Below, piece by piece: positions 1 through 42,852 of a DNA stretch of 42,852 nucleotides. The DNA is taken from the NCBI GenBank assembly GCA_001797615.1, contig MGPV01000023.1, forward strand, positions 1 through 42,852, given 5' to 3'. Each line of letters opens with the position of its first letter. Within the stretch, counting starts at the first letter, position 1. This stretch comes from Deltaproteobacteria bacterium GWC2_65_14 (GTDB lineage Bacteria; Desulfobacterota; Deferrimicrobia; Deferrimicrobiales; Deferrimicrobiaceae). The notes beneath the pieces are model-generated. The model was not told the DNA's origin and did no database searches. It worked only from the letters and a program-made list of their open reading frames with translations. The translations under genes and the position numbers were made by a program.

Positions 1-319
1 GTCCCCGGAAGGGTTTCGTCGCGAGACAAGGGAGACCCGAGGCGAGGCGGGCAAGCGCAGGAGCGAGCGCGGAGGCGTACGGTCAGTACGCCGCACAAGC
101 GAGCGACGAGCACGCCCGACGCAGCCCGGGGATCGCTTGTCGCAGCAGAAAAGGCAGCCCTGGCGACCGGCGCCTGCGGCTCGGTCTGCACCGCCAGCCC
201 TTTGTCGGACTCCCTGCGCCCGGCTCGGCGTACCGGAAGTACGCCTTCGCCGTGCTCGGTCGTCCTTCGCGGTCTGACGGCGCATCCGCTTCGCCTCGGC
301 TGCCGACCCTTCCGGGGAC
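1..319. repeat. Quasi-palindromic repeat pair (two inverted units)
   Basis: Two units of about 150 bp face each other around a centre near position 160. The outer boxes are GTCCCCGGAAGGGT at 1-14 and its exact reverse complement at 306-319. Each unit then carries, after 59-60 nt, the same perfect hairpin stem GGCGTAC/GTACGCC with a 5-nt loop, at 74-92 and 227-245. The sequence between boxes and hairpins is diverged but similar in composition. No convincing gene lies here; short open frames on both strands are by-products of high GC. The structure resembles REP/BIME-type dispersed elements or a small non-autonomous element. That identity is inferred; the symmetry is seen directly. Confidence 0.6.
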
Positions 320-358
320 AGGCCCCTCGCGCCAGCTTCGTTGCGCTTCTTGCGCAGG

Positions 359-405
359 GGGGGACACTCTTGGTTTTCTCGCTGATCACACAAAGAGTGT
401 CCCCC
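359..405. repeat. Perfect 13-bp inverted repeat (GGGGGACACTCTT)
   Basis: GGGGGACACTCTT at 359-371 is repeated as its exact reverse complement at 393-405, around a 21-nt loop. No T-run follows, so it is not a classic terminator. GGGGACA/TGTCCCC-ended palindromes of this kind commonly occur as REP-like elements mobilised by REP-associated tyrosine transposases. No such transposase is in the window. It lies 98 bp upstream of dapB and could insulate dapB from upstream transcription. Confidence 0.6.
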
Positions 406-441
406 GCCATCCTCAGTCGCGCGCCTCGCTGGCGCGGCGCA

Positions 442-494
442 TCGACGCTCTCGGTGCCTCAAGCTATTTACGAGACGGTACACTAGGGGAGGAG
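442..494 (+). promoter_or_regulatory. Weak candidate promoter and RBS of dapB
   Basis: The stretch 406-502 has no gene. A poor -35-like TCGACG (442-447) is followed after 17 bp by TATTTA (465-470); a TACACT (479-484) is another possible -10. Neither is a strong match. A good Shine-Dalgarno sequence, AGGGGAGGAG (485-494), sits 8 nt before the dapB ATG and fixes that start. Confidence 0.25.
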
Positions 495-502
495 ACCCGG
501 GC

Positions 503-1306
503 ATGGCGAAGGTCGTGGTGTGCGGCGCGATGGGGAGGATGGGGAAGGCGATCCTCTCGGTGCTCGCGGGCAGCCCCCGCGTGTTCTCCCTCGCGGCCGC
601 GGTGGAAACGCCGGGGCACCCGATGCTCGGACGGGACGCCTTCGAGGCCGCGGGGGCGGGGAAGGCCGGGATCCCGGTGACGGCGGATTTTCCCGGGGCG
701 ATCGCCGGCGCGGACGTGGCGATCGATTTCACCCATCCCGCCTCCTCCGTCGGCCACGCGCGGGAGGCGGCCTCCGCGGGGAAGCCGATCGTCATCGGGA
801 CCACGGGGCTCTCGCCGGAGCAGACCGGGGAGATCCGGGAGGCGGCGAAGTGGATCGCCTGCGTCCTCTCCCCGAACATGAGCGTCGGGGTGAACCTGAT
901 GTTCCAGGTGGCGGCGGACGTCGCGCGGACCCTCGGAGAGGAGTTCGACGTGGAGATCGTCGAGGTCCATCACCGCTTCAAGAAGGACTCCCCCTCCGGC
1001 ACGGCGGTGAGGCTGGCCGACGCGGTGGCAGGCGCACTGGGGCGCGAGATGCGGGAGGCGGGCGTCTACGGCCGGCAGGGGATCGTGGGGGAGCGCACGA
1101 AGCGGGAGATCGGGGTCCTCGCGGTCCGGGCGGGAGACGTCGTGGGGGAGCACACGGTGATCTTCGGCGGGATCGGGGAGCGCTTCGAGATCACCCACCG
1201 TGCGCACAGCCGGGACACCTTCGCGAGAGGGGCGGTCCGTGCAGCCGGCTGGGTACTCGGCAGGCCCGCCGGCCTCTATGACATGAAATCGGTGCTGGGG
1301 CTGTAA
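503..1306 (+). CDS. dapB: 4-hydroxy-tetrahydrodipicolinate reductase DapB
   Basis: Reduces 4-hydroxy-tetrahydrodipicolinate to tetrahydrodipicolinate with NAD(P)H in cytoplasmic lysine/diaminopimelate synthesis. The 267-residue length is normal. The N-terminal Rossmann loop GAMGRMG (residues 8-14) and the family signature EVHHRFKKDSPSGTA, with its catalytic histidine and lysine, are both present. The ATG is preceded by a strong AGGGGAGGAG site. It starts a tightly packed run with a FAH-family gene (4-bp gap) and dapL, which uses the DapB product directly, so the pathway context is coherent. dapA is not in the window; it would be upstream of the repeat cluster or elsewhere. Confidence 0.97.
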   Translation: MAKVVVCGAMGRMGKAILSVLAGSPRVFSLAAAVETPGHPMLGRDAFEAAGAGKAGIPVTADFPGAIAGADVAIDFTHPASSVGHAREAASAGKPIVIGTTGLSPEQTGEIREAAKWIACVLSPNMSVGVNLMFQVAADVARTLGEEFDVEIVEVHHRFKKDSPSGTAVRLADAVAGALGREMREAGVYGRQGIVGERTKREIGVLAVRAGDVVGEHTVIFGGIGERFEITHRAHSRDTFARGAVRAAGWVLGRPAGLYDMKSVLGL

Positions 1307-1310
1307 CGGG

Positions 1311-2075
1311 ATGAAGATCGGGCGGTACGAATCGGACGGAAGGATTTCGTTCGGAATCGTCGACCCGAAAGGGGGGACCGTCCGGGAGATCGACGGAGCC
1401 CCGTTCGACGGGATCCGGGAAACGGGCGCAGTCCGGCGTCTTTCGGAGGTCCGCCTTCTCGCCCCTGTCGCTCCCACGAAGATCGTCGCGGTGGGGCTGA
1501 ACTACCGGGACCATGCGAAGGAGATGGGGAAGAAGATCCCCGAGGAGCCGCTGATCTTCCTCAAGGCCCCCTCCGCCCTGAACCGTCCCGGCGGGGACGT
1601 GGTCTACCCGGCCGCCTCCCGCCGCGTGGACTACGAGGCGGAGCTGGCCGTCGTCATCGGGAAGAGGGCGAAGGACGTACGGGAAAGCGAAGCCCCCTCG
1701 GTGATTCTGGGGTACACCGGCATCAACGACGTGACCGCCCGGGACCTCCAGGCGAAGGACGGGCTCTACGCCCGCGCGAAGGGGTTCGACACCTTCGCCC
1801 CGCTGGGGCCCTGGATCGAGACGGAGCTGGACCCGTCCGGGCTTTCCGTCCGCTGCACCGTGAACGGCGTGGTGCGCCAGGACGGGAACACCCGGGAGAT
1901 GGGGGCCTCGGTGTTCCGGCTCGTGGAGTTCATCTCGCACGTCATGACCCTCCTCCCGGGCGACGTCATCGCGACGGGGACTCCCCCCGGCGTGGGCCCC
2001 GTGCAGGTGGGCGACGAGATGACGGTCGAGATCGAGGGGATCGGCAGGCTCACGAACCGGATCGTCGCGCAGTAA
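1311..2075 (+). CDS. Fumarylacetoacetate hydrolase (FAH) family protein
   Basis: A 254-residue FAH-fold protein. It has a short N-terminal domain (about 1-50) and the catalytic barrel after it. Family motifs are KAPSALNRPG, the metal-ligand region YEAELAVVIG, GYTGINDVTARDLQ and GDVIATGTPPGVG. Members cleave C-C bonds of acylpyruvates, isomerise hydroxy-dienedioates or decarboxylate oxaloacetate; the sequence does not say which. It sits between dapB and dapL with 4-bp and 30-bp gaps, so it should be co-transcribed with lysine genes. A housekeeping role on oxaloacetate- or pyruvate-derived compounds is possible but is inference. Confidence 0.9.
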   Translation: MKIGRYESDGRISFGIVDPKGGTVREIDGAPFDGIRETGAVRRLSEVRLLAPVAPTKIVAVGLNYRDHAKEMGKKIPEEPLIFLKAPSALNRPGGDVVYPAASRRVDYEAELAVVIGKRAKDVRESEAPSVILGYTGINDVTARDLQAKDGLYARAKGFDTFAPLGPWIETELDPSGLSVRCTVNGVVRQDGNTREMGASVFRLVEFISHVMTLLPGDVIATGTPPGVGPVQVGDEMTVEIEGIGRLTNRIVAQ

Positions 2076-2105
2076 CGAAAACCAATCAAGGGAGACACCG
2101 CAGAG

Positions 2106-3275
2106 ATGACCCGATTTACCCTGTCCGGGCGGATCCAGGCCCTTCCGCCCTACCTGTTCGCCGAGATCGACCGGAAGAAGCAGGAAGTCCGGGCCCGCGG
2201 AATGGACATCATCGACCTGGGCGTGGGAGACCCCGACCGCCCGACCCCGAAATTCATCGTGGACCGGATGAAGCGGGAGGCGGCCGTCCCGGCGAACCAC
2301 CGGTATCCCTCGTACGAGGGGCTCCCGGCCTTCCGGGACGCGGCGGCAAAGTGGTACCGGCGGCGGTTCGGCGTTGCGCTGGATCCCGCCTCCGAGGTGG
2401 TCGCCCTGATCGGCTCGAAGGAGGGGATCGCCCACTTCCCGATGGCCTTCGTGAACCCGGGGGATGTCGTGCTCGTCCCCGACCCCGGGTATCCCGTCTA
2501 CCACATCGCCACGATGTTCGCCGGAGGGAAGTCCCACCTCCTCCCCCTGCTGCGCGAGAACGGGTTCCTCCCCGAACTGGAGCGGATTCCCGCCTCCGCG
2601 CTGCGGAAGGCGAAGATCCTTTTCCTGAACTACCCGAACAATCCCACCTCGGCGGTGGCGGACCGGGCCTTCTACCGGAAGGTGCTGCGCTTCGCGGAGG
2701 CGCACGACCTGATCGTCGCGCACGACGTCGCCTATACGGAGATCTACTTCGGCGACGAGAAGCCGATGAGCATTCTCGACCTGCCGGGGGCGAAGAAGCG
2801 GTGCATCGAGTTCCACTCCCTCTCCAAGACCTACAACATGACCGGGTGGAGAATCGGGTTCGCGGTGGGGAACCCCGACCTGGTCGCGGGGCTCGGGAAG
2901 GTCAAGACGAACGTGGACAGCGGCGTGTTCCAGGCGATCCAGGGGGCGGCGATCGCCGCGCTGACGGAGGGGGACGCGGCGGCGGAAGCGATCCGGAAGG
3001 TCTACCAGGAGCGGCGGGACCTGCTGGTCCCGGGACTGCGCGCGCTGGGGCTCGACCCGGTCGACCCGAAGGCCACCTTCTACGTCTGGATCCCCGTGCC
3101 GAAGGGATACGGCTCGGCCTCCTTCTGCACCCACCTGCTGACCAACGCGGGGATCGTGACCACCCCGGGGAACGGGTTCGGCCGGAGCGGGGAGGGGTAT
3201 GTCCGGATCGCCCTGACGCAGGAGAAGGGGCGGCTCCGGGAGGCGCTCGACCGGATGAAGCGGATCGGGTTCTGA
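2106..3275 (+). CDS. dapL: LL-diaminopimelate aminotransferase DapL
   Basis: A PLP-dependent class I/II aminotransferase that converts tetrahydrodipicolinate to LL-diaminopimelate in one glutamate-dependent step, bypassing DapD/C/E. It has 389 residues, the usual length. Visible features are the N-terminal substrate region (DLGVGDPDRPTP, 37-48), the NYPNNPT motif (175-181) and the PLP lysine K241 in SLSKTYNMTGWRIG. Linkage to dapB favours DapL over a generic aspartate aminotransferase. The ATG at 2106 follows an AAGGGAGA site. DapL is typical of Desulfobacterota, Chlamydiae, cyanobacteria and some archaea. Confidence 0.92.
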   Translation: MTRFTLSGRIQALPPYLFAEIDRKKQEVRARGMDIIDLGVGDPDRPTPKFIVDRMKREAAVPANHRYPSYEGLPAFRDAAAKWYRRRFGVALDPASEVVALIGSKEGIAHFPMAFVNPGDVVLVPDPGYPVYHIATMFAGGKSHLLPLLRENGFLPELERIPASALRKAKILFLNYPNNPTSAVADRAFYRKVLRFAEAHDLIVAHDVAYTEIYFGDEKPMSILDLPGAKKRCIEFHSLSKTYNMTGWRIGFAVGNPDLVAGLGKVKTNVDSGVFQAIQGAAIAALTEGDAAAEAIRKVYQERRDLLVPGLRALGLDPVDPKATFYVWIPVPKGYGSASFCTHLLTNAGIVTTPGNGFGRSGEGYVRIALTQEKGRLREALDRMKRIGF

Positions 3276-3300
3276 ACCCGGGGAAGGGGATCGCGGGCCG

Positions 3301-3780
3301 GTGTCGGAAGAGGTTCTCCTGCTCCTGGGAAGCAACCTGGGGCGCCGGGTGCGGCATCTCCGGGAGGGGATCGACCGGATCTCCCGGGAGGTCGAGGTGA
3401 CCCGGGTCTCCGGGATCTACGCCGGGGAGCCGAGCGGCAGACCGCACCAGCCCTGGTTCCTGAACCTGGCGCTCCTGGGGACGACCGCCCTCCCGCCGGA
3501 GGAGCTGCTGGCGTTCGCCAAGGAGGTGGAGCGCGCCGGGGGACGCCGGGGGGCGGCCCGGTGGGGCCCCCGGGAGCTCGACGTGGACATCCTCCTCGTG
3601 GGCGGCCTTGTGATGAGGAAACCGCACCTGAAGATCCCACATCCCATGCTGGGGGAGCGGCGATTCTGCCTGATGCCCGCCGCCGAGATCGCCCCCGACA
3701 GGGCCGTCCCGCCGGGAGGGGAAACGGTGCGGGAGCTGCTCTCCCGATGCCGGGACACGCACGAGGTGACGCCTCTATGA
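3301..3780 (+). CDS. folK: HPPK: 6-hydroxymethyl-7,8-dihydropterin pyrophosphokinase FolK
   Basis: Transfers pyrophosphate from ATP to 6-hydroxymethyl-7,8-dihydropterin in folate synthesis. Length is 159 residues, standard for FolK. Signatures include LLLGSNLG near the N-terminus and RWGPRELDVDILL, with the paired metal-binding aspartates, followed by IPHPMLGERRFCLMP. The start is GTG, 25 bp after dapL. Its stop overlaps the next start as ATGA (3777-3780), so it is coupled to the lipoprotein gene downstream. No other folate gene is present. Confidence 0.95.
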   Translation: MSEEVLLLLGSNLGRRVRHLREGIDRISREVEVTRVSGIYAGEPSGRPHQPWFLNLALLGTTALPPEELLAFAKEVERAGGRRGAARWGPRELDVDILLVGGLVMRKPHLKIPHPMLGERRFCLMPAAEIAPDRAVPPGGETVRELLSRCRDTHEVTPL

Positions 3781-4340
3781 CGCTACGCACGGGCAGGATC
3801 CTGATCCTGGGAGTGGCGCTGGTTTCCCTGATCGTGGCGGGGGGATGCCGGAAGAAGGAGGCTCCGCGGGGAGGGGAGGGGGAGCCGATCCACCTCAACG
3901 CCCTCGCCGAGATCGAGAACTACAAGGAGATCCTGAGGCGGGACCCGAACAATCTCCAGGCCCGCATCAACATCGGGAATCTCTATTTCGACACGCGGCA
4001 GGACCTGTCGGCCATCGAGCATTACCGGAAGGCGCTCGAGCTGGACCCCCGGAACCCGAATGTCCGCACCGACATGGCGATCTGCTACCGGCGGAAGGGC
4101 GACCCCGACAGGGCGGTCGAGGAGCTGAAGAAGGCGATCTCCACCGATCCGCGCCACGCGCAGTCGCGATACAACCTCGGCGTCATCCTGATCCACGACA
4201 AAAAAGACATCGAGGGAGGGGTCCGCGCCTGGGAGGCGCTCCTCGAGAATGTCCCCGGCTATCCCTATCGCGATTCCCTGAAGATGGAAACCACCCGGAT
4301 GCGGGCCCTGCTCGAGTCGATGAAGCCGAAGGGCAAGTAG
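3777..4340 (+). CDS. TPR-repeat lipoprotein
   Basis: Predicted 187-residue lipoprotein. The N-terminus is a lipoprotein signal peptide: basic n-region, hydrophobic core and lipobox VAGGC with the cysteine near residue 23. A short charged linker leads into about three tetratricopeptide repeats (for example NNLQARINIGNLYFD and NPNVRTDMAICYRRKGD, with the proline/alanine spacing typical of TPRs). The ATG at 3777 is chosen because it gives the signal peptide and overlaps the folK stop; the reading frame extends upstream, but that part is a shadow of folK. Probably a periplasmic scaffold or assembly factor; partner unknown. Confidence 0.85.
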   Translation: MTLRTGRILILGVALVSLIVAGGCRKKEAPRGGEGEPIHLNALAEIENYKEILRRDPNNLQARINIGNLYFDTRQDLSAIEHYRKALELDPRNPNVRTDMAICYRRKGDPDRAVEELKKAISTDPRHAQSRYNLGVILIHDKKDIEGGVRAWEALLENVPGYPYRDSLKMETTRMRALLESMKPKGK

Positions 4341-4472
4341 TCCGGGTTCGCGCTCGAGATTCCTCCGGGAAAAACGACGAACAAACTTAATCCGTTCGCC
4401 GAGTTGCGCCCACACCGTGGCGTTTCCACCCCGGTTTCTTTCCCGAAAGGGACCCCCATTCCCATTTTGCTA

Positions 4473-4501
4473 TTGACAGTATCGGCATCAGAGAATATAT
4501 G
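4473..4501 (+). promoter_or_regulatory. Sigma-70-type promoter of the IclR gene
   Basis: A perfect -35 TTGACA (4473-4478), a 17-bp spacer and -10 TATATG (4496-4501) lie in a clearly AT-richer stretch of the 212-bp gap after the TPR lipoprotein gene. The predicted transcript start near 4508 gives a leader of about 45 nt with a GGGGGAGAA ribosome site before the ATG at 4553. No strong terminator is visible in 4341-4472. Confidence 0.7.
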
Positions 4502-4552
4502 TAACATTGTTTTGTTTGTTTCGATCCGGATCCCGCGCAGGGGGAGAATTCC

Positions 4553-5332
4553 ATGGTGCGTCGTGACAAGTCGAACTATATCATCCAGTCCGTTTCCCAC
4601 GCGCTCGATGTCCTCGAACAGTTTCGGGGGGAGCACGACGAACTGGGGGTCACCGAGCTCAGCAAAAAGCTGAAGCTGCATAAAAACAACGTGTTCCGGA
4701 TTCTCGCGACTCTCCAGTCTCGCAACTACATCGAGCAGAACAAGGCCAACGAAAACTACCGCCTCGGGGTGAAGTGCCTCGAGCTGGGGCAGACCTTCAT
4801 CCAGCAGAGGGGGATGCTCAAGCAGTCCAAGGCGATCCTCCGGGAGCTCGCCGAGAGCTCCGGGGAGACCAGCTACATCTCGCTCCTGCGGGGGAACGAC
4901 GTCGTATACATCGACGCGGTGGAGACTTCCTCGACCGTGCGGGTCGTTTCCCGTCTCGGGTTGCACATGCCCACCCACGCGACGGCGGCCGGAAAGGCGC
5001 TGGTCGGGTTCGATTCCGAGGAGGAACTCCGGAAGCGGTTCGGGAAGGAGCTTTCCCGGCACACGGAAAACACCTTCCGCTCGTTCGACGATCTGCTGCG
5101 GGACCTCGAGAAGATGCGGGAGAGGGGGTATGCCACCGACCTCGAGGAGTTCGAGGATGGGCTCCGGTGCATCGCCGCCCCGGTGCGCGACTACACCCGC
5201 AAGGTGATCGGCGCGGTCAGCGTGTCCGGTCCCGCCAACAGGATGACCGACGAGCGGATCGAGCAGACGATCGCCCCCGCGGTGGTCCGCTCCGGGAAGG
5301 AGCTTTCCGCCCGTCTCGGGTACCGCGATTAG
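4553..5332 (+). CDS. IclR-family transcriptional regulator
   Basis: A 259-residue regulator. The N-terminal winged HTH (about 10-75) has the IclR pattern SVSHALDVLEQF ... LGVTELSKKLKLHKNNVFRILATL. The C-terminal effector domain (about 85-255) carries RLGLHMPTHATAAGKALV and the closing IAAPVRDYTRKVIGAVSVSGP signature. IclR proteins commonly control aromatic, glyoxylate or fatty-acid catabolism. It is followed by its own 107-bp intergenic region and a TetR gene with an acyl-CoA dehydrogenase, so a catabolic regulon is plausible. The effector cannot be read from sequence. It has its own promoter, distinct from the upstream operon. Confidence 0.93.
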   Translation: MVRRDKSNYIIQSVSHALDVLEQFRGEHDELGVTELSKKLKLHKNNVFRILATLQSRNYIEQNKANENYRLGVKCLELGQTFIQQRGMLKQSKAILRELAESSGETSYISLLRGNDVVYIDAVETSSTVRVVSRLGLHMPTHATAAGKALVGFDSEEELRKRFGKELSRHTENTFRSFDDLLRDLEKMRERGYATDLEEFEDGLRCIAAPVRDYTRKVIGAVSVSGPANRMTDERIEQTIAPAVVRSGKELSARLGYRD

Positions 5333-5375
5333 GAACGTTTCCGCGGTCGTTTTCCAGGCAGCCCTCCGGACCCTC

Positions 5376-5404
5376 TTGACATCGACCTCCCCCCTTGGTA
5401 CCGT
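5376..5404 (+). promoter_or_regulatory. Candidate promoter of the TetR/acyl-CoA dehydrogenase operon
   Basis: A perfect -35 TTGACA (5376-5381) is followed after 17 bp by TACCGT (5399-5404). That hexamer keeps the three most conserved -10 positions (T1, A2, T6). The predicted transcript start falls at the left edge of the palindrome at 5411-5428, where a bound repressor would block transcription. Confidence 0.5.
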
Positions 5405-5410
5405 TTTTAT

Positions 5411-5428
5411 TGAATGACGGTTCATTCA
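5411..5428. promoter_or_regulatory. Palindromic operator, probably for the adjacent TetR regulator
   Basis: TGAATGA (5411-5417), spacer CGGT, TCATTCA (5422-5428) is a perfect 7+7 inverted repeat between the promoter and the start codon at 5440. The TGAATGA-N4-TCATTCA form resembles operators of FadR/PsrA-type TetR regulators of fatty-acid oxidation in proteobacteria. Autoregulation is inferred from position. Confidence 0.7.
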
Positions 5429-5439
5429 AGGGAGGCGCG

Positions 5440-6069
5440 ATGGCCAGGCGGGGGCCACAGGGAGGCGGAACGGCGAAGCGGGTGCGGATCCTGCGCGCCG
5501 CCATCCGGATCTTCTCGCAGAAGGGGTTCTTCAACTCGAAGGTCTCGGACATCGCGCGGGCCGCGGGCGTCGCCGACGGGACCATCTACCTCTACTTCAA
5601 GAACAAGGACGACCTGCTCATTTCCCTGTTCGAGGAGAAGATGGGTGAGGTCGTAGCGGATGTCCGCGAGCGGGTTGCCCAGGGAACCGGGCCCCTGCAT
5701 CGCCTGCGGATCTTCATCGAGAACCACATGGATCTCCTGGTGCGGGAGGCGGGGCTGATCGAGGTCATCCAGGTCGAGCTGCGCCAGAGCAACAAGTTCA
5801 TGAAGGAGTATGTGCCGGTGAGGTTCCTGGAGTATCTCGACGTCCTCGGCGGGATCCTGGAGGAGGGGATACGGGACGGGACCTTCCGGGCGGACCTGAA
5901 CGTGAAGACGGCCCGGCGCGCGATCTTCGGAGCGCTCGACGAGATCTCGCTGGCGCACGTGCTCTCGAAGAAAAAGAGATACCTGCCGACCGAGGCGGCC
6001 GCGGAGATCTACCGGATCTTCGCGGACGGCCTCTGCGCGGAAGGGACCCGGAGGGAGGAACGGAGATGA
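5440..6069 (+). CDS. TetR-family regulator (fatty-acid type context)
   Basis: A 209-residue TetR/AcrR-type repressor. The N-terminal HTH (about 12-60) reads RILRAAIRIFSQKGFF ... VSDIARAAGVADGTIYLYFKNKDDLL, a near-consensus TetR motif. The C-terminal ligand domain (about 70-205) resembles FadR-type members, including FIENHMDLLVREAG and FGALDEISLAHVLSKK. The ATG at 5440 is preferred over an upstream in-frame start at 5395 because it follows a GGGAGG site and lies downstream of the promoter/operator. The stop overlaps the acyl-CoA dehydrogenase start as ATGA, so the two are translationally coupled. Probably represses this operon until acyl-CoA builds up (inference). Confidence 0.92.
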   Translation: MARRGPQGGGTAKRVRILRAAIRIFSQKGFFNSKVSDIARAAGVADGTIYLYFKNKDDLLISLFEEKMGEVVADVRERVAQGTGPLHRLRIFIENHMDLLVREAGLIEVIQVELRQSNKFMKEYVPVRFLEYLDVLGGILEEGIRDGTFRADLNVKTARRAIFGALDEISLAHVLSKKKRYLPTEAAAEIYRIFADGLCAEGTRREERR

Positions 6070-7208
6070 TCGGATTCGATCTGACCCAGGAACAGGTCGC
6101 GCTCCAGGACATGGCTCGCAAGTTCGCGGCGAACGAGATCCGCCCCAGGGCGGCCGAGCATGACCATGCGGGGACCTTCCCCAAGGAGATCCTGGAGAAG
6201 GCCTTCGGGCTGGGACTGATGACCGGCTTCATCCCGGAGGAGTACGGAGGGCTCGGCCTCTCCGCGCTCGAGGCCTGCCTCATCGAGGAGGAACTGGGGT
6301 GGGGATGCTCCGGGATCACCACCTCGATGACCGCGAACGGGCTGGCGCTCTCGCCGATCCTGATCGCCGGGACCGACGAGCAGAAGAAGCGGTTCGTCAC
6401 CCCCTTCGCGGAAACGCTGCAGTATGCCTCCTTCTGCCTGACCGAGCCGGGGGCCGGCTCCGACGCCGGCGCGATCGCGACGACCGCGAAGCCGGACGGC
6501 GACGGCTACATCCTGAACGGGCGGAAGTGCTTCACCACGAACGGCAGCTACGCCTCCCAGTACACGGTCTTCGCCTCCACCGACCGCTCCAAGGGGCACA
6601 AGGGGCTCTCCGCCTTCATCGTCCCCCGGGAGACCCCGGGAGTTTCCGCCGGAAAGAAGGAGGACAAGATGGGGCAGCGCGCCTCCGACACCGCGGACGT
6701 GCTTTTCGAGGACGTCCGGATTCCCGCCGGAAACCGGATCGGGAAGGAGGGTGAAGGGTTCAAGATCGCGATGATGACGCTCGACTACGCCCGCCCCACG
6801 GTTGCCGCGATGGCGGTCGGGGTCGCCCGGGCGGCCTTCGAGCTGGCGATGCAGTACTCCAAGGAGCGGGTCCAGTTCGGCGTCCCGATCGCCATGAACC
6901 AGGCGATCCACTTCATGCTGGCCGACATGGCGATGGATATCGAGGCGGCACGCCTGCTCACCTACAAGAGCGCCTGGCTCCTGGACCAGGGGAAGCGGAA
7001 CACGAAGGAATCCTCGTTCGCGAAGGCCTTCGCGGCGGACCTCGCCATGCGGGTTACCACCGACGCGGTGCAGATCTACGGGGGCTACGGGTACATGAAG
7101 GATTACCCCGTGGAGAAGCTGATGCGGGATGCGAAGCTGCTGCAGATCTACGAGGGCACGAGTCAGATCCAGCGGATGGTCATCGCGAAAGAGATCATGA
7201 TGCGGTAG
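6066..7208 (+). CDS. Acyl-CoA dehydrogenase
   Basis: A 380-residue FAD-dependent acyl-CoA dehydrogenase that would introduce an alpha,beta double bond and pass electrons to ETF. Signatures are CLTEPGAGSDAGA (FAD/substrate loop), KCFTTNGSYASQYTVFA, QIYGGYGYMKDYPVEKLMRDAK and the catalytic glutamate near residue 363 in IYEGTSQIQ. Length fits short/medium-chain or branched-chain enzymes; substrate not assignable. It is coupled to the TetR gene. The EtfD-like oxidoreductase at 8966-10984 is a plausible downstream electron acceptor, although etfAB is not in the window. Its 3' end overlaps the convergent gene at 7195 by 14 bp. Confidence 0.95.
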   Translation: MIGFDLTQEQVALQDMARKFAANEIRPRAAEHDHAGTFPKEILEKAFGLGLMTGFIPEEYGGLGLSALEACLIEEELGWGCSGITTSMTANGLALSPILIAGTDEQKKRFVTPFAETLQYASFCLTEPGAGSDAGAIATTAKPDGDGYILNGRKCFTTNGSYASQYTVFASTDRSKGHKGLSAFIVPRETPGVSAGKKEDKMGQRASDTADVLFEDVRIPAGNRIGKEGEGFKIAMMTLDYARPTVAAMAVGVARAAFELAMQYSKERVQFGVPIAMNQAIHFMLADMAMDIEAARLLTYKSAWLLDQGKRNTKESSFAKAFAADLAMRVTTDAVQIYGGYGYMKDYPVEKLMRDAKLLQIYEGTSQIQRMVIAKEIMMR

Positions 7209-8817
7209 CTTCGCGGCGGGAGAGGGCGAGGAGCGCGTCCGCCGCGGCTTCCGCCTCCTTCCTCCACGGGATCCCTGCGAGAAGCCGGTCCGGGATCCCG
7301 GAAGCCCCCCGGTAGGCCCCCGCGAGGCTTCCCGCCAGCGCCCCGTTCCCCTCCGCGTTGTGGCCGAGGTTCACCGCGGAGAGCACCGATTCCGCGAAAT
7401 CCTCCGGCGTGCGCAGGAAACAGGCCCAGGAGAACGGGATCCCCTCCAGGGGAGACGGGCCGTTTCCCAGCAGCTCCCGGATCTCCTCGATATCCGCTCG
7501 CCGCAGCAGCAGCGCCGTAAGTTCCGTCCCGAGCTTCCGCCAGAGGGTGGGGGAGGGGCGGCCCGATTTTCCCCGTCCTCCCCTGTCCGGCTCGATCCCG
7601 GAAACGGCATGGGAGAGGGAGCGGCCGAACCCGATCACGTCGAGGCCGCCGGCGGGTGTGTGGAGAAGCCGCGCGATCGCCGTGGCCTGGGCGACGGATC
7701 CCGCGATGGAAGCCGCCGCAGGATGGGTGATCGCGGCCTCGATCCCGGCTTCCAGCCGCATCCTCCGGGAATCCCCTGCGCGCAGCAGGGCGAGCGGTGC
7801 GATCCGGGCGGCCGGCGCGCAACTCGGCTCCGGGTTTCCCGCCTCGAACCAGGGGTACCCCCGTTCCAGCAGGTTTCTCGCGAATTCCCCGCCGGAGCTC
7901 CCCCCCCCGCGGGATTCCGATGCGTAGGCCGCCGCGGCTGCATCCGGGTCGAGCATCTTCTCCCTGAGGAGGACCCTGGCGAGAAGCAGCAGGGAGGGGG
8001 AACCGGCGTCCGCCTCCGCAAGCCCTCCGCAGGATTCGATCCGCCCGAACAGCGCCTCGACGTCTTTCGGGGACAACCCCTGGGACCGCCGGCCGAGCAT
8101 CTCCCCGATCCCGGCCCCCAGCAGGGCCCCCCGGAATCGGTCCCGGTACTCGATCCCCTCGACGAACGAGAGTGGAACCGGCTCTCCCTTCGACATGTAG
8201 GAGGGAACGGTTCCCTTCCGGACCAGGAAATGGTAGACGGCCTCCGGCTCCTTGCCGAAGAGCAGCGGCTGCTCCGCTTCGCGCTTCGCCTGACGGGAGG
8301 CCTTTCTCTCGGCGAGGAGGGCGATCGCGTGGAGCGTCTCCCAGAAGTCCTCGTTCCCCCTCCGGGGGATCCTGGGGAGGGATCGCGTCAGGCCGGCGAG
8401 GATCTCCGCGGGATCCTCGCCCGGCTGGGGCGGGGAGATCCTCTCCCCGTTGTCCGAAGGAACGGAAACCCCGGGCTCCCCGGATTCCTGGCGCATCGCT
8501 TTCCCCGCCCGGTCCCGCTCCTCCGCATCTCCCCGGACGGCGGGGTCCGGCTCCCGCCGTTCCTCCAGCGGAAACCCCCGGATGCAGAGCTCGAGGATCT
8601 TGCGGACCTGGGACGGGGGAAACCGCATCGCCCGGAGGACCGCAAGGAGCGTCTCCGCCCGGGGTACCCTTCCCCCGTACACGACCTGGCGGAGGAGCTC
8701 GTAGCTGAACCCGATTTCCGGGCGGTCCTGGTGGAACTTCTTGAGGGAGGGATACCCGAGGGATTCGATCCGTTTCTTCAAAATATCCGTGAGGATGAGT
8801 TTTTCAGAAGGAGGCAT
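7195..8817 (-). CDS. HTH protein fused to a degenerate ADP-ribosylglycohydrolase domain
   Basis: A 540-residue two-domain protein. Residues 1-80 look like an XRE-type HTH (SYELLRQVVYGGRVPRAETLLAVLRAM). A charged, poorly ordered linker runs to about 160. Residues 225-530 match the ADP-ribosylglycohydrolase (ARH/DraG) fold: ALLGAGIGEMLG (231-242), APAARIAPLALL (334-345), ITHPAAASIAG (363-373) and AVNLGHNAEGNGALAGSLAGA (481-501, quoted in part). The residues that bind two Mg ions in active members are replaced: GD-LG has become GEMLG, the TDDT box is absent (EADAGS near 268-273), and the C-terminal DxDT has become NAEG. It is probably catalytically dead and may sense a nucleotide or ADP-ribose ligand while binding DNA. 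A consensus promoter and TTGTAC-type sites lie upstream. Confidence 0.75.
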   Translation of the reverse strand: MPPSEKLILTDILKKRIESLGYPSLKKFHQDRPEIGFSYELLRQVVYGGRVPRAETLLAVLRAMRFPPSQVRKILELCIRGFPLEERREPDPAVRGDAEERDRAGKAMRQESGEPGVSVPSDNGERISPPQPGEDPAEILAGLTRSLPRIPRRGNEDFWETLHAIALLAERKASRQAKREAEQPLLFGKEPEAVYHFLVRKGTVPSYMSKGEPVPLSFVEGIEYRDRFRGALLGAGIGEMLGRRSQGLSPKDVEALFGRIESCGGLAEADAGSPSLLLLARVLLREKMLDPDAAAAAYASESRGGGSSGGEFARNLLERGYPWFEAGNPEPSCAPAARIAPLALLRAGDSRRMRLEAGIEAAITHPAAASIAGSVAQATAIARLLHTPAGGLDVIGFGRSLSHAVSGIEPDRGGRGKSGRPSPTLWRKLGTELTALLLRRADIEEIRELLGNGPSPLEGIPFSWACFLRTPEDFAESVLSAVNLGHNAEGNGALAGSLAGAYRGASGIPDRLLAGIPWRKEAEAAADALLALSRREATAS

Positions 8818-8873
8818 CGGTTCAGGTCGCTCCCCGGGGACTGGCGCTCCTGTTGTCCATGGTTACAAGAAGT

Positions 8874-8901
8874 ATTGTACAAATACAAGTACAGGTGTCA
8901 A
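8874..8901 (-). promoter_or_regulatory. Strong promoter of the HTH/ARH-like gene
   Basis: On the minus strand a perfect -35 TTGACA (8901-8896), a 16-bp spacer and TACAAT (8879-8874, 5 of 6 to consensus) lie about 55 bp upstream of the start at 8817. The stretch 8866-8940 is markedly AT-rich compared with its surroundings. The -10 overlaps a TTGTACAA palindrome. Confidence 0.75.
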
Positions 8902-8923
8902 TCAAAATAATAATATTGTACTA
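8875..8923. promoter_or_regulatory. TTGTAC-type candidate operator sites
   Basis: A perfect palindrome TTGTACAA lies at 8875-8882 over the -10 box. A related TTGTACTA lies at 8916-8923; ATTGTAC is directly repeated at 8874-8880 and 8915-8921, 41 bp (about four helical turns) apart. An AAGTACA half-match sits between them near 8888. The spacing and promoter overlap suggest binding sites for the HTH domain encoded just downstream (inference). Confidence 0.45.
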
Positions 8924-8965
8924 AGGCAAAGTTCGTTGTATGGACGGTTTCCGAGAAGGGCGGCG

Positions 8966-10984
8966 CTACAGGGATTCCGCCACGATCTCCGCGATATCCT
9001 TCGCCTGGACCGATTCCTCCAGGTCGTGGAACTTCACGGCGTCGTCGAACATGATCAGGCAGTAGGGGCAGGAGGAGACGGTCGTGTTCGCGCCGGTGCG
9101 CATCAGCTGGTCGAACCGGAGGTGGTTGATCCGCTTCCCCGGAAGCTCGAGCCACATCCCTCCTCCTCCCGCGCCGCAGCAGAAGGCGTTCTCACGGCTC
9201 TTGTCGGGCTCGTTCAGGGTGATCCCCGGGACGGAAAGCACCGCCTCCCGCGGAGCGTCGTAGAGGTCGTTGTGCCTGCCCAGGTAGCAGGAGTCGTGAA
9301 ACGCCGCCAGCCGGTTGATCGGCTTCACGGGGGAGAGGCGCCCCTGCGCCACGAGATCCCGGATCAGGACCGAGTGGTGGATCACCTCGACGTTCACGCC
9401 GAACTGGGGGTACTCGTTCCGGAAGGAGTTGAAGCAGTGGGGACACTGGGTGATCACCTTCCGGACGTCGTAGGTCGAGAAGAGCTCGCGGATCCTCTCC
9501 ACCATCCCGAGCTGGAAGAGCCCCTCCTCTCCCATTCTCCGGGCCGACTCGCCGCAGCAGAACTCCTCGGGACCCAGCGTTGCGTACTTCACCCCGGCGC
9601 GGTTCAGCAGGGAGACGATCGTCCGGGTCACCTTCTGGTTCCTCGGGTCGTAGGCCCCTGCGCAGCCGACCCAGTAGAGGTACTCGAACTCCTTCGTGTC
9701 CGAGGCGAACGGGACCGTAAGCCCCTTCGTCCACTGGACCCGGTCATCCTGGGGCAGCCCCCAGGGGTTCCCCGTGTCCCCCATCTTCCGGAGCGCGGTG
9801 CGCGCCGTGTCGGGAATCCTCGCGTTCGCCACGTATCCGCGGCGGACGTCCACGATCATGTCGATATGCTCGATCAGGACCGGGCAGGACTGCATGCAGG
9901 CCCGGCAGGTGGTGCAGGACCAGATCTCGTCCGGGGTGAGCACTTCCTTCGAGAAGTCCGGGACGACGGGTTGCCCGGTCTTCTTGTCCAGCACGGCGGC
10001 GGCGGGGACCAGACTCCAGTAGAGGTCCCGGCTCATCTGCTCCCTCGTCTTCAGGACCACGTCCCGCGGCGAGAGAGGCATCTCCGCGGCGTACGCCGGG
10101 CACTCGTCCTGGCACCGGCCGCACTTCGTGCAGGCGTCTGCGGAGAGCAGCTGCTTCCAGGAGAAGTCCCGGACCTCCACGACCCCCGGCTTCTCCTCCT
10201 CCTCGATCCCCGGGATCGGCTGGAGAGCTCCCTTCGGGCGGGAGGTCCGCAGGAAGATGTTCGCCACGCCGGCGCCCAGGTGGTACATCTTCGTGAACGG
10301 GATCGTGGCGAGGAAGCCGAAGGCGAGGAGCAGGTGGATCCACCAGAGGGCCCGGTGGGTGGACAGCAGCGGCTCGATTCCGCCTCCGCGGAAAAACGGG
10401 GCGATCGCGTTGGCGACGTAGGAGACGTTCGCTGCGGCCGGATTCGTCGCGGCGATCCGGGCCGCCTCGACCAGGAAACCGGTGGCGGCGATCGCGCCGA
10501 TCAGGAGCAGCTGCAGGAGGTCGTCCCCGTCGCGGGTCAGCCCCTCCGGGCGGAAGAGGTATCGCCGTACAAGGGCCACCGCGATGCCGACCAGGAGCAG
10601 CAGCCCGAAGGTGGTCGTGAAGAGCTTGAAGACGATGTAGAAGTTCCCGTCCAGGATCCGCACGCCGAGGTCGAATTCGACCGCGACGAGACAGGTGGCG
10701 ATGAAGAGGACGATGAAGGCGGAATAGATGGCGAGGTGCATCAGCCCGCCGATCTTCCGCTCCAGCACCTTCGTCTGCCCGAGCCCGATCCGCACGGCGT
10801 CGAGGAGGCGCGCGAAAAGGTCGTCCAGACGGTCCTCCCGCTCCGCGCGGCCCCGGAGGTATCCGCCGATCCGCTCGTACATCCCCCACGCGAAGACGAG
10901 CAGGACCACCCCGAACAGGGAGTACAGGATCACGGCGGCCGAGTGTGGGAGATTCCAGAGGATTTCGCGGCCGACGGTTTTCAT
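8966..10984 (-). CDS. Membrane-bound FeS oxidoreductase, EtfD/HdrD-like
   Basis: A 672-residue protein. The N-terminal part holds about five to six membrane segments (near 14-34, 82-103, 117-140, 158-175, 212-230), resembling the NarI/HdrE-type cytochrome b region. Two [4Fe-4S] motifs follow: CTKCGRCQDECP (285-296) and CTTCRACMQSCP (357-368). The C-terminus has two CCG cysteine-rich domains (FCCGESA and FCCGAGGGGMW). This architecture matches the DUF224/HdrD-like oxidoreductases proposed to pass ETF electrons to menaquinone (EtfD/EMO) in anaerobes. An AGGAGG site precedes the ATG. No ETF genes adjoin it, so the link to the acyl-CoA dehydrogenase at 6066 is inferred. Confidence 0.88.
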   Translation of the reverse strand: MKTVGREILWNLPHSAAVILYSLFGVVLLVFAWGMYERIGGYLRGRAEREDRLDDLFARLLDAVRIGLGQTKVLERKIGGLMHLAIYSAFIVLFIATCLVAVEFDLGVRILDGNFYIVFKLFTTTFGLLLLVGIAVALVRRYLFRPEGLTRDGDDLLQLLLIGAIAATGFLVEAARIAATNPAAANVSYVANAIAPFFRGGGIEPLLSTHRALWWIHLLLAFGFLATIPFTKMYHLGAGVANIFLRTSRPKGALQPIPGIEEEEKPGVVEVRDFSWKQLLSADACTKCGRCQDECPAYAAEMPLSPRDVVLKTREQMSRDLYWSLVPAAAVLDKKTGQPVVPDFSKEVLTPDEIWSCTTCRACMQSCPVLIEHIDMIVDVRRGYVANARIPDTARTALRKMGDTGNPWGLPQDDRVQWTKGLTVPFASDTKEFEYLYWVGCAGAYDPRNQKVTRTIVSLLNRAGVKYATLGPEEFCCGESARRMGEEGLFQLGMVERIRELFSTYDVRKVITQCPHCFNSFRNEYPQFGVNVEVIHHSVLIRDLVAQGRLSPVKPINRLAAFHDSCYLGRHNDLYDAPREAVLSVPGITLNEPDKSRENAFCCGAGGGGMWLELPGKRINHLRFDQLMRTGANTTVSSCPYCLIMFDDAVKFHDLEESVQAKDIAEIVAESL

Positions 10985-11013
10985 GAACGCCTCCTTCCGG
11001 AAATTCGGCGGAT

Positions 11014-11086
11014 AGTATACGCCGGAACCTCGGGGTGCGTCTCAAGACAATTCTTGGCGGGGGAGCGTTCCTTTTTTGGCTATACT
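11014..11086. promoter_or_regulatory. Divergent promoter region
   Basis: The 129-bp gap between the FeS oxidoreductase and the alpha/beta hydrolase has a TATACT -10 box on each strand. On the minus strand it is at 11019-11014, with a distant TTGAGA at 11045-11040 (20-bp spacing). On the plus strand it is at 11081-11086, without a good -35; TTGGCG at 11054-11059 is 21 bp away. Both -10 boxes are good matches; the -35 elements are poor, so an activator may be needed. Confidence 0.45.
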
Positions 11087-11113
11087 GGAACGAATCTTTC
11101 CCGGAGGTCCGCC

Positions 11114-11881
11114 ATGCCGGAAGCCGTCGTCGCGGGAAAGCAGGTGCACTACCAGGACACGATCCAGCCGGCCGGGCGCACGATCCTGTTCCTCCACGGT
11201 GCGGGGGGAACGCACCATTCCTGGCGGGACCAGTGGGCGGGGCTGAAGGGGACCGCGCGGCTGGTGATTCCCGACCTTCCCGGGCACGGCGGATCCCCGG
11301 GGCCGCCCCGGACGTCGATCGGGGAGTATGCCGCGTGGCTGCGGGAGTTCGTCCGGGAGGCGGGACTTGGGCGGTTCGTCCTCGCGGGCCACTCGATGGG
11401 CGGTGCGATCGCCCTGCAGGCGGCGCTCGACCGGATCGGGGGGCTGGAGGCGCTGGTGCTGGTGGCCACCGGGGCGAAGCTGAAGGTGAGCCCGGTCATC
11501 ACGGACGGGATCGGGATGCGGTTCCGGGAATTCGCGCGGGAGCTGGCCGAGATGATGATGGCGGGGGCGTCCGCCCCCTACCTGAAGGAGGACGTGTCGA
11601 AGGACATCCTCTCCACCCGTCCGGAAACCTTCCTGTCCGATTTCCGGGCCTGCGACGGGTTCGACGTCCGGGAAAGGCTCGGGGAGATCCGCCTTCCCAC
11701 CCTCGTCGTCGCCGGCGGCGAGGACCGGCTCACGCCGCTGCGGTACGCGGAATTCCTGGCCACGAGGATTCCGGGGGCGGTCCTGAAGATCCTCCCCGGA
11801 GCGGGGCACATGGTGGCGCTCGAGAATGCGTCCGAGGTCAACGACGTCCTCTCCGCCTTCGTCCACTCTCTGGGCGGGTGA
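11114..11881 (+). CDS. Alpha/beta-fold hydrolase
   Basis: A 255-residue alpha/beta hydrolase. Visible are the oxyanion HG motif (LFLHGAGGTHHSW), the nucleophile elbow GHSMGG (serine near residue 97), the acid in GGEDRLTPL and the catalytic histidine in GAGHMVALE, so the triad is complete. Members include esterases, epoxide hydrolases and ring-cleavage hydrolases; substrate cannot be told. The ATG at 11114 follows a GGAGGT site. A longer open frame runs upstream to 8741, but that part is antisense to the FeS oxidoreductase gene. Next downstream is a hemerythrin gene 34 bp away, probably co-transcribed. Confidence 0.9.
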   Translation: MPEAVVAGKQVHYQDTIQPAGRTILFLHGAGGTHHSWRDQWAGLKGTARLVIPDLPGHGGSPGPPRTSIGEYAAWLREFVREAGLGRFVLAGHSMGGAIALQAALDRIGGLEALVLVATGAKLKVSPVITDGIGMRFREFARELAEMMMAGASAPYLKEDVSKDILSTRPETFLSDFRACDGFDVRERLGEIRLPTLVVAGGEDRLTPLRYAEFLATRIPGAVLKILPGAGHMVALENASEVNDVLSAFVHSLGG

Positions 11882-11915
11882 GGGAACGGAACCGGGGGAA
11901 ACGGAGAAGAGCCGT

Positions 11916-12332
11916 ATGGCGATCCGCTGGACGGAAGATCTGGCCGTCGGGGTGGAAACGATCGACGGACAGCACCGGGACCTGTTCGACGCCGCCGCCT
12001 CGCTGATCGAGGAGGCGGGCCGGGGAGGGGGGACCGGCGAGGCCGCGAAGACGGTCGTCTTTCTCGAGGAGTATGTCCTGAACCACTTCGCCCTCGAGGA
12101 GCTTTACATGAAGCGACTGTACTACCCCGCGTTTCCTTCCCACAAGGCCGAGCACACCGCCTTCATATCCTACTTCTACGACCTGCGGGAGGCGATCGAC
12201 CGCGACGGGGCCACCCCGGAGCTGGCGGTCCGGCTGGCCGACTGGATCGGCAGCTGGCTCGTGGAGCACATCGGCCGGCAGGACAGGGCGCTCGGGGCAT
12301 TCCTGAAGAAGAGCCGCGGGCAGCGATCCTGA
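11916..12332 (+). CDS. Bacteriohemerythrin
   Basis: A 138-residue single-domain hemerythrin, an O2-binding non-heme di-iron protein of the cytoplasm. All seven expected ligands are present in order: H20 (DGQHRDLF), H57 and E61 (HFALEE), H76 and H80 (HKAEH), H118 and D123 (HIGRQD). The start at 11916 gives the family N-terminus MAIRWTEDLAVGVETID; an upstream in-frame ATG at 11826 lies inside the hydrolase gene. In anaerobes and microaerophiles these proteins sense, store or scavenge oxygen, which would fit protection of the FeS enzymes encoded around it. Confidence 0.96.
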   Translation: MAIRWTEDLAVGVETIDGQHRDLFDAAASLIEEAGRGGGTGEAAKTVVFLEEYVLNHFALEELYMKRLYYPAFPSHKAEHTAFISYFYDLREAIDRDGATPELAVRLADWIGSWLVEHIGRQDRALGAFLKKSRGQRS

Positions 12333-12377
12333 CCCCGCCGCTCCTGCCGGATCCTCTCCTCGTGATACCATAATCCG

Positions 12378-13769
12378 ATGGATGAACTTGCAATTTCCGC
12401 CCTCCGCGGGATCTTCGGGGGACGCCTCCGGACCTCCCGGGAAGAGCGGGTCTGCTATTCCTACGACGCCACGGGGAAGGAGCATCTCCCCGACGCGGTC
12501 GCCTTCCCGGAGACCGCCGAGGAGGTCCGCAGGGCGATCCTCCTCGCGAACGAGCTCCGCTTTCCGGTGATCCCCCGGGGGGCCGGCTCGGGGTTCTCCG
12601 GAGGATCGGTGCCGGTCCGCGGAGGGCTGGTGCTCTCCACGGAGCGGATGGACAGGATCCTGTCGATCGACGAGGAGAACCTGGTCGCGGTCGTCGAGCC
12701 GGGCGTGGTGACCGAGCGGCTGAAGGAGGAGGTGCGCCGCCGCGGCCTCTTCTACCCGCCCGACCCGGCCTCCCAGCGGTTCTGCACGATCGGGGGAAAC
12801 ATCGCCGAATGCGCGGGCGGGATGTGCGCGGTCAAGTACGGCGTCACGAGGGACTATGTCCTGGGGCTGGAGGCGGTCCTGGGGACGGGGGAGCTCATCC
12901 GCACCGGCGTCTCCACCGTCAAGGGGGTGGTGGGGTACGACCTCACCCGCATGCTCGTCGGGTCCGAGGGAACGCTGGGGGTCGTCACGAAGGCGACGCT
13001 CCGGCTGATCCCCCACCCCGAGACGGTCGAGACGCTGGTGGCCTTCTTCCGAAGCAACTCGGAGGGGTCGAGGGCGGTGGCCGGGATCGTCCGGGAGCGG
13101 ATCGTTCCCTGCGCCCTGGAGATGATGGACCGCACGGCGATCGACTGCGTCCGGGAGGCGGCGGGGCTGCCGGTGCCGGAGGAAACCGGGTGCGCCCTGC
13201 TGATCGAGGTGGACGGTCCGGCGCATTCCACGGCGGCGGAGGCTGTCCGGGTGGAGGAGGCCTGCCTCCGGTTCGGCGCGGTCGAGGTCCGGAGGGCCTC
13301 CGACGCAGACGGGCGGGAGCGGCTGTGGAAGCTGCGCCGGTCGATCTCCCCCGCGCTCCGGAAGGTGAACCCGGTGAAGATCAACGAGGACATCGTCGTC
13401 CCGCGCAGCCGGCTCCCCGCGATGATGGACTTCCTGTCGGAGCTGGCGGTCCGGAAGAACCTGAAGATCGTCACCTTCGGCCACGCGGGGGACGGCAACG
13501 TCCACGTGAACCTGATGCTCTCCGGGACCGACCTGGAGGAACGCCGGAGGGCCGACGAGGCGGTGGCCGAGATCTTCCGAAAAACCATCGAGCTGGGCGG
13601 TACGATCTCGGGGGAGCACGGCATCGGGATCTCGAAGGCGCCGTTCCTCGAAATGGAGGTGGGGCCGCTCGGCGTCTCCGTGATGAAGCGGCTGAAGGCC
13701 TGCTTCGACCCGAACGGGATCCTGAACCCGGGGAAGATCTTCCCGGACGAGCAGGCGGTCAGGGCATGA
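12378..13769 (+). CDS. glcD: FAD-linked oxidase, GlcD-type (glycolate/D-lactate dehydrogenase subunit)
   Basis: A 463-residue FAD-binding oxidoreductase of the GlcD/D-lactate dehydrogenase (VAO/PCMH) family. The FAD domain holds [16 protein letters not shown] (about 59-74), [13 protein letters not shown] and the [19 protein letters not shown] segment. The C-terminal domain ends with the conserved [21 protein letters not shown] and LNPGKIFP. It oxidises a 2-hydroxy acid (glycolate, D-lactate or similar). It overlaps the FeS partner gene by ATGA (13766-13769), so the two subunits should be made together. GlcE is absent, as in many anaerobes. No clear Shine-Dalgarno sequence precedes the ATG. 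Confidence 0.93.
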
Positions 13770-15028
13770 AGGACGCAGGGATCGCCTCCCGGATCGCCGC
13801 CTGCTCGAAGTGCGGGACCTGCCGTACGGTCTGCACCCTCTATCCGGAGAGGAAGGCCGAGACCGCCGTCGCCCGGGGGAAGATCGCCCTCCTGGACGCG
13901 GCCTCCCGGGACGGGAAGGGGAGCGCGGAAAATCTCCGGGAGGCGCTCTCCGACTGCCTCCTCTGCGGGCGCTGCGAGCGGGGCTGCCCCAACCAGGTCC
14001 CCGTCGAAGAGATTCTCCTGAAGGGGAGGGCCGCCCTCGCGGAGGAACTGGGGATCCCGGCCTGGAAACGGGTCCTGTTCGGAAAGGTGATGGGCTCGGA
14101 CACCGCGAAGGGGGCCGCGCGGGTCGCGGCGGCCGCCGGGCAGCGGCTCCTGCTCCGGAGAGTTCCCACCGCGAGCGGGCTTCACTACCGGTTCCCGGAG
14201 GCGTTCGGCCTTTCCGGGCGGACCCTGCCGGCCCTCCCGCGGGAGCATTTGACCGGCTCCCTCCTTCCGGGGGAGGCCGGGCGGGGGGAGGTGACCCTCT
14301 TCCCCGGCTGCGTCTTCGACCATGTCTTTCCCGAGGTGGGGCGGGCCGCCTACGAAACGATCCGGCGGTCCGGGAACAGCGTCTCCGTGTACCGCGGGGG
14401 GGCCTGTTGCGGGCTTCCCGCGATGGTCTCCGGCGACCGGGAGGCGGCCCTGGCGAACGTCGAGGAAAATGTCCGGCGCCTTGCGGACTCGGGGACCGGG
14501 AAGGTCGTCTTCCCCTGCGGCTCCTGCCTCCTGATGTTCCGGAGGAACATGTTCTATCTGCTGGAGGAGGACCACCCGCTGCGTCCCGCCGCCGAGCGGG
14601 TATCCGAAAGGTGCGAGGACTACGCCGGATTTCTCCTCTCGTCGGGGGCGCTCTCCCGCCTCCCGGAACCGGGGGCGGGTGGCGGAACCGTGGGCTACCA
14701 CGACCCCTGCCACTTGTCGGGGACACTCGGGAAGGGGGAGGAGGCGCGGGAGCTGCTGCGCAGAACGGCGGGCGGCTCCTACCGGGAGATGGAGGGGGCC
14801 TCCCTCTGCTGCGGGTACGGCGGCACCTTCAACGTGCGCGACTACCCGACCTCCGGCCGGATCGGGGAGAACAAGGTCCTGCTCGCGCAGCGGGGGGGGA
14901 CCTCCGTGATTGCGACCTCCTGCTCCGGCTGCATCCTCCAGATGCGGGACATGGCCGCCCGGTCGGCGCCCTCCCTTCGGGTGGTCCACCTCGCGGAGCT
15001 GGTTTTCCGAAAGATTTCCCGACGTTGA
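13766..15028 (+). CDS. glcF: GlcF-type (Fe-S) oxidoreductase subunit
   Basis: A 420-residue FeS subunit partnering the FAD oxidase upstream. Two [4Fe-4S] motifs are [11 protein letters not shown] (13-23) and [12 protein letters not shown] (about 64-75). Two CCG domains follow, with [11 protein letters not shown] and [12 protein letters not shown], as in GlcF, LutA/LldE and HdrD. It would accept electrons from the flavin subunit and pass them to the quinone pool. No membrane segment is evident, so it is probably peripheral. The next gene (carboxyltransferase) is 65 bp away behind a short hairpin, which may mark an operon border. Confidence 0.92.
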
Positions 15029-15054
15029 CATCCCGCAAGGCGGGATGGTATGGA
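15025..15054 (+). promoter_or_regulatory. Possible promoter with hairpin before the carboxylase operon
   Basis: TTGACA (15025-15030) overlaps the glcF stop codon and is followed 18 bp later by TATGGA (15049-15054), a weak -10. Within the spacer is a perfect 6-bp hairpin TCCCGC-AAG-GCGGGA (15031-15045). It lacks a following T-run, so it is a poor intrinsic terminator. It could attenuate read-through or be a regulator site. Confidence 0.3.
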
Positions 15055-15093
15055 ACGTTATCTCCGTTTCTCACACCGCCCGGGGGGGATCGC

Positions 15094-16638
15094 ATGTCAC
15101 TTCAGGGGAAGTTCGACGAGCTCCGCAGGAAGAATGCGCTCGCGCTGGAGGGGGGAGGCGGGAAGCGGATCGAGACGCAGCATGCCCAGGGCAAGCTCAC
15201 CGCCCGCGAACGGATCGACCTTCTCCTCGACCCGAACTCCTTCGTGGAGCTGGACCGCTTCGTCCAGCACCGCTGCACCGATTTCGAGATGGAGAAGTTC
15301 CTGGGCGACGGGATCGTCACCGGGTACGGGCAGATCAACGGACGGCTCGTCTACCTCTTCGCCCAGGACTTCACCGTATTCGGCGGCTCCCTCTCGGAGA
15401 CCTACGCGCAGAAGGTCTGCAAGATCATGGACCACGCCTCGCGCAACGGGGCGCCGGTCATCGGCATCAACGATTCGGGGGGAGCCCGGATCCAGGAGGG
15501 GGTTCAGAGCCTCGCCGGGTACGCCCACATCTTCCTGCGGAACACGCTCTATTCGGGAGTCGTCCCGCAGATCTCCGCCATCATGGGGCCCTGCGCGGGA
15601 GGGGCGGTCTACTCCCCGGCGATCACCGACTTCATCCTGATGGTGAAGAACACCTCCTACATGTTCGTGACCGGCCCCGACGTCATCAAGACGGTGACCC
15701 ACGAGGAGGTCACCAAGGAGGCGCTGGGCGGTGCGATGTCCCATAACGAACGCAGCGGCGTCGCCCACTTCGCCGCCGAGGACGAGAAGGAGTGCCTGTT
15801 CCTGATCCGCGAACTCCTCTCGTTCGTTCCCCAGAACAACATGGAAGACCCTCCGGTCATCGCCACCAACGACCCCCCCGACCGGATGGACGAGAGCCTG
15901 AACCAGCTCGTACCGGACATCCCGACGAAGCCGTACGACATCCGGGACGTGATCAAGAAGGTGGTGGACGACGGCTATTTCTTCGAGGTCCAGGAACATT
16001 TTGCGAAGAACATCGTCATCGGCTTCGCGCGGATGAACGGCCGGCCCGTCGGGATCACGGCCAACCAGCCGGCGGTTCTCGCCGGCTGCCTCGACATCAA
16101 CTCCTCGATCAAGGGAGCCCGGTTCGTCCGGTTCTGCGACGCCTTCAACATTCCCCTCCTTACCTTCGTCGACGTCCCCGGCTTTCTCCCGGGGAGCGGG
16201 CAGGAATACGGGGGGATCATCAAGCACGGGGCGAAGCTTCTGTACGCCTTCGCCGAATCGACCGTCCCGAAGGTGACGGTCATCACCCGGAAGGCGTACG
16301 GCGGGGCCTACGACGTCATGGCTTCCAAGCATATCCGGGGAGACGTGAACTACGCGTACCCGACCGCCGAGATCGCCGTGATGGGGCCGGAGGGCGCGGT
16401 GAACATCATCTTCCGGAAGGAGCTCGTCAAGTCGGACAATCCGGAGAAGACCAAGGCGGAGCTGGTGGCCGACTACCGCGAGCGCTTTGCCTCTCCCTAC
16501 AAGGCGGCCGAGCTTGGGTTCATCGACGAGGTCATTTTGCCGGAAGAGACGCGCCCCAAGGTCATCAAGGCCTTCGAGATGCTCAAAAACAAGAGGGAAT
16601 CCAATCCGCCGCGCAAGCACGGCAACATTCCCCTGTAG
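15094..16638 (+). CDS. pccB: Acyl-CoA carboxylase carboxyltransferase subunit (propionyl-CoA type)
   Basis: A 514-residue carboxyltransferase of the PccB/MmdA family, with N- and C-terminal crotonase-like halves. Landmarks are [14 protein letters not shown] (about 34-47), the acyl-CoA loop [25 protein letters not shown], and in the C-half [17 protein letters not shown] and the [13 protein letters not shown] loop. It moves CO2 from carboxybiotin onto propionyl-CoA (or takes it off methylmalonyl-CoA in a decarboxylase). The gene order with biotin carboxylase, carrier and methylmalonyl-CoA mutase supports the propionyl/methylmalonyl-CoA assignment. The ATG follows a GGGGGGA site. Confidence 0.93.
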
Positions 16639-16650
16639 AGGAGGCCGGCC

Positions 16651-18162
16651 TTGTTCCAGAAAATCCTGATTGCGAACCGGGGAGAGATCGCAGTCCGCGT
16701 GGAGCGGGCCTGCCGGGAAATGGGGGTCCGGACGGTGGCGGTCTACTCCGATGTCGACCGGCACGCCCTCCACGTCCGGTACGCCGACGAGGCGTACCTC
16801 ATCGGGCCGTCCCCCGCGTCGGAATCGTACCTCGTGATCGACAAGATCATCGACGTCGCGAAAAAAAGCGGCGCGGAAGCGATCCACCCTGGGTACGGCT
16901 TCCTGGCGGAGAACCCCGTCTTCGCCGAGCGGTGCGAAAAGGAGAAGATCAAGCTGATCGGCCCTTCCGCCCATTCGATGCGGACGATGGGGTCCAAGAC
17001 GCTCGCCCGGAAGACGGTGCAGGCGGCGGGGGTTCCGGTGGTCCCCGGGACGCTGGAGCCGATCGCCACGGAGGAAGAGGTGTTCCGCGTGGCGAAGCAG
17101 ATCGGGTTCCCGGTCATGCTCAAGGCCACCGCCGGCGGCGGCGGGAAGGGGCTTCGGCTGGTCCAGGGAGAGGGCGACCTGCGCTCCGCGCTGCGGATGG
17201 CGAAGTCGGAGGCGAAATCGGCCTTCAGCGACGATTCGGTCTACCTCGAGAAGTATATCGAGAACCCCCGGCACGTCGAGATCCAGATCCTCGGGGACCG
17301 GCACGGGAACTACGTCCACCTGTGCGAGCGGGAGTGCTCGATCCAGCGGCGTCACCAGAAGGTGATCGAGGAATCCCCCTCGGTGATCATCACCCCGGGA
17401 ATCCGTGCGGCCATGGGGAAGGTGGCGATCGATGCCGCACGCGCGGTCCGCTACGAAGGGGCCGGGACGATCGAGTTCCTCGTGGACAGGAACCGGAACT
17501 TCTACTTCCTCGAGATGAACACCCGGCTCCAGGTCGAGCACCCGGTCACGGAGATGGTCACCGGGGTCGACATCGTCAAGGAACAGATCCGGATTGCCGC
17601 CGGCCTGCCGCTCTCAATCCGGCAGGAGGAGGTCCGGCAGGACGGGCACGCGATCGAGTGCCGGGTCTACGCCGAAGACCCCGACCGGAACTTCATGCCC
17701 TGCCCGGGGAGGATCACGTCGCTGCGGACGCCCGGCGGGCCCGGGGTGCGGGACGACTCCGGGGTCTTCGAGGGGTTCGAGATCCCGATCTTCTACGACC
17801 CGATCATCTCCAAGCTGATCGCCTGGGGGAAGACCCGCGAGGAGGCGATCGCCCGGATGAAGCGGGCGCTGCGGGAATATGTCGTGACGGGGGTCAAGAC
17901 GACGATCCCCTTCCACATCCGCGTGATGAGCAACCGGCATTTTCTCGAGGGAACCTTCGACACGAATTTCATCGACAAGGTCTTCTTCAAGGAGGAGCGG
18001 GAGCGGGAACTCCCCGAGCCGGATGCCGCCCTGATCACCGCGGCGGTCCAGCTCTTCCTGGACGAGAGGAAGCGCGCCGTCGCCCGGCGGCCCGCGGAGG
18101 CGGGGGAACCGGTCTCGATGTGGAGATATTCCTCCCGCCCCGGCGTGCGGAAAACCCTGTAG
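16651..18162 (+). CDS. accC: Biotin carboxylase subunit of acyl-CoA carboxylase
   Basis: A 503-residue biotin carboxylase that carboxylates biotin with ATP and bicarbonate. The TTG start at 16651 is preceded by GAGGAGG and yields the invariant N-terminus MFQKILIANRGEIAVRV. The ATP-grasp region has KATAGGGGKGLRLV (about 155-168) and the active-site stretch FLEMNTRLQVEHPVTE (about 286-301). The biotin-carboxylase C domain follows (GHAIECRVYAEDP). Unlike PccA of mitochondria it has no fused carrier domain; the carrier is the next gene. The 12-bp gap from the carboxyltransferase and 9-bp gap to the carrier indicate one operon. Confidence 0.96.
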   Translation: MFQKILIANRGEIAVRVERACREMGVRTVAVYSDVDRHALHVRYADEAYLIGPSPASESYLVIDKIIDVAKKSGAEAIHPGYGFLAENPVFAERCEKEKIKLIGPSAHSMRTMGSKTLARKTVQAAGVPVVPGTLEPIATEEEVFRVAKQIGFPVMLKATAGGGGKGLRLVQGEGDLRSALRMAKSEAKSAFSDDSVYLEKYIENPRHVEIQILGDRHGNYVHLCERECSIQRRHQKVIEESPSVIITPGIRAAMGKVAIDAARAVRYEGAGTIEFLVDRNRNFYFLEMNTRLQVEHPVTEMVTGVDIVKEQIRIAAGLPLSIRQEEVRQDGHAIECRVYAEDPDRNFMPCPGRITSLRTPGGPGVRDDSGVFEGFEIPIFYDPIISKLIAWGKTREEAIARMKRALREYVVTGVKTTIPFHIRVMSNRHFLEGTFDTNFIDKVFFKEERERELPEPDAALITAAVQLFLDERKRAVARRPAEAGEPVSMWRYSSRPGVRKTL

Positions 18163-18171
18163 GAGCGGACC

Positions 18172-18672
18172 ATGAACTATATCGCCACGATCGGGGAGAG
18201 GGAAGTCCAGGTTGCGGTGGAGGAGGTCGGGGTCGCCCGCTACAAGGTGACGATCGACGGGACGGAGCACCTGGTCGACGCCCACCAGGTCCAGGAGAGC
18301 CTCTGGTCTCTCCTGTGCGGCGCGCGGGCGTTCGAGGTGGATGTCCACCACCGGGAGGACGAGTACGAGGTCCTGATCGGAGGGGACTGCTACAAGTTCT
18401 CGCTGATGAACGAGCAGCACAAGGCGCTGGTCCGCTCCGGGGGGAAGGGGGCGGCCGGGAAAGCGCTGCTCACCTCCCCGATGCCGGGGAAGGTCGTCAA
18501 GCTGCTGGTGAAGGGAGGGGAGGAGGTCCAGGTTGACCAGGGGGTGATCGTCGTCGAGGCGATGAAGATGGAGAACGAGCTCAAGTCGGCGCTCGCGGGA
18601 AAGGTCAAGGAGATCTTCGTGAAGGAAGGCGAGATCGTCGAGTCGGGAGCGAAGCTGCTCCTGGTGGAATAG
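18172..18672 (+). CDS. Biotin carrier protein (biotinyl-domain)
   Basis: A 166-residue biotin carboxyl carrier. Residues 1-90 form a beta-rich docking segment found in oxaloacetate decarboxylase or PccA BT-type proteins. Residues 100-166 form the biotinyl domain, with the biotinylation motif EAMKMEN and target lysine K132. Thus the carboxylase is a three-gene, separate-subunit enzyme. The biotin ligase encoded at 25871 would be the expected modifying enzyme. Very tight spacing to neighbours on both sides (9 and 11 bp). Confidence 0.93.
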
Positions 18673-18683
18673 CGGGGGGCGGG

Positions 18684-20375
18684 ATGGCGAAGCGGGGCAA
18701 GGCGACGGGGAAAGGGTCCCGCATCCGGGAGGCGAGAGGGCGGTGGGAGCGGGAGACCCTCCTGCCCGTGACGGCGAAGGCCCCGGAGCGGGCGAAGCGC
18801 TTCGAGAGCACCTCCGGGTCGGAGATCGAGCGGCTCTGCGATCCCGGCCACCTGGAGGCGTTCGACTATCTCCGGGACGCGGGGTTCCCCGGGGAGTACC
18901 CGTTCACCCGAGGGGTCCAGCCGACCATGTACCGGGGGCGCTTCTGGACGATGCGCCAGTACGCGGGGTTCGGGGACGCGCGGGAGTCGAACCGGCGGTA
19001 CCGGTTCCTCCTCGAGCAGGGGCAGACCGGCCTGTCGGTGGCCTTCGACCTTCCCACCCAGATGGGGTACGACTCGGACCACCCGATGGCCTTCGGCGAG
19101 GTCGGGAAGGTCGGGGTCGCGATCGACTCCCTCGAGGACATGGAGGTCCTCTTCGCCCGGATCCCCCTCGGGGAGGTCTCCACTTCGATGACGATCAACT
19201 CCACGGCGGCGATCCTGCTCGCCATGTACATCGCGGTGGGGGAGAAGCAGGGGGTGCCGGCGGAGTCTCTGAACGGGACGATCCAGAACGACATCCTGAA
19301 GGAGTACATCGCGCGGGGGACCTACATCTATCCCCCGGCCCCCTCGATGCGGATCATCACCGACATCTTCGCCTACTGCAAGGACCGGGTGCCTCGGTGG
19401 AACACGATCAGCATCTCCGGGTACCACATCCGGGAGGCGGGGTCGACGGCGGCGCAGGAGATCGCCTTCACCCTGGCGAACGGGATCGCCTACGTCCAGG
19501 CGGCGATCGACGCGGGGATGTCCGTCGATTCCTTCGCCGCGCGTCTCGCCTTCTTCTTCAACGCGCACAACAGCTTCCTGGAGGAGGTGGCGAAGTACCG
19601 GGCGGCCCGCCGCCTCTGGGCGAGGATCATGCGGGAGCGGTTCCGGGCGAAGGACCCCCGCTCCTGGATGCTCCGGTTCCATACCCAGACGGCCGGCTCG
19701 TCGCTGACCGCGCAGCAGCCGGACAACAACGTCGTCCGGGTGACGCTCCAGGCGCTGGCGGCGGTGCTCGGAGGCACCCAGTCGCTCCACACGAATTCCC
19801 GGGACGAGGCGCTCTCCCTGCCCACCGAGGAATCGGTCCGGATCGCGCTGCGGACCCAGCAGGTGATCGCGCACGAGAGCGGCGTCGCGGACACGGTCGA
19901 TCCGCTCGGCGGGTCCTATTTCGTCGAGGCGACGACCTCCGCCCTGGAGCGGGAGGCGGAGGAATATCTCGCCCGGATCGACGGGATGGGCGGGGTGGTC
20001 CGGGCGATCGACCGCGGGTATATCCAGAAGGAGATCCAGGACGCCGCCTTCCGGTACCAGCAGGAGATCGAGCGGAAGGAACGGATCCTCGTCGGCGTGA
20101 ACGCCTTCGAGGTCGAGGAGCCGAGGCCGGAAAATCTGCTCACCGTCGACCCGAGGGTGGAGCGGGAGCAGCGGAAGCGGCTTGCGGCCCTGCGGAAACG
20201 GCGGGATCCGGCGGCGGTCCTGTCGGCGTTCGCGGCCCTGGGGAAGGCCTGCCGCGGGACGGAGAACCTGATGGTCCCCATCCTCGCGGCGGTGAAGTCC
20301 TACGCCACGCTCGGGGAAATCTCCGACGTCCTGCGGGAAGTGTTCGGCATCTATCGGGGGAAGGTGACGGTCTGA
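18684..20375 (+). CDS. Methylmalonyl-CoA mutase, catalytic (TIM-barrel) large subunit
   Basis: A 563-residue catalytic domain of a B12-dependent acyl-CoA mutase. Landmarks are [20 protein letters not shown], the methylmalonyl-type substrate pocket sequence [50 protein letters not shown] and [16 protein letters not shown]. It isomerises methylmalonyl-CoA to succinyl-CoA; the carboxylase genes upstream would supply the substrate. The protein stops after the barrel and has no C-terminal cobalamin-binding domain (DxHxxG absent), so a separate small subunit is needed and lies outside the window. Related mutases (isobutyryl-CoA, ethylmalonyl-CoA) cannot be fully excluded. Its stop overlaps the next coding region as CTGA. 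Confidence 0.9.
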
Positions 20376-22297
20376 GCCGGGGACTGCCCTTCCGGCTCGC
20401 GCTCCTCCTGCTCGCTGCAGCGTCGTCGGTCCGGGCCGCGGAGACGCCCCCGGGGATCCGCTCCCTGGCGCAGGAGCGGCGGACGGCCGCCGCCGCGGGC
20501 TCTCCCGTCATCGCCGTCCTCTGCTATCACGACATCTCGGACCGGCCGGGGGCTCCGTCGATCACGATCTCCCCCTCCCTGCTGCGCGCACAGGTCCGCA
20601 GCCTCAAGCAGGGAGGATGGACCTTCCTCTCCCTGTCGGAGCTTCTGGCCTTCCGGGGCCGCCCGGAGAAGATCCCTCCCCGCGTCGCCGTGCTGACCTT
20701 CGACGACGGGTACCGGAGTTTTTCGGAGGCGGTCCTCCCGATCCTCCGGGAAGAGGGGGTCAAGGCGACACTGGCGGTGGTCACCTCGTTCCTCGAACGC
20801 CCTCCTCCCGATCTGCCCCCCATGATGTCCTGGGACCAGGTCCGGGAGGCGGACCGGAGCGGCCTGGTGGAGATCGCCTCCCACAGCCACGACCTGCACC
20901 GCTACGTGGCGTCGAACCCGTACCGGGACACCGATCCGGCGGTCACGACCCGCCTCTACCGGGTCGGGGAGAAGCGGTACGAGGATCGGGACGAATACTG
21001 GAGCCGGATCCGGAAGGATCTCCGGACATCCCGGAGGATCCTGGGGGAGCGGCTCGGGCACGACGTGTCCTTCCTGGCGTGGCCCTACGGGGAGCACACG
21101 GCGGTCGCCCGGCGGATCGCGGCGGAGGAAGGGTTCACGGCGACGCTGGGGCTCGACGGCGTCCCCGCCGCCCCCGGGGACCTTTCGGGCGGATATCTGC
21201 CCCGTGTGATGGTGTACCGGGGGAGCGGGATCGACGGGAAGAGCGTGCGGTGGCTGTTCGACCCCCGGCCGACCGTGCGGGCCGCGCAGGCGGACCTGGA
21301 CGAGGTGTACGACCCCGATCCGGCCATGTTCCGGCTCAGGCTCGAGCTGCTCAAGGACCGGATCCTGCGTCTCGGCGCCACCGACGTCTTTCTCCAGGGG
21401 TGCCCGGACCCGGGCGGCGACGGGTTCTTCCGGGCGGTCTGGTTCATGAACCACCAGGTGGCCGTCCGTGCCGACGTCTGGTCGATGGCGGCCCACCTCT
21501 TTTCCCGGGCGGGGCTGCGCGTCTGGATCCGCGCCCCGGTCATGAACCTCTCCTGGGAGTGGGAGAAGCATCCGGAGTGGAGGATCCCTGCCGGGGAGAA
21601 AGGCGCGGGGAAGAGCCCCGCCCCCTGGTACCGGAGGCTCTCGCCGGACCTCGAGGGGGCGCGCCGCGCGGCGGTGGATTTCTTCTCCGACATCGCCGTC
21701 TACCTGCCGATCCGGGGGATCCTCTTCGACGACGACGCCTTCATGCTCGAGGGGGAACGGCTCCGGGGAAGCGGAAACGGATCCCCGGAGGCCAAGTCCG
21801 CCGCGATCCGGGGGATGATCGAGGAGATCAAGGCGGCGGTGCTGGCGTGGAGGCCGAACTGCCTCTTCGCTCGCAACCTGTATGCCCCGGCCGTGGAGCG
21901 TGACGCCCTCCACCCGGGCTTTTCCCAGGACTTCGGCCGGTTCCTGTCCGACTACGACCTGACCGTGGTGATGGCTTACGCCCGGATGGAGGGGCGCCGG
22001 GAGGACGCGGGAGCATGGACGGAGTCGCTCGCGAGGCGGGCGATCCGGAAGTGGATTCCCCCGCCGGGACGGGAGTCGGAGCCTCCCCCCGTTCTCCTCA
22101 AGCTACAGGCGTACGACTGGTCGGAGGAGGCGTGGGTTCCCGCGGAGGAGCTGCGCGAGCAGGTCCGCGGAGCGCGGCGCGCCATGGTGAACGGCCTGGG
22201 GATCTACCCGGTCCTCCCGGCGTCCGGGCCGGTCCCCGACGGTCTGCTCGGGGGAAAGGCGGCGGGGACCTCAGAACGGTATCCGTACCCGGAATAG
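20372..22297 (+). CDS. pgaB: PNAG N-deacetylase PgaB-like lipid-free secreted protein (CTG start)
   Basis: About 641 residues. Residues 1-23 form a clear signal peptide without a lipobox. Residues 45-290 form a NodB polysaccharide deacetylase domain: TFDDG (109-113), HSHDLH (171-176, metal histidines) and WPYG (237-240). Residues about 300-625 match the PgaB C-terminal glycoside-hydrolase-like domain ([23 protein letters not shown]). It would partly deacetylate poly-beta-1,6-N-acetylglucosamine in the periplasm. No in-frame ATG, GTG or TTG lies between the upstream mutase-shadow sequence and the catalytic domain. The best start is CTG at 20372, overlapping the mutase stop (CTGA), with GGGGGAAGG upstream. 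Convergent with pgaA, 3' ends overlapping by 27 bp. Confidence 0.88.
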
Positions 22298-23959
22298 CCC
22301 GCCGTAGCGGCGGAACCCCTCTCCCTGCCCTCCCGTGTTGGAGTCGGAACCGAATCCGCCGATGGAAATTCCGCCGAGCCCGATCTTCCGGTCCAGAGCC
22401 GCCTCCACGGAGTAGGTCGGCCCGCTTTTCGCCCCTTTCTCCTGCTGGGCTCCCGCCAGGGCGGTTCCGTGGAACTCCCAGCCCGGACGGAGCCGGAAGC
22501 GCCAGTCGATGCCCGCCTCCTGGCTCGTGTACCGCTTGGGGTCGAACACCCCCACGTCGAGGTCGCGGTCGAATCCGAGTCCTCCGAACCGGAGGATCCC
22601 CGCCAGGGAGGCGGCATCCCCCCGGAGATAGAGCCGCCGCGTAATCGTCAGGCCGTACCGTGCTCCCCGGTTTTCCCGCTCCTGGTTCGTGGTGTTCTCG
22701 TTGCGGTGGAAGAGGAGGGCGGCCGAGGCGGAGACCTCCGTCTTCCAGGCGAAGTGCTTGGACACGGTGAGGCTAACCGTGTCCAGGACGACCCGGTTCT
22801 GGAAGGAGAGGATGGAATCCCAGTGCCCCCGTTCCCATTCCAGGTCGAGCTGGAAGGTGTCCCGGGGATTCGCCGTCACCCCGAGGTTGGCCGACCAGGG
22901 GTGGAAGTCGGCGACGTCGTACCGGGTGGACCCGACCCCCGCGCGCCATCCGATCGCGGGGGACCGGCGCCAGGCGGCGGAAAACGACCCGCCGGTTCCG
23001 TCGGCCGAATCCTCGGCGCCGAGGTTGTCCTCCTTCCCCGGCGATCCCTGGCGGAGGAAGAGCTGCCTCACCGTTCCGTCCAGGTCCAGCCCCCGGGCGG
23101 GCCGCCCGTGGACGGAAAGGGACAGCTCGTAGGAGGAAAGCTCGTCGGAGTCCCGGGATCCCCGGAACCCGAACTCCGTGTATCGGGCGAGCCGCTCCCG
23201 GACCCTCAACGACTGCTCCCGGACCTCCGGGATCCCCGGGGCGGCCTTTTCCGCGCGGGAAATCCATTCCTCCGCCTCCTCCGGCATGTCCTGGAACAGG
23301 CGGGCGCGGGAGAGGCCGGTGAGGGCTTCCGGTTCGTCGGGCCGTTCCTCCAGGACGCGCCGGTACTCCCGCGCGGCCGCCTGGAACCGGCCCTGCCAGA
23401 GGAGCGACTCGGAAAGCCCCAGCCGCGCCCTGTCGTCCCGGGGATCCTTCTCCAGGATCTGCCGGTAGAGTCCTTCCGCCTCCCGGAGCCGGTCGGACCA
23501 GCGCAGGGCGAGCGCCAGGTAGCGCCTGGCCTCCGGATCATGGGGACGGTTCTCGGCGACGGAGGCCAGCAGGGGGACCGCCTCCTTCGGCCGGTCCGCC
23601 CAGAGGAGCTGGATTCCGATCGACATCCGCAGCTCCGGCTCGAGCGAGGGATCCGCGGTGGCCGCGGCGCGGTAGGCGTCGACCGCCTCCCGGTGCCGGT
23701 CCGCCTCCGCGAACAGGTCTCCGAGCTCCCGCCAGGTACCCCCTCCGGGGTGAAGGGCGAGCGACTCCCGGAACTTCCCGAGAGCCCGGGGGAGGTCCCC
23801 CAGGTCCCGGTGCTGCCGCGCCTCCTCCGCAAGCGATTCGGCCCGCTTCCTGGGAGTCGGGGGCTCCTGCGCGCACGCGGGCGGCTGCGGGACTCCTCCG
23901 AGAAGAAGGAACGCGGCGAGCAGGAAGGGGAGGATCCTGAGGGTGGAGAGCCCGGGCAA
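22271..23959 (-). CDS. pgaA: PgaA-like outer-membrane PNAG export porin
   Basis: A 562-residue protein. The N-terminus is a signal peptide (RILPFLLAAFLLLGGV). Residues about 35-265 are tetratricopeptide repeats (for example RLGLSESLLWQGRFQAAARE). Residues about 270-562 are beta-rich with alternating strands and end in VRIPF, the C-terminal phenylalanine typical of outer-membrane barrels. TPR plus barrel, next to pgaC and pgaD, is the PgaA layout, but it is shorter than E. coli PgaA (about 800). The start is TTG at 23959, 3 nt after the pgaC stop; it alone gives a signal peptide. The TPRs would bind deacetylated PNAG in the periplasm. Confidence 0.85.
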   Translation of the reverse strand: MPGLSTLRILPFLLAAFLLLGGVPQPPACAQEPPTPRKRAESLAEEARQHRDLGDLPRALGKFRESLALHPGGGTWRELGDLFAEADRHREAVDAYRAAATADPSLEPELRMSIGIQLLWADRPKEAVPLLASVAENRPHDPEARRYLALALRWSDRLREAEGLYRQILEKDPRDDRARLGLSESLLWQGRFQAAAREYRRVLEERPDEPEALTGLSRARLFQDMPEEAEEWISRAEKAAPGIPEVREQSLRVRERLARYTEFGFRGSRDSDELSSYELSLSVHGRPARGLDLDGTVRQLFLRQGSPGKEDNLGAEDSADGTGGSFSAAWRRSPAIGWRAGVGSTRYDVADFHPWSANLGVTANPRDTFQLDLEWERGHWDSILSFQNRVVLDTVSLTVSKHFAWKTEVSASAALLFHRNENTTNQERENRGARYGLTITRRLYLRGDAASLAGILRFGGLGFDRDLDVGVFDPKRYTSQEAGIDWRFRLRPGWEFHGTALAGAQQEKGAKSGPTYSVEAALDRKIGLGGISIGGFGSDSNTGGQGEGFRRYGGLFRVRIPF

Positions 23960-23962
23960 CGG

Positions 23963-25231
23963 TCAGGTCCTTTCCGTTTTCCAGAGGGTGATCCGGGGCC
24001 GCTTGCGGAGCAGCCCGACCGGAGTATACAGGAACGCGACGGTCGAGGTGATGGCCCAGTAGATCAGCGGGTAGAGGACCGTGTAGGTGGCGTAGGGGAG
24101 GATGGAACGGTCGTAGTGCCGGTCGAGGGCGACCCCTGCCGTGAGCTGGAGAATGCACACCGTGGCGATCGTCATCCCCCAGAAGTTCGGGATCGGGTGG
24201 GCTCCCACGGGCGGGATTCCGATCGCGTACGAGAAGATCCAGAGCGAGGTCAGGATCACGAAGCAGAAGGCCCACAGGATGGAGAGCACCGACTCGTAGG
24301 CCACCGGCCACTGCCGGAGGTTCTTCCTCCGGAGGAGGATGCCGAGGTGGCTGCGCAGGACCTGCCCCAGCCCGACGGCCCAGCGCTTCCTCTGCGAGAA
24401 GAAGGCGCCGATCGTCTCCGGCACCTGCATCCAGACCAGCCCCCGGGGCTCGTACCGGATGTCCCAGAATCGCATCTGGAGCCTCCAGGACATGTCGATG
24501 TCCTCGGTCGCCATCGACGGGTCGAACAGCCCGACGTCGAACAGCGCCTTCTTCCGGAAGGCCACGACGACCCCGGACACGGTCTGGATCCGCCCCCACA
24601 CGCGCTGGGCCCGGCGCAGGAGGCCCACGATCGAGGTGAACTCGATCAGCTGGATCTTGCTGAGCAGGGTCCGCCGGTTCGAGACGCGCGGGTTCCCCGT
24701 CACCGCGGCGACCCGGGAGGAGGAGAAGTGGGGAACGATGTGAAGCAGGATCTGCGGGTCGACGACCGCGTCCGCGTCGATGGTCAGCACGATCTCCCCG
24801 TTCAGGCAGAGCAGGGCGTCGTTCAGCGCCATCGCCTTCCCCTCGTTCACGGTCTTCCGGATCAGCCGGATCCGCCCGGACTCCAGGTAGGGAGCGAGCC
24901 GGGCGACGGTGGCGTCCTTCGAGCCGTCGTCCACCACGACGACTTCGAAGTCCGGGTAGTCGATGCGGAGGGCCCCCTCGACGGTCGCCTCGATCACCTT
25001 TTCCTCGCAATAGGCCGGGATGAGCACCGACACCGCCGGAGGCGGGTCGGGAAGGGTGTAGAGATCGGCCTCCGCCTCCCCGGGGAGTTTTTCCTTTCCG
25101 GAGAAATAGATGGCCGAGGTGACGAGCCAGACGATCGCGGAGAGGATCGGGTAGAAGCCGAAGAACAGGAGCATGATCCAGTAGACGGTGGTGTGCTGGA
25201 AGGCGATGAGAATTCCGGGGATCTCCGCCAT
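23963..25231 (-). CDS. pgaC: PNAG synthase glycosyltransferase PgaC
   Basis: A 422-residue membrane glycosyltransferase of family GT2 that polymerises UDP-GlcNAc into beta-1,6-linked PNAG. Two N-terminal membrane segments (about 14-43) precede the catalytic domain, with DDGSKD (101-106), DAD (152-154), TED (242-244, catalytic base) and QRKRW (280-284). Three further membrane segments lie between about 310 and 405. Length and motifs match PgaC/IcaA. It follows pgaD by 2 nt and precedes pgaA by 3 nt, one operon on the minus strand. PgaC with PgaD is activated by cyclic-di-GMP in E. coli; the HD-GYP protein at 38526 could affect that pool. Confidence 0.94.
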   Translation of the reverse strand: MAEIPGILIAFQHTTVYWIMLLFFGFYPILSAIVWLVTSAIYFSGKEKLPGEAEADLYTLPDPPPAVSVLIPAYCEEKVIEATVEGALRIDYPDFEVVVVDDGSKDATVARLAPYLESGRIRLIRKTVNEGKAMALNDALLCLNGEIVLTIDADAVVDPQILLHIVPHFSSSRVAAVTGNPRVSNRRTLLSKIQLIEFTSIVGLLRRAQRVWGRIQTVSGVVVAFRKKALFDVGLFDPSMATEDIDMSWRLQMRFWDIRYEPRGLVWMQVPETIGAFFSQRKRWAVGLGQVLRSHLGILLRRKNLRQWPVAYESVLSILWAFCFVILTSLWIFSYAIGIPPVGAHPIPNFWGMTIATVCILQLTAGVALDRHYDRSILPYATYTVLYPLIYWAITSTVAFLYTPVGLLRKRPRITLWKTERT

Positions 25232-25233
25232 CG

Positions 25234-25668
25234 TCAGACGCTCCGGGGAACCGAGAAGCTTTTGCGTTCCCCCTCGCAGGAGACGACCACGGCCCGGGAG
25301 CGTTTCAGGGAATCATATCCCGGGTGGTCGAGTCCTCTGCCGAGGCGGTCGGCGTCGCATTCCTCGGACACGGGGGGAAGGCCTTTCCTGGGTCCCTTCC
25401 GCCGGAAGATGGCGACGTTGTAGCGCACCCAGACCAGCGTGAGGACGGTCGTCGCCAGGATGGTGAGTGCGATCAGGACGATCGCCCCGACAGCATCCCG
25501 CGCGGAGGTCTGCGGGATGACCCGGAGCCACCAGTACACGAAAAGACACCAGAAGAACAGCGTGACCGCCGCGTGGATCGTACCGCGGACCGTCACCTTG
25601 GGATGAAGGATCGCCACTGGATCGCCACCGCCGGTCCCCGCGTGGGGATTTATCCGTCCCATCGGCAT
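25234..25668 (-). CDS. pgaD: PgaD-like small membrane protein
   Basis: A 144-residue protein with two hydrophobic segments (about 27-50 and 60-83) and a charged cytoplasmic tail. This is the size and topology of PgaD, the partner that stabilises PgaC and completes the cyclic-di-GMP switch. Sequence conservation of PgaD is low, so the call rests on topology, position (2 nt from pgaC) and an aromatic/basic stretch after the second helix (WVRYNVAIFRRKG). Met1 and Met3 are alternative starts; an AGGGA site precedes Met1. It is the first gene of the operon, so the promoter should lie in 25669-25870. Confidence 0.75.
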   Translation of the reverse strand: MPMGRINPHAGTGGGDPVAILHPKVTVRGTIHAAVTLFFWCLFVYWWLRVIPQTSARDAVGAIVLIALTILATTVLTLVWVRYNVAIFRRKGPRKGLPPVSEECDADRLGRGLDHPGYDSLKRSRAVVVSCEGERKSFSVPRSV

Positions 25669-25768
25669 TTTTCCCTGAAAAGTTTACTTTTTTCCACTTT
25701 TTCCCCCCGGCGCCATAACGATTGCCCGTTTTCGGGGAATCCAGAAGGGCAGTTGCAGGTTCCATTCC

Positions 25769-25821
25769 TTCCGCACGGAGCGGTTTCTCCCATCTTTTGG
25801 TTGATTTCCTTCCGTGCGGAA
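25769..25821. repeat. 11-bp inverted repeat between pgaD and birA
   Basis: TTCCGCACGGA at 25769-25779 is repeated as its exact reverse complement TCCGTGCGGAA at 25811-25821, with 31 nt between. Both arms are preceded by CC or TTCC, extending the similarity. It lies in the 202-bp divergent gap between the pgaD operon and birA, so it could be a regulator site or an RNA stem in a leader. It does not match the classical BirA operator half-site TTGTAAACC. Confidence 0.5.
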
Positions 25822-25829
25822 TGCTTAAT
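25801..25829 (+). promoter_or_regulatory. Candidate birA promoter
   Basis: TTGATT (25801-25806), a 17-bp spacer and CTTAAT (25824-25829) each match 4 of 6 consensus bases. The right arm of the inverted repeat (25811-25821) sits in the spacer, a position where a bound factor would block polymerase. The birA ATG at 25871 is preceded by GGGAGAGGG. No convincing promoter for pgaD was found on the minus strand in 25669-25870. Confidence 0.35.
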
Positions 25830-25870
25830 AGAACGAAGGGTTATCCTGAAACATCGCACACGGGAGAGGG

Positions 25871-26848
25871 ATGGCGGAACAACTCCGGCGGATACTCGAG
25901 GAACACCCGGGACGCTACGTTTCGGGGGAGGAGATCGGACGGCGGCTGGGGGCCTCCCGCGCCGCCGTGTGGAAACAGGTCCAGACGCTCCGTCGGCGAG
26001 GGTTCGGCATTGAAGGCGCCCGGGGGGCCGGGTACCGGCTCCTCGGGCGACCCGACCTGATCGAGAAACAGGAACTGTTTTCCCGTCTTCCCGACGCCTC
26101 GATGTGGAAATCCTTTCACGTTTTTCCGGTCACCGACAGCACCAACAGCCGGGCGGTCCACCTCGCGGAGGCGGGAGCCCCACACGGAACCGTGCTCTGC
26201 GCCGATTCCCAGACGGCAGGGCGCGGGCGGCTCGGGAGCAGGTGGGAATCCCCCCCGGGGGTGAACCTCTACCTGTCTCTCCTGCTGCGCCCCCCCTTCG
26301 AGCCTCCGATGGCCCCCCGGCTGACCCTGGTCGCCGCGGTCGCCCTGGCTTCCACGGTCGAGGAGGCGACCGGGCTTCCGGTATTCCTCAAGTGGCCGAA
26401 CGACCTGTTTCTCGGGGGGAGGAAAACGGCGGGGATCCTGGCCGAAATGTCCTCGGACCTGGACCGGCTCCGGCACGTGGTGATCGGCGTCGGGCTGAAC
26501 GTGAACGCGGAAGCCGCAGACTTCCCGGAGGAGCTCCGCCGGACGGCGACTTCCCTCCGCGGGGAGACCGGACGCTCCTTCCCGCGCGTCGAGCTCCTGT
26601 CCCGGTTCCTCGTCCGGTTCGAGGAGGCGTATCAGCGGTTTCTGGCGGGCGGCCTGGCGCCCCTTCTTCCCGAATGGAACCGCCGCTGCCTCCTCTCCGG
26701 GAAGCGGGTGCTCCTGCGCCGCCGGGACCGGGAGGAGCGGGGAACGGCGATCCGGGTGGACGAAGAGGGGGCGCTGCTGTTTCTCCCGGAAGGCGGCCGC
26801 GGCAGGGAACGGATCCACAGCGGGGAGATCCTCGAGTTCGAGAGGTGA
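25871..26848 (+). CDS. birA: Biotin--[acetyl-CoA-carboxylase] ligase BirA (bifunctional type)
   Basis: Attaches biotin to carrier lysines through biotinyl-AMP. 325 residues, the length of bifunctional BirA. Residues 1-65 form a winged HTH ([27 protein letters not shown]). The catalytic domain has DSTNSRA, the biotin/AMP loop [26 protein letters not shown] and VIGVGLNVN. The small C-terminal SH3-like domain ends in [10 protein letters not shown]. With the HTH it may also repress biotin genes, though none are in the window. The likely substrate is the biotin carrier at 18172. It is followed 7 nt later by coaX. Confidence 0.95.
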
Positions 26849-26855
26849 CCGGGGG

Positions 26856-27632
26856 ATGCTGCTTGTCATAGACGTGGGGAACACCCACACGGTGCTCGGG
26901 GTGTACCAGGGGGAGCGGCTGCTTCACCACTGGAGGGTGTGGACCGACCGGGAGAAGACGAGCGACGAATACGGGATCCTCGTCCGGAACCTCTACGACG
27001 GAAGCCACTTCTCCTCGGAGGAGATCGCGGCGATCGTCCTCTCCTCCGTGGTGCCTCCGCTGACCCCGACGATCATCGAACTCTGCGTCCGCTACTTCGG
27101 GATCCAGCCGCTGGTCGTCGGGCCCGGGATCAAGACCGGCATCTCGATCCAGATGGACAACCCCAAGGAGGTCGGCGCCGACCGGATCGTGAACGCCGTC
27201 GCCGCCTTTGCCCGGTACAACAAGGCCTGCATCGTCCTGGACTTCGGCACCGCGACGACCTTCGACTACGTCTCCTCGAAGGGGGACTACATGGGGGGGA
27301 TCATCGCCCCGGGAGCCGGGATCTCCGCGGAGGCCCTCTTCCGTCAGGCGTCGAAGCTCCCGCGGGTCGAGATCGCGAAGCCGCCGTCGGTGATCGGGAA
27401 GAACACCGTTACGGCGATGCAGTCGGGGCTGTTCTACGGATACCTGGGACTCGTGGAGGGGATCATCGACCGGATGAAGCGGGAGCTTGGCTCCGATCCG
27501 GTCGTCGTCGCCACCGGGGGGCTGGCCGGGATCCTCGCGAAGGAGTCCTCGAAAATCCACGAGATCGACGAGAATTTGACTCTCGAGGGGCTGCGTATAA
27601 TATACGAGAGAAACCGGGCCTCCGGACCGTAG
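26856..27632 (+). CDS. coaX: Type III pantothenate kinase CoaX
   Basis: Phosphorylates pantothenate with ATP, the first step of coenzyme A synthesis. It has 258 residues, normal for CoaX. The ASKHA-fold motifs are [16 protein letters not shown] (2-17), [11 protein letters not shown] and [28 protein letters not shown] lies between. It follows birA directly, a pairing seen in many bacteria (birA-coaX). CoA supply fits the acyl-CoA metabolism encoded nearby, but the linkage is common and not specific. Next gene is 36 bp downstream. Confidence 0.96.
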
Positions 27633-27668
27633 CGGAACGGGATCCCCAACGAGGAGGGACAGTCGGAC

Positions 27669-29753
27669 GTGGACATCCAACAACTGCGAAACGTGGGGAT
27701 CATCGCGCACGGCGGGGCGGGGAAGACGACGCTGGCCGAGGCGCTCCTGTTCATCGCGAAGGCCACCGACCGGATGGGCAAGGTGGACGACGGCAGCTCG
27801 AACTTCGACTACGACCCGGAGGAGATCCGGCGCAAGATCACCATCAGCACCTCCTTCCACCACTACAGCTGGAACAAGGTGGAGGTCACCGTGGCGGACA
27901 CGCCCGGGTACATCAATTTCGAGGCGGACACCCACGCCTGCCTCCGCCTGCTGGACGGGGCGGTCCTCGTGGTGAACGCCGTCTCCGGGGTCGAGGTCCA
28001 GACGGAGAAGATGTGGCACCTCGCTTGCGACACCGGGGTTCCGGCCGTGGCCTTCGTTTCGAAGATGGACCGGGAGCGGGCCGATTTCGGCAAGGCGGTG
28101 CAGGAGATCCAGGAGATCCTGAAGGTCCATGCCGTCCCGGTGCAGATCCCGATCGGCGCCGAGGCGGAATTCCGGGGGGTCGTGGACCTCTTCGGGATGA
28201 AGGCCCTCCTCTACAAGGGGGAGGCCGGGGAGTACGACACGGCGGAGATCCCCAAGGAACTGGCCGAGGCCGCGGCGAAGGGGCGGGAAAAAGTGGTCGA
28301 GGCGGCGGCGGAGGCGGACGACTCCCTCCTGGAGAAGTATCTGGAGGGGACCCCGCTTTCGGAGGAGGAGATCCGGAAGGGGTTCACCGCCGGCGTCCAC
28401 GCGATGAAGATCCTGCCGGTCCTCTGCGGATCGGCGACCCGGTGCGTCGGCATCCAGCCTCTCCTGGAGATGATCAACCTCGTCCTGCCGGACCCCTCCT
28501 TCCGCAAGGAGTGGAAGGGAACCAACCCGAAGAAGAAGACCGAGGAGGTGCGGCCGATTTCCGCCTCCGCCCCCTTCTCCGCCTTCGTGTTCAAGACGCT
28601 GGCCGATCCCTACGCCGGGAAGCTCTCCATCTTCAAGGTAGTTTCCGGCACGCTGACCCCCGACATGTCCCCGCTGAACGCCGGGAAGAACGCCACGGAG
28701 CGGATCGGGGCGATCTTCCGGCTGGAGGGGAAGAAGCAGAAGCCGGTCGGTTCCGGATTTGCCGGCGAGATCGTCGCCGTCGCGAAGTTCAAGGAGACCT
28801 CCACCGGCGACACTCTCTGCGACCCGAAGCACCCGATCCTCTACCCGCCGCCTTCCGCGGGGGAGCCGGTGATCTCCTTCGCGATCCGGCCGAAGACCCG
28901 CTCCGACGAGGACAAGCTGGGCAGCTCTCTCTCCCGGATGATCGAGGAGGATCCGACCCTCCAGTTCGGGAAGGACACCCAGACCCGGGAGTTCATCCTC
29001 TCCGGGATGGGGGAGATCCACCTGGAGGTCGCGGTGGAGAAGCTCCGTCGCCAGTTCGGGGTGGAAGTGGAGCTGCGCACGCCGAAGATCCCCTACAAGG
29101 AGACGATCAAGGGGAAGGCGGAGGCGCAAGGGAAGTACAAGAAGCAGACCGGCGGACGCGGACAGTACGGCGACTGCTGGCTCAAGGTGGAGCCGCTGCC
29201 GCGCGGCGCGGGGTTCGAGTACGTGGACGCGATCGTGGGGGGGTCGATCCCGAGGCAGTACATCCCCGCCGTCGAGAAGGGGGTCGTCGAGCGGATGGTC
29301 AAGGGGGTGGTCGCGGGCTACCCGGTGGTCGACGCCCGGGTGACCGTCTTCGACGGGTCCTTCCACAATGTCGACTCCTCCGAAATGGCGTTCAAGATCG
29401 CGGGGTCGCTCGGGTTCAAGAAGGCGGTGGCCGACGCGAGGCCGGTCCTGCTGGAGCCGATCATGGAGATGGAGATCGTCGTCCCCGAGGAGAACGTCGG
29501 GGACATCATCGGCGACCTGAACAGCCGCCGGGGTCGCGTGCTGGGGGTGGAGGCGCGGGGGAGAAGCCAGATCGTGAAGACGCTGGTTCCCCTCGCGGAG
29601 GTCCTGCGGTACTCCTCGGACCTGCGCTCGATCACCTCGGGGAGGGGCCAGTTCACCATGCGGATGTCGAACTATGAGGAGGTTCCGGCGCAGGTCGCCG
29701 ACAAGGTCATCGCAGAGGCCCGGAAGGAGATGGGGGAAGAGGCCGAGGAATGA
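27669..29753 (+). CDS. EF-G2-type translational GTPase (FusA paralogue)
   Basis: A 694-residue EF-G homologue with five-domain architecture. G motifs are HGGAGKTT (14-21), RKITIS (55-60, glycine of the usual RGITI replaced), DTPGY (77-81) and SKMD (131-134). Domains IV-V include TGGRGQYGDCWLKVEP and SNYEEVPAQVAD. The catalytic histidine of EF-G (DTPGH) is tyrosine here, a trait of the EF-G2 group such as the Thermus paralogue. It is not in a str operon with rpsL/rpsG, so it is a specialised paralogue of uncertain role. Start is GTG at 27669 after GGAGGGA. Stop overlaps the next gene as ATGA. Confidence 0.92.
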   Translation: MDIQQLRNVGIIAHGGAGKTTLAEALLFIAKATDRMGKVDDGSSNFDYDPEEIRRKITISTSFHHYSWNKVEVTVADTPGYINFEADTHACLRLLDGAVLVVNAVSGVEVQTEKMWHLACDTGVPAVAFVSKMDRERADFGKAVQEIQEILKVHAVPVQIPIGAEAEFRGVVDLFGMKALLYKGEAGEYDTAEIPKELAEAAAKGREKVVEAAAEADDSLLEKYLEGTPLSEEEIRKGFTAGVHAMKILPVLCGSATRCVGIQPLLEMINLVLPDPSFRKEWKGTNPKKKTEEVRPISASAPFSAFVFKTLADPYAGKLSIFKVVSGTLTPDMSPLNAGKNATERIGAIFRLEGKKQKPVGSGFAGEIVAVAKFKETSTGDTLCDPKHPILYPPPSAGEPVISFAIRPKTRSDEDKLGSSLSRMIEEDPTLQFGKDTQTREFILSGMGEIHLEVAVEKLRRQFGVEVELRTPKIPYKETIKGKAEAQGKYKKQTGGRGQYGDCWLKVEPLPRGAGFEYVDAIVGGSIPRQYIPAVEKGVVERMVKGVVAGYPVVDARVTVFDGSFHNVDSSEMAFKIAGSLGFKKAVADARPVLLEPIMEMEIVVPEENVGDIIGDLNSRRGRVLGVEARGRSQIVKTLVPLAEVLRYSSDLRSITSGRGQFTMRMSNYEEVPAQVADKVIAEARKEMGEEAEE

Positions 29754-30235
29754 TCGCGGAGCAGGACGACAGGGGGAAGGTGAAGGTCAGCCTGACGGAG
29801 GACCGGGAGGTTCCCGAGGAGGTCCGGGGATCGCTGCAGACCTACGTCTCCGGGCTGCCGATGCCGAAGAAGGTGGAACTGGCGACGAGGGGGAACCGGG
29901 ATGTGAGGAAGATCCTGTCGCGGGATGCGAACCATCTCGTGGCCCGGGCGGTGGCGAACAGCCCCCGCCTCTCCGAACTGGACGTGCTGGAATATTCGGG
30001 GTCCTCGCTGACGAACGAGGACGTGCTGCGCGCCATCGGCGAGAGCCGCGAGTGGTCGAAGAACCGGCGGGTGAAGATGCTCCTGGTGTCGAACCCCAGG
30101 ACGCCGGTGTCGCTGGCGATGCGGTTCCTCGGACACCTCTCCGTGCAGGAGCTTTCCCTCCTGGCGGCGAACCGGAACATCCCGGCGGCCGTCTCGCGGG
30201 AGGCAAAGCGGCGGGTCGTGGTGTCCAGAAAATAG
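29750..30235 (+). CDS. Helical-repeat protein of unknown function
   Basis: A 161-residue protein not assignable to a named family. After a charged N-terminus (1-35), residues 40-155 look like short helical repeats of the leucine-rich-variant/HEAT-like kind. Recurrent blocks are ATRGNRDVRKILSRDANHLV, VANSPRLSELDVLEYSG, LVSNPRTPVSLAMRFLG and LAANRNIPAAVSREAKRRV, with the recurring N-P-x-(T/L) turn. No signal peptide or membrane segment. It is coupled to the EF-G2 gene by ATGA and precedes the MglA-type GTPase by 15 bp, so it may be an adaptor for one of these GTPases (inference). Confidence 0.75.
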   Translation: MIAEQDDRGKVKVSLTEDREVPEEVRGSLQTYVSGLPMPKKVELATRGNRDVRKILSRDANHLVARAVANSPRLSELDVLEYSGSSLTNEDVLRAIGESREWSKNRRVKMLLVSNPRTPVSLAMRFLGHLSVQELSLLAANRNIPAAVSREAKRRVVVSRK

Positions 30236-30250
30236 GATCCGGGGGAACCG

Positions 30251-31366
30251 ATGGCACTGTTCAACTACGCTACGAGGGAACTGAGCGCGAAGATCGTCTA
30301 CTACGGGCCGGGTCTCTCGGGGAAGACCACGAACATCGAGATGGTGCACCAGATGCTCCGTCCCGAGCAGAAGGGGAGGCTCATCTCCCTTCCCACCGAA
30401 ACGGACCGGACCCTCTTCTTCGATTTCCTTCCAGTGGACCTGGGGGAGATCAAGGGGTTCAAGGTCCGGTTCCACCTCTACACCGTTCCCGGCCAGGTGT
30501 TCTACAACGCGACTCGGCGGCTTGTCCTGCAGGGGGTGGACGGGGTCGTGTTCGTCGCCGACTCCCAGGTCGACATGATCAGCAGCAACCTGGAGAGCCT
30601 GAAGAACCTTCGGGAAAATCTCGCCACCTACGGGAAGAAGCTCGAAGAGCTTCCCTTCGTGATCCAGTACAACAAGCGGGACCTCAAGCACATCGACACC
30701 GTGAAGACGCTGAACGCCAAGCTCAATCCCATGCACGTTCCGTCCTACGAGGGGATCGCCGTCAACGGAGTCGGGGTGACCGAGACGCTGGTCGCGATTT
30801 CCCGGAAGGTGTTCCAAAGCCTCCGGAAGACGCTCCTCATGCCCGGGGAGACGGCGGAGTCGGAGGAGTTCGAGGACCTGGCGGGCACGACGATCGGCGA
30901 GAAGTTCCAGAGCCAGGAGGCGGAAGCCCGGCCGGGCGAGGGATCGGAGGGGCTGGAGGAGATCGCCGATTTCGAGGAACTCCGGGAAACGGCGGAGATC
31001 GAGGAGGAAGTCGAGCTTGCGCCGGGGAAGGCGGAGGACGGGGAGGAAACGGAAGCCTTGGGGGTCGCGGGATTGCTGTCTTCCGGAGTCGACACGGGTG
31101 CGGCGGTCGAAGAGGGGTTCGTCTCCGCGGAGGATTTCGAGGAGATCGAGATCGACCTTCCCGAGCGGCCCTCCGCGCCCGTGCGGGAGACGCCGCCGGC
31201 CGTGGGGATTTCCGTGGAGACCGGGGAAGGGCTGACCTTCCTGAAGTTCGAAAACCTGTTCGTGTCGCCGGAAGGACACGCCGTGCTGCCGGCCGTGTTC
31301 CTCGACGCCGATGGGAATCCGGTCCGGCTCCGGATCCGCGTGTCGCTGGAGGGGGAGAGTGAGTGA
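30251..31366 (+). CDS. mglA: MglA-type small GTPase with a long acidic tail
   Basis: 371 residues. Residues 1-197 are a complete MglA-like Ras-type GTPase: P-loop GPGLSGKTTN (19-28), the MglA-specific TVPGQ (78-82) in place of DTxGQ, and NKRD (141-144). Canonical MglA is about 195 residues. Here a strongly acidic, low-complexity linker (about 198-310) is followed by a small beta-rich C-terminal segment (about 318-371, FLKFENLFVSPEGHAVLPA). MglA sets cell polarity and drives gliding or twitching motility in Myxococcus and relatives. No MglB/roadblock partner is adjacent; it is followed 1 nt later by a GAF/GGDEF-like gene, so co-expression is likely. Confidence 0.9.
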   Translation: MALFNYATRELSAKIVYYGPGLSGKTTNIEMVHQMLRPEQKGRLISLPTETDRTLFFDFLPVDLGEIKGFKVRFHLYTVPGQVFYNATRRLVLQGVDGVVFVADSQVDMISSNLESLKNLRENLATYGKKLEELPFVIQYNKRDLKHIDTVKTLNAKLNPMHVPSYEGIAVNGVGVTETLVAISRKVFQSLRKTLLMPGETAESEEFEDLAGTTIGEKFQSQEAEARPGEGSEGLEEIADFEELRETAEIEEEVELAPGKAEDGEETEALGVAGLLSSGVDTGAAVEEGFVSAEDFEEIEIDLPERPSAPVRETPPAVGISVETGEGLTFLKFENLFVSPEGHAVLPAVFLDADGNPVRLRIRVSLEGESE

Positions 31367-31367
31367 C

Positions 31368-32804
31368 ATGCCATCCGATTTTCTGAGGCAGACGGGCGAC
31401 ATCCTCCGGTCGGGGAAACCGATCGAGGAGCGGCTCCGGGAATTCTGCGCGGCCGCGGGGCGGTTCCTCCCGGGGGCCGTCGCCTCCGTGCTTCTGTTCG
31501 ACCGGGACACGGAAGAGTTCTTCATCAAGTCGACCACGATGCGCGTCTCGCCGGGCGCACAGGTCCTCTCCTTCTCCTCGGGCGGGACGATCGAGGAACT
31601 TGCTTTGCGGGAGCGGCGGCCCGTCACGCTGGGCGAGGTGCACCGCTCCCCCGGGAGCCGGCTGCGGGGGGAGGTCTTCCTCTTCCCCCTCTCCTCCGGA
31701 GGCGATCCGCTCGGGGTCTTCGTCGTCCAGTCGGTCTCCGAGACCGGCGTTCCCGCGGAGAGGATCGAGGGGCTCCGCGAGGGGTCGGTCCTGCTGTCCG
31801 ATTCGGTCGGGGTCTCCCTGCGGGAGGAATCCGCCGCCCAGCGGATGACGAAGATCGCCGCGATCAACGAGGCGGGGATCAACATCATTTCCACGCTCGA
31901 CCTGTCGAGGCTGCTCAAGCTCGTCGCGACCTCCGCCTCCCTCATCCTGGAGGCGGAGTCCTGCGTGATTCGCCTGCTGGACGTCCAGACCGGAAAGTAC
32001 GGCATCCGGGAGTTCTTCGGGATGAAGGGCGAAGGGGACCAGCAGGACCTCTTCCGGATGGACAAGAAGGCGGTCACCGAGATCCTGAAGGGAACCCCGT
32101 CGGTCCTCGTGCGGGACGTGGCGGAAGAGGAGGGGTGGGGGGAGTTCGCCGGCCTCGCCCGCACGATGATGTGCTTCCCCCTGAAGCGGGAGGGGGAGAT
32201 CCTGGGAACCCTCTCGGTGTTCGACAAGTTCCCGCACAAGACCTTCTACCCGGCCTCCTTCACCGGGGACGACCTGGGGACCTTCGAACGGTTCATCCGG
32301 TACGCCGAGAAGGCGATCGCGAACTCGATCGTGTTCGAGAGGAACGAGCGGCTGAAGAACCTCGACGGCTCCACGGGGCTCCCGACGCTCCAGTACTTCC
32401 AGAGCCGGATCCTCCACGAGCTCAGCCGGGCCAAGCGGTTCCAGCGGCGGCTCGTCCTGATGATCTGCGAGGTCAACCCGAGGGTCCCGGGGAAGGGGTT
32501 CTCCGCGGTCGACCGGGAGGAGTGGGTGATCCAGCGGATGGCGAAGGTGCTCCGGAGCTGCCTGCGGGAGTACGACGTGGTGGCCAGGATCAGCGAGTGG
32601 AAGTTCGGGATGATCCTTCCCGAGGCGGAGGACGGCCGGATGAGCGCGATCCCCCGGATCAAGAAGTCGATCACCACCGAGGTGGAGGAGATGAAGGCGC
32701 ACATGAAGGGGCTGGCCGTCGATCTCCGCTTCGGCCACGCCAGCTTCCCCGAGGACGGGGAGGACCACGAGAAGCTGATCTTCAAGAGCAATCTCCTGAG
32801 GTAG
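31368..32804 (+). CDS. GAF-GAF protein with degenerate GGDEF domain
   Basis: A 478-residue cytoplasmic protein. Two GAF-like sensor domains (about 15-150 and 175-320) are joined by a helix (AAQRMTKIAAINEAGINI). The C-terminal region (330-475) has the diguanylate-cyclase fold pattern: STGLPTLQYFQSRI replaces LTGLPNR, and VVARISEWKFGMILPEA stands where RxGGDEF is expected. The active-site GGDEF is SEWKF (409-413), so cyclase activity is not expected. It may be a scaffold or ligand-binding output of the MglA pathway. ATG at 31368 is 1 nt after the mglA stop; an in-frame upstream ATG (31311) lies inside mglA. Confidence 0.85.
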   Translation: MPSDFLRQTGDILRSGKPIEERLREFCAAAGRFLPGAVASVLLFDRDTEEFFIKSTTMRVSPGAQVLSFSSGGTIEELALRERRPVTLGEVHRSPGSRLRGEVFLFPLSSGGDPLGVFVVQSVSETGVPAERIEGLREGSVLLSDSVGVSLREESAAQRMTKIAAINEAGINIISTLDLSRLLKLVATSASLILEAESCVIRLLDVQTGKYGIREFFGMKGEGDQQDLFRMDKKAVTEILKGTPSVLVRDVAEEEGWGEFAGLARTMMCFPLKREGEILGTLSVFDKFPHKTFYPASFTGDDLGTFERFIRYAEKAIANSIVFERNERLKNLDGSTGLPTLQYFQSRILHELSRAKRFQRRLVLMICEVNPRVPGKGFSAVDREEWVIQRMAKVLRSCLREYDVVARISEWKFGMILPEAEDGRMSAIPRIKKSITTEVEEMKAHMKGLAVDLRFGHASFPEDGEDHEKLIFKSNLLR

Positions 32805-32806
32805 CG

Positions 32807-33250
32807 ATGGCGGTGCGGACCGGGAAGGTGGTCGCGGTCTCCCGGAGCGGACGGAAGGGGGAGAAGAAGGTTCCCGAGCCCTCCGTCGTCCTGGAGCGGG
32901 AGCACGGGGTCCGGGGGGACGCCCACGCCGGGCCCGGGATCCGGCAGGTCAGTCTCCTGGGGGAGGAGAGCATCGGAAAGATGCGCGACCGGGGTCTTTC
33001 CGTGGGCCCCGGGGATTTCGCCGAGAACCTGACCGTCGAGGGAATCGACCTTCCGCAGCTGGGAATCGGGAAAAAGCTCCGGGTCGGGGAGGCGCTGCTC
33101 GAGATCACCCAGGTCGGCAAGGAGTGCCACGACCGCTGCGCGATCTACATTCAAGCGGGGGATTGCGTGATGCCGCGCGAGGGGGTGTTCGCGCGGGTGC
33201 TCCGGGGAGGGAGGGTCGCCCCCGGAGACCGGGTCGAGGTGGGGGAGTGA
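32807..33250 (+). CDS. MOSC-domain protein
   Basis: A 147-residue single MOSC domain, the fold of the C-terminal part of molybdenum cofactor sulfurases and of YiiM-type proteins. Landmarks are REHGVRGDAHAG, RQVSLLGEESI, GDFAENLTVEGIDL and the conserved cysteine in GKECHDRCAIY. Standalone MOSC proteins bind or transfer sulfur-bearing molybdenum cofactor. It starts 2 nt after the upstream stop and its own stop overlaps the mogA-like start (GTGA, 33247-33250), which strongly supports a role in molybdenum cofactor metabolism rather than with the upstream GTPase. Confidence 0.92.
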   Translation: MAVRTGKVVAVSRSGRKGEKKVPEPSVVLEREHGVRGDAHAGPGIRQVSLLGEESIGKMRDRGLSVGPGDFAENLTVEGIDLPQLGIGKKLRVGEALLEITQVGKECHDRCAIYIQAGDCVMPREGVFARVLRGGRVAPGDRVEVGE

Positions 33251-33732
33251 TCCGCGCCGCCGTCGTGACGGTGTCCGACCGCTCCTTCCGGAAAGAGCGG
33301 TCCGACGGCTCCGGCCCGGCGGTCGCGGCCCTTCTCGCCTCCCTTCCCGCCTCGGTGGAGCAGCGGGTGGTCATCCCGGACGAGGTGGAGTTCATCCGCC
33401 GGACCCTGCGCCATTTCTCCGACGTTCTCGGCCTCGATCTCGTCGTGACGACCGGCGGGACCGGCGTCGCCCCGCGGGACGTCACCCCGGAGGCGACCCG
33501 GGAAGTGCTCGACCGGGAGATCCCGGGGATGGCGGAGGCGATGCGCGCCGGAAGTCTCCGGAAGCTGTCGACCGCGATGCTCTCCCGGGCGGTCGCCGGC
33601 GTCCGGGGCCGGACCCTCATCGTGAATCTCCCCGGCAGCCCCGGCGGGGCCAGGGAGAATCTCGAGGAGATCCTTTCCGTGATCCCGCACGCCGTCGGGA
33701 AGATCCGGGACGAGGGGGGCGACTGCGCCTGA
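33247..33732 (+). CDS. mogA: Molybdopterin adenylyltransferase-like protein MogA/MoaB
   Basis: A 161-residue protein of the MogA/MoaB family that adenylates molybdopterin before metal insertion. Motifs are VVTVSDRSFRKERSDGSGP at the N-terminus, the nucleotide loop TTGGTGVAPRDVTPEAT, and LIVNLPGSPGGARENLE. Start is GTG at 33247, overlapping the MOSC stop; the open frame extends upstream only as a shadow. MOSC-MogA pairs are frequent in anaerobes with Mo- or W-enzymes; none of these enzymes is in the window. Confidence 0.95.
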   Translation: MIRAAVVTVSDRSFRKERSDGSGPAVAALLASLPASVEQRVVIPDEVEFIRRTLRHFSDVLGLDLVVTTGGTGVAPRDVTPEATREVLDREIPGMAEAMRAGSLRKLSTAMLSRAVAGVRGRTLIVNLPGSPGGARENLEEILSVIPHAVGKIRDEGGDCA

Positions 33733-33766
33733 GCCCCGTTGGCCCAGGGCGGCGAATCGGGACGAC

Positions 33767-34525
33767 ATGGAAACGATCGTGCTCGGATCGGGGACCTCCG
33801 TTCCGCACCCGAAGCGGGGATCGGCCGGCCACCTGGTCCGCCGCGGGGGGGTGACTCTTCTGGTCGACGCCGGCCTGGGCACCCTCCAGAAGCTGGCGGT
33901 CCTCGGGATCTCCCTGGGGGATCCGGACGCCGTGGCCTTCACCCACCTCCACCTGGACCACACGGCGGAGCTTGCCCCGCTGCTGTTCGGGCTCCGCAAC
34001 CCCGGGATCGGACGGACGAAGAAGCTGACCCTTCTCGGCGCCCCCGGGTTCCGCGACTTCTACGCGAGGCTGCGCCGGATGTACGGCGGCTGGGTGGAGC
34101 CGCTGGGCTATCCGCTGGAGGTCGAGGAGGTCTCCGGGGAGCCGGTCCCGCTCGGGGGGGGGCTCGTTCTTTCCGCCTTCCCCGTCGCACACACCCCCCA
34201 GAGCGTCGCCTTCCGGGTGGAGGACCCGGGCTCCGGGAAGGCGGTCGCCTTTTCCGGGGACACCGACGTCTGCGAAGGTCTCGTGGCGGCGGCCCGGGAG
34301 GCGGATCTCGCGGTCTTCGAATGCTCCTTCCCGGAAGGCCGGAAGGTGGAGGGGCACCTGACGCCCGGGGAAGCCGGTAGGATCGCCGCACAGGCCGGCG
34401 CGAAGCGGCTGCTCCTGACCCATTTCTACCCGGAGTGCGAGGGGGAGGACATCCTCGGGCAATGCCGGAAGGCCTATTCCGGCGAGATCCTCCTGGCGGA
34501 GGACCTGCTGCGCGTTACCGTCTGA
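33767..34525 (+). CDS. Metallo-beta-lactamase-fold hydrolase, RNase Z-like
   Basis: A 252-residue MBL-fold protein. It opens with the RNase Z/ElaC-type METIVLGSGTSVPHPKRG, followed by the metal motif THLHLDHTAE, a later histidine in FPVAHTPQSVAF, FSGDTDVCEGL and LTHFYPE. All expected zinc ligands appear present. The exosite arm of true tRNase Z is not obvious and the protein is shorter than RNase Z (about 300), so a phosphodiesterase or other hydrolase is equally possible. It is 34 bp after mogA and ends 6 bp from the convergent larE. Confidence 0.85.
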   Translation: METIVLGSGTSVPHPKRGSAGHLVRRGGVTLLVDAGLGTLQKLAVLGISLGDPDAVAFTHLHLDHTAELAPLLFGLRNPGIGRTKKLTLLGAPGFRDFYARLRRMYGGWVEPLGYPLEVEEVSGEPVPLGGGLVLSAFPVAHTPQSVAFRVEDPGSGKAVAFSGDTDVCEGLVAAAREADLAVFECSFPEGRKVEGHLTPGEAGRIAAQAGAKRLLLTHFYPECEGEDILGQCRKAYSGEILLAEDLLRVTV

Positions 34526-34531
34526 GGCGGA

Positions 34532-35410
34532 TCAGGCGTCGAGGCCGGGAGGAAGACCCCCCACGACCCCCCCCTCGTTCATCGACCCGGTGCGGTACCC
34601 CTTCAGGTCGACGGAAACGTAGAGGAAGCCCTGCTCGCGGAACCCCCGGTGGATCGCTTCCGAAACCTCCGGCTCGAACAGGCGGGGGATCTCCTCCGGC
34701 CCGACCTCGATCCGGGCGACCGGGTCATGAACGCGGACGCGGAACTGCCGGAAGCCGAACCGCCGGAGGATCTCCTCGCAAGCCTCCACCCGCCGGAGTT
34801 TCTCCCCGTCGATCGTCGTCCCGTAGGGGAACCGGGAGGAGAGGCAGGCGAAGGCCCCCTTCTCGGCGGTCGGAAGCCCGAACCGGCGGCTCAGCGCCCG
34901 GATCTCCTCCTTCGAGATCCCGCACTCGAGGAGCGGGCTGTGGACTCCCAGCTCCCTCGCGGCCCGCCGTCCGGGCCGGAAGTCGTTCGCGTCGTCGGCG
35001 TTGGTCCCGTCCAGGACCCGCGAGAAGCCGGACTCCGCCGCGATCCCCGAAAGGATGTGGAACAGCTCCTTCTTGCAATAGTAGCAGCGGTCCGGGGGAT
35101 TTTCGGAGAAGCCGGGGATCTCCAGCTCATTCGATTCCACGAGCCGGTGGGGGACGCTCCATCCTTCCGCGATCCGTTCCGCCTCCTCGCGCTCCGACGC
35201 CGGGTAGGTGGGCGAGGTGGCGGTGACCGCGAGGACCTTCCCGGGGATCGCCTGCAGCGCCGCATAGAGGAGGAAGGTGCTGTCCACGCCGCCGCTGTAG
35301 GCGATCACCGCGGATCCCGTCTCCCGCAGGGAGGCCAGGAGCGCCTCCCATTTTTCCAGGAGCGCGGGCGGGAGCGGGGCCAGCCCCCCGGGTTCAGCCG
35401 AGGATCGCAT
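34532..35410 (-). CDS. larE: LarE-type ATP-dependent sacrificial sulfur transferase
   Basis: A 292-residue PP-loop enzyme. The ATP site is SGGVDS (39-44). Cysteines C109 and C112 (RCYYCKK) and C189 (AFACLSSRFPYGT) match the three-cysteine LarE type that can hold an [4Fe-4S] cluster; single-cysteine LarE instead sacrifices its own sulfur. LarE thiolates the pyridinium dicarboxylate precursor of the nickel-pincer nucleotide of lactate racemase. larA, larB and larC are not here, so the function could be another sulfur transfer. It overlaps the end of the upstream PP-loop gene by 17 bp and is the last gene of the minus-strand set. Confidence 0.88.
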   Translation of the reverse strand: MRSSAEPGGLAPLPPALLEKWEALLASLRETGSAVIAYSGGVDSTFLLYAALQAIPGKVLAVTATSPTYPASEREEAERIAEGWSVPHRLVESNELEIPGFSENPPDRCYYCKKELFHILSGIAAESGFSRVLDGTNADDANDFRPGRRAARELGVHSPLLECGISKEEIRALSRRFGLPTAEKGAFACLSSRFPYGTTIDGEKLRRVEACEEILRRFGFRQFRVRVHDPVARIEVGPEEIPRLFEPEVSEAIHRGFREQGFLYVSVDLKGYRTGSMNEGGVVGGLPPGLDA

Positions 35411-36443
35411 TCCCGACCTCCGCGAAATCGACGTCGCCGGAAAGGGAGATCCGCCGTTCCCCCGCGGGGGACACTTCCCGGACCGGGAAGGGTGGCGCCG
35501 TTCCCGGCTTGCTGTAGCGGGTGAAGACCTTCCGGAGAAGGTCCGACGGGAGGGATCCGTTCCCTCCCTGGACGCAGACCGAGGGGCCGGAAAACCCGTC
35601 GGCCACGTAGACGGCGTGCCTGCCCCGGCAGAGCCCCTCCAGCCGCCGGTTTTCCGCCTCGTTCCGCGCCACGATCACCTTGCGGCCGTCCGGCATCCGG
35701 AAGTGCCTTCCCACCTTGAGCAGGGAGAGCTCCACCATGTCCGGCTCCGCGACATGGTCGAGGAGGTCCCGCACCTTCCGGGAGAAGGAGCGGTCGGTCA
35801 GCAGGCATCCTCCGGCGGGGCAGGGGGTGTCGGGAAGGCTCCAGTCCGCGGCGAGGCGGAGCTGCTCCCGGCGGGAGCGCCCCGCGATGTCGAGCAGCCT
35901 TTCCCGGTCGACCCATCCCTCCCGCTCGGGGATCGTGGGCTCGAAGTGCTTGGCCGAGAGGGGTCGGAGCACCAGCCCCCGGCATCCGCTCTGCTTCTCG
36001 ATGATCCGGATCGCGTCCTCGCGCTGGGACATCGGCCGCTGTCCCACGACCTCCCCGGTGACCAGGAAGGAGGCCCCGATCTCCTCCATGTACTCGCGGG
36101 CCTTCTTCATCGTGAAGACCCTGCAGTCGATGCACGGGTTCATCCCGGCACCCCGGCCGTGGCGGGGAGAGCGGATGATCCCGACATATTCGTTCCCCTT
36201 GGAGACGGTCCGGATCGGGATCCCCATTTCCCCCGCGACGACCTGCGCCTGGGACCGGCATCCGACTCCCTCCTCGCGGCCGACCGGGCCGCTCCTCGTG
36301 CAGGTGCAGAAGGGGGAGGTGAAGTGGATCGCGTGCAACTCGATCCCCTGGTCGAGCATCATTTTCGCGGCCAGCGTGCTGTCCAGTCCCCCCGACAGGA
36401 GGATCACCGCACGCTTCCGTCCGGCGTTCGCCGCTTCCCTCAT
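35394..36443 (-). CDS. PP-loop tRNA-thiolase-like protein with NFACT-R (DUF814) domain
   Basis: 349 residues. The N-terminal PP-loop domain (10-220) holds SGGLDS (17-22), a cysteine pair C104/C107 (PCIDCRVF) and C208/C213 (PCPAGGCLLTD), resembling MnmA/ThiI-type tRNA thiolases. The C-terminal region (about 240-345) matches NFACT-R/DUF814 (VGRHFRMPDGRKVIVARNE). Such proteins are often annotated as tRNA 2-thiouridine transferase relatives; the exact nucleotide is unknown. ATG at 36443 overlaps the moeB-like stop as ATGA, indicating tight co-expression; the long open frame further upstream is a shadow. Confidence 0.85.
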   Translation of the reverse strand: MREAANAGRKRAVILLSGGLDSTLAAKMMLDQGIELHAIHFTSPFCTCTRSGPVGREEGVGCRSQAQVVAGEMGIPIRTVSKGNEYVGIIRSPRHGRGAGMNPCIDCRVFTMKKAREYMEEIGASFLVTGEVVGQRPMSQREDAIRIIEKQSGCRGLVLRPLSAKHFEPTIPEREGWVDRERLLDIAGRSRREQLRLAADWSLPDTPCPAGGCLLTDRSFSRKVRDLLDHVAEPDMVELSLLKVGRHFRMPDGRKVIVARNEAENRRLEGLCRGRHAVYVADGFSGPSVCVQGGNGSLPSDLLRKVFTRYSKPGTAPPFPVREVSPAGERRISLSGDVDFAEVGNAILG

Positions 36444-37252
36444 CCTGCGCAGCTCCGTTCCAGATCGTATTCCTCCCCCCTCAGGGGAATCCGGATCCGG
36501 GGGGCCTCCCCGCAGGCGGGGCATTCCGGGCTCCGGGAAAAGGGGAGCACCGACGCCGCCCCGGTGAGCGTGTCCAGGGAGAGGAGCCGCCCCGCCAGCG
36601 TGTCGCCCGCGCCGGTGATCAGCTTGACCGCCTCGACCGCCTGGAGCGATCCGAACACCCCGGCGGCGGCCCCCAGGATCCCCGCCTCGGAGCAGGTGGG
36701 GGCGTCCTTCCGGGGGGGGATCTCCGGGATCAGGCAGCGCAGGCAGGGTCCCCTGCCCGGCACCACGGTCGTGATCTGACCCCCGAACCGGAGGACGCCC
36801 GCGTGCACGAGCGGAACCCCGGAGAGGACGGCGGCGTCGCTGCACAGGTATTTCGTGGGGAAGTTGTCGCTCCCGTCGATGACGACGTCGTACCGGCGGA
36901 ACATCGCCACGGCGTTCTTCGCCGTGAGCGCCTCCCCGTGCTCCTCCACCGTCAGGTCCGACCGGACCGCCCGGAGGGTCGCCCCCGCGGATTCCACCTT
37001 CTTTTTCCCGATCGAGTCCTCCCCGTGGATCACCTGGCGATTGAGGTTCGACAGGTCGACCCGGTCGCCGTCGAGGATCCCGATCCTCCCGACGCCGGCC
37101 GCGGCGAGGTAGAGAAGCGCGGGGGATCCCAGCCCCCCCGCTCCCACGACCAGCACCGAGGAGGAGGCAAGCTTCTCCTGCCCCCCGGGGCCGATCTCCC
37201 GGATCAGGATGTTCCTGCTGTACCGCAGGATCTCTTGGTCGGACCGTCCCAT
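36440..37252 (-). CDS. moeB: MoeB/ThiF-type sulfur-carrier adenylyltransferase
   Basis: A 270-residue E1-like enzyme that adenylates the C-terminal glycine of a small sulfur carrier (MoaD/ThiS-type). Motifs are RYSRNILIREIGPGGQEKL (10-28), GAGGLG (37-42), the DGSDN loop (126-130), the active-site cysteine C187 in CSEAGILG, and zinc ligands C170/C173 (CLRC) and C244/C247 (CPAC). No rhodanese domain is fused. No carrier gene is adjacent. Heading the operon with the PP-loop thiolase and larE, it may supply activated sulfur. A TATAAT box ends 6 nt before the ATG, so the mRNA may be leaderless. Confidence 0.93.
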   Translation of the reverse strand: MGRSDQEILRYSRNILIREIGPGGQEKLASSSVLVVGAGGLGSPALLYLAAAGVGRIGILDGDRVDLSNLNRQVIHGEDSIGKKKVESAGATLRAVRSDLTVEEHGEALTAKNAVAMFRRYDVVIDGSDNFPTKYLCSDAAVLSGVPLVHAGVLRFGGQITTVVPGRGPCLRCLIPEIPPRKDAPTCSEAGILGAAAGVFGSLQAVEAVKLITGAGDTLAGRLLSLDTLTGAASVLPFSRSPECPACGEAPRIRIPLRGEEYDLERSCAG

Positions 37253-37258
37253 CCGGGT

Positions 37259-37264
37259 ATTATA
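37259..37264 (-). promoter_or_regulatory. TATAAT -10 box directly before moeB
   Basis: On the minus strand a perfect TATAAT (37264-37259) lies 6 nt upstream of the ATG (37252), so transcription would begin at or near the start codon. No -35 match is seen 16-18 bp upstream and no extended TGn. The 72-bp divergent gap (37253-37324) contains nothing else clear apart from the AGGGAGGGA site of the plus-strand gene. Confidence 0.45.
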
Positions 37265-37324
37265 CCGTAAGCACGGGGGGATCCCGGGAATCCGGGGCGA
37301 CATGTCCCCGCGAAGGGAGGGAAT

Positions 37325-38470
37325 GTGCCGATCGACGTGGGGCCGATCCGGGCGGCCGAGTTTCCCGTCACGGAGCGGTATATCTACCTGAACCACGCGG
37401 GGGTCTCGCCGATCCCCGCGGCCGCGGCCGCGGCGGGGAGCCTCCTCCTTTCCCGGGTCCGCGACGAGGGGGCCTCCCGCCCCCGGAAATGGCTGGAGGA
37501 ATCGGAGGCGGCGCGGGGGAGGTTCGCCGCGCTGATCGGGGCGTCGCCGGACGAGGTCGCCTTCATCAAGAACACCTCGGAAGGGCTCTCCTTCATCGCG
37601 GCCGGCTTTCCCTGGAAGGAGGGGGACAACCTGGTCACCGCCGACGTGGAGTTTCCCTCGAACATCTACCCCTGGCTCCGGCTGGAGGCGCACGGCGTGG
37701 AGGTTAGGCTGGTGAAGGCCCGGGAGGGGCGCGTGCCGAAGGAGGATCTCTTCGCCGCCTGCGACGGGAAGACCCGCCTGATCGCGCTCTCCTCCGTGGA
37801 GTTCGCCAACGGATATCGGAACGACCTGGCGACGATCGGCGAGTTCTGCCGGAAGCAGGGGATCTTCTTCTGCGTGGACGCCATCCAGAGCCTGGGAGTG
37901 CTCCCGATGGACGTGAAGGCCTGCGGAATCGACGCGCTGGCGGCGGACGGGCACAAGTGGCTCCTCTCCCCGGAGGGGATCGGGGGGTTCTACCTCTCCC
38001 GGGAGGTTCTGGAGATGGTGGAGCCGGTCGTGCTGGGATGGCATTCGGTCTGCAACCGCTTCGATTTCGAGCGGTACGATTTCCGTCTCTCCCCGGACGC
38101 CCGGCGGTTCGAGCCCGGGAGCTTCAACGCGGTGGGGATCGCCGCCTTCGACGCCTCTCTCGAGCTTCTGCTCGGGGTGGGGGTGGAGCGGATCTGGGAG
38201 CGGGTTCGGCGGCTGACCGAGGGGGTCCTCGAGTCGGCGGAACGGGAGGGGTACGAGATCGTGAGCCCGAGGAACCCGGAGGAGCGTTCCGGGATCGTCA
38301 CTTTTCGTGTCCCCGGCGTCGACCCCCAGGCGCTGTGGAAATCGCTTCTTGAGCGCAACGTCGTCTGTTCCCCCCGGTCCGGCGGGATCCGGGTCTCCCC
38401 CCACTTCTACAACACTCCGGGGGAGATCGACAGGTTTTTCGAGATCCTCGCGGAGGAAAGAAAACGGTAA
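37325..38470 (+). CDS. Class V aminotransferase-fold PLP enzyme
   Basis: A 381-residue PLP enzyme of fold type I, class V. It shows LNHAGVSPIP near the N-terminus, the PLP-contacting VDAIQSLGVLPMD (D185) and the Schiff-base lysine K211 in ADGHKWLLSPEGIG. The C-terminal RSGGIRVSPHFYNTPGEID is typical of the isopenicillin-N-epimerase/Csd-like branch rather than the SGSAC loop of IscS-type cysteine desulfurases, so desulfurase activity is uncertain. Start is GTG at 37325 after AGGGAGGGA; the ATG 2 nt earlier is out of frame. It is divergent from the moeB-larE sulfur operon. Confidence 0.85.
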   Translation: MPIDVGPIRAAEFPVTERYIYLNHAGVSPIPAAAAAAGSLLLSRVRDEGASRPRKWLEESEAARGRFAALIGASPDEVAFIKNTSEGLSFIAAGFPWKEGDNLVTADVEFPSNIYPWLRLEAHGVEVRLVKAREGRVPKEDLFAACDGKTRLIALSSVEFANGYRNDLATIGEFCRKQGIFFCVDAIQSLGVLPMDVKACGIDALAADGHKWLLSPEGIGGFYLSREVLEMVEPVVLGWHSVCNRFDFERYDFRLSPDARRFEPGSFNAVGIAAFDASLELLLGVGVERIWERVRRLTEGVLESAEREGYEIVSPRNPEERSGIVTFRVPGVDPQALWKSLLERNVVCSPRSGGIRVSPHFYNTPGEIDRFFEILAEERKR

Positions 38471-38525
38471 AGATCCCCCGGAGAACGGCCGAATAAAACC
38501 CTAAAGCCTTCCCGGGGGGTTCGTT

Positions 38526-39587
38526 GTGGGGAACGGAAGAAAATCGAAGATCCTGATCGTCGACGACGAGGCGGGGGTCGTCGATGTCATGGGAGCGATC
38601 CTCGAGCACCAGGGGTTTTCCGCCGAATCGGCCTCCGACGGGGTGGAGGGGCTGGAAAAAGCGAGGAAACTATCCCCGGATCTCGTCCTCCTGGACATCT
38701 CCATGCCCCGGATGGACGGGTTCGAGACCTGCAGGCTTCTCAAGAGCGATTCCGCCACCATGGGGATCCCCGTGGTGATGTTCACCTCGCAGGCGGACCG
38801 GGAGTCGCGGATCACCGCCCTGCAGGCCGGTGCGAACGACTTTCTCTCGAAGCCGGTGGACGGCACGGAGCTGATCGTCCGGGTGAACAACCTCCTCAAG
38901 GTCAAGAAGTACCAGGACTTCCTCGAGTCGCACAGCAGGATCCTCGAGCTGCAGGTGGAGGACCGGACCCGCCAGCTTCGGGAGTCGCTGCTCGACACCG
39001 TCCAGCGTCTGACGCTGGCCGCCGAGTACCGTGACGAGGACACCTACGTCCACATCAAGCGGATCAGCTACTACACGTCGGTGATCGTGAAGGATCTGGA
39101 GATCTCGCAGCAGGAGGCCGACGTCATGTTCTACGCCTCCCCGATGCACGACATCGGGAAGGTGGGGATCTTCGATTCGATCCTGCTGAAGCCGGGTCCC
39201 CTCACGCCGCAGGAGTTCGAGACGATGAAGACCCACACCACGATCGGGGGTCGGATCCTGCGGGGGTCGGAGAGCCCGTACCTGAAGTCGGCCGAGAAGT
39301 TCGCCCTCTACCACCACGAGCGGTGGGACGGGAAGGGGTACCCGCAGGGGCTGAAAGGGGAGGAGATCCCGATCGAGGGGAGGATCCTGAACATCATCGA
39401 CCAGTACGACGCGTTGCGGAGCCGGCGCCCCTACAAGCCTCCCTTCGATCATCAGACCGCCGTGAAGATTCTCACCGAGGGGGACGGCCGGACGACCCCC
39501 GACCACTTCGACCCTCGGATCCTCCGGATCTTCCGGGAGAGCGCGGAAACCTTCCGGGAGATCTTCGAGACCCACCAGGAACTGTAA
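38526..39587 (+). CDS. Response regulator with HD-GYP output (c-di-GMP phosphodiesterase type)
   Basis: 353 residues. An N-terminal receiver domain (1-125) has D13/D14, phospho-acceptor D57 (LVLLDISMP) and K109. A helical linker (125-160) leads into an HD-GYP domain (160-350), with H208/D209 (MHDIGKVG), [11 protein letters not shown] and GYP at 271-273. RpfG-type proteins hydrolyse cyclic-di-GMP when phosphorylated. No histidine kinase is adjacent, so its partner is elsewhere. Start is GTG at 38526. Lowering cyclic-di-GMP would turn down PgaC/PgaD-type PNAG synthesis, a possible functional link within this window (inference). Confidence 0.93.
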
Positions 39588-39599
39588 CGCACCCGGGGG

Positions 39600-40400
39600 T
39601 CAGTGCCGGGAGAGCCCCTCCTCCCGCGCGAGGAGCGCGGCTCCCAGCGCCCCCGTCAACTGCGGCTCTTCGGGGACCAGGAGGGGGAGCCCGAACCTCT
39701 CCTCCAACGCCCTGCGCGCCCCCGGGTTCTTCGCGACCCCGCCCGTCATGACCGCGGGGGGGGCCATCCCGACCCGCTCGGCGAGCGCGGCGATCCGGTC
39801 CGCCACGGCGTTGTGGATCCCCCGCGCGATGTCCTCTGGGGAGGCGCCGGAGGCGATGAGCGAGATCACCTCCGACTCCGCGAACACGGTGCACATCGAA
39901 CTCACGGTCAGCGCCTTCGCGGAGAGGAGCGACCGGGGGCCCAGCTCCTCGAGGTCCATCTCCAGCGTCCGCGCCATCACCTCCAGGAATCTCCCGGTGC
40001 CGGCCGCGCACTTGTCGTTCATCGCGAAGTCGGCCACCTTCCCCTCGTGGGAAAGCCGGATCACCTTGCTGTCCTGGCCGCCGATGTCGAGGACCGTCCG
40101 CACCTCCGGAAAAAGGTGCCGGGCTCCCCGCGCGTGGCAGGTGATCTCGGTGACCCTCCGGTCTGCGGTGGACACCATCTCCCTTCCGTATCCCGTGGAG
40201 ATCGTGTAGGCGACGCAGGAGGCGCCGGCTCCCGCGATCGAAAGAGCCCGGGAGAGCGCCTCCTCGCAGGCTTTCCGGGTGGAGGCGCCGGTGGCGACGA
40301 TGGCGGACCCGGCCTCCGCACCTTCCGCGTCCAGGAGGACCGCCTCGGTGGAGAGGGAGCCGATGTCGATTCCGGCGAAGAGGGTCCGGTGCCGGGTCAT
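39600..40400 (-). CDS. BcrA/HgdC-type ATPase, 2-hydroxyacyl-CoA dehydratase activator
   Basis: A 266-residue ASKHA-fold ATPase of the BadF/BadG/BcrA/HgdC family. Motifs are GIDIGSLSTEAVLLD (phosphate 1), VLDIGGQDSKVI (phosphate 2), the cluster-binding cysteines in NDKCAAGTGRFLE and SSMCTVFAESE, and MTGGVAKNPG (adenosine). The dimer bridges one [4Fe-4S] cluster and injects low-potential electrons into 2-hydroxyacyl-CoA dehydratases or benzoyl-CoA reductases. No dehydratase subunits are in the window. Its ATG overlaps the DUF362 stop (40397-40400). Size matches single-subunit HgdC-like activators. Confidence 0.93.
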   Translation of the reverse strand: MTRHRTLFAGIDIGSLSTEAVLLDAEGAEAGSAIVATGASTRKACEEALSRALSIAGAGASCVAYTISTGYGREMVSTADRRVTEITCHARGARHLFPEVRTVLDIGGQDSKVIRLSHEGKVADFAMNDKCAAGTGRFLEVMARTLEMDLEELGPRSLLSAKALTVSSMCTVFAESEVISLIASGASPEDIARGIHNAVADRIAALAERVGMAPPAVMTGGVAKNPGARRALEERFGLPLLVPEEPQLTGALGAALLAREEGLSRH

Positions 40401-41464
40401 ACCGTCTCCAGCCGGTAGCGTCTCGTCCCGAGCCCGATCTCCTCGCCGTGGGAGAGCTGGACCGTCCAGTCGATCTGCGGGTGGGTCTCGCGGAAGGGGT
40501 CCCTCCCGGCCGCCCGGATCACCAGGTCCGCGCAGGCCTGGTCCAGCGCCACCGGGTCGGCCGATGCCAGGATCCCCACGTCCGGCGCGATCGGCCGGTC
40601 GTTGTTCCCGTAGCAGTCGCAGTAGGGGGAGAGCTGCTGGACGAAGGTCAGGAACAGGCTCGACTCCCGCTTCCCCCGCAGGGCGCCCAGCGCATGCTCC
40701 GCCATCTTCCTCTGGACGATCGGGGCCGCCTCGTTCCAGTCGATCGTCACCGCCCCCTCGGGACAGACCACGATGCAGTCCGCGCACCCGATGCAAACGC
40801 CGGGGTCGATGAAGGCCTTTTCCGGGACCGTCGAGATCGCCCCGGCGGGGCAGTGGAGGACGCAGGTCCCGCAACCGGTGCAGCCCCCGGGGTCGACCGA
40901 CGGCGAGACCGTCGAGTGCTGGGCCAGCTTTCCCGACCTCGCGGCGCATCCCATCCCCAGGTTCTTGATCGTTCCGCCGAACCCGGCGAGTTCGTGCCCC
41001 TTGAAGTGGGTGACCGCGACCAGCGCGTCCGCGTGGACGATCTCCGCCCCGATCGCCACCTCCCGGTAGAGGCTCCCGTCCACCGGCACCATGACGCGGC
41101 TTTCCCCGCGGAGACCGTCCGCGAGGATCACGGGGGCGTTGACGACGGAGAAGGCGAAGCCGTTCGCGACGGCCGTGCGGAAATGGTCGACCGCGTTGCT
41201 GCGCCCCCCCACGTAAAGGGTGTTCGTGTCGGTCAGGAACGGCCTCCCCCCGGCGGCGGCGATCTCCTCGACGACCCGCCGGACGAAGACGGGCCGGACG
41301 AAGGAGGTGTTCCCCCGTTCCCCGAAGTGGAGCTTGACCGCGGTCAGGGCCCCCGGCCGGATCCGGGAGGAGAGCCCCGCGGCGCGGAGCAGCCCCCCCG
41401 TCTTGTCGAGGAGGCTTTTCCCCGGCCCGGAGGAGAGGTCGGTGAACCAGACTGTCGACTGCAT
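40397..41464 (-). CDS. DUF362 protein with two [4Fe-4S] ferredoxin motifs
   Basis: A 355-residue DUF362-family protein. The DUF362 region (about 35-190) carries LTAVKLHFGERGNTSFVRP and VTHFKGHELAGFGGTIKNLG. Two ferredoxin motifs follow, CTGCGTCVLHCP and CIGCADCIVVCP, then a C-terminal part (CDCYGNNDRPIAPDVGIL). Function is unknown, but as a small FeS protein coupled to an activase by ATGA it is a good candidate electron donor to it. The insertion sequence begins 21 bp upstream of its ATG, so the native promoter or upstream gene has been displaced. Confidence 0.88.
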   Translation of the reverse strand: MQSTVWFTDLSSGPGKSLLDKTGGLLRAAGLSSRIRPGALTAVKLHFGERGNTSFVRPVFVRRVVEEIAAAGGRPFLTDTNTLYVGGRSNAVDHFRTAVANGFAFSVVNAPVILADGLRGESRVMVPVDGSLYREVAIGAEIVHADALVAVTHFKGHELAGFGGTIKNLGMGCAARSGKLAQHSTVSPSVDPGGCTGCGTCVLHCPAGAISTVPEKAFIDPGVCIGCADCIVVCPEGAVTIDWNEAAPIVQRKMAEHALGALRGKRESSLFLTFVQQLSPYCDCYGNNDRPIAPDVGILASADPVALDQACADLVIRAAGRDPFRETHPQIDWTVQLSHGEEIGLGTRRYRLETV

Positions 41465-41485
41465 GCGAAACCCCCGCGAATGTTA

Positions 41486-42852
41486 GGAGCAAGTAGAAAT
41501 GTCCGGTTTTGTAGCAAGTGGATTGTCCGCTTTTTGTTTTCGGGTGGGGCACTCGGATTTTGATGTTGATTCGAGCGCTTTCCCCGGCTGTTTGCGGCGG
41601 ACGTTACGCACTGGCCTTCGCCTCTTTGTTTCCGATCAGGATTCCGTCGGCGTCGTAGCCTGCCAGTTTCCTCGGGCCGTGGAAGACGGCCAGCGTGTCA
41701 TCGAGGTAGCGATGCACCCGGACGGTGGCCTTGATGTAGTGGCAGCGGTGCCTGTCGGCCGGGATCTGGAGTTTTTTCCCCTCGAAGGAGACGCAGTTGT
41801 CTCGTCCGACGACCCGCTCGTGCTGTTCGCAGAGGATGTCGTCGAGGTTGGGGACGACACACTCGACGAAGGCCGACCCCTCTTCCTGGGGCGGCTGCAT
41901 GAACTCGGCGTTGTAGGCAGGCAGGTAGACCTCTTCGAGGTACCGGTTGGCCTTCTCCATGCCGGTGATGCCGTGCAGGGCCAGTTCCTTGGGGAGGCGG
42001 TCCTGGTGAGTCCGGAACGCCCGCTCGATCCGTCCCCGGGCCTCGGGGGAGTAGGCAGGGATCATCTCGATGCCCAGCTGCTTCATGGCGCGTCCGAACT
42101 GTGTGAGGGTTTTCTTGTCCACCTTGCCGCCCTCCTCGGGGGTGTACCAGTAGTGGCTTCCCCGGTCGGAGTAGAAGGAGCTGAACAGCCCCTTGGCCCG
42201 GATGACCTCCCCGATGCCCCGGAAGCTGCTCTTTGTGCCTTCCTCGTCGACGAAGAACATCGAGTAATGCTCATTGGTCGCGTCGTCCATGGTGAGGATC
42301 AGATCCCACTTCTGCCCGGGGACCCACTCGTGGGTGCTGCCGTCCTGGTGGATCATCAATCCGGGCCAGGGAGCTCTCTCCCGTCGTTTGCGGTGAACAC
42401 CGCGTCGTGGCGCCTTTTTGACCAGCCGGGCCTCCTGGAGGCGTGTCTTGACCCAGGTGTAGCTTCGGGTTCCCCCCGAGCGCTTGTACCAGGAGTGAAA
42501 ATGCTGTGCGGTCCATCCGTCATGGCGAGCCCGATACCGTTCGGTCAGAGCCATCACCTCGTCCACCGGGGCCTTGCGGTGGGATATCTGGGTCAGGCGC
42601 TTGTCGACGAGGGCCTCCAGCCCCCCGTCGTCGTACCGCTCGACATAGCGGCGAAACGTGCGGTCGGAAACCCCCAGGATCCGCGCCGCTTCCTCCTGGC
42701 TGAGCCGTCGTTCCCGCCAGCCGCCGTACACTTCCCGGAATCGCTTCATCCGGACCTCCTGCAGCCACTCCGCCGGTCTCATGGTCACCTCCATGGAGAA
42801 CATGAAAACCGGACAGATCGCGTGCTACAAGACCGGACAAATCATAAGCTCC
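41486..42852 (-). mobile_element. ISNCY-type insertion sequence
   Basis: An element of about 1.37 kb with one transposase. The ends are imperfect inverted repeats beginning GGAGC (41486 inward; 42852 inward on the minus strand). Each end holds two TGTCCG(G/C) boxes exactly 24 bp apart: 41500 and 41524 on the left, 42839 and 42815 on the right, with TTGTAGCA between. A target duplication cannot be checked because the window stops at the right end. The element may extend a few bases beyond the window. Confidence 0.8.
41604..42782 (-). CDS. ISNCY-family DDE transposase
   Basis: A 392-residue transposase from the ATG at 42782, chosen because GGAGGT lies 5-6 nt upstream; an in-frame ATG at 42803 gives 399 residues. 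The N-terminal HTH reads RRLSQEEAARILGVSDRTFRRYVERYDDGG, split here by helix turns. The DDE catalytic core is visible as IHQDGSTHEW (first D), YSDRGSHYW (second D) and SPEARGRIERAFRTHQDRLP (E). The full length and lack of stops suggest an intact, potentially active element. It is transcribed in the same direction as the DUF362 gene. Confidence 0.92.
   Translation of the reverse strand: MRPAEWLQEVRMKRFREVYGGWRERRLSQEEAARILGVSDRTFRRYVERYDDGGLEALVDKRLTQISHRKAPVDEVMALTERYRARHDGWTAQHFHSWYKRSGGTRSYTWVKTRLQEARLVKKAPRRGVHRKRRERAPWPGLMIHQDGSTHEWVPGQKWDLILTMDDATNEHYSMFFVDEEGTKSSFRGIGEVIRAKGLFSSFYSDRGSHYWYTPEEGGKVDKKTLTQFGRAMKQLGIEMIPAYSPEARGRIERAFRTHQDRLPKELALHGITGMEKANRYLEEVYLPAYNAEFMQPPQEEGSAFVECVVPNLDDILCEQHERVVGRDNCVSFEGKKLQIPADRHRCHYIKATVRVHRYLDDTLAVFHGPRKLAGYDADGILIGNKEAKASA

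Follow-up and report, generated by a model that had tools for sequence, protein, structure and literature searches.

Families of MITEs are usually recognised by their common ends, while their middles drift or are lost. In the Correia elements (NEMIS) the ends are TA-adjacent and the inner hairpin is of a GTAC type. IS630-family elements are described as inserting at TA and duplicating it, and the cited passages of the same source attribute to Tenzen and Ohtsubo (1991) a preference of IS630 for CTAG (PMC2170065). For Geobacter metallireducens, the cited passages of PMC2700814 describe multicopy short elements (its Additional file 4) with a central palindrome, GRCGTAGCGCTGCTACGCC. According to these passages, dapAB and dapL have one such copy between them, and lysine and arginine genes are preceded by copies. 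The review PMC10969869, in its passage on Geobacter uraniireducens, describes the Chunjie MITE, 178-235 bp long, with many intergenic copies and one within an operon. Our literature search, which covered the present sequence as well as comparable families of this bacterial group, returned the Geobacter papers only.

Here we describe a palindromic element at the start of a window of 42,852 nt, which is the whole stretch of DNA analysed, from a genome of 2.26 Mb in 67 contigs. We propose, with a probability of roughly 70%, that it is a nested, non-autonomous, MITE-like element in the dap operon, which would be moved in trans by a transposase of the IS630/Tc1-mariner type.

Layout of the element, its insertion site and its copies

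The repeats described in the earlier note belong to a palindromic, non-coding element of 538 bp, of which window positions 1-485 cover the larger part. The length includes both copies of TA, and the left end lies on other contigs. When the source genome is searched first with window 1-420 and next with a 166-bp relative that occurs dispersed, three layers can be separated: a frame (E1), a second palindrome in the left arm of this frame (E2) and a hairpin at its apex (E3), see Table 1.

The local features that had been pointed out are all present. The end boxes of E2 are exact complements, and the two 7-bp stems are identical with changed loops. Box and hairpin are separated by 59 nt on one side (15-73) and by 60 nt on the other (246-305), and perfect 13-bp arms, GGGGGACACTCTT and AAGAGTGTCCCCC, are found at 359-371 and 393-405, 39 nt past the end of the quasi-palindrome. 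Folded as single-stranded DNA, positions 1-319 have a z of -4.25 against shuffles, with 0 of 100 as low. Further, 14 distinct copies (319-325 bp) align from five genomes, so the quasi-palindrome is not due to chance.

Table 1. Features at the start of the window and in the adjoining contigs (positions are those of the window unless a contig is named).
Feature	Position	Strand	Remark
E2, 319-bp quasi-palindrome nested in the left arm of E1	1-319		14 distinct copies
Outermost bases of E2	before base 1 (contigs C12/C16)		AGGGGGCCG
Sequence after E2	320-327		AGGCCCCT
E2 left end box	1-14	+	GTCCCCGGAAGGGT
E2 right end box	306-319	-	exact complement of 1-14
Hairpin, left half of E2	74-92		GGCGTAC-GGTCA-GTACGCC
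Hairpin, right half of E2	227-245		GGCGTAC-CGGAA-GTACGCC
E1 copy, right part	320-485	+	match to covariance model R1 at 308-457 (42 bits, E 2.8e-8)
E1 copy, left part	start of contig C16, reversed		52 bp, including the first E2 bases
E3, 45-bp REP-like hairpin at the apex of E1	360-404		GGGGACACTCTT-N21-AAGAGTGTCCCC
E1 right terminal inverted repeat	465-485	-	TATTTACGAGACGGTACACTA; ends in TA, presumably the duplicated target
Presumed dapB (dihydrodipicolinate reductase)	503-1306	+	first gene past the element
Presumed fumarylacetoacetate-hydrolase-like ORF	1311-2075	+	same gene run as dapB
Aminotransferase, probably LL-diaminopimelate aminotransferase (dapL)	2106-3275	+	

The gene names in the table are our own assignments. 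We take the first gene to be dapB from a reading of its protein and from the adjacency to dapA in relatives; the second is named from its sequence, and the third is presumably dapL from a reading of the sequence. A relative of this aminotransferase, at 49% identity, is present in locus L193.

The first base of the window is the edge of its contig (G000:C23:1), and the feature is therefore truncated on the left. Contig C23 begins inside E2, passes the right end of E1 and then reaches dapB. Contig C16, when reversed, closes with dapA and then 52 bp from the start of an E1 copy, which continues into E2. Contig C12 finishes in the left half of another copy of E1 with E2, and window 1-37 is identical to the 37 bp at the end of that contig. 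In the comparison genomes dapA is adjacent to dapB in 23 of 25 dapB loci, with a gap of 11-32 nt between alignment ends; the other two are our own contig edge (L041) and a contig-start fragment (L064), in whose genome the pair is found on L065. Given that the relatives keep dapA and dapB as neighbours, and given the edges of C16 and C23, we infer that these two contigs join, which places the 538-bp element between the two genes. The insert is missing from all 23 relatives, whose sequences differ within the dapA-dapB gap.

The source genus holds this genome only, and therefore genomes of the family and of the phylum were used for comparison. Matches to window 1-485 are present in 20 of the 24 family genomes, the exceptions being G002, G003, G019 and G021. 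Complete or near-complete composites of E1 and E2, about 497-541 bp long, occur in the source genome (G000) and in G001, G005, G006 and G007, and partial ones in G008. In the last four of the five they are contiguous inside contigs and match the composite reconstructed here. The closest is L145 (G005), 541 bp long and 94.3% identical, E3 included. Since they have the same flanks, L142 (G001, without E3) and L145 (with E3) represent one site in two genomes. Two composites of G001, L143 (G001:C1) and L144 (G001:C30), have a common left flank and unlike right flanks, which would reflect either recombination between copies or a mis-join.

The 14 copies of E2 belong to three genera and are 91-99% identical (median 96%), while dapB of the source genome is 76-79% identical to the others. 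This difference argues for recent movement of non-coding DNA between genera; the alternative would be a strong constraint on the E2 sequence. Copies that combine E1 and E2 occupy several sites in genera related to the source, and the spreading unit would thus be the composite rather than E2 by itself. No target duplication for E2 can be recognised within E1. The right half of E2 scores 12.5 bits (E 0.69) with model R1, a test that does not show homology of the E2 halves to E1. A coding role for E2 was considered, as its frames are GC-rich and often stop-free, and was rejected: the copy lengths of 319, 322, 323 and 325 do not differ by multiples of three, and therefore no reading frame is kept.

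Ends, target site and proposed mobilisation

On its own E1 is a long imperfect hairpin of 161-166 bp, with terminal inverted repeats, TAGTGCACCGTCTCGCAAATA and TATTTACGAGACGGTACACTA, located at TA and mostly within CTAG. In the source genome it is 166 bp long on C27 and C53, and diverged copies are found on C66, C54, C34 and C42. The whole of E1 folds into one imperfect hairpin, with an energy near -80 kcal/mol under RNA parameters. A search of six genomes for the end pattern gives 57 forward and 61 reverse matches, and none for the control.

In the loci examined, TA abuts 71 of 84 distinct ends of type A, and CTA abuts 55 of them. Among complete type-A elements (n=29), TA is present on both sides in 20, and C before it plus G after it in 21; at least one side has no TA in the remaining nine. 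As judged from the flanking TA, this is presumably a duplicated target. At one locus (L331:1-160, G005:C53) two E1 ends abut with one common CTAG, as if one element had entered the edge of another.

The suggestion of a mobile repetitive unit is thus borne out by copies in several genera, by ends at TA or CTAG and by the dapA-dapB site of the relatives, which has no insert. The element is short and non-coding and has terminal inverted repeats, flanking TA and multiple dispersed copies, as a MITE does. Insertion at TA, preferably within CTAG, is the pattern of the IS630/Tc1-mariner group, on which the element probably depends.

The mechanism that we propose has E1 as the frame, its repeats TAGTGCACCGTCTCGCAAATA...TATTTACGAGACGGTACACTA being seated at TA, usually within CTAG, and an IS630/Tc1-mariner-type transposase that would act on these ends in trans. 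The left arm of E1 carries E2 and the apex E3, and the composite would spread as a unit. The long palindrome would be maintained at the DNA level, at least partly by conversion from arm to arm. An autonomous DDE partner of E1 would be expected to be bordered by TAGTGNACCGTCTCGNAAATA. DDE_3 transposases are found in five of the 24 family genomes, the source genome not being one of them, and 0 of 9 are flanked by E1 ends. Nor is there an autonomous partner among the listed pairs of terminal inverted repeats in six genomes, where the one inverted pair of 859 bp encloses rpsP between two other MITEs and no transposase.

Covariation, the E3 hairpin and alternative readings

We aligned 27 solo E1 cores from the family, 111-114 nt long, nearly all gathered by similarity in the right arm and one (L091) by the hairpin. 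Of the 37 predicted pairs, eight show changes on both sides. None of 500 shuffles reaches the covariation of the alignment (0.112, against 0.056 in shuffles), and the signal is lost when the partners are shifted. According to the earlier note, its proposal would fall if there were neither other copies in the genome nor covariation; this was not the outcome.

A structured RNA in the dapA-dapB message (an attenuator, an RNase III site or a riboregulator), conserved for its RNA fold, would also fit the compensatory changes in eight of 37 pairs and the covariation above all 500 shuffles. Further, the Geobacter metallireducens family, with its similar palindrome, is annotated as predicted short RNAs in the cited passages (PMC2700814), and in our sample of named genomes the element adjoins dapA (L198) and dapL (L193). 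We nevertheless regard this explanation as improbable. Wobble changes are equally frequent on both strands: transient mismatches are G.T in seven pair columns and A.C in seven, so this test does not support strand-specific (RNA) selection. Three fixed T.G pairs were set aside in that count, as the folding program permits G.T but not A.C; a fixed C.A mismatch exists (columns 12, 105). In addition, the dapA-dapB insertion is missing in 23 of 23 relatives, and copies of the element occupy unrelated sites. A scan of Rfam 15 gave no family above its gathering threshold (the best hit has 25.3 bits, with 68 required), and no sigma-70-like promoter was found in window 1-520, nor one for dapB within the element.

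The association with dap genes was spotted post hoc. When 144 hairpin loci were tested with the dapA, dapB and dapL proteins, these two direct neighbours were found; by our own arithmetic the number expected for 132 hits is about 0.3. A recurrent lysine-gene neighbourhood of the hairpin elements is weakly indicated. The places in question are window 485-503, L193:7127-7150 (after dapL) and L198:6361-6384 (before dapA).

One further locus bears on how the pairing is kept. In L127:1529-1642, a sequence of like length that was excluded from the core alignment since its right arm is rewritten, the right arm of E1 is the complement of the left arm over CCAGCTTCGTTGC. This suggests repair of the palindrome at the DNA level, by arm-to-arm conversion. 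Such repair explains the covariation without any RNA function, and a functional RNA is therefore not shown. It had been proposed that the conserved stems with changed loops mark a functional structure: what stands is that compensatory changes keep the pairing, equally on both strands.

The RNA explanation aside, the earlier note had also considered a REP-like unit, mobilised by a REP-associated tyrosine transposase (RAYT). For this possibility E3 has to be described. It is a hairpin, GGGGACACTCYT-N21-ARGAGTGTCCCC, of 45 bp in all ten distinct matched copies, although the search pattern allowed 32-64 bp. E3 substitutes the apical hairpin of E1 in the dap composite and in C42, and it is at or near the E1 apex in L113, L119, L135, L136, L154 and L309, from four other genomes (in L119, L136 and L309 its position is read from the flanks only). 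It is also solitary on C49, C17 and C25, in genes as well as in intergenic regions. One copy lies inside clpB (G000:C17:109556-109603; L007:1500-1547), where the frame stays open and about 11-14 residues are added. Inserts related to E3 are found at the matching place of clpB in G001 and G005, and are absent from 19 of 22 aligned ClpB loci.

A constant hairpin that is found alone in this way speaks for a REP-type unit. The start of E3, GGGGACAC, fits the GGGGWSAS of repeats flanking RAYT-like genes in the cited passages (PMC3733652) in 10 of 10 distinct copies, a string that belonged to the search pattern. The search for a RAYT gene that had been suggested finds two Y1_Tnp genes in the source genome, one of them RAYT-like. 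All of these points apply to E3 only, and for the element as a whole we consider mobilisation by such a transposase quite unlikely. E1 and E2 are far longer, E1 has inverted ends at TA, and neither has a GTAG or CGTC tag; on inspection none of E1, E2 and E3 is a 20-40 bp palindrome with such a tag, as in a REPtron. Nor is the RAYT gene flanked by the repeat in question: the RAYT-like gene on C13 is flanked by an unrelated repeat, AACCGGGACGTTCCT, and its 3.5-kb locus contains no GGGGACA, so that E3 is not seen as a gene flank there either. The REP-like label thus fails for E1 and E2; for E3 the resemblance to GGGGWSAS repeats holds, and no adjoining RAYT-like gene was found in the source genome.

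The two Y1_Tnp loci were examined as a source of E1 and E2 and explain neither. At G000:C13 (L026, reverse strand) the RAYT-like Y1 transposase ORF lies between inverted copies of AACCGGGACGTTCCT. At G000:C6:10653-11018 (L016) an IS200-type transposase gene is located beside a divergent ORF that, read by eye, is TnpB-like.

Finally, a palindrome arising from a collapsed or chimeric contig edge is very hard to credit. The first base of the window does coincide with a contig edge, and the ends of three contigs (C12, C16, C23) fall within the element. But repeats like this break assemblies, and other genomes have the structure of 500-541 bp uninterrupted within their contigs (L141, L142, L143, L145, L151, L153), which largely refutes an artefact.

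A conserved core under differing ends, and the known systems

Returning to the MITE-like element, we find within the family one E1 core under different ends. L155 and L156, from one genome, have cores that are 99% identical and identical right ends, but left ends of 42% identity. L148 has a left end of type A and a right end of type B. The end types, whose classification is rough (four mismatches allowed), are not equally distant: A and B, 62-69% alike in one comparison, may be diverged relatives, while C ends have no recognisable likeness to either. At L330:786-1648 (G001:C14) rpsP lies between two MITEs whose ends resemble types A and B and whose core is quite different.

The hairpin itself is widespread. 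A search of the genome for it had been suggested in the earlier note; in the assembled genome GGCGTAC-N5-GTACGCC matches on this contig only, and nowhere else. In the phylum it is present in 51 of 395 genomes, with up to 27 matches per genome, against at most one in any genome for the control. The extended motif TGC-GGCGTAC-N5-GTACGCC-TC is found in at least 120 stretches of named genomes, where about two would be expected by chance (own arithmetic). Among the matches listed, the hosts are mostly Deltaproteobacteria, though such proportions mean little; the others include Polyangiaceae, Methylomirabilota, Rokubacteria, Gemmatimonadetes and Acidobacteriota.

To study the flanks we used 123 distinct matches with full flanks out of the 149 listed, 26 being dropped as duplicates or cut short. 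Among these matches CGTTGC stands left of the hairpin in 53 (shuffled mean 3.8) and CGCCTTG right of it in 67 (shuffled mean 1.1). Both motifs are present in E1. Several unlike types are seen among the outer arms of the listed matches, and 66 of the 123 are unassigned by our rough patterns. For 34 phylum loci that had been selected with the hairpin pattern, model R1 gives E-values of 2.8e-5 (L107), 0.002 (L068) and 0.023 (L094/L106, one site), and nothing below 0.05 in the remaining 30. The covariance model thus gives modest support to homology of the E1 core with the phylum hairpin loci. Near-tandem copies of the hairpin element occur in one genome (L285), and in L213 the hairpin is doubled, 31 bp apart. 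The element is also present in 13 stretches of IMG/VR contigs (L290-L302), most of them with ends of the GATGGCTTC or GACGGCTTC type.

These observations allow a broader and clearly tentative idea, to which we give less credence than to its being wrong: a superfamily across phyla in which the inner core (about CGTTGC...TGC-GGCGTAC-N5-GTACGCC-TC...CGCCTTG) would be inherited and the ends swappable. The core would move between MITE families by recombination, take the ends that resident transposases use, and be kept through recognition by a factor of the host or of the transposon, perhaps with a preference for operons of amino-acid biosynthesis such as dap. A conserved middle with differing ends, within one family and across phyla, is the reverse of the usual MITE pattern. 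Should the core prove to be a module more durable than its ends, many palindromic repeats of deltaproteobacterial genomes, a large and so far unexplained class, would be accounted for, and one would have to ask what its recogniser is. In a search of the openly accessible literature, we found no description of a conserved core with exchangeable ends.

It should be noted that several of the comparisons with known systems are by description only. With IS630/Tc1-mariner elements (ISY100, cited passages of PMC2170065) E1 has in common the duplicated TA target and, for IS630, the CTAG preference; unlike them, it is without a transposase gene, and no partner with E1 ends was found. E3 resembles the repeats of the RAYT-like TIRYT genes in that GGGGACAC fits GGGGWSAS (cited passages of PMC3733652), and differs in being seen without an adjoining transposase gene. 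The Correia elements of Neisseria, compared by their description in PMC10969869, are likewise palindromic MITEs near genes; for them both promoters and processing by RNase III have been demonstrated, but not for the E1 element.

The Geobacter metallireducens family, again compared by description, resembles E1 in being dispersed and intergenic and in being centred on a 7-bp stem with a 5-base loop. It also belongs to the same broad bacterial group and has one copy in a dapA-dapB-dapL run. Its stem ends in GTAG/CTAC, against GTAC/GTAC here, and the family is annotated as predicted RNA; the cited passages give no ends or target, unlike what is seen for E1. For Chunjie, the description in the review (PMC10969869) has no conserved core with varying ends, in contrast to E1. 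As described there, it is like the present element a short MITE with many copies, one of them in an operon. A 538-bp hairpin in an essential biosynthetic operon is a testable case of how far operons tolerate such inserts.
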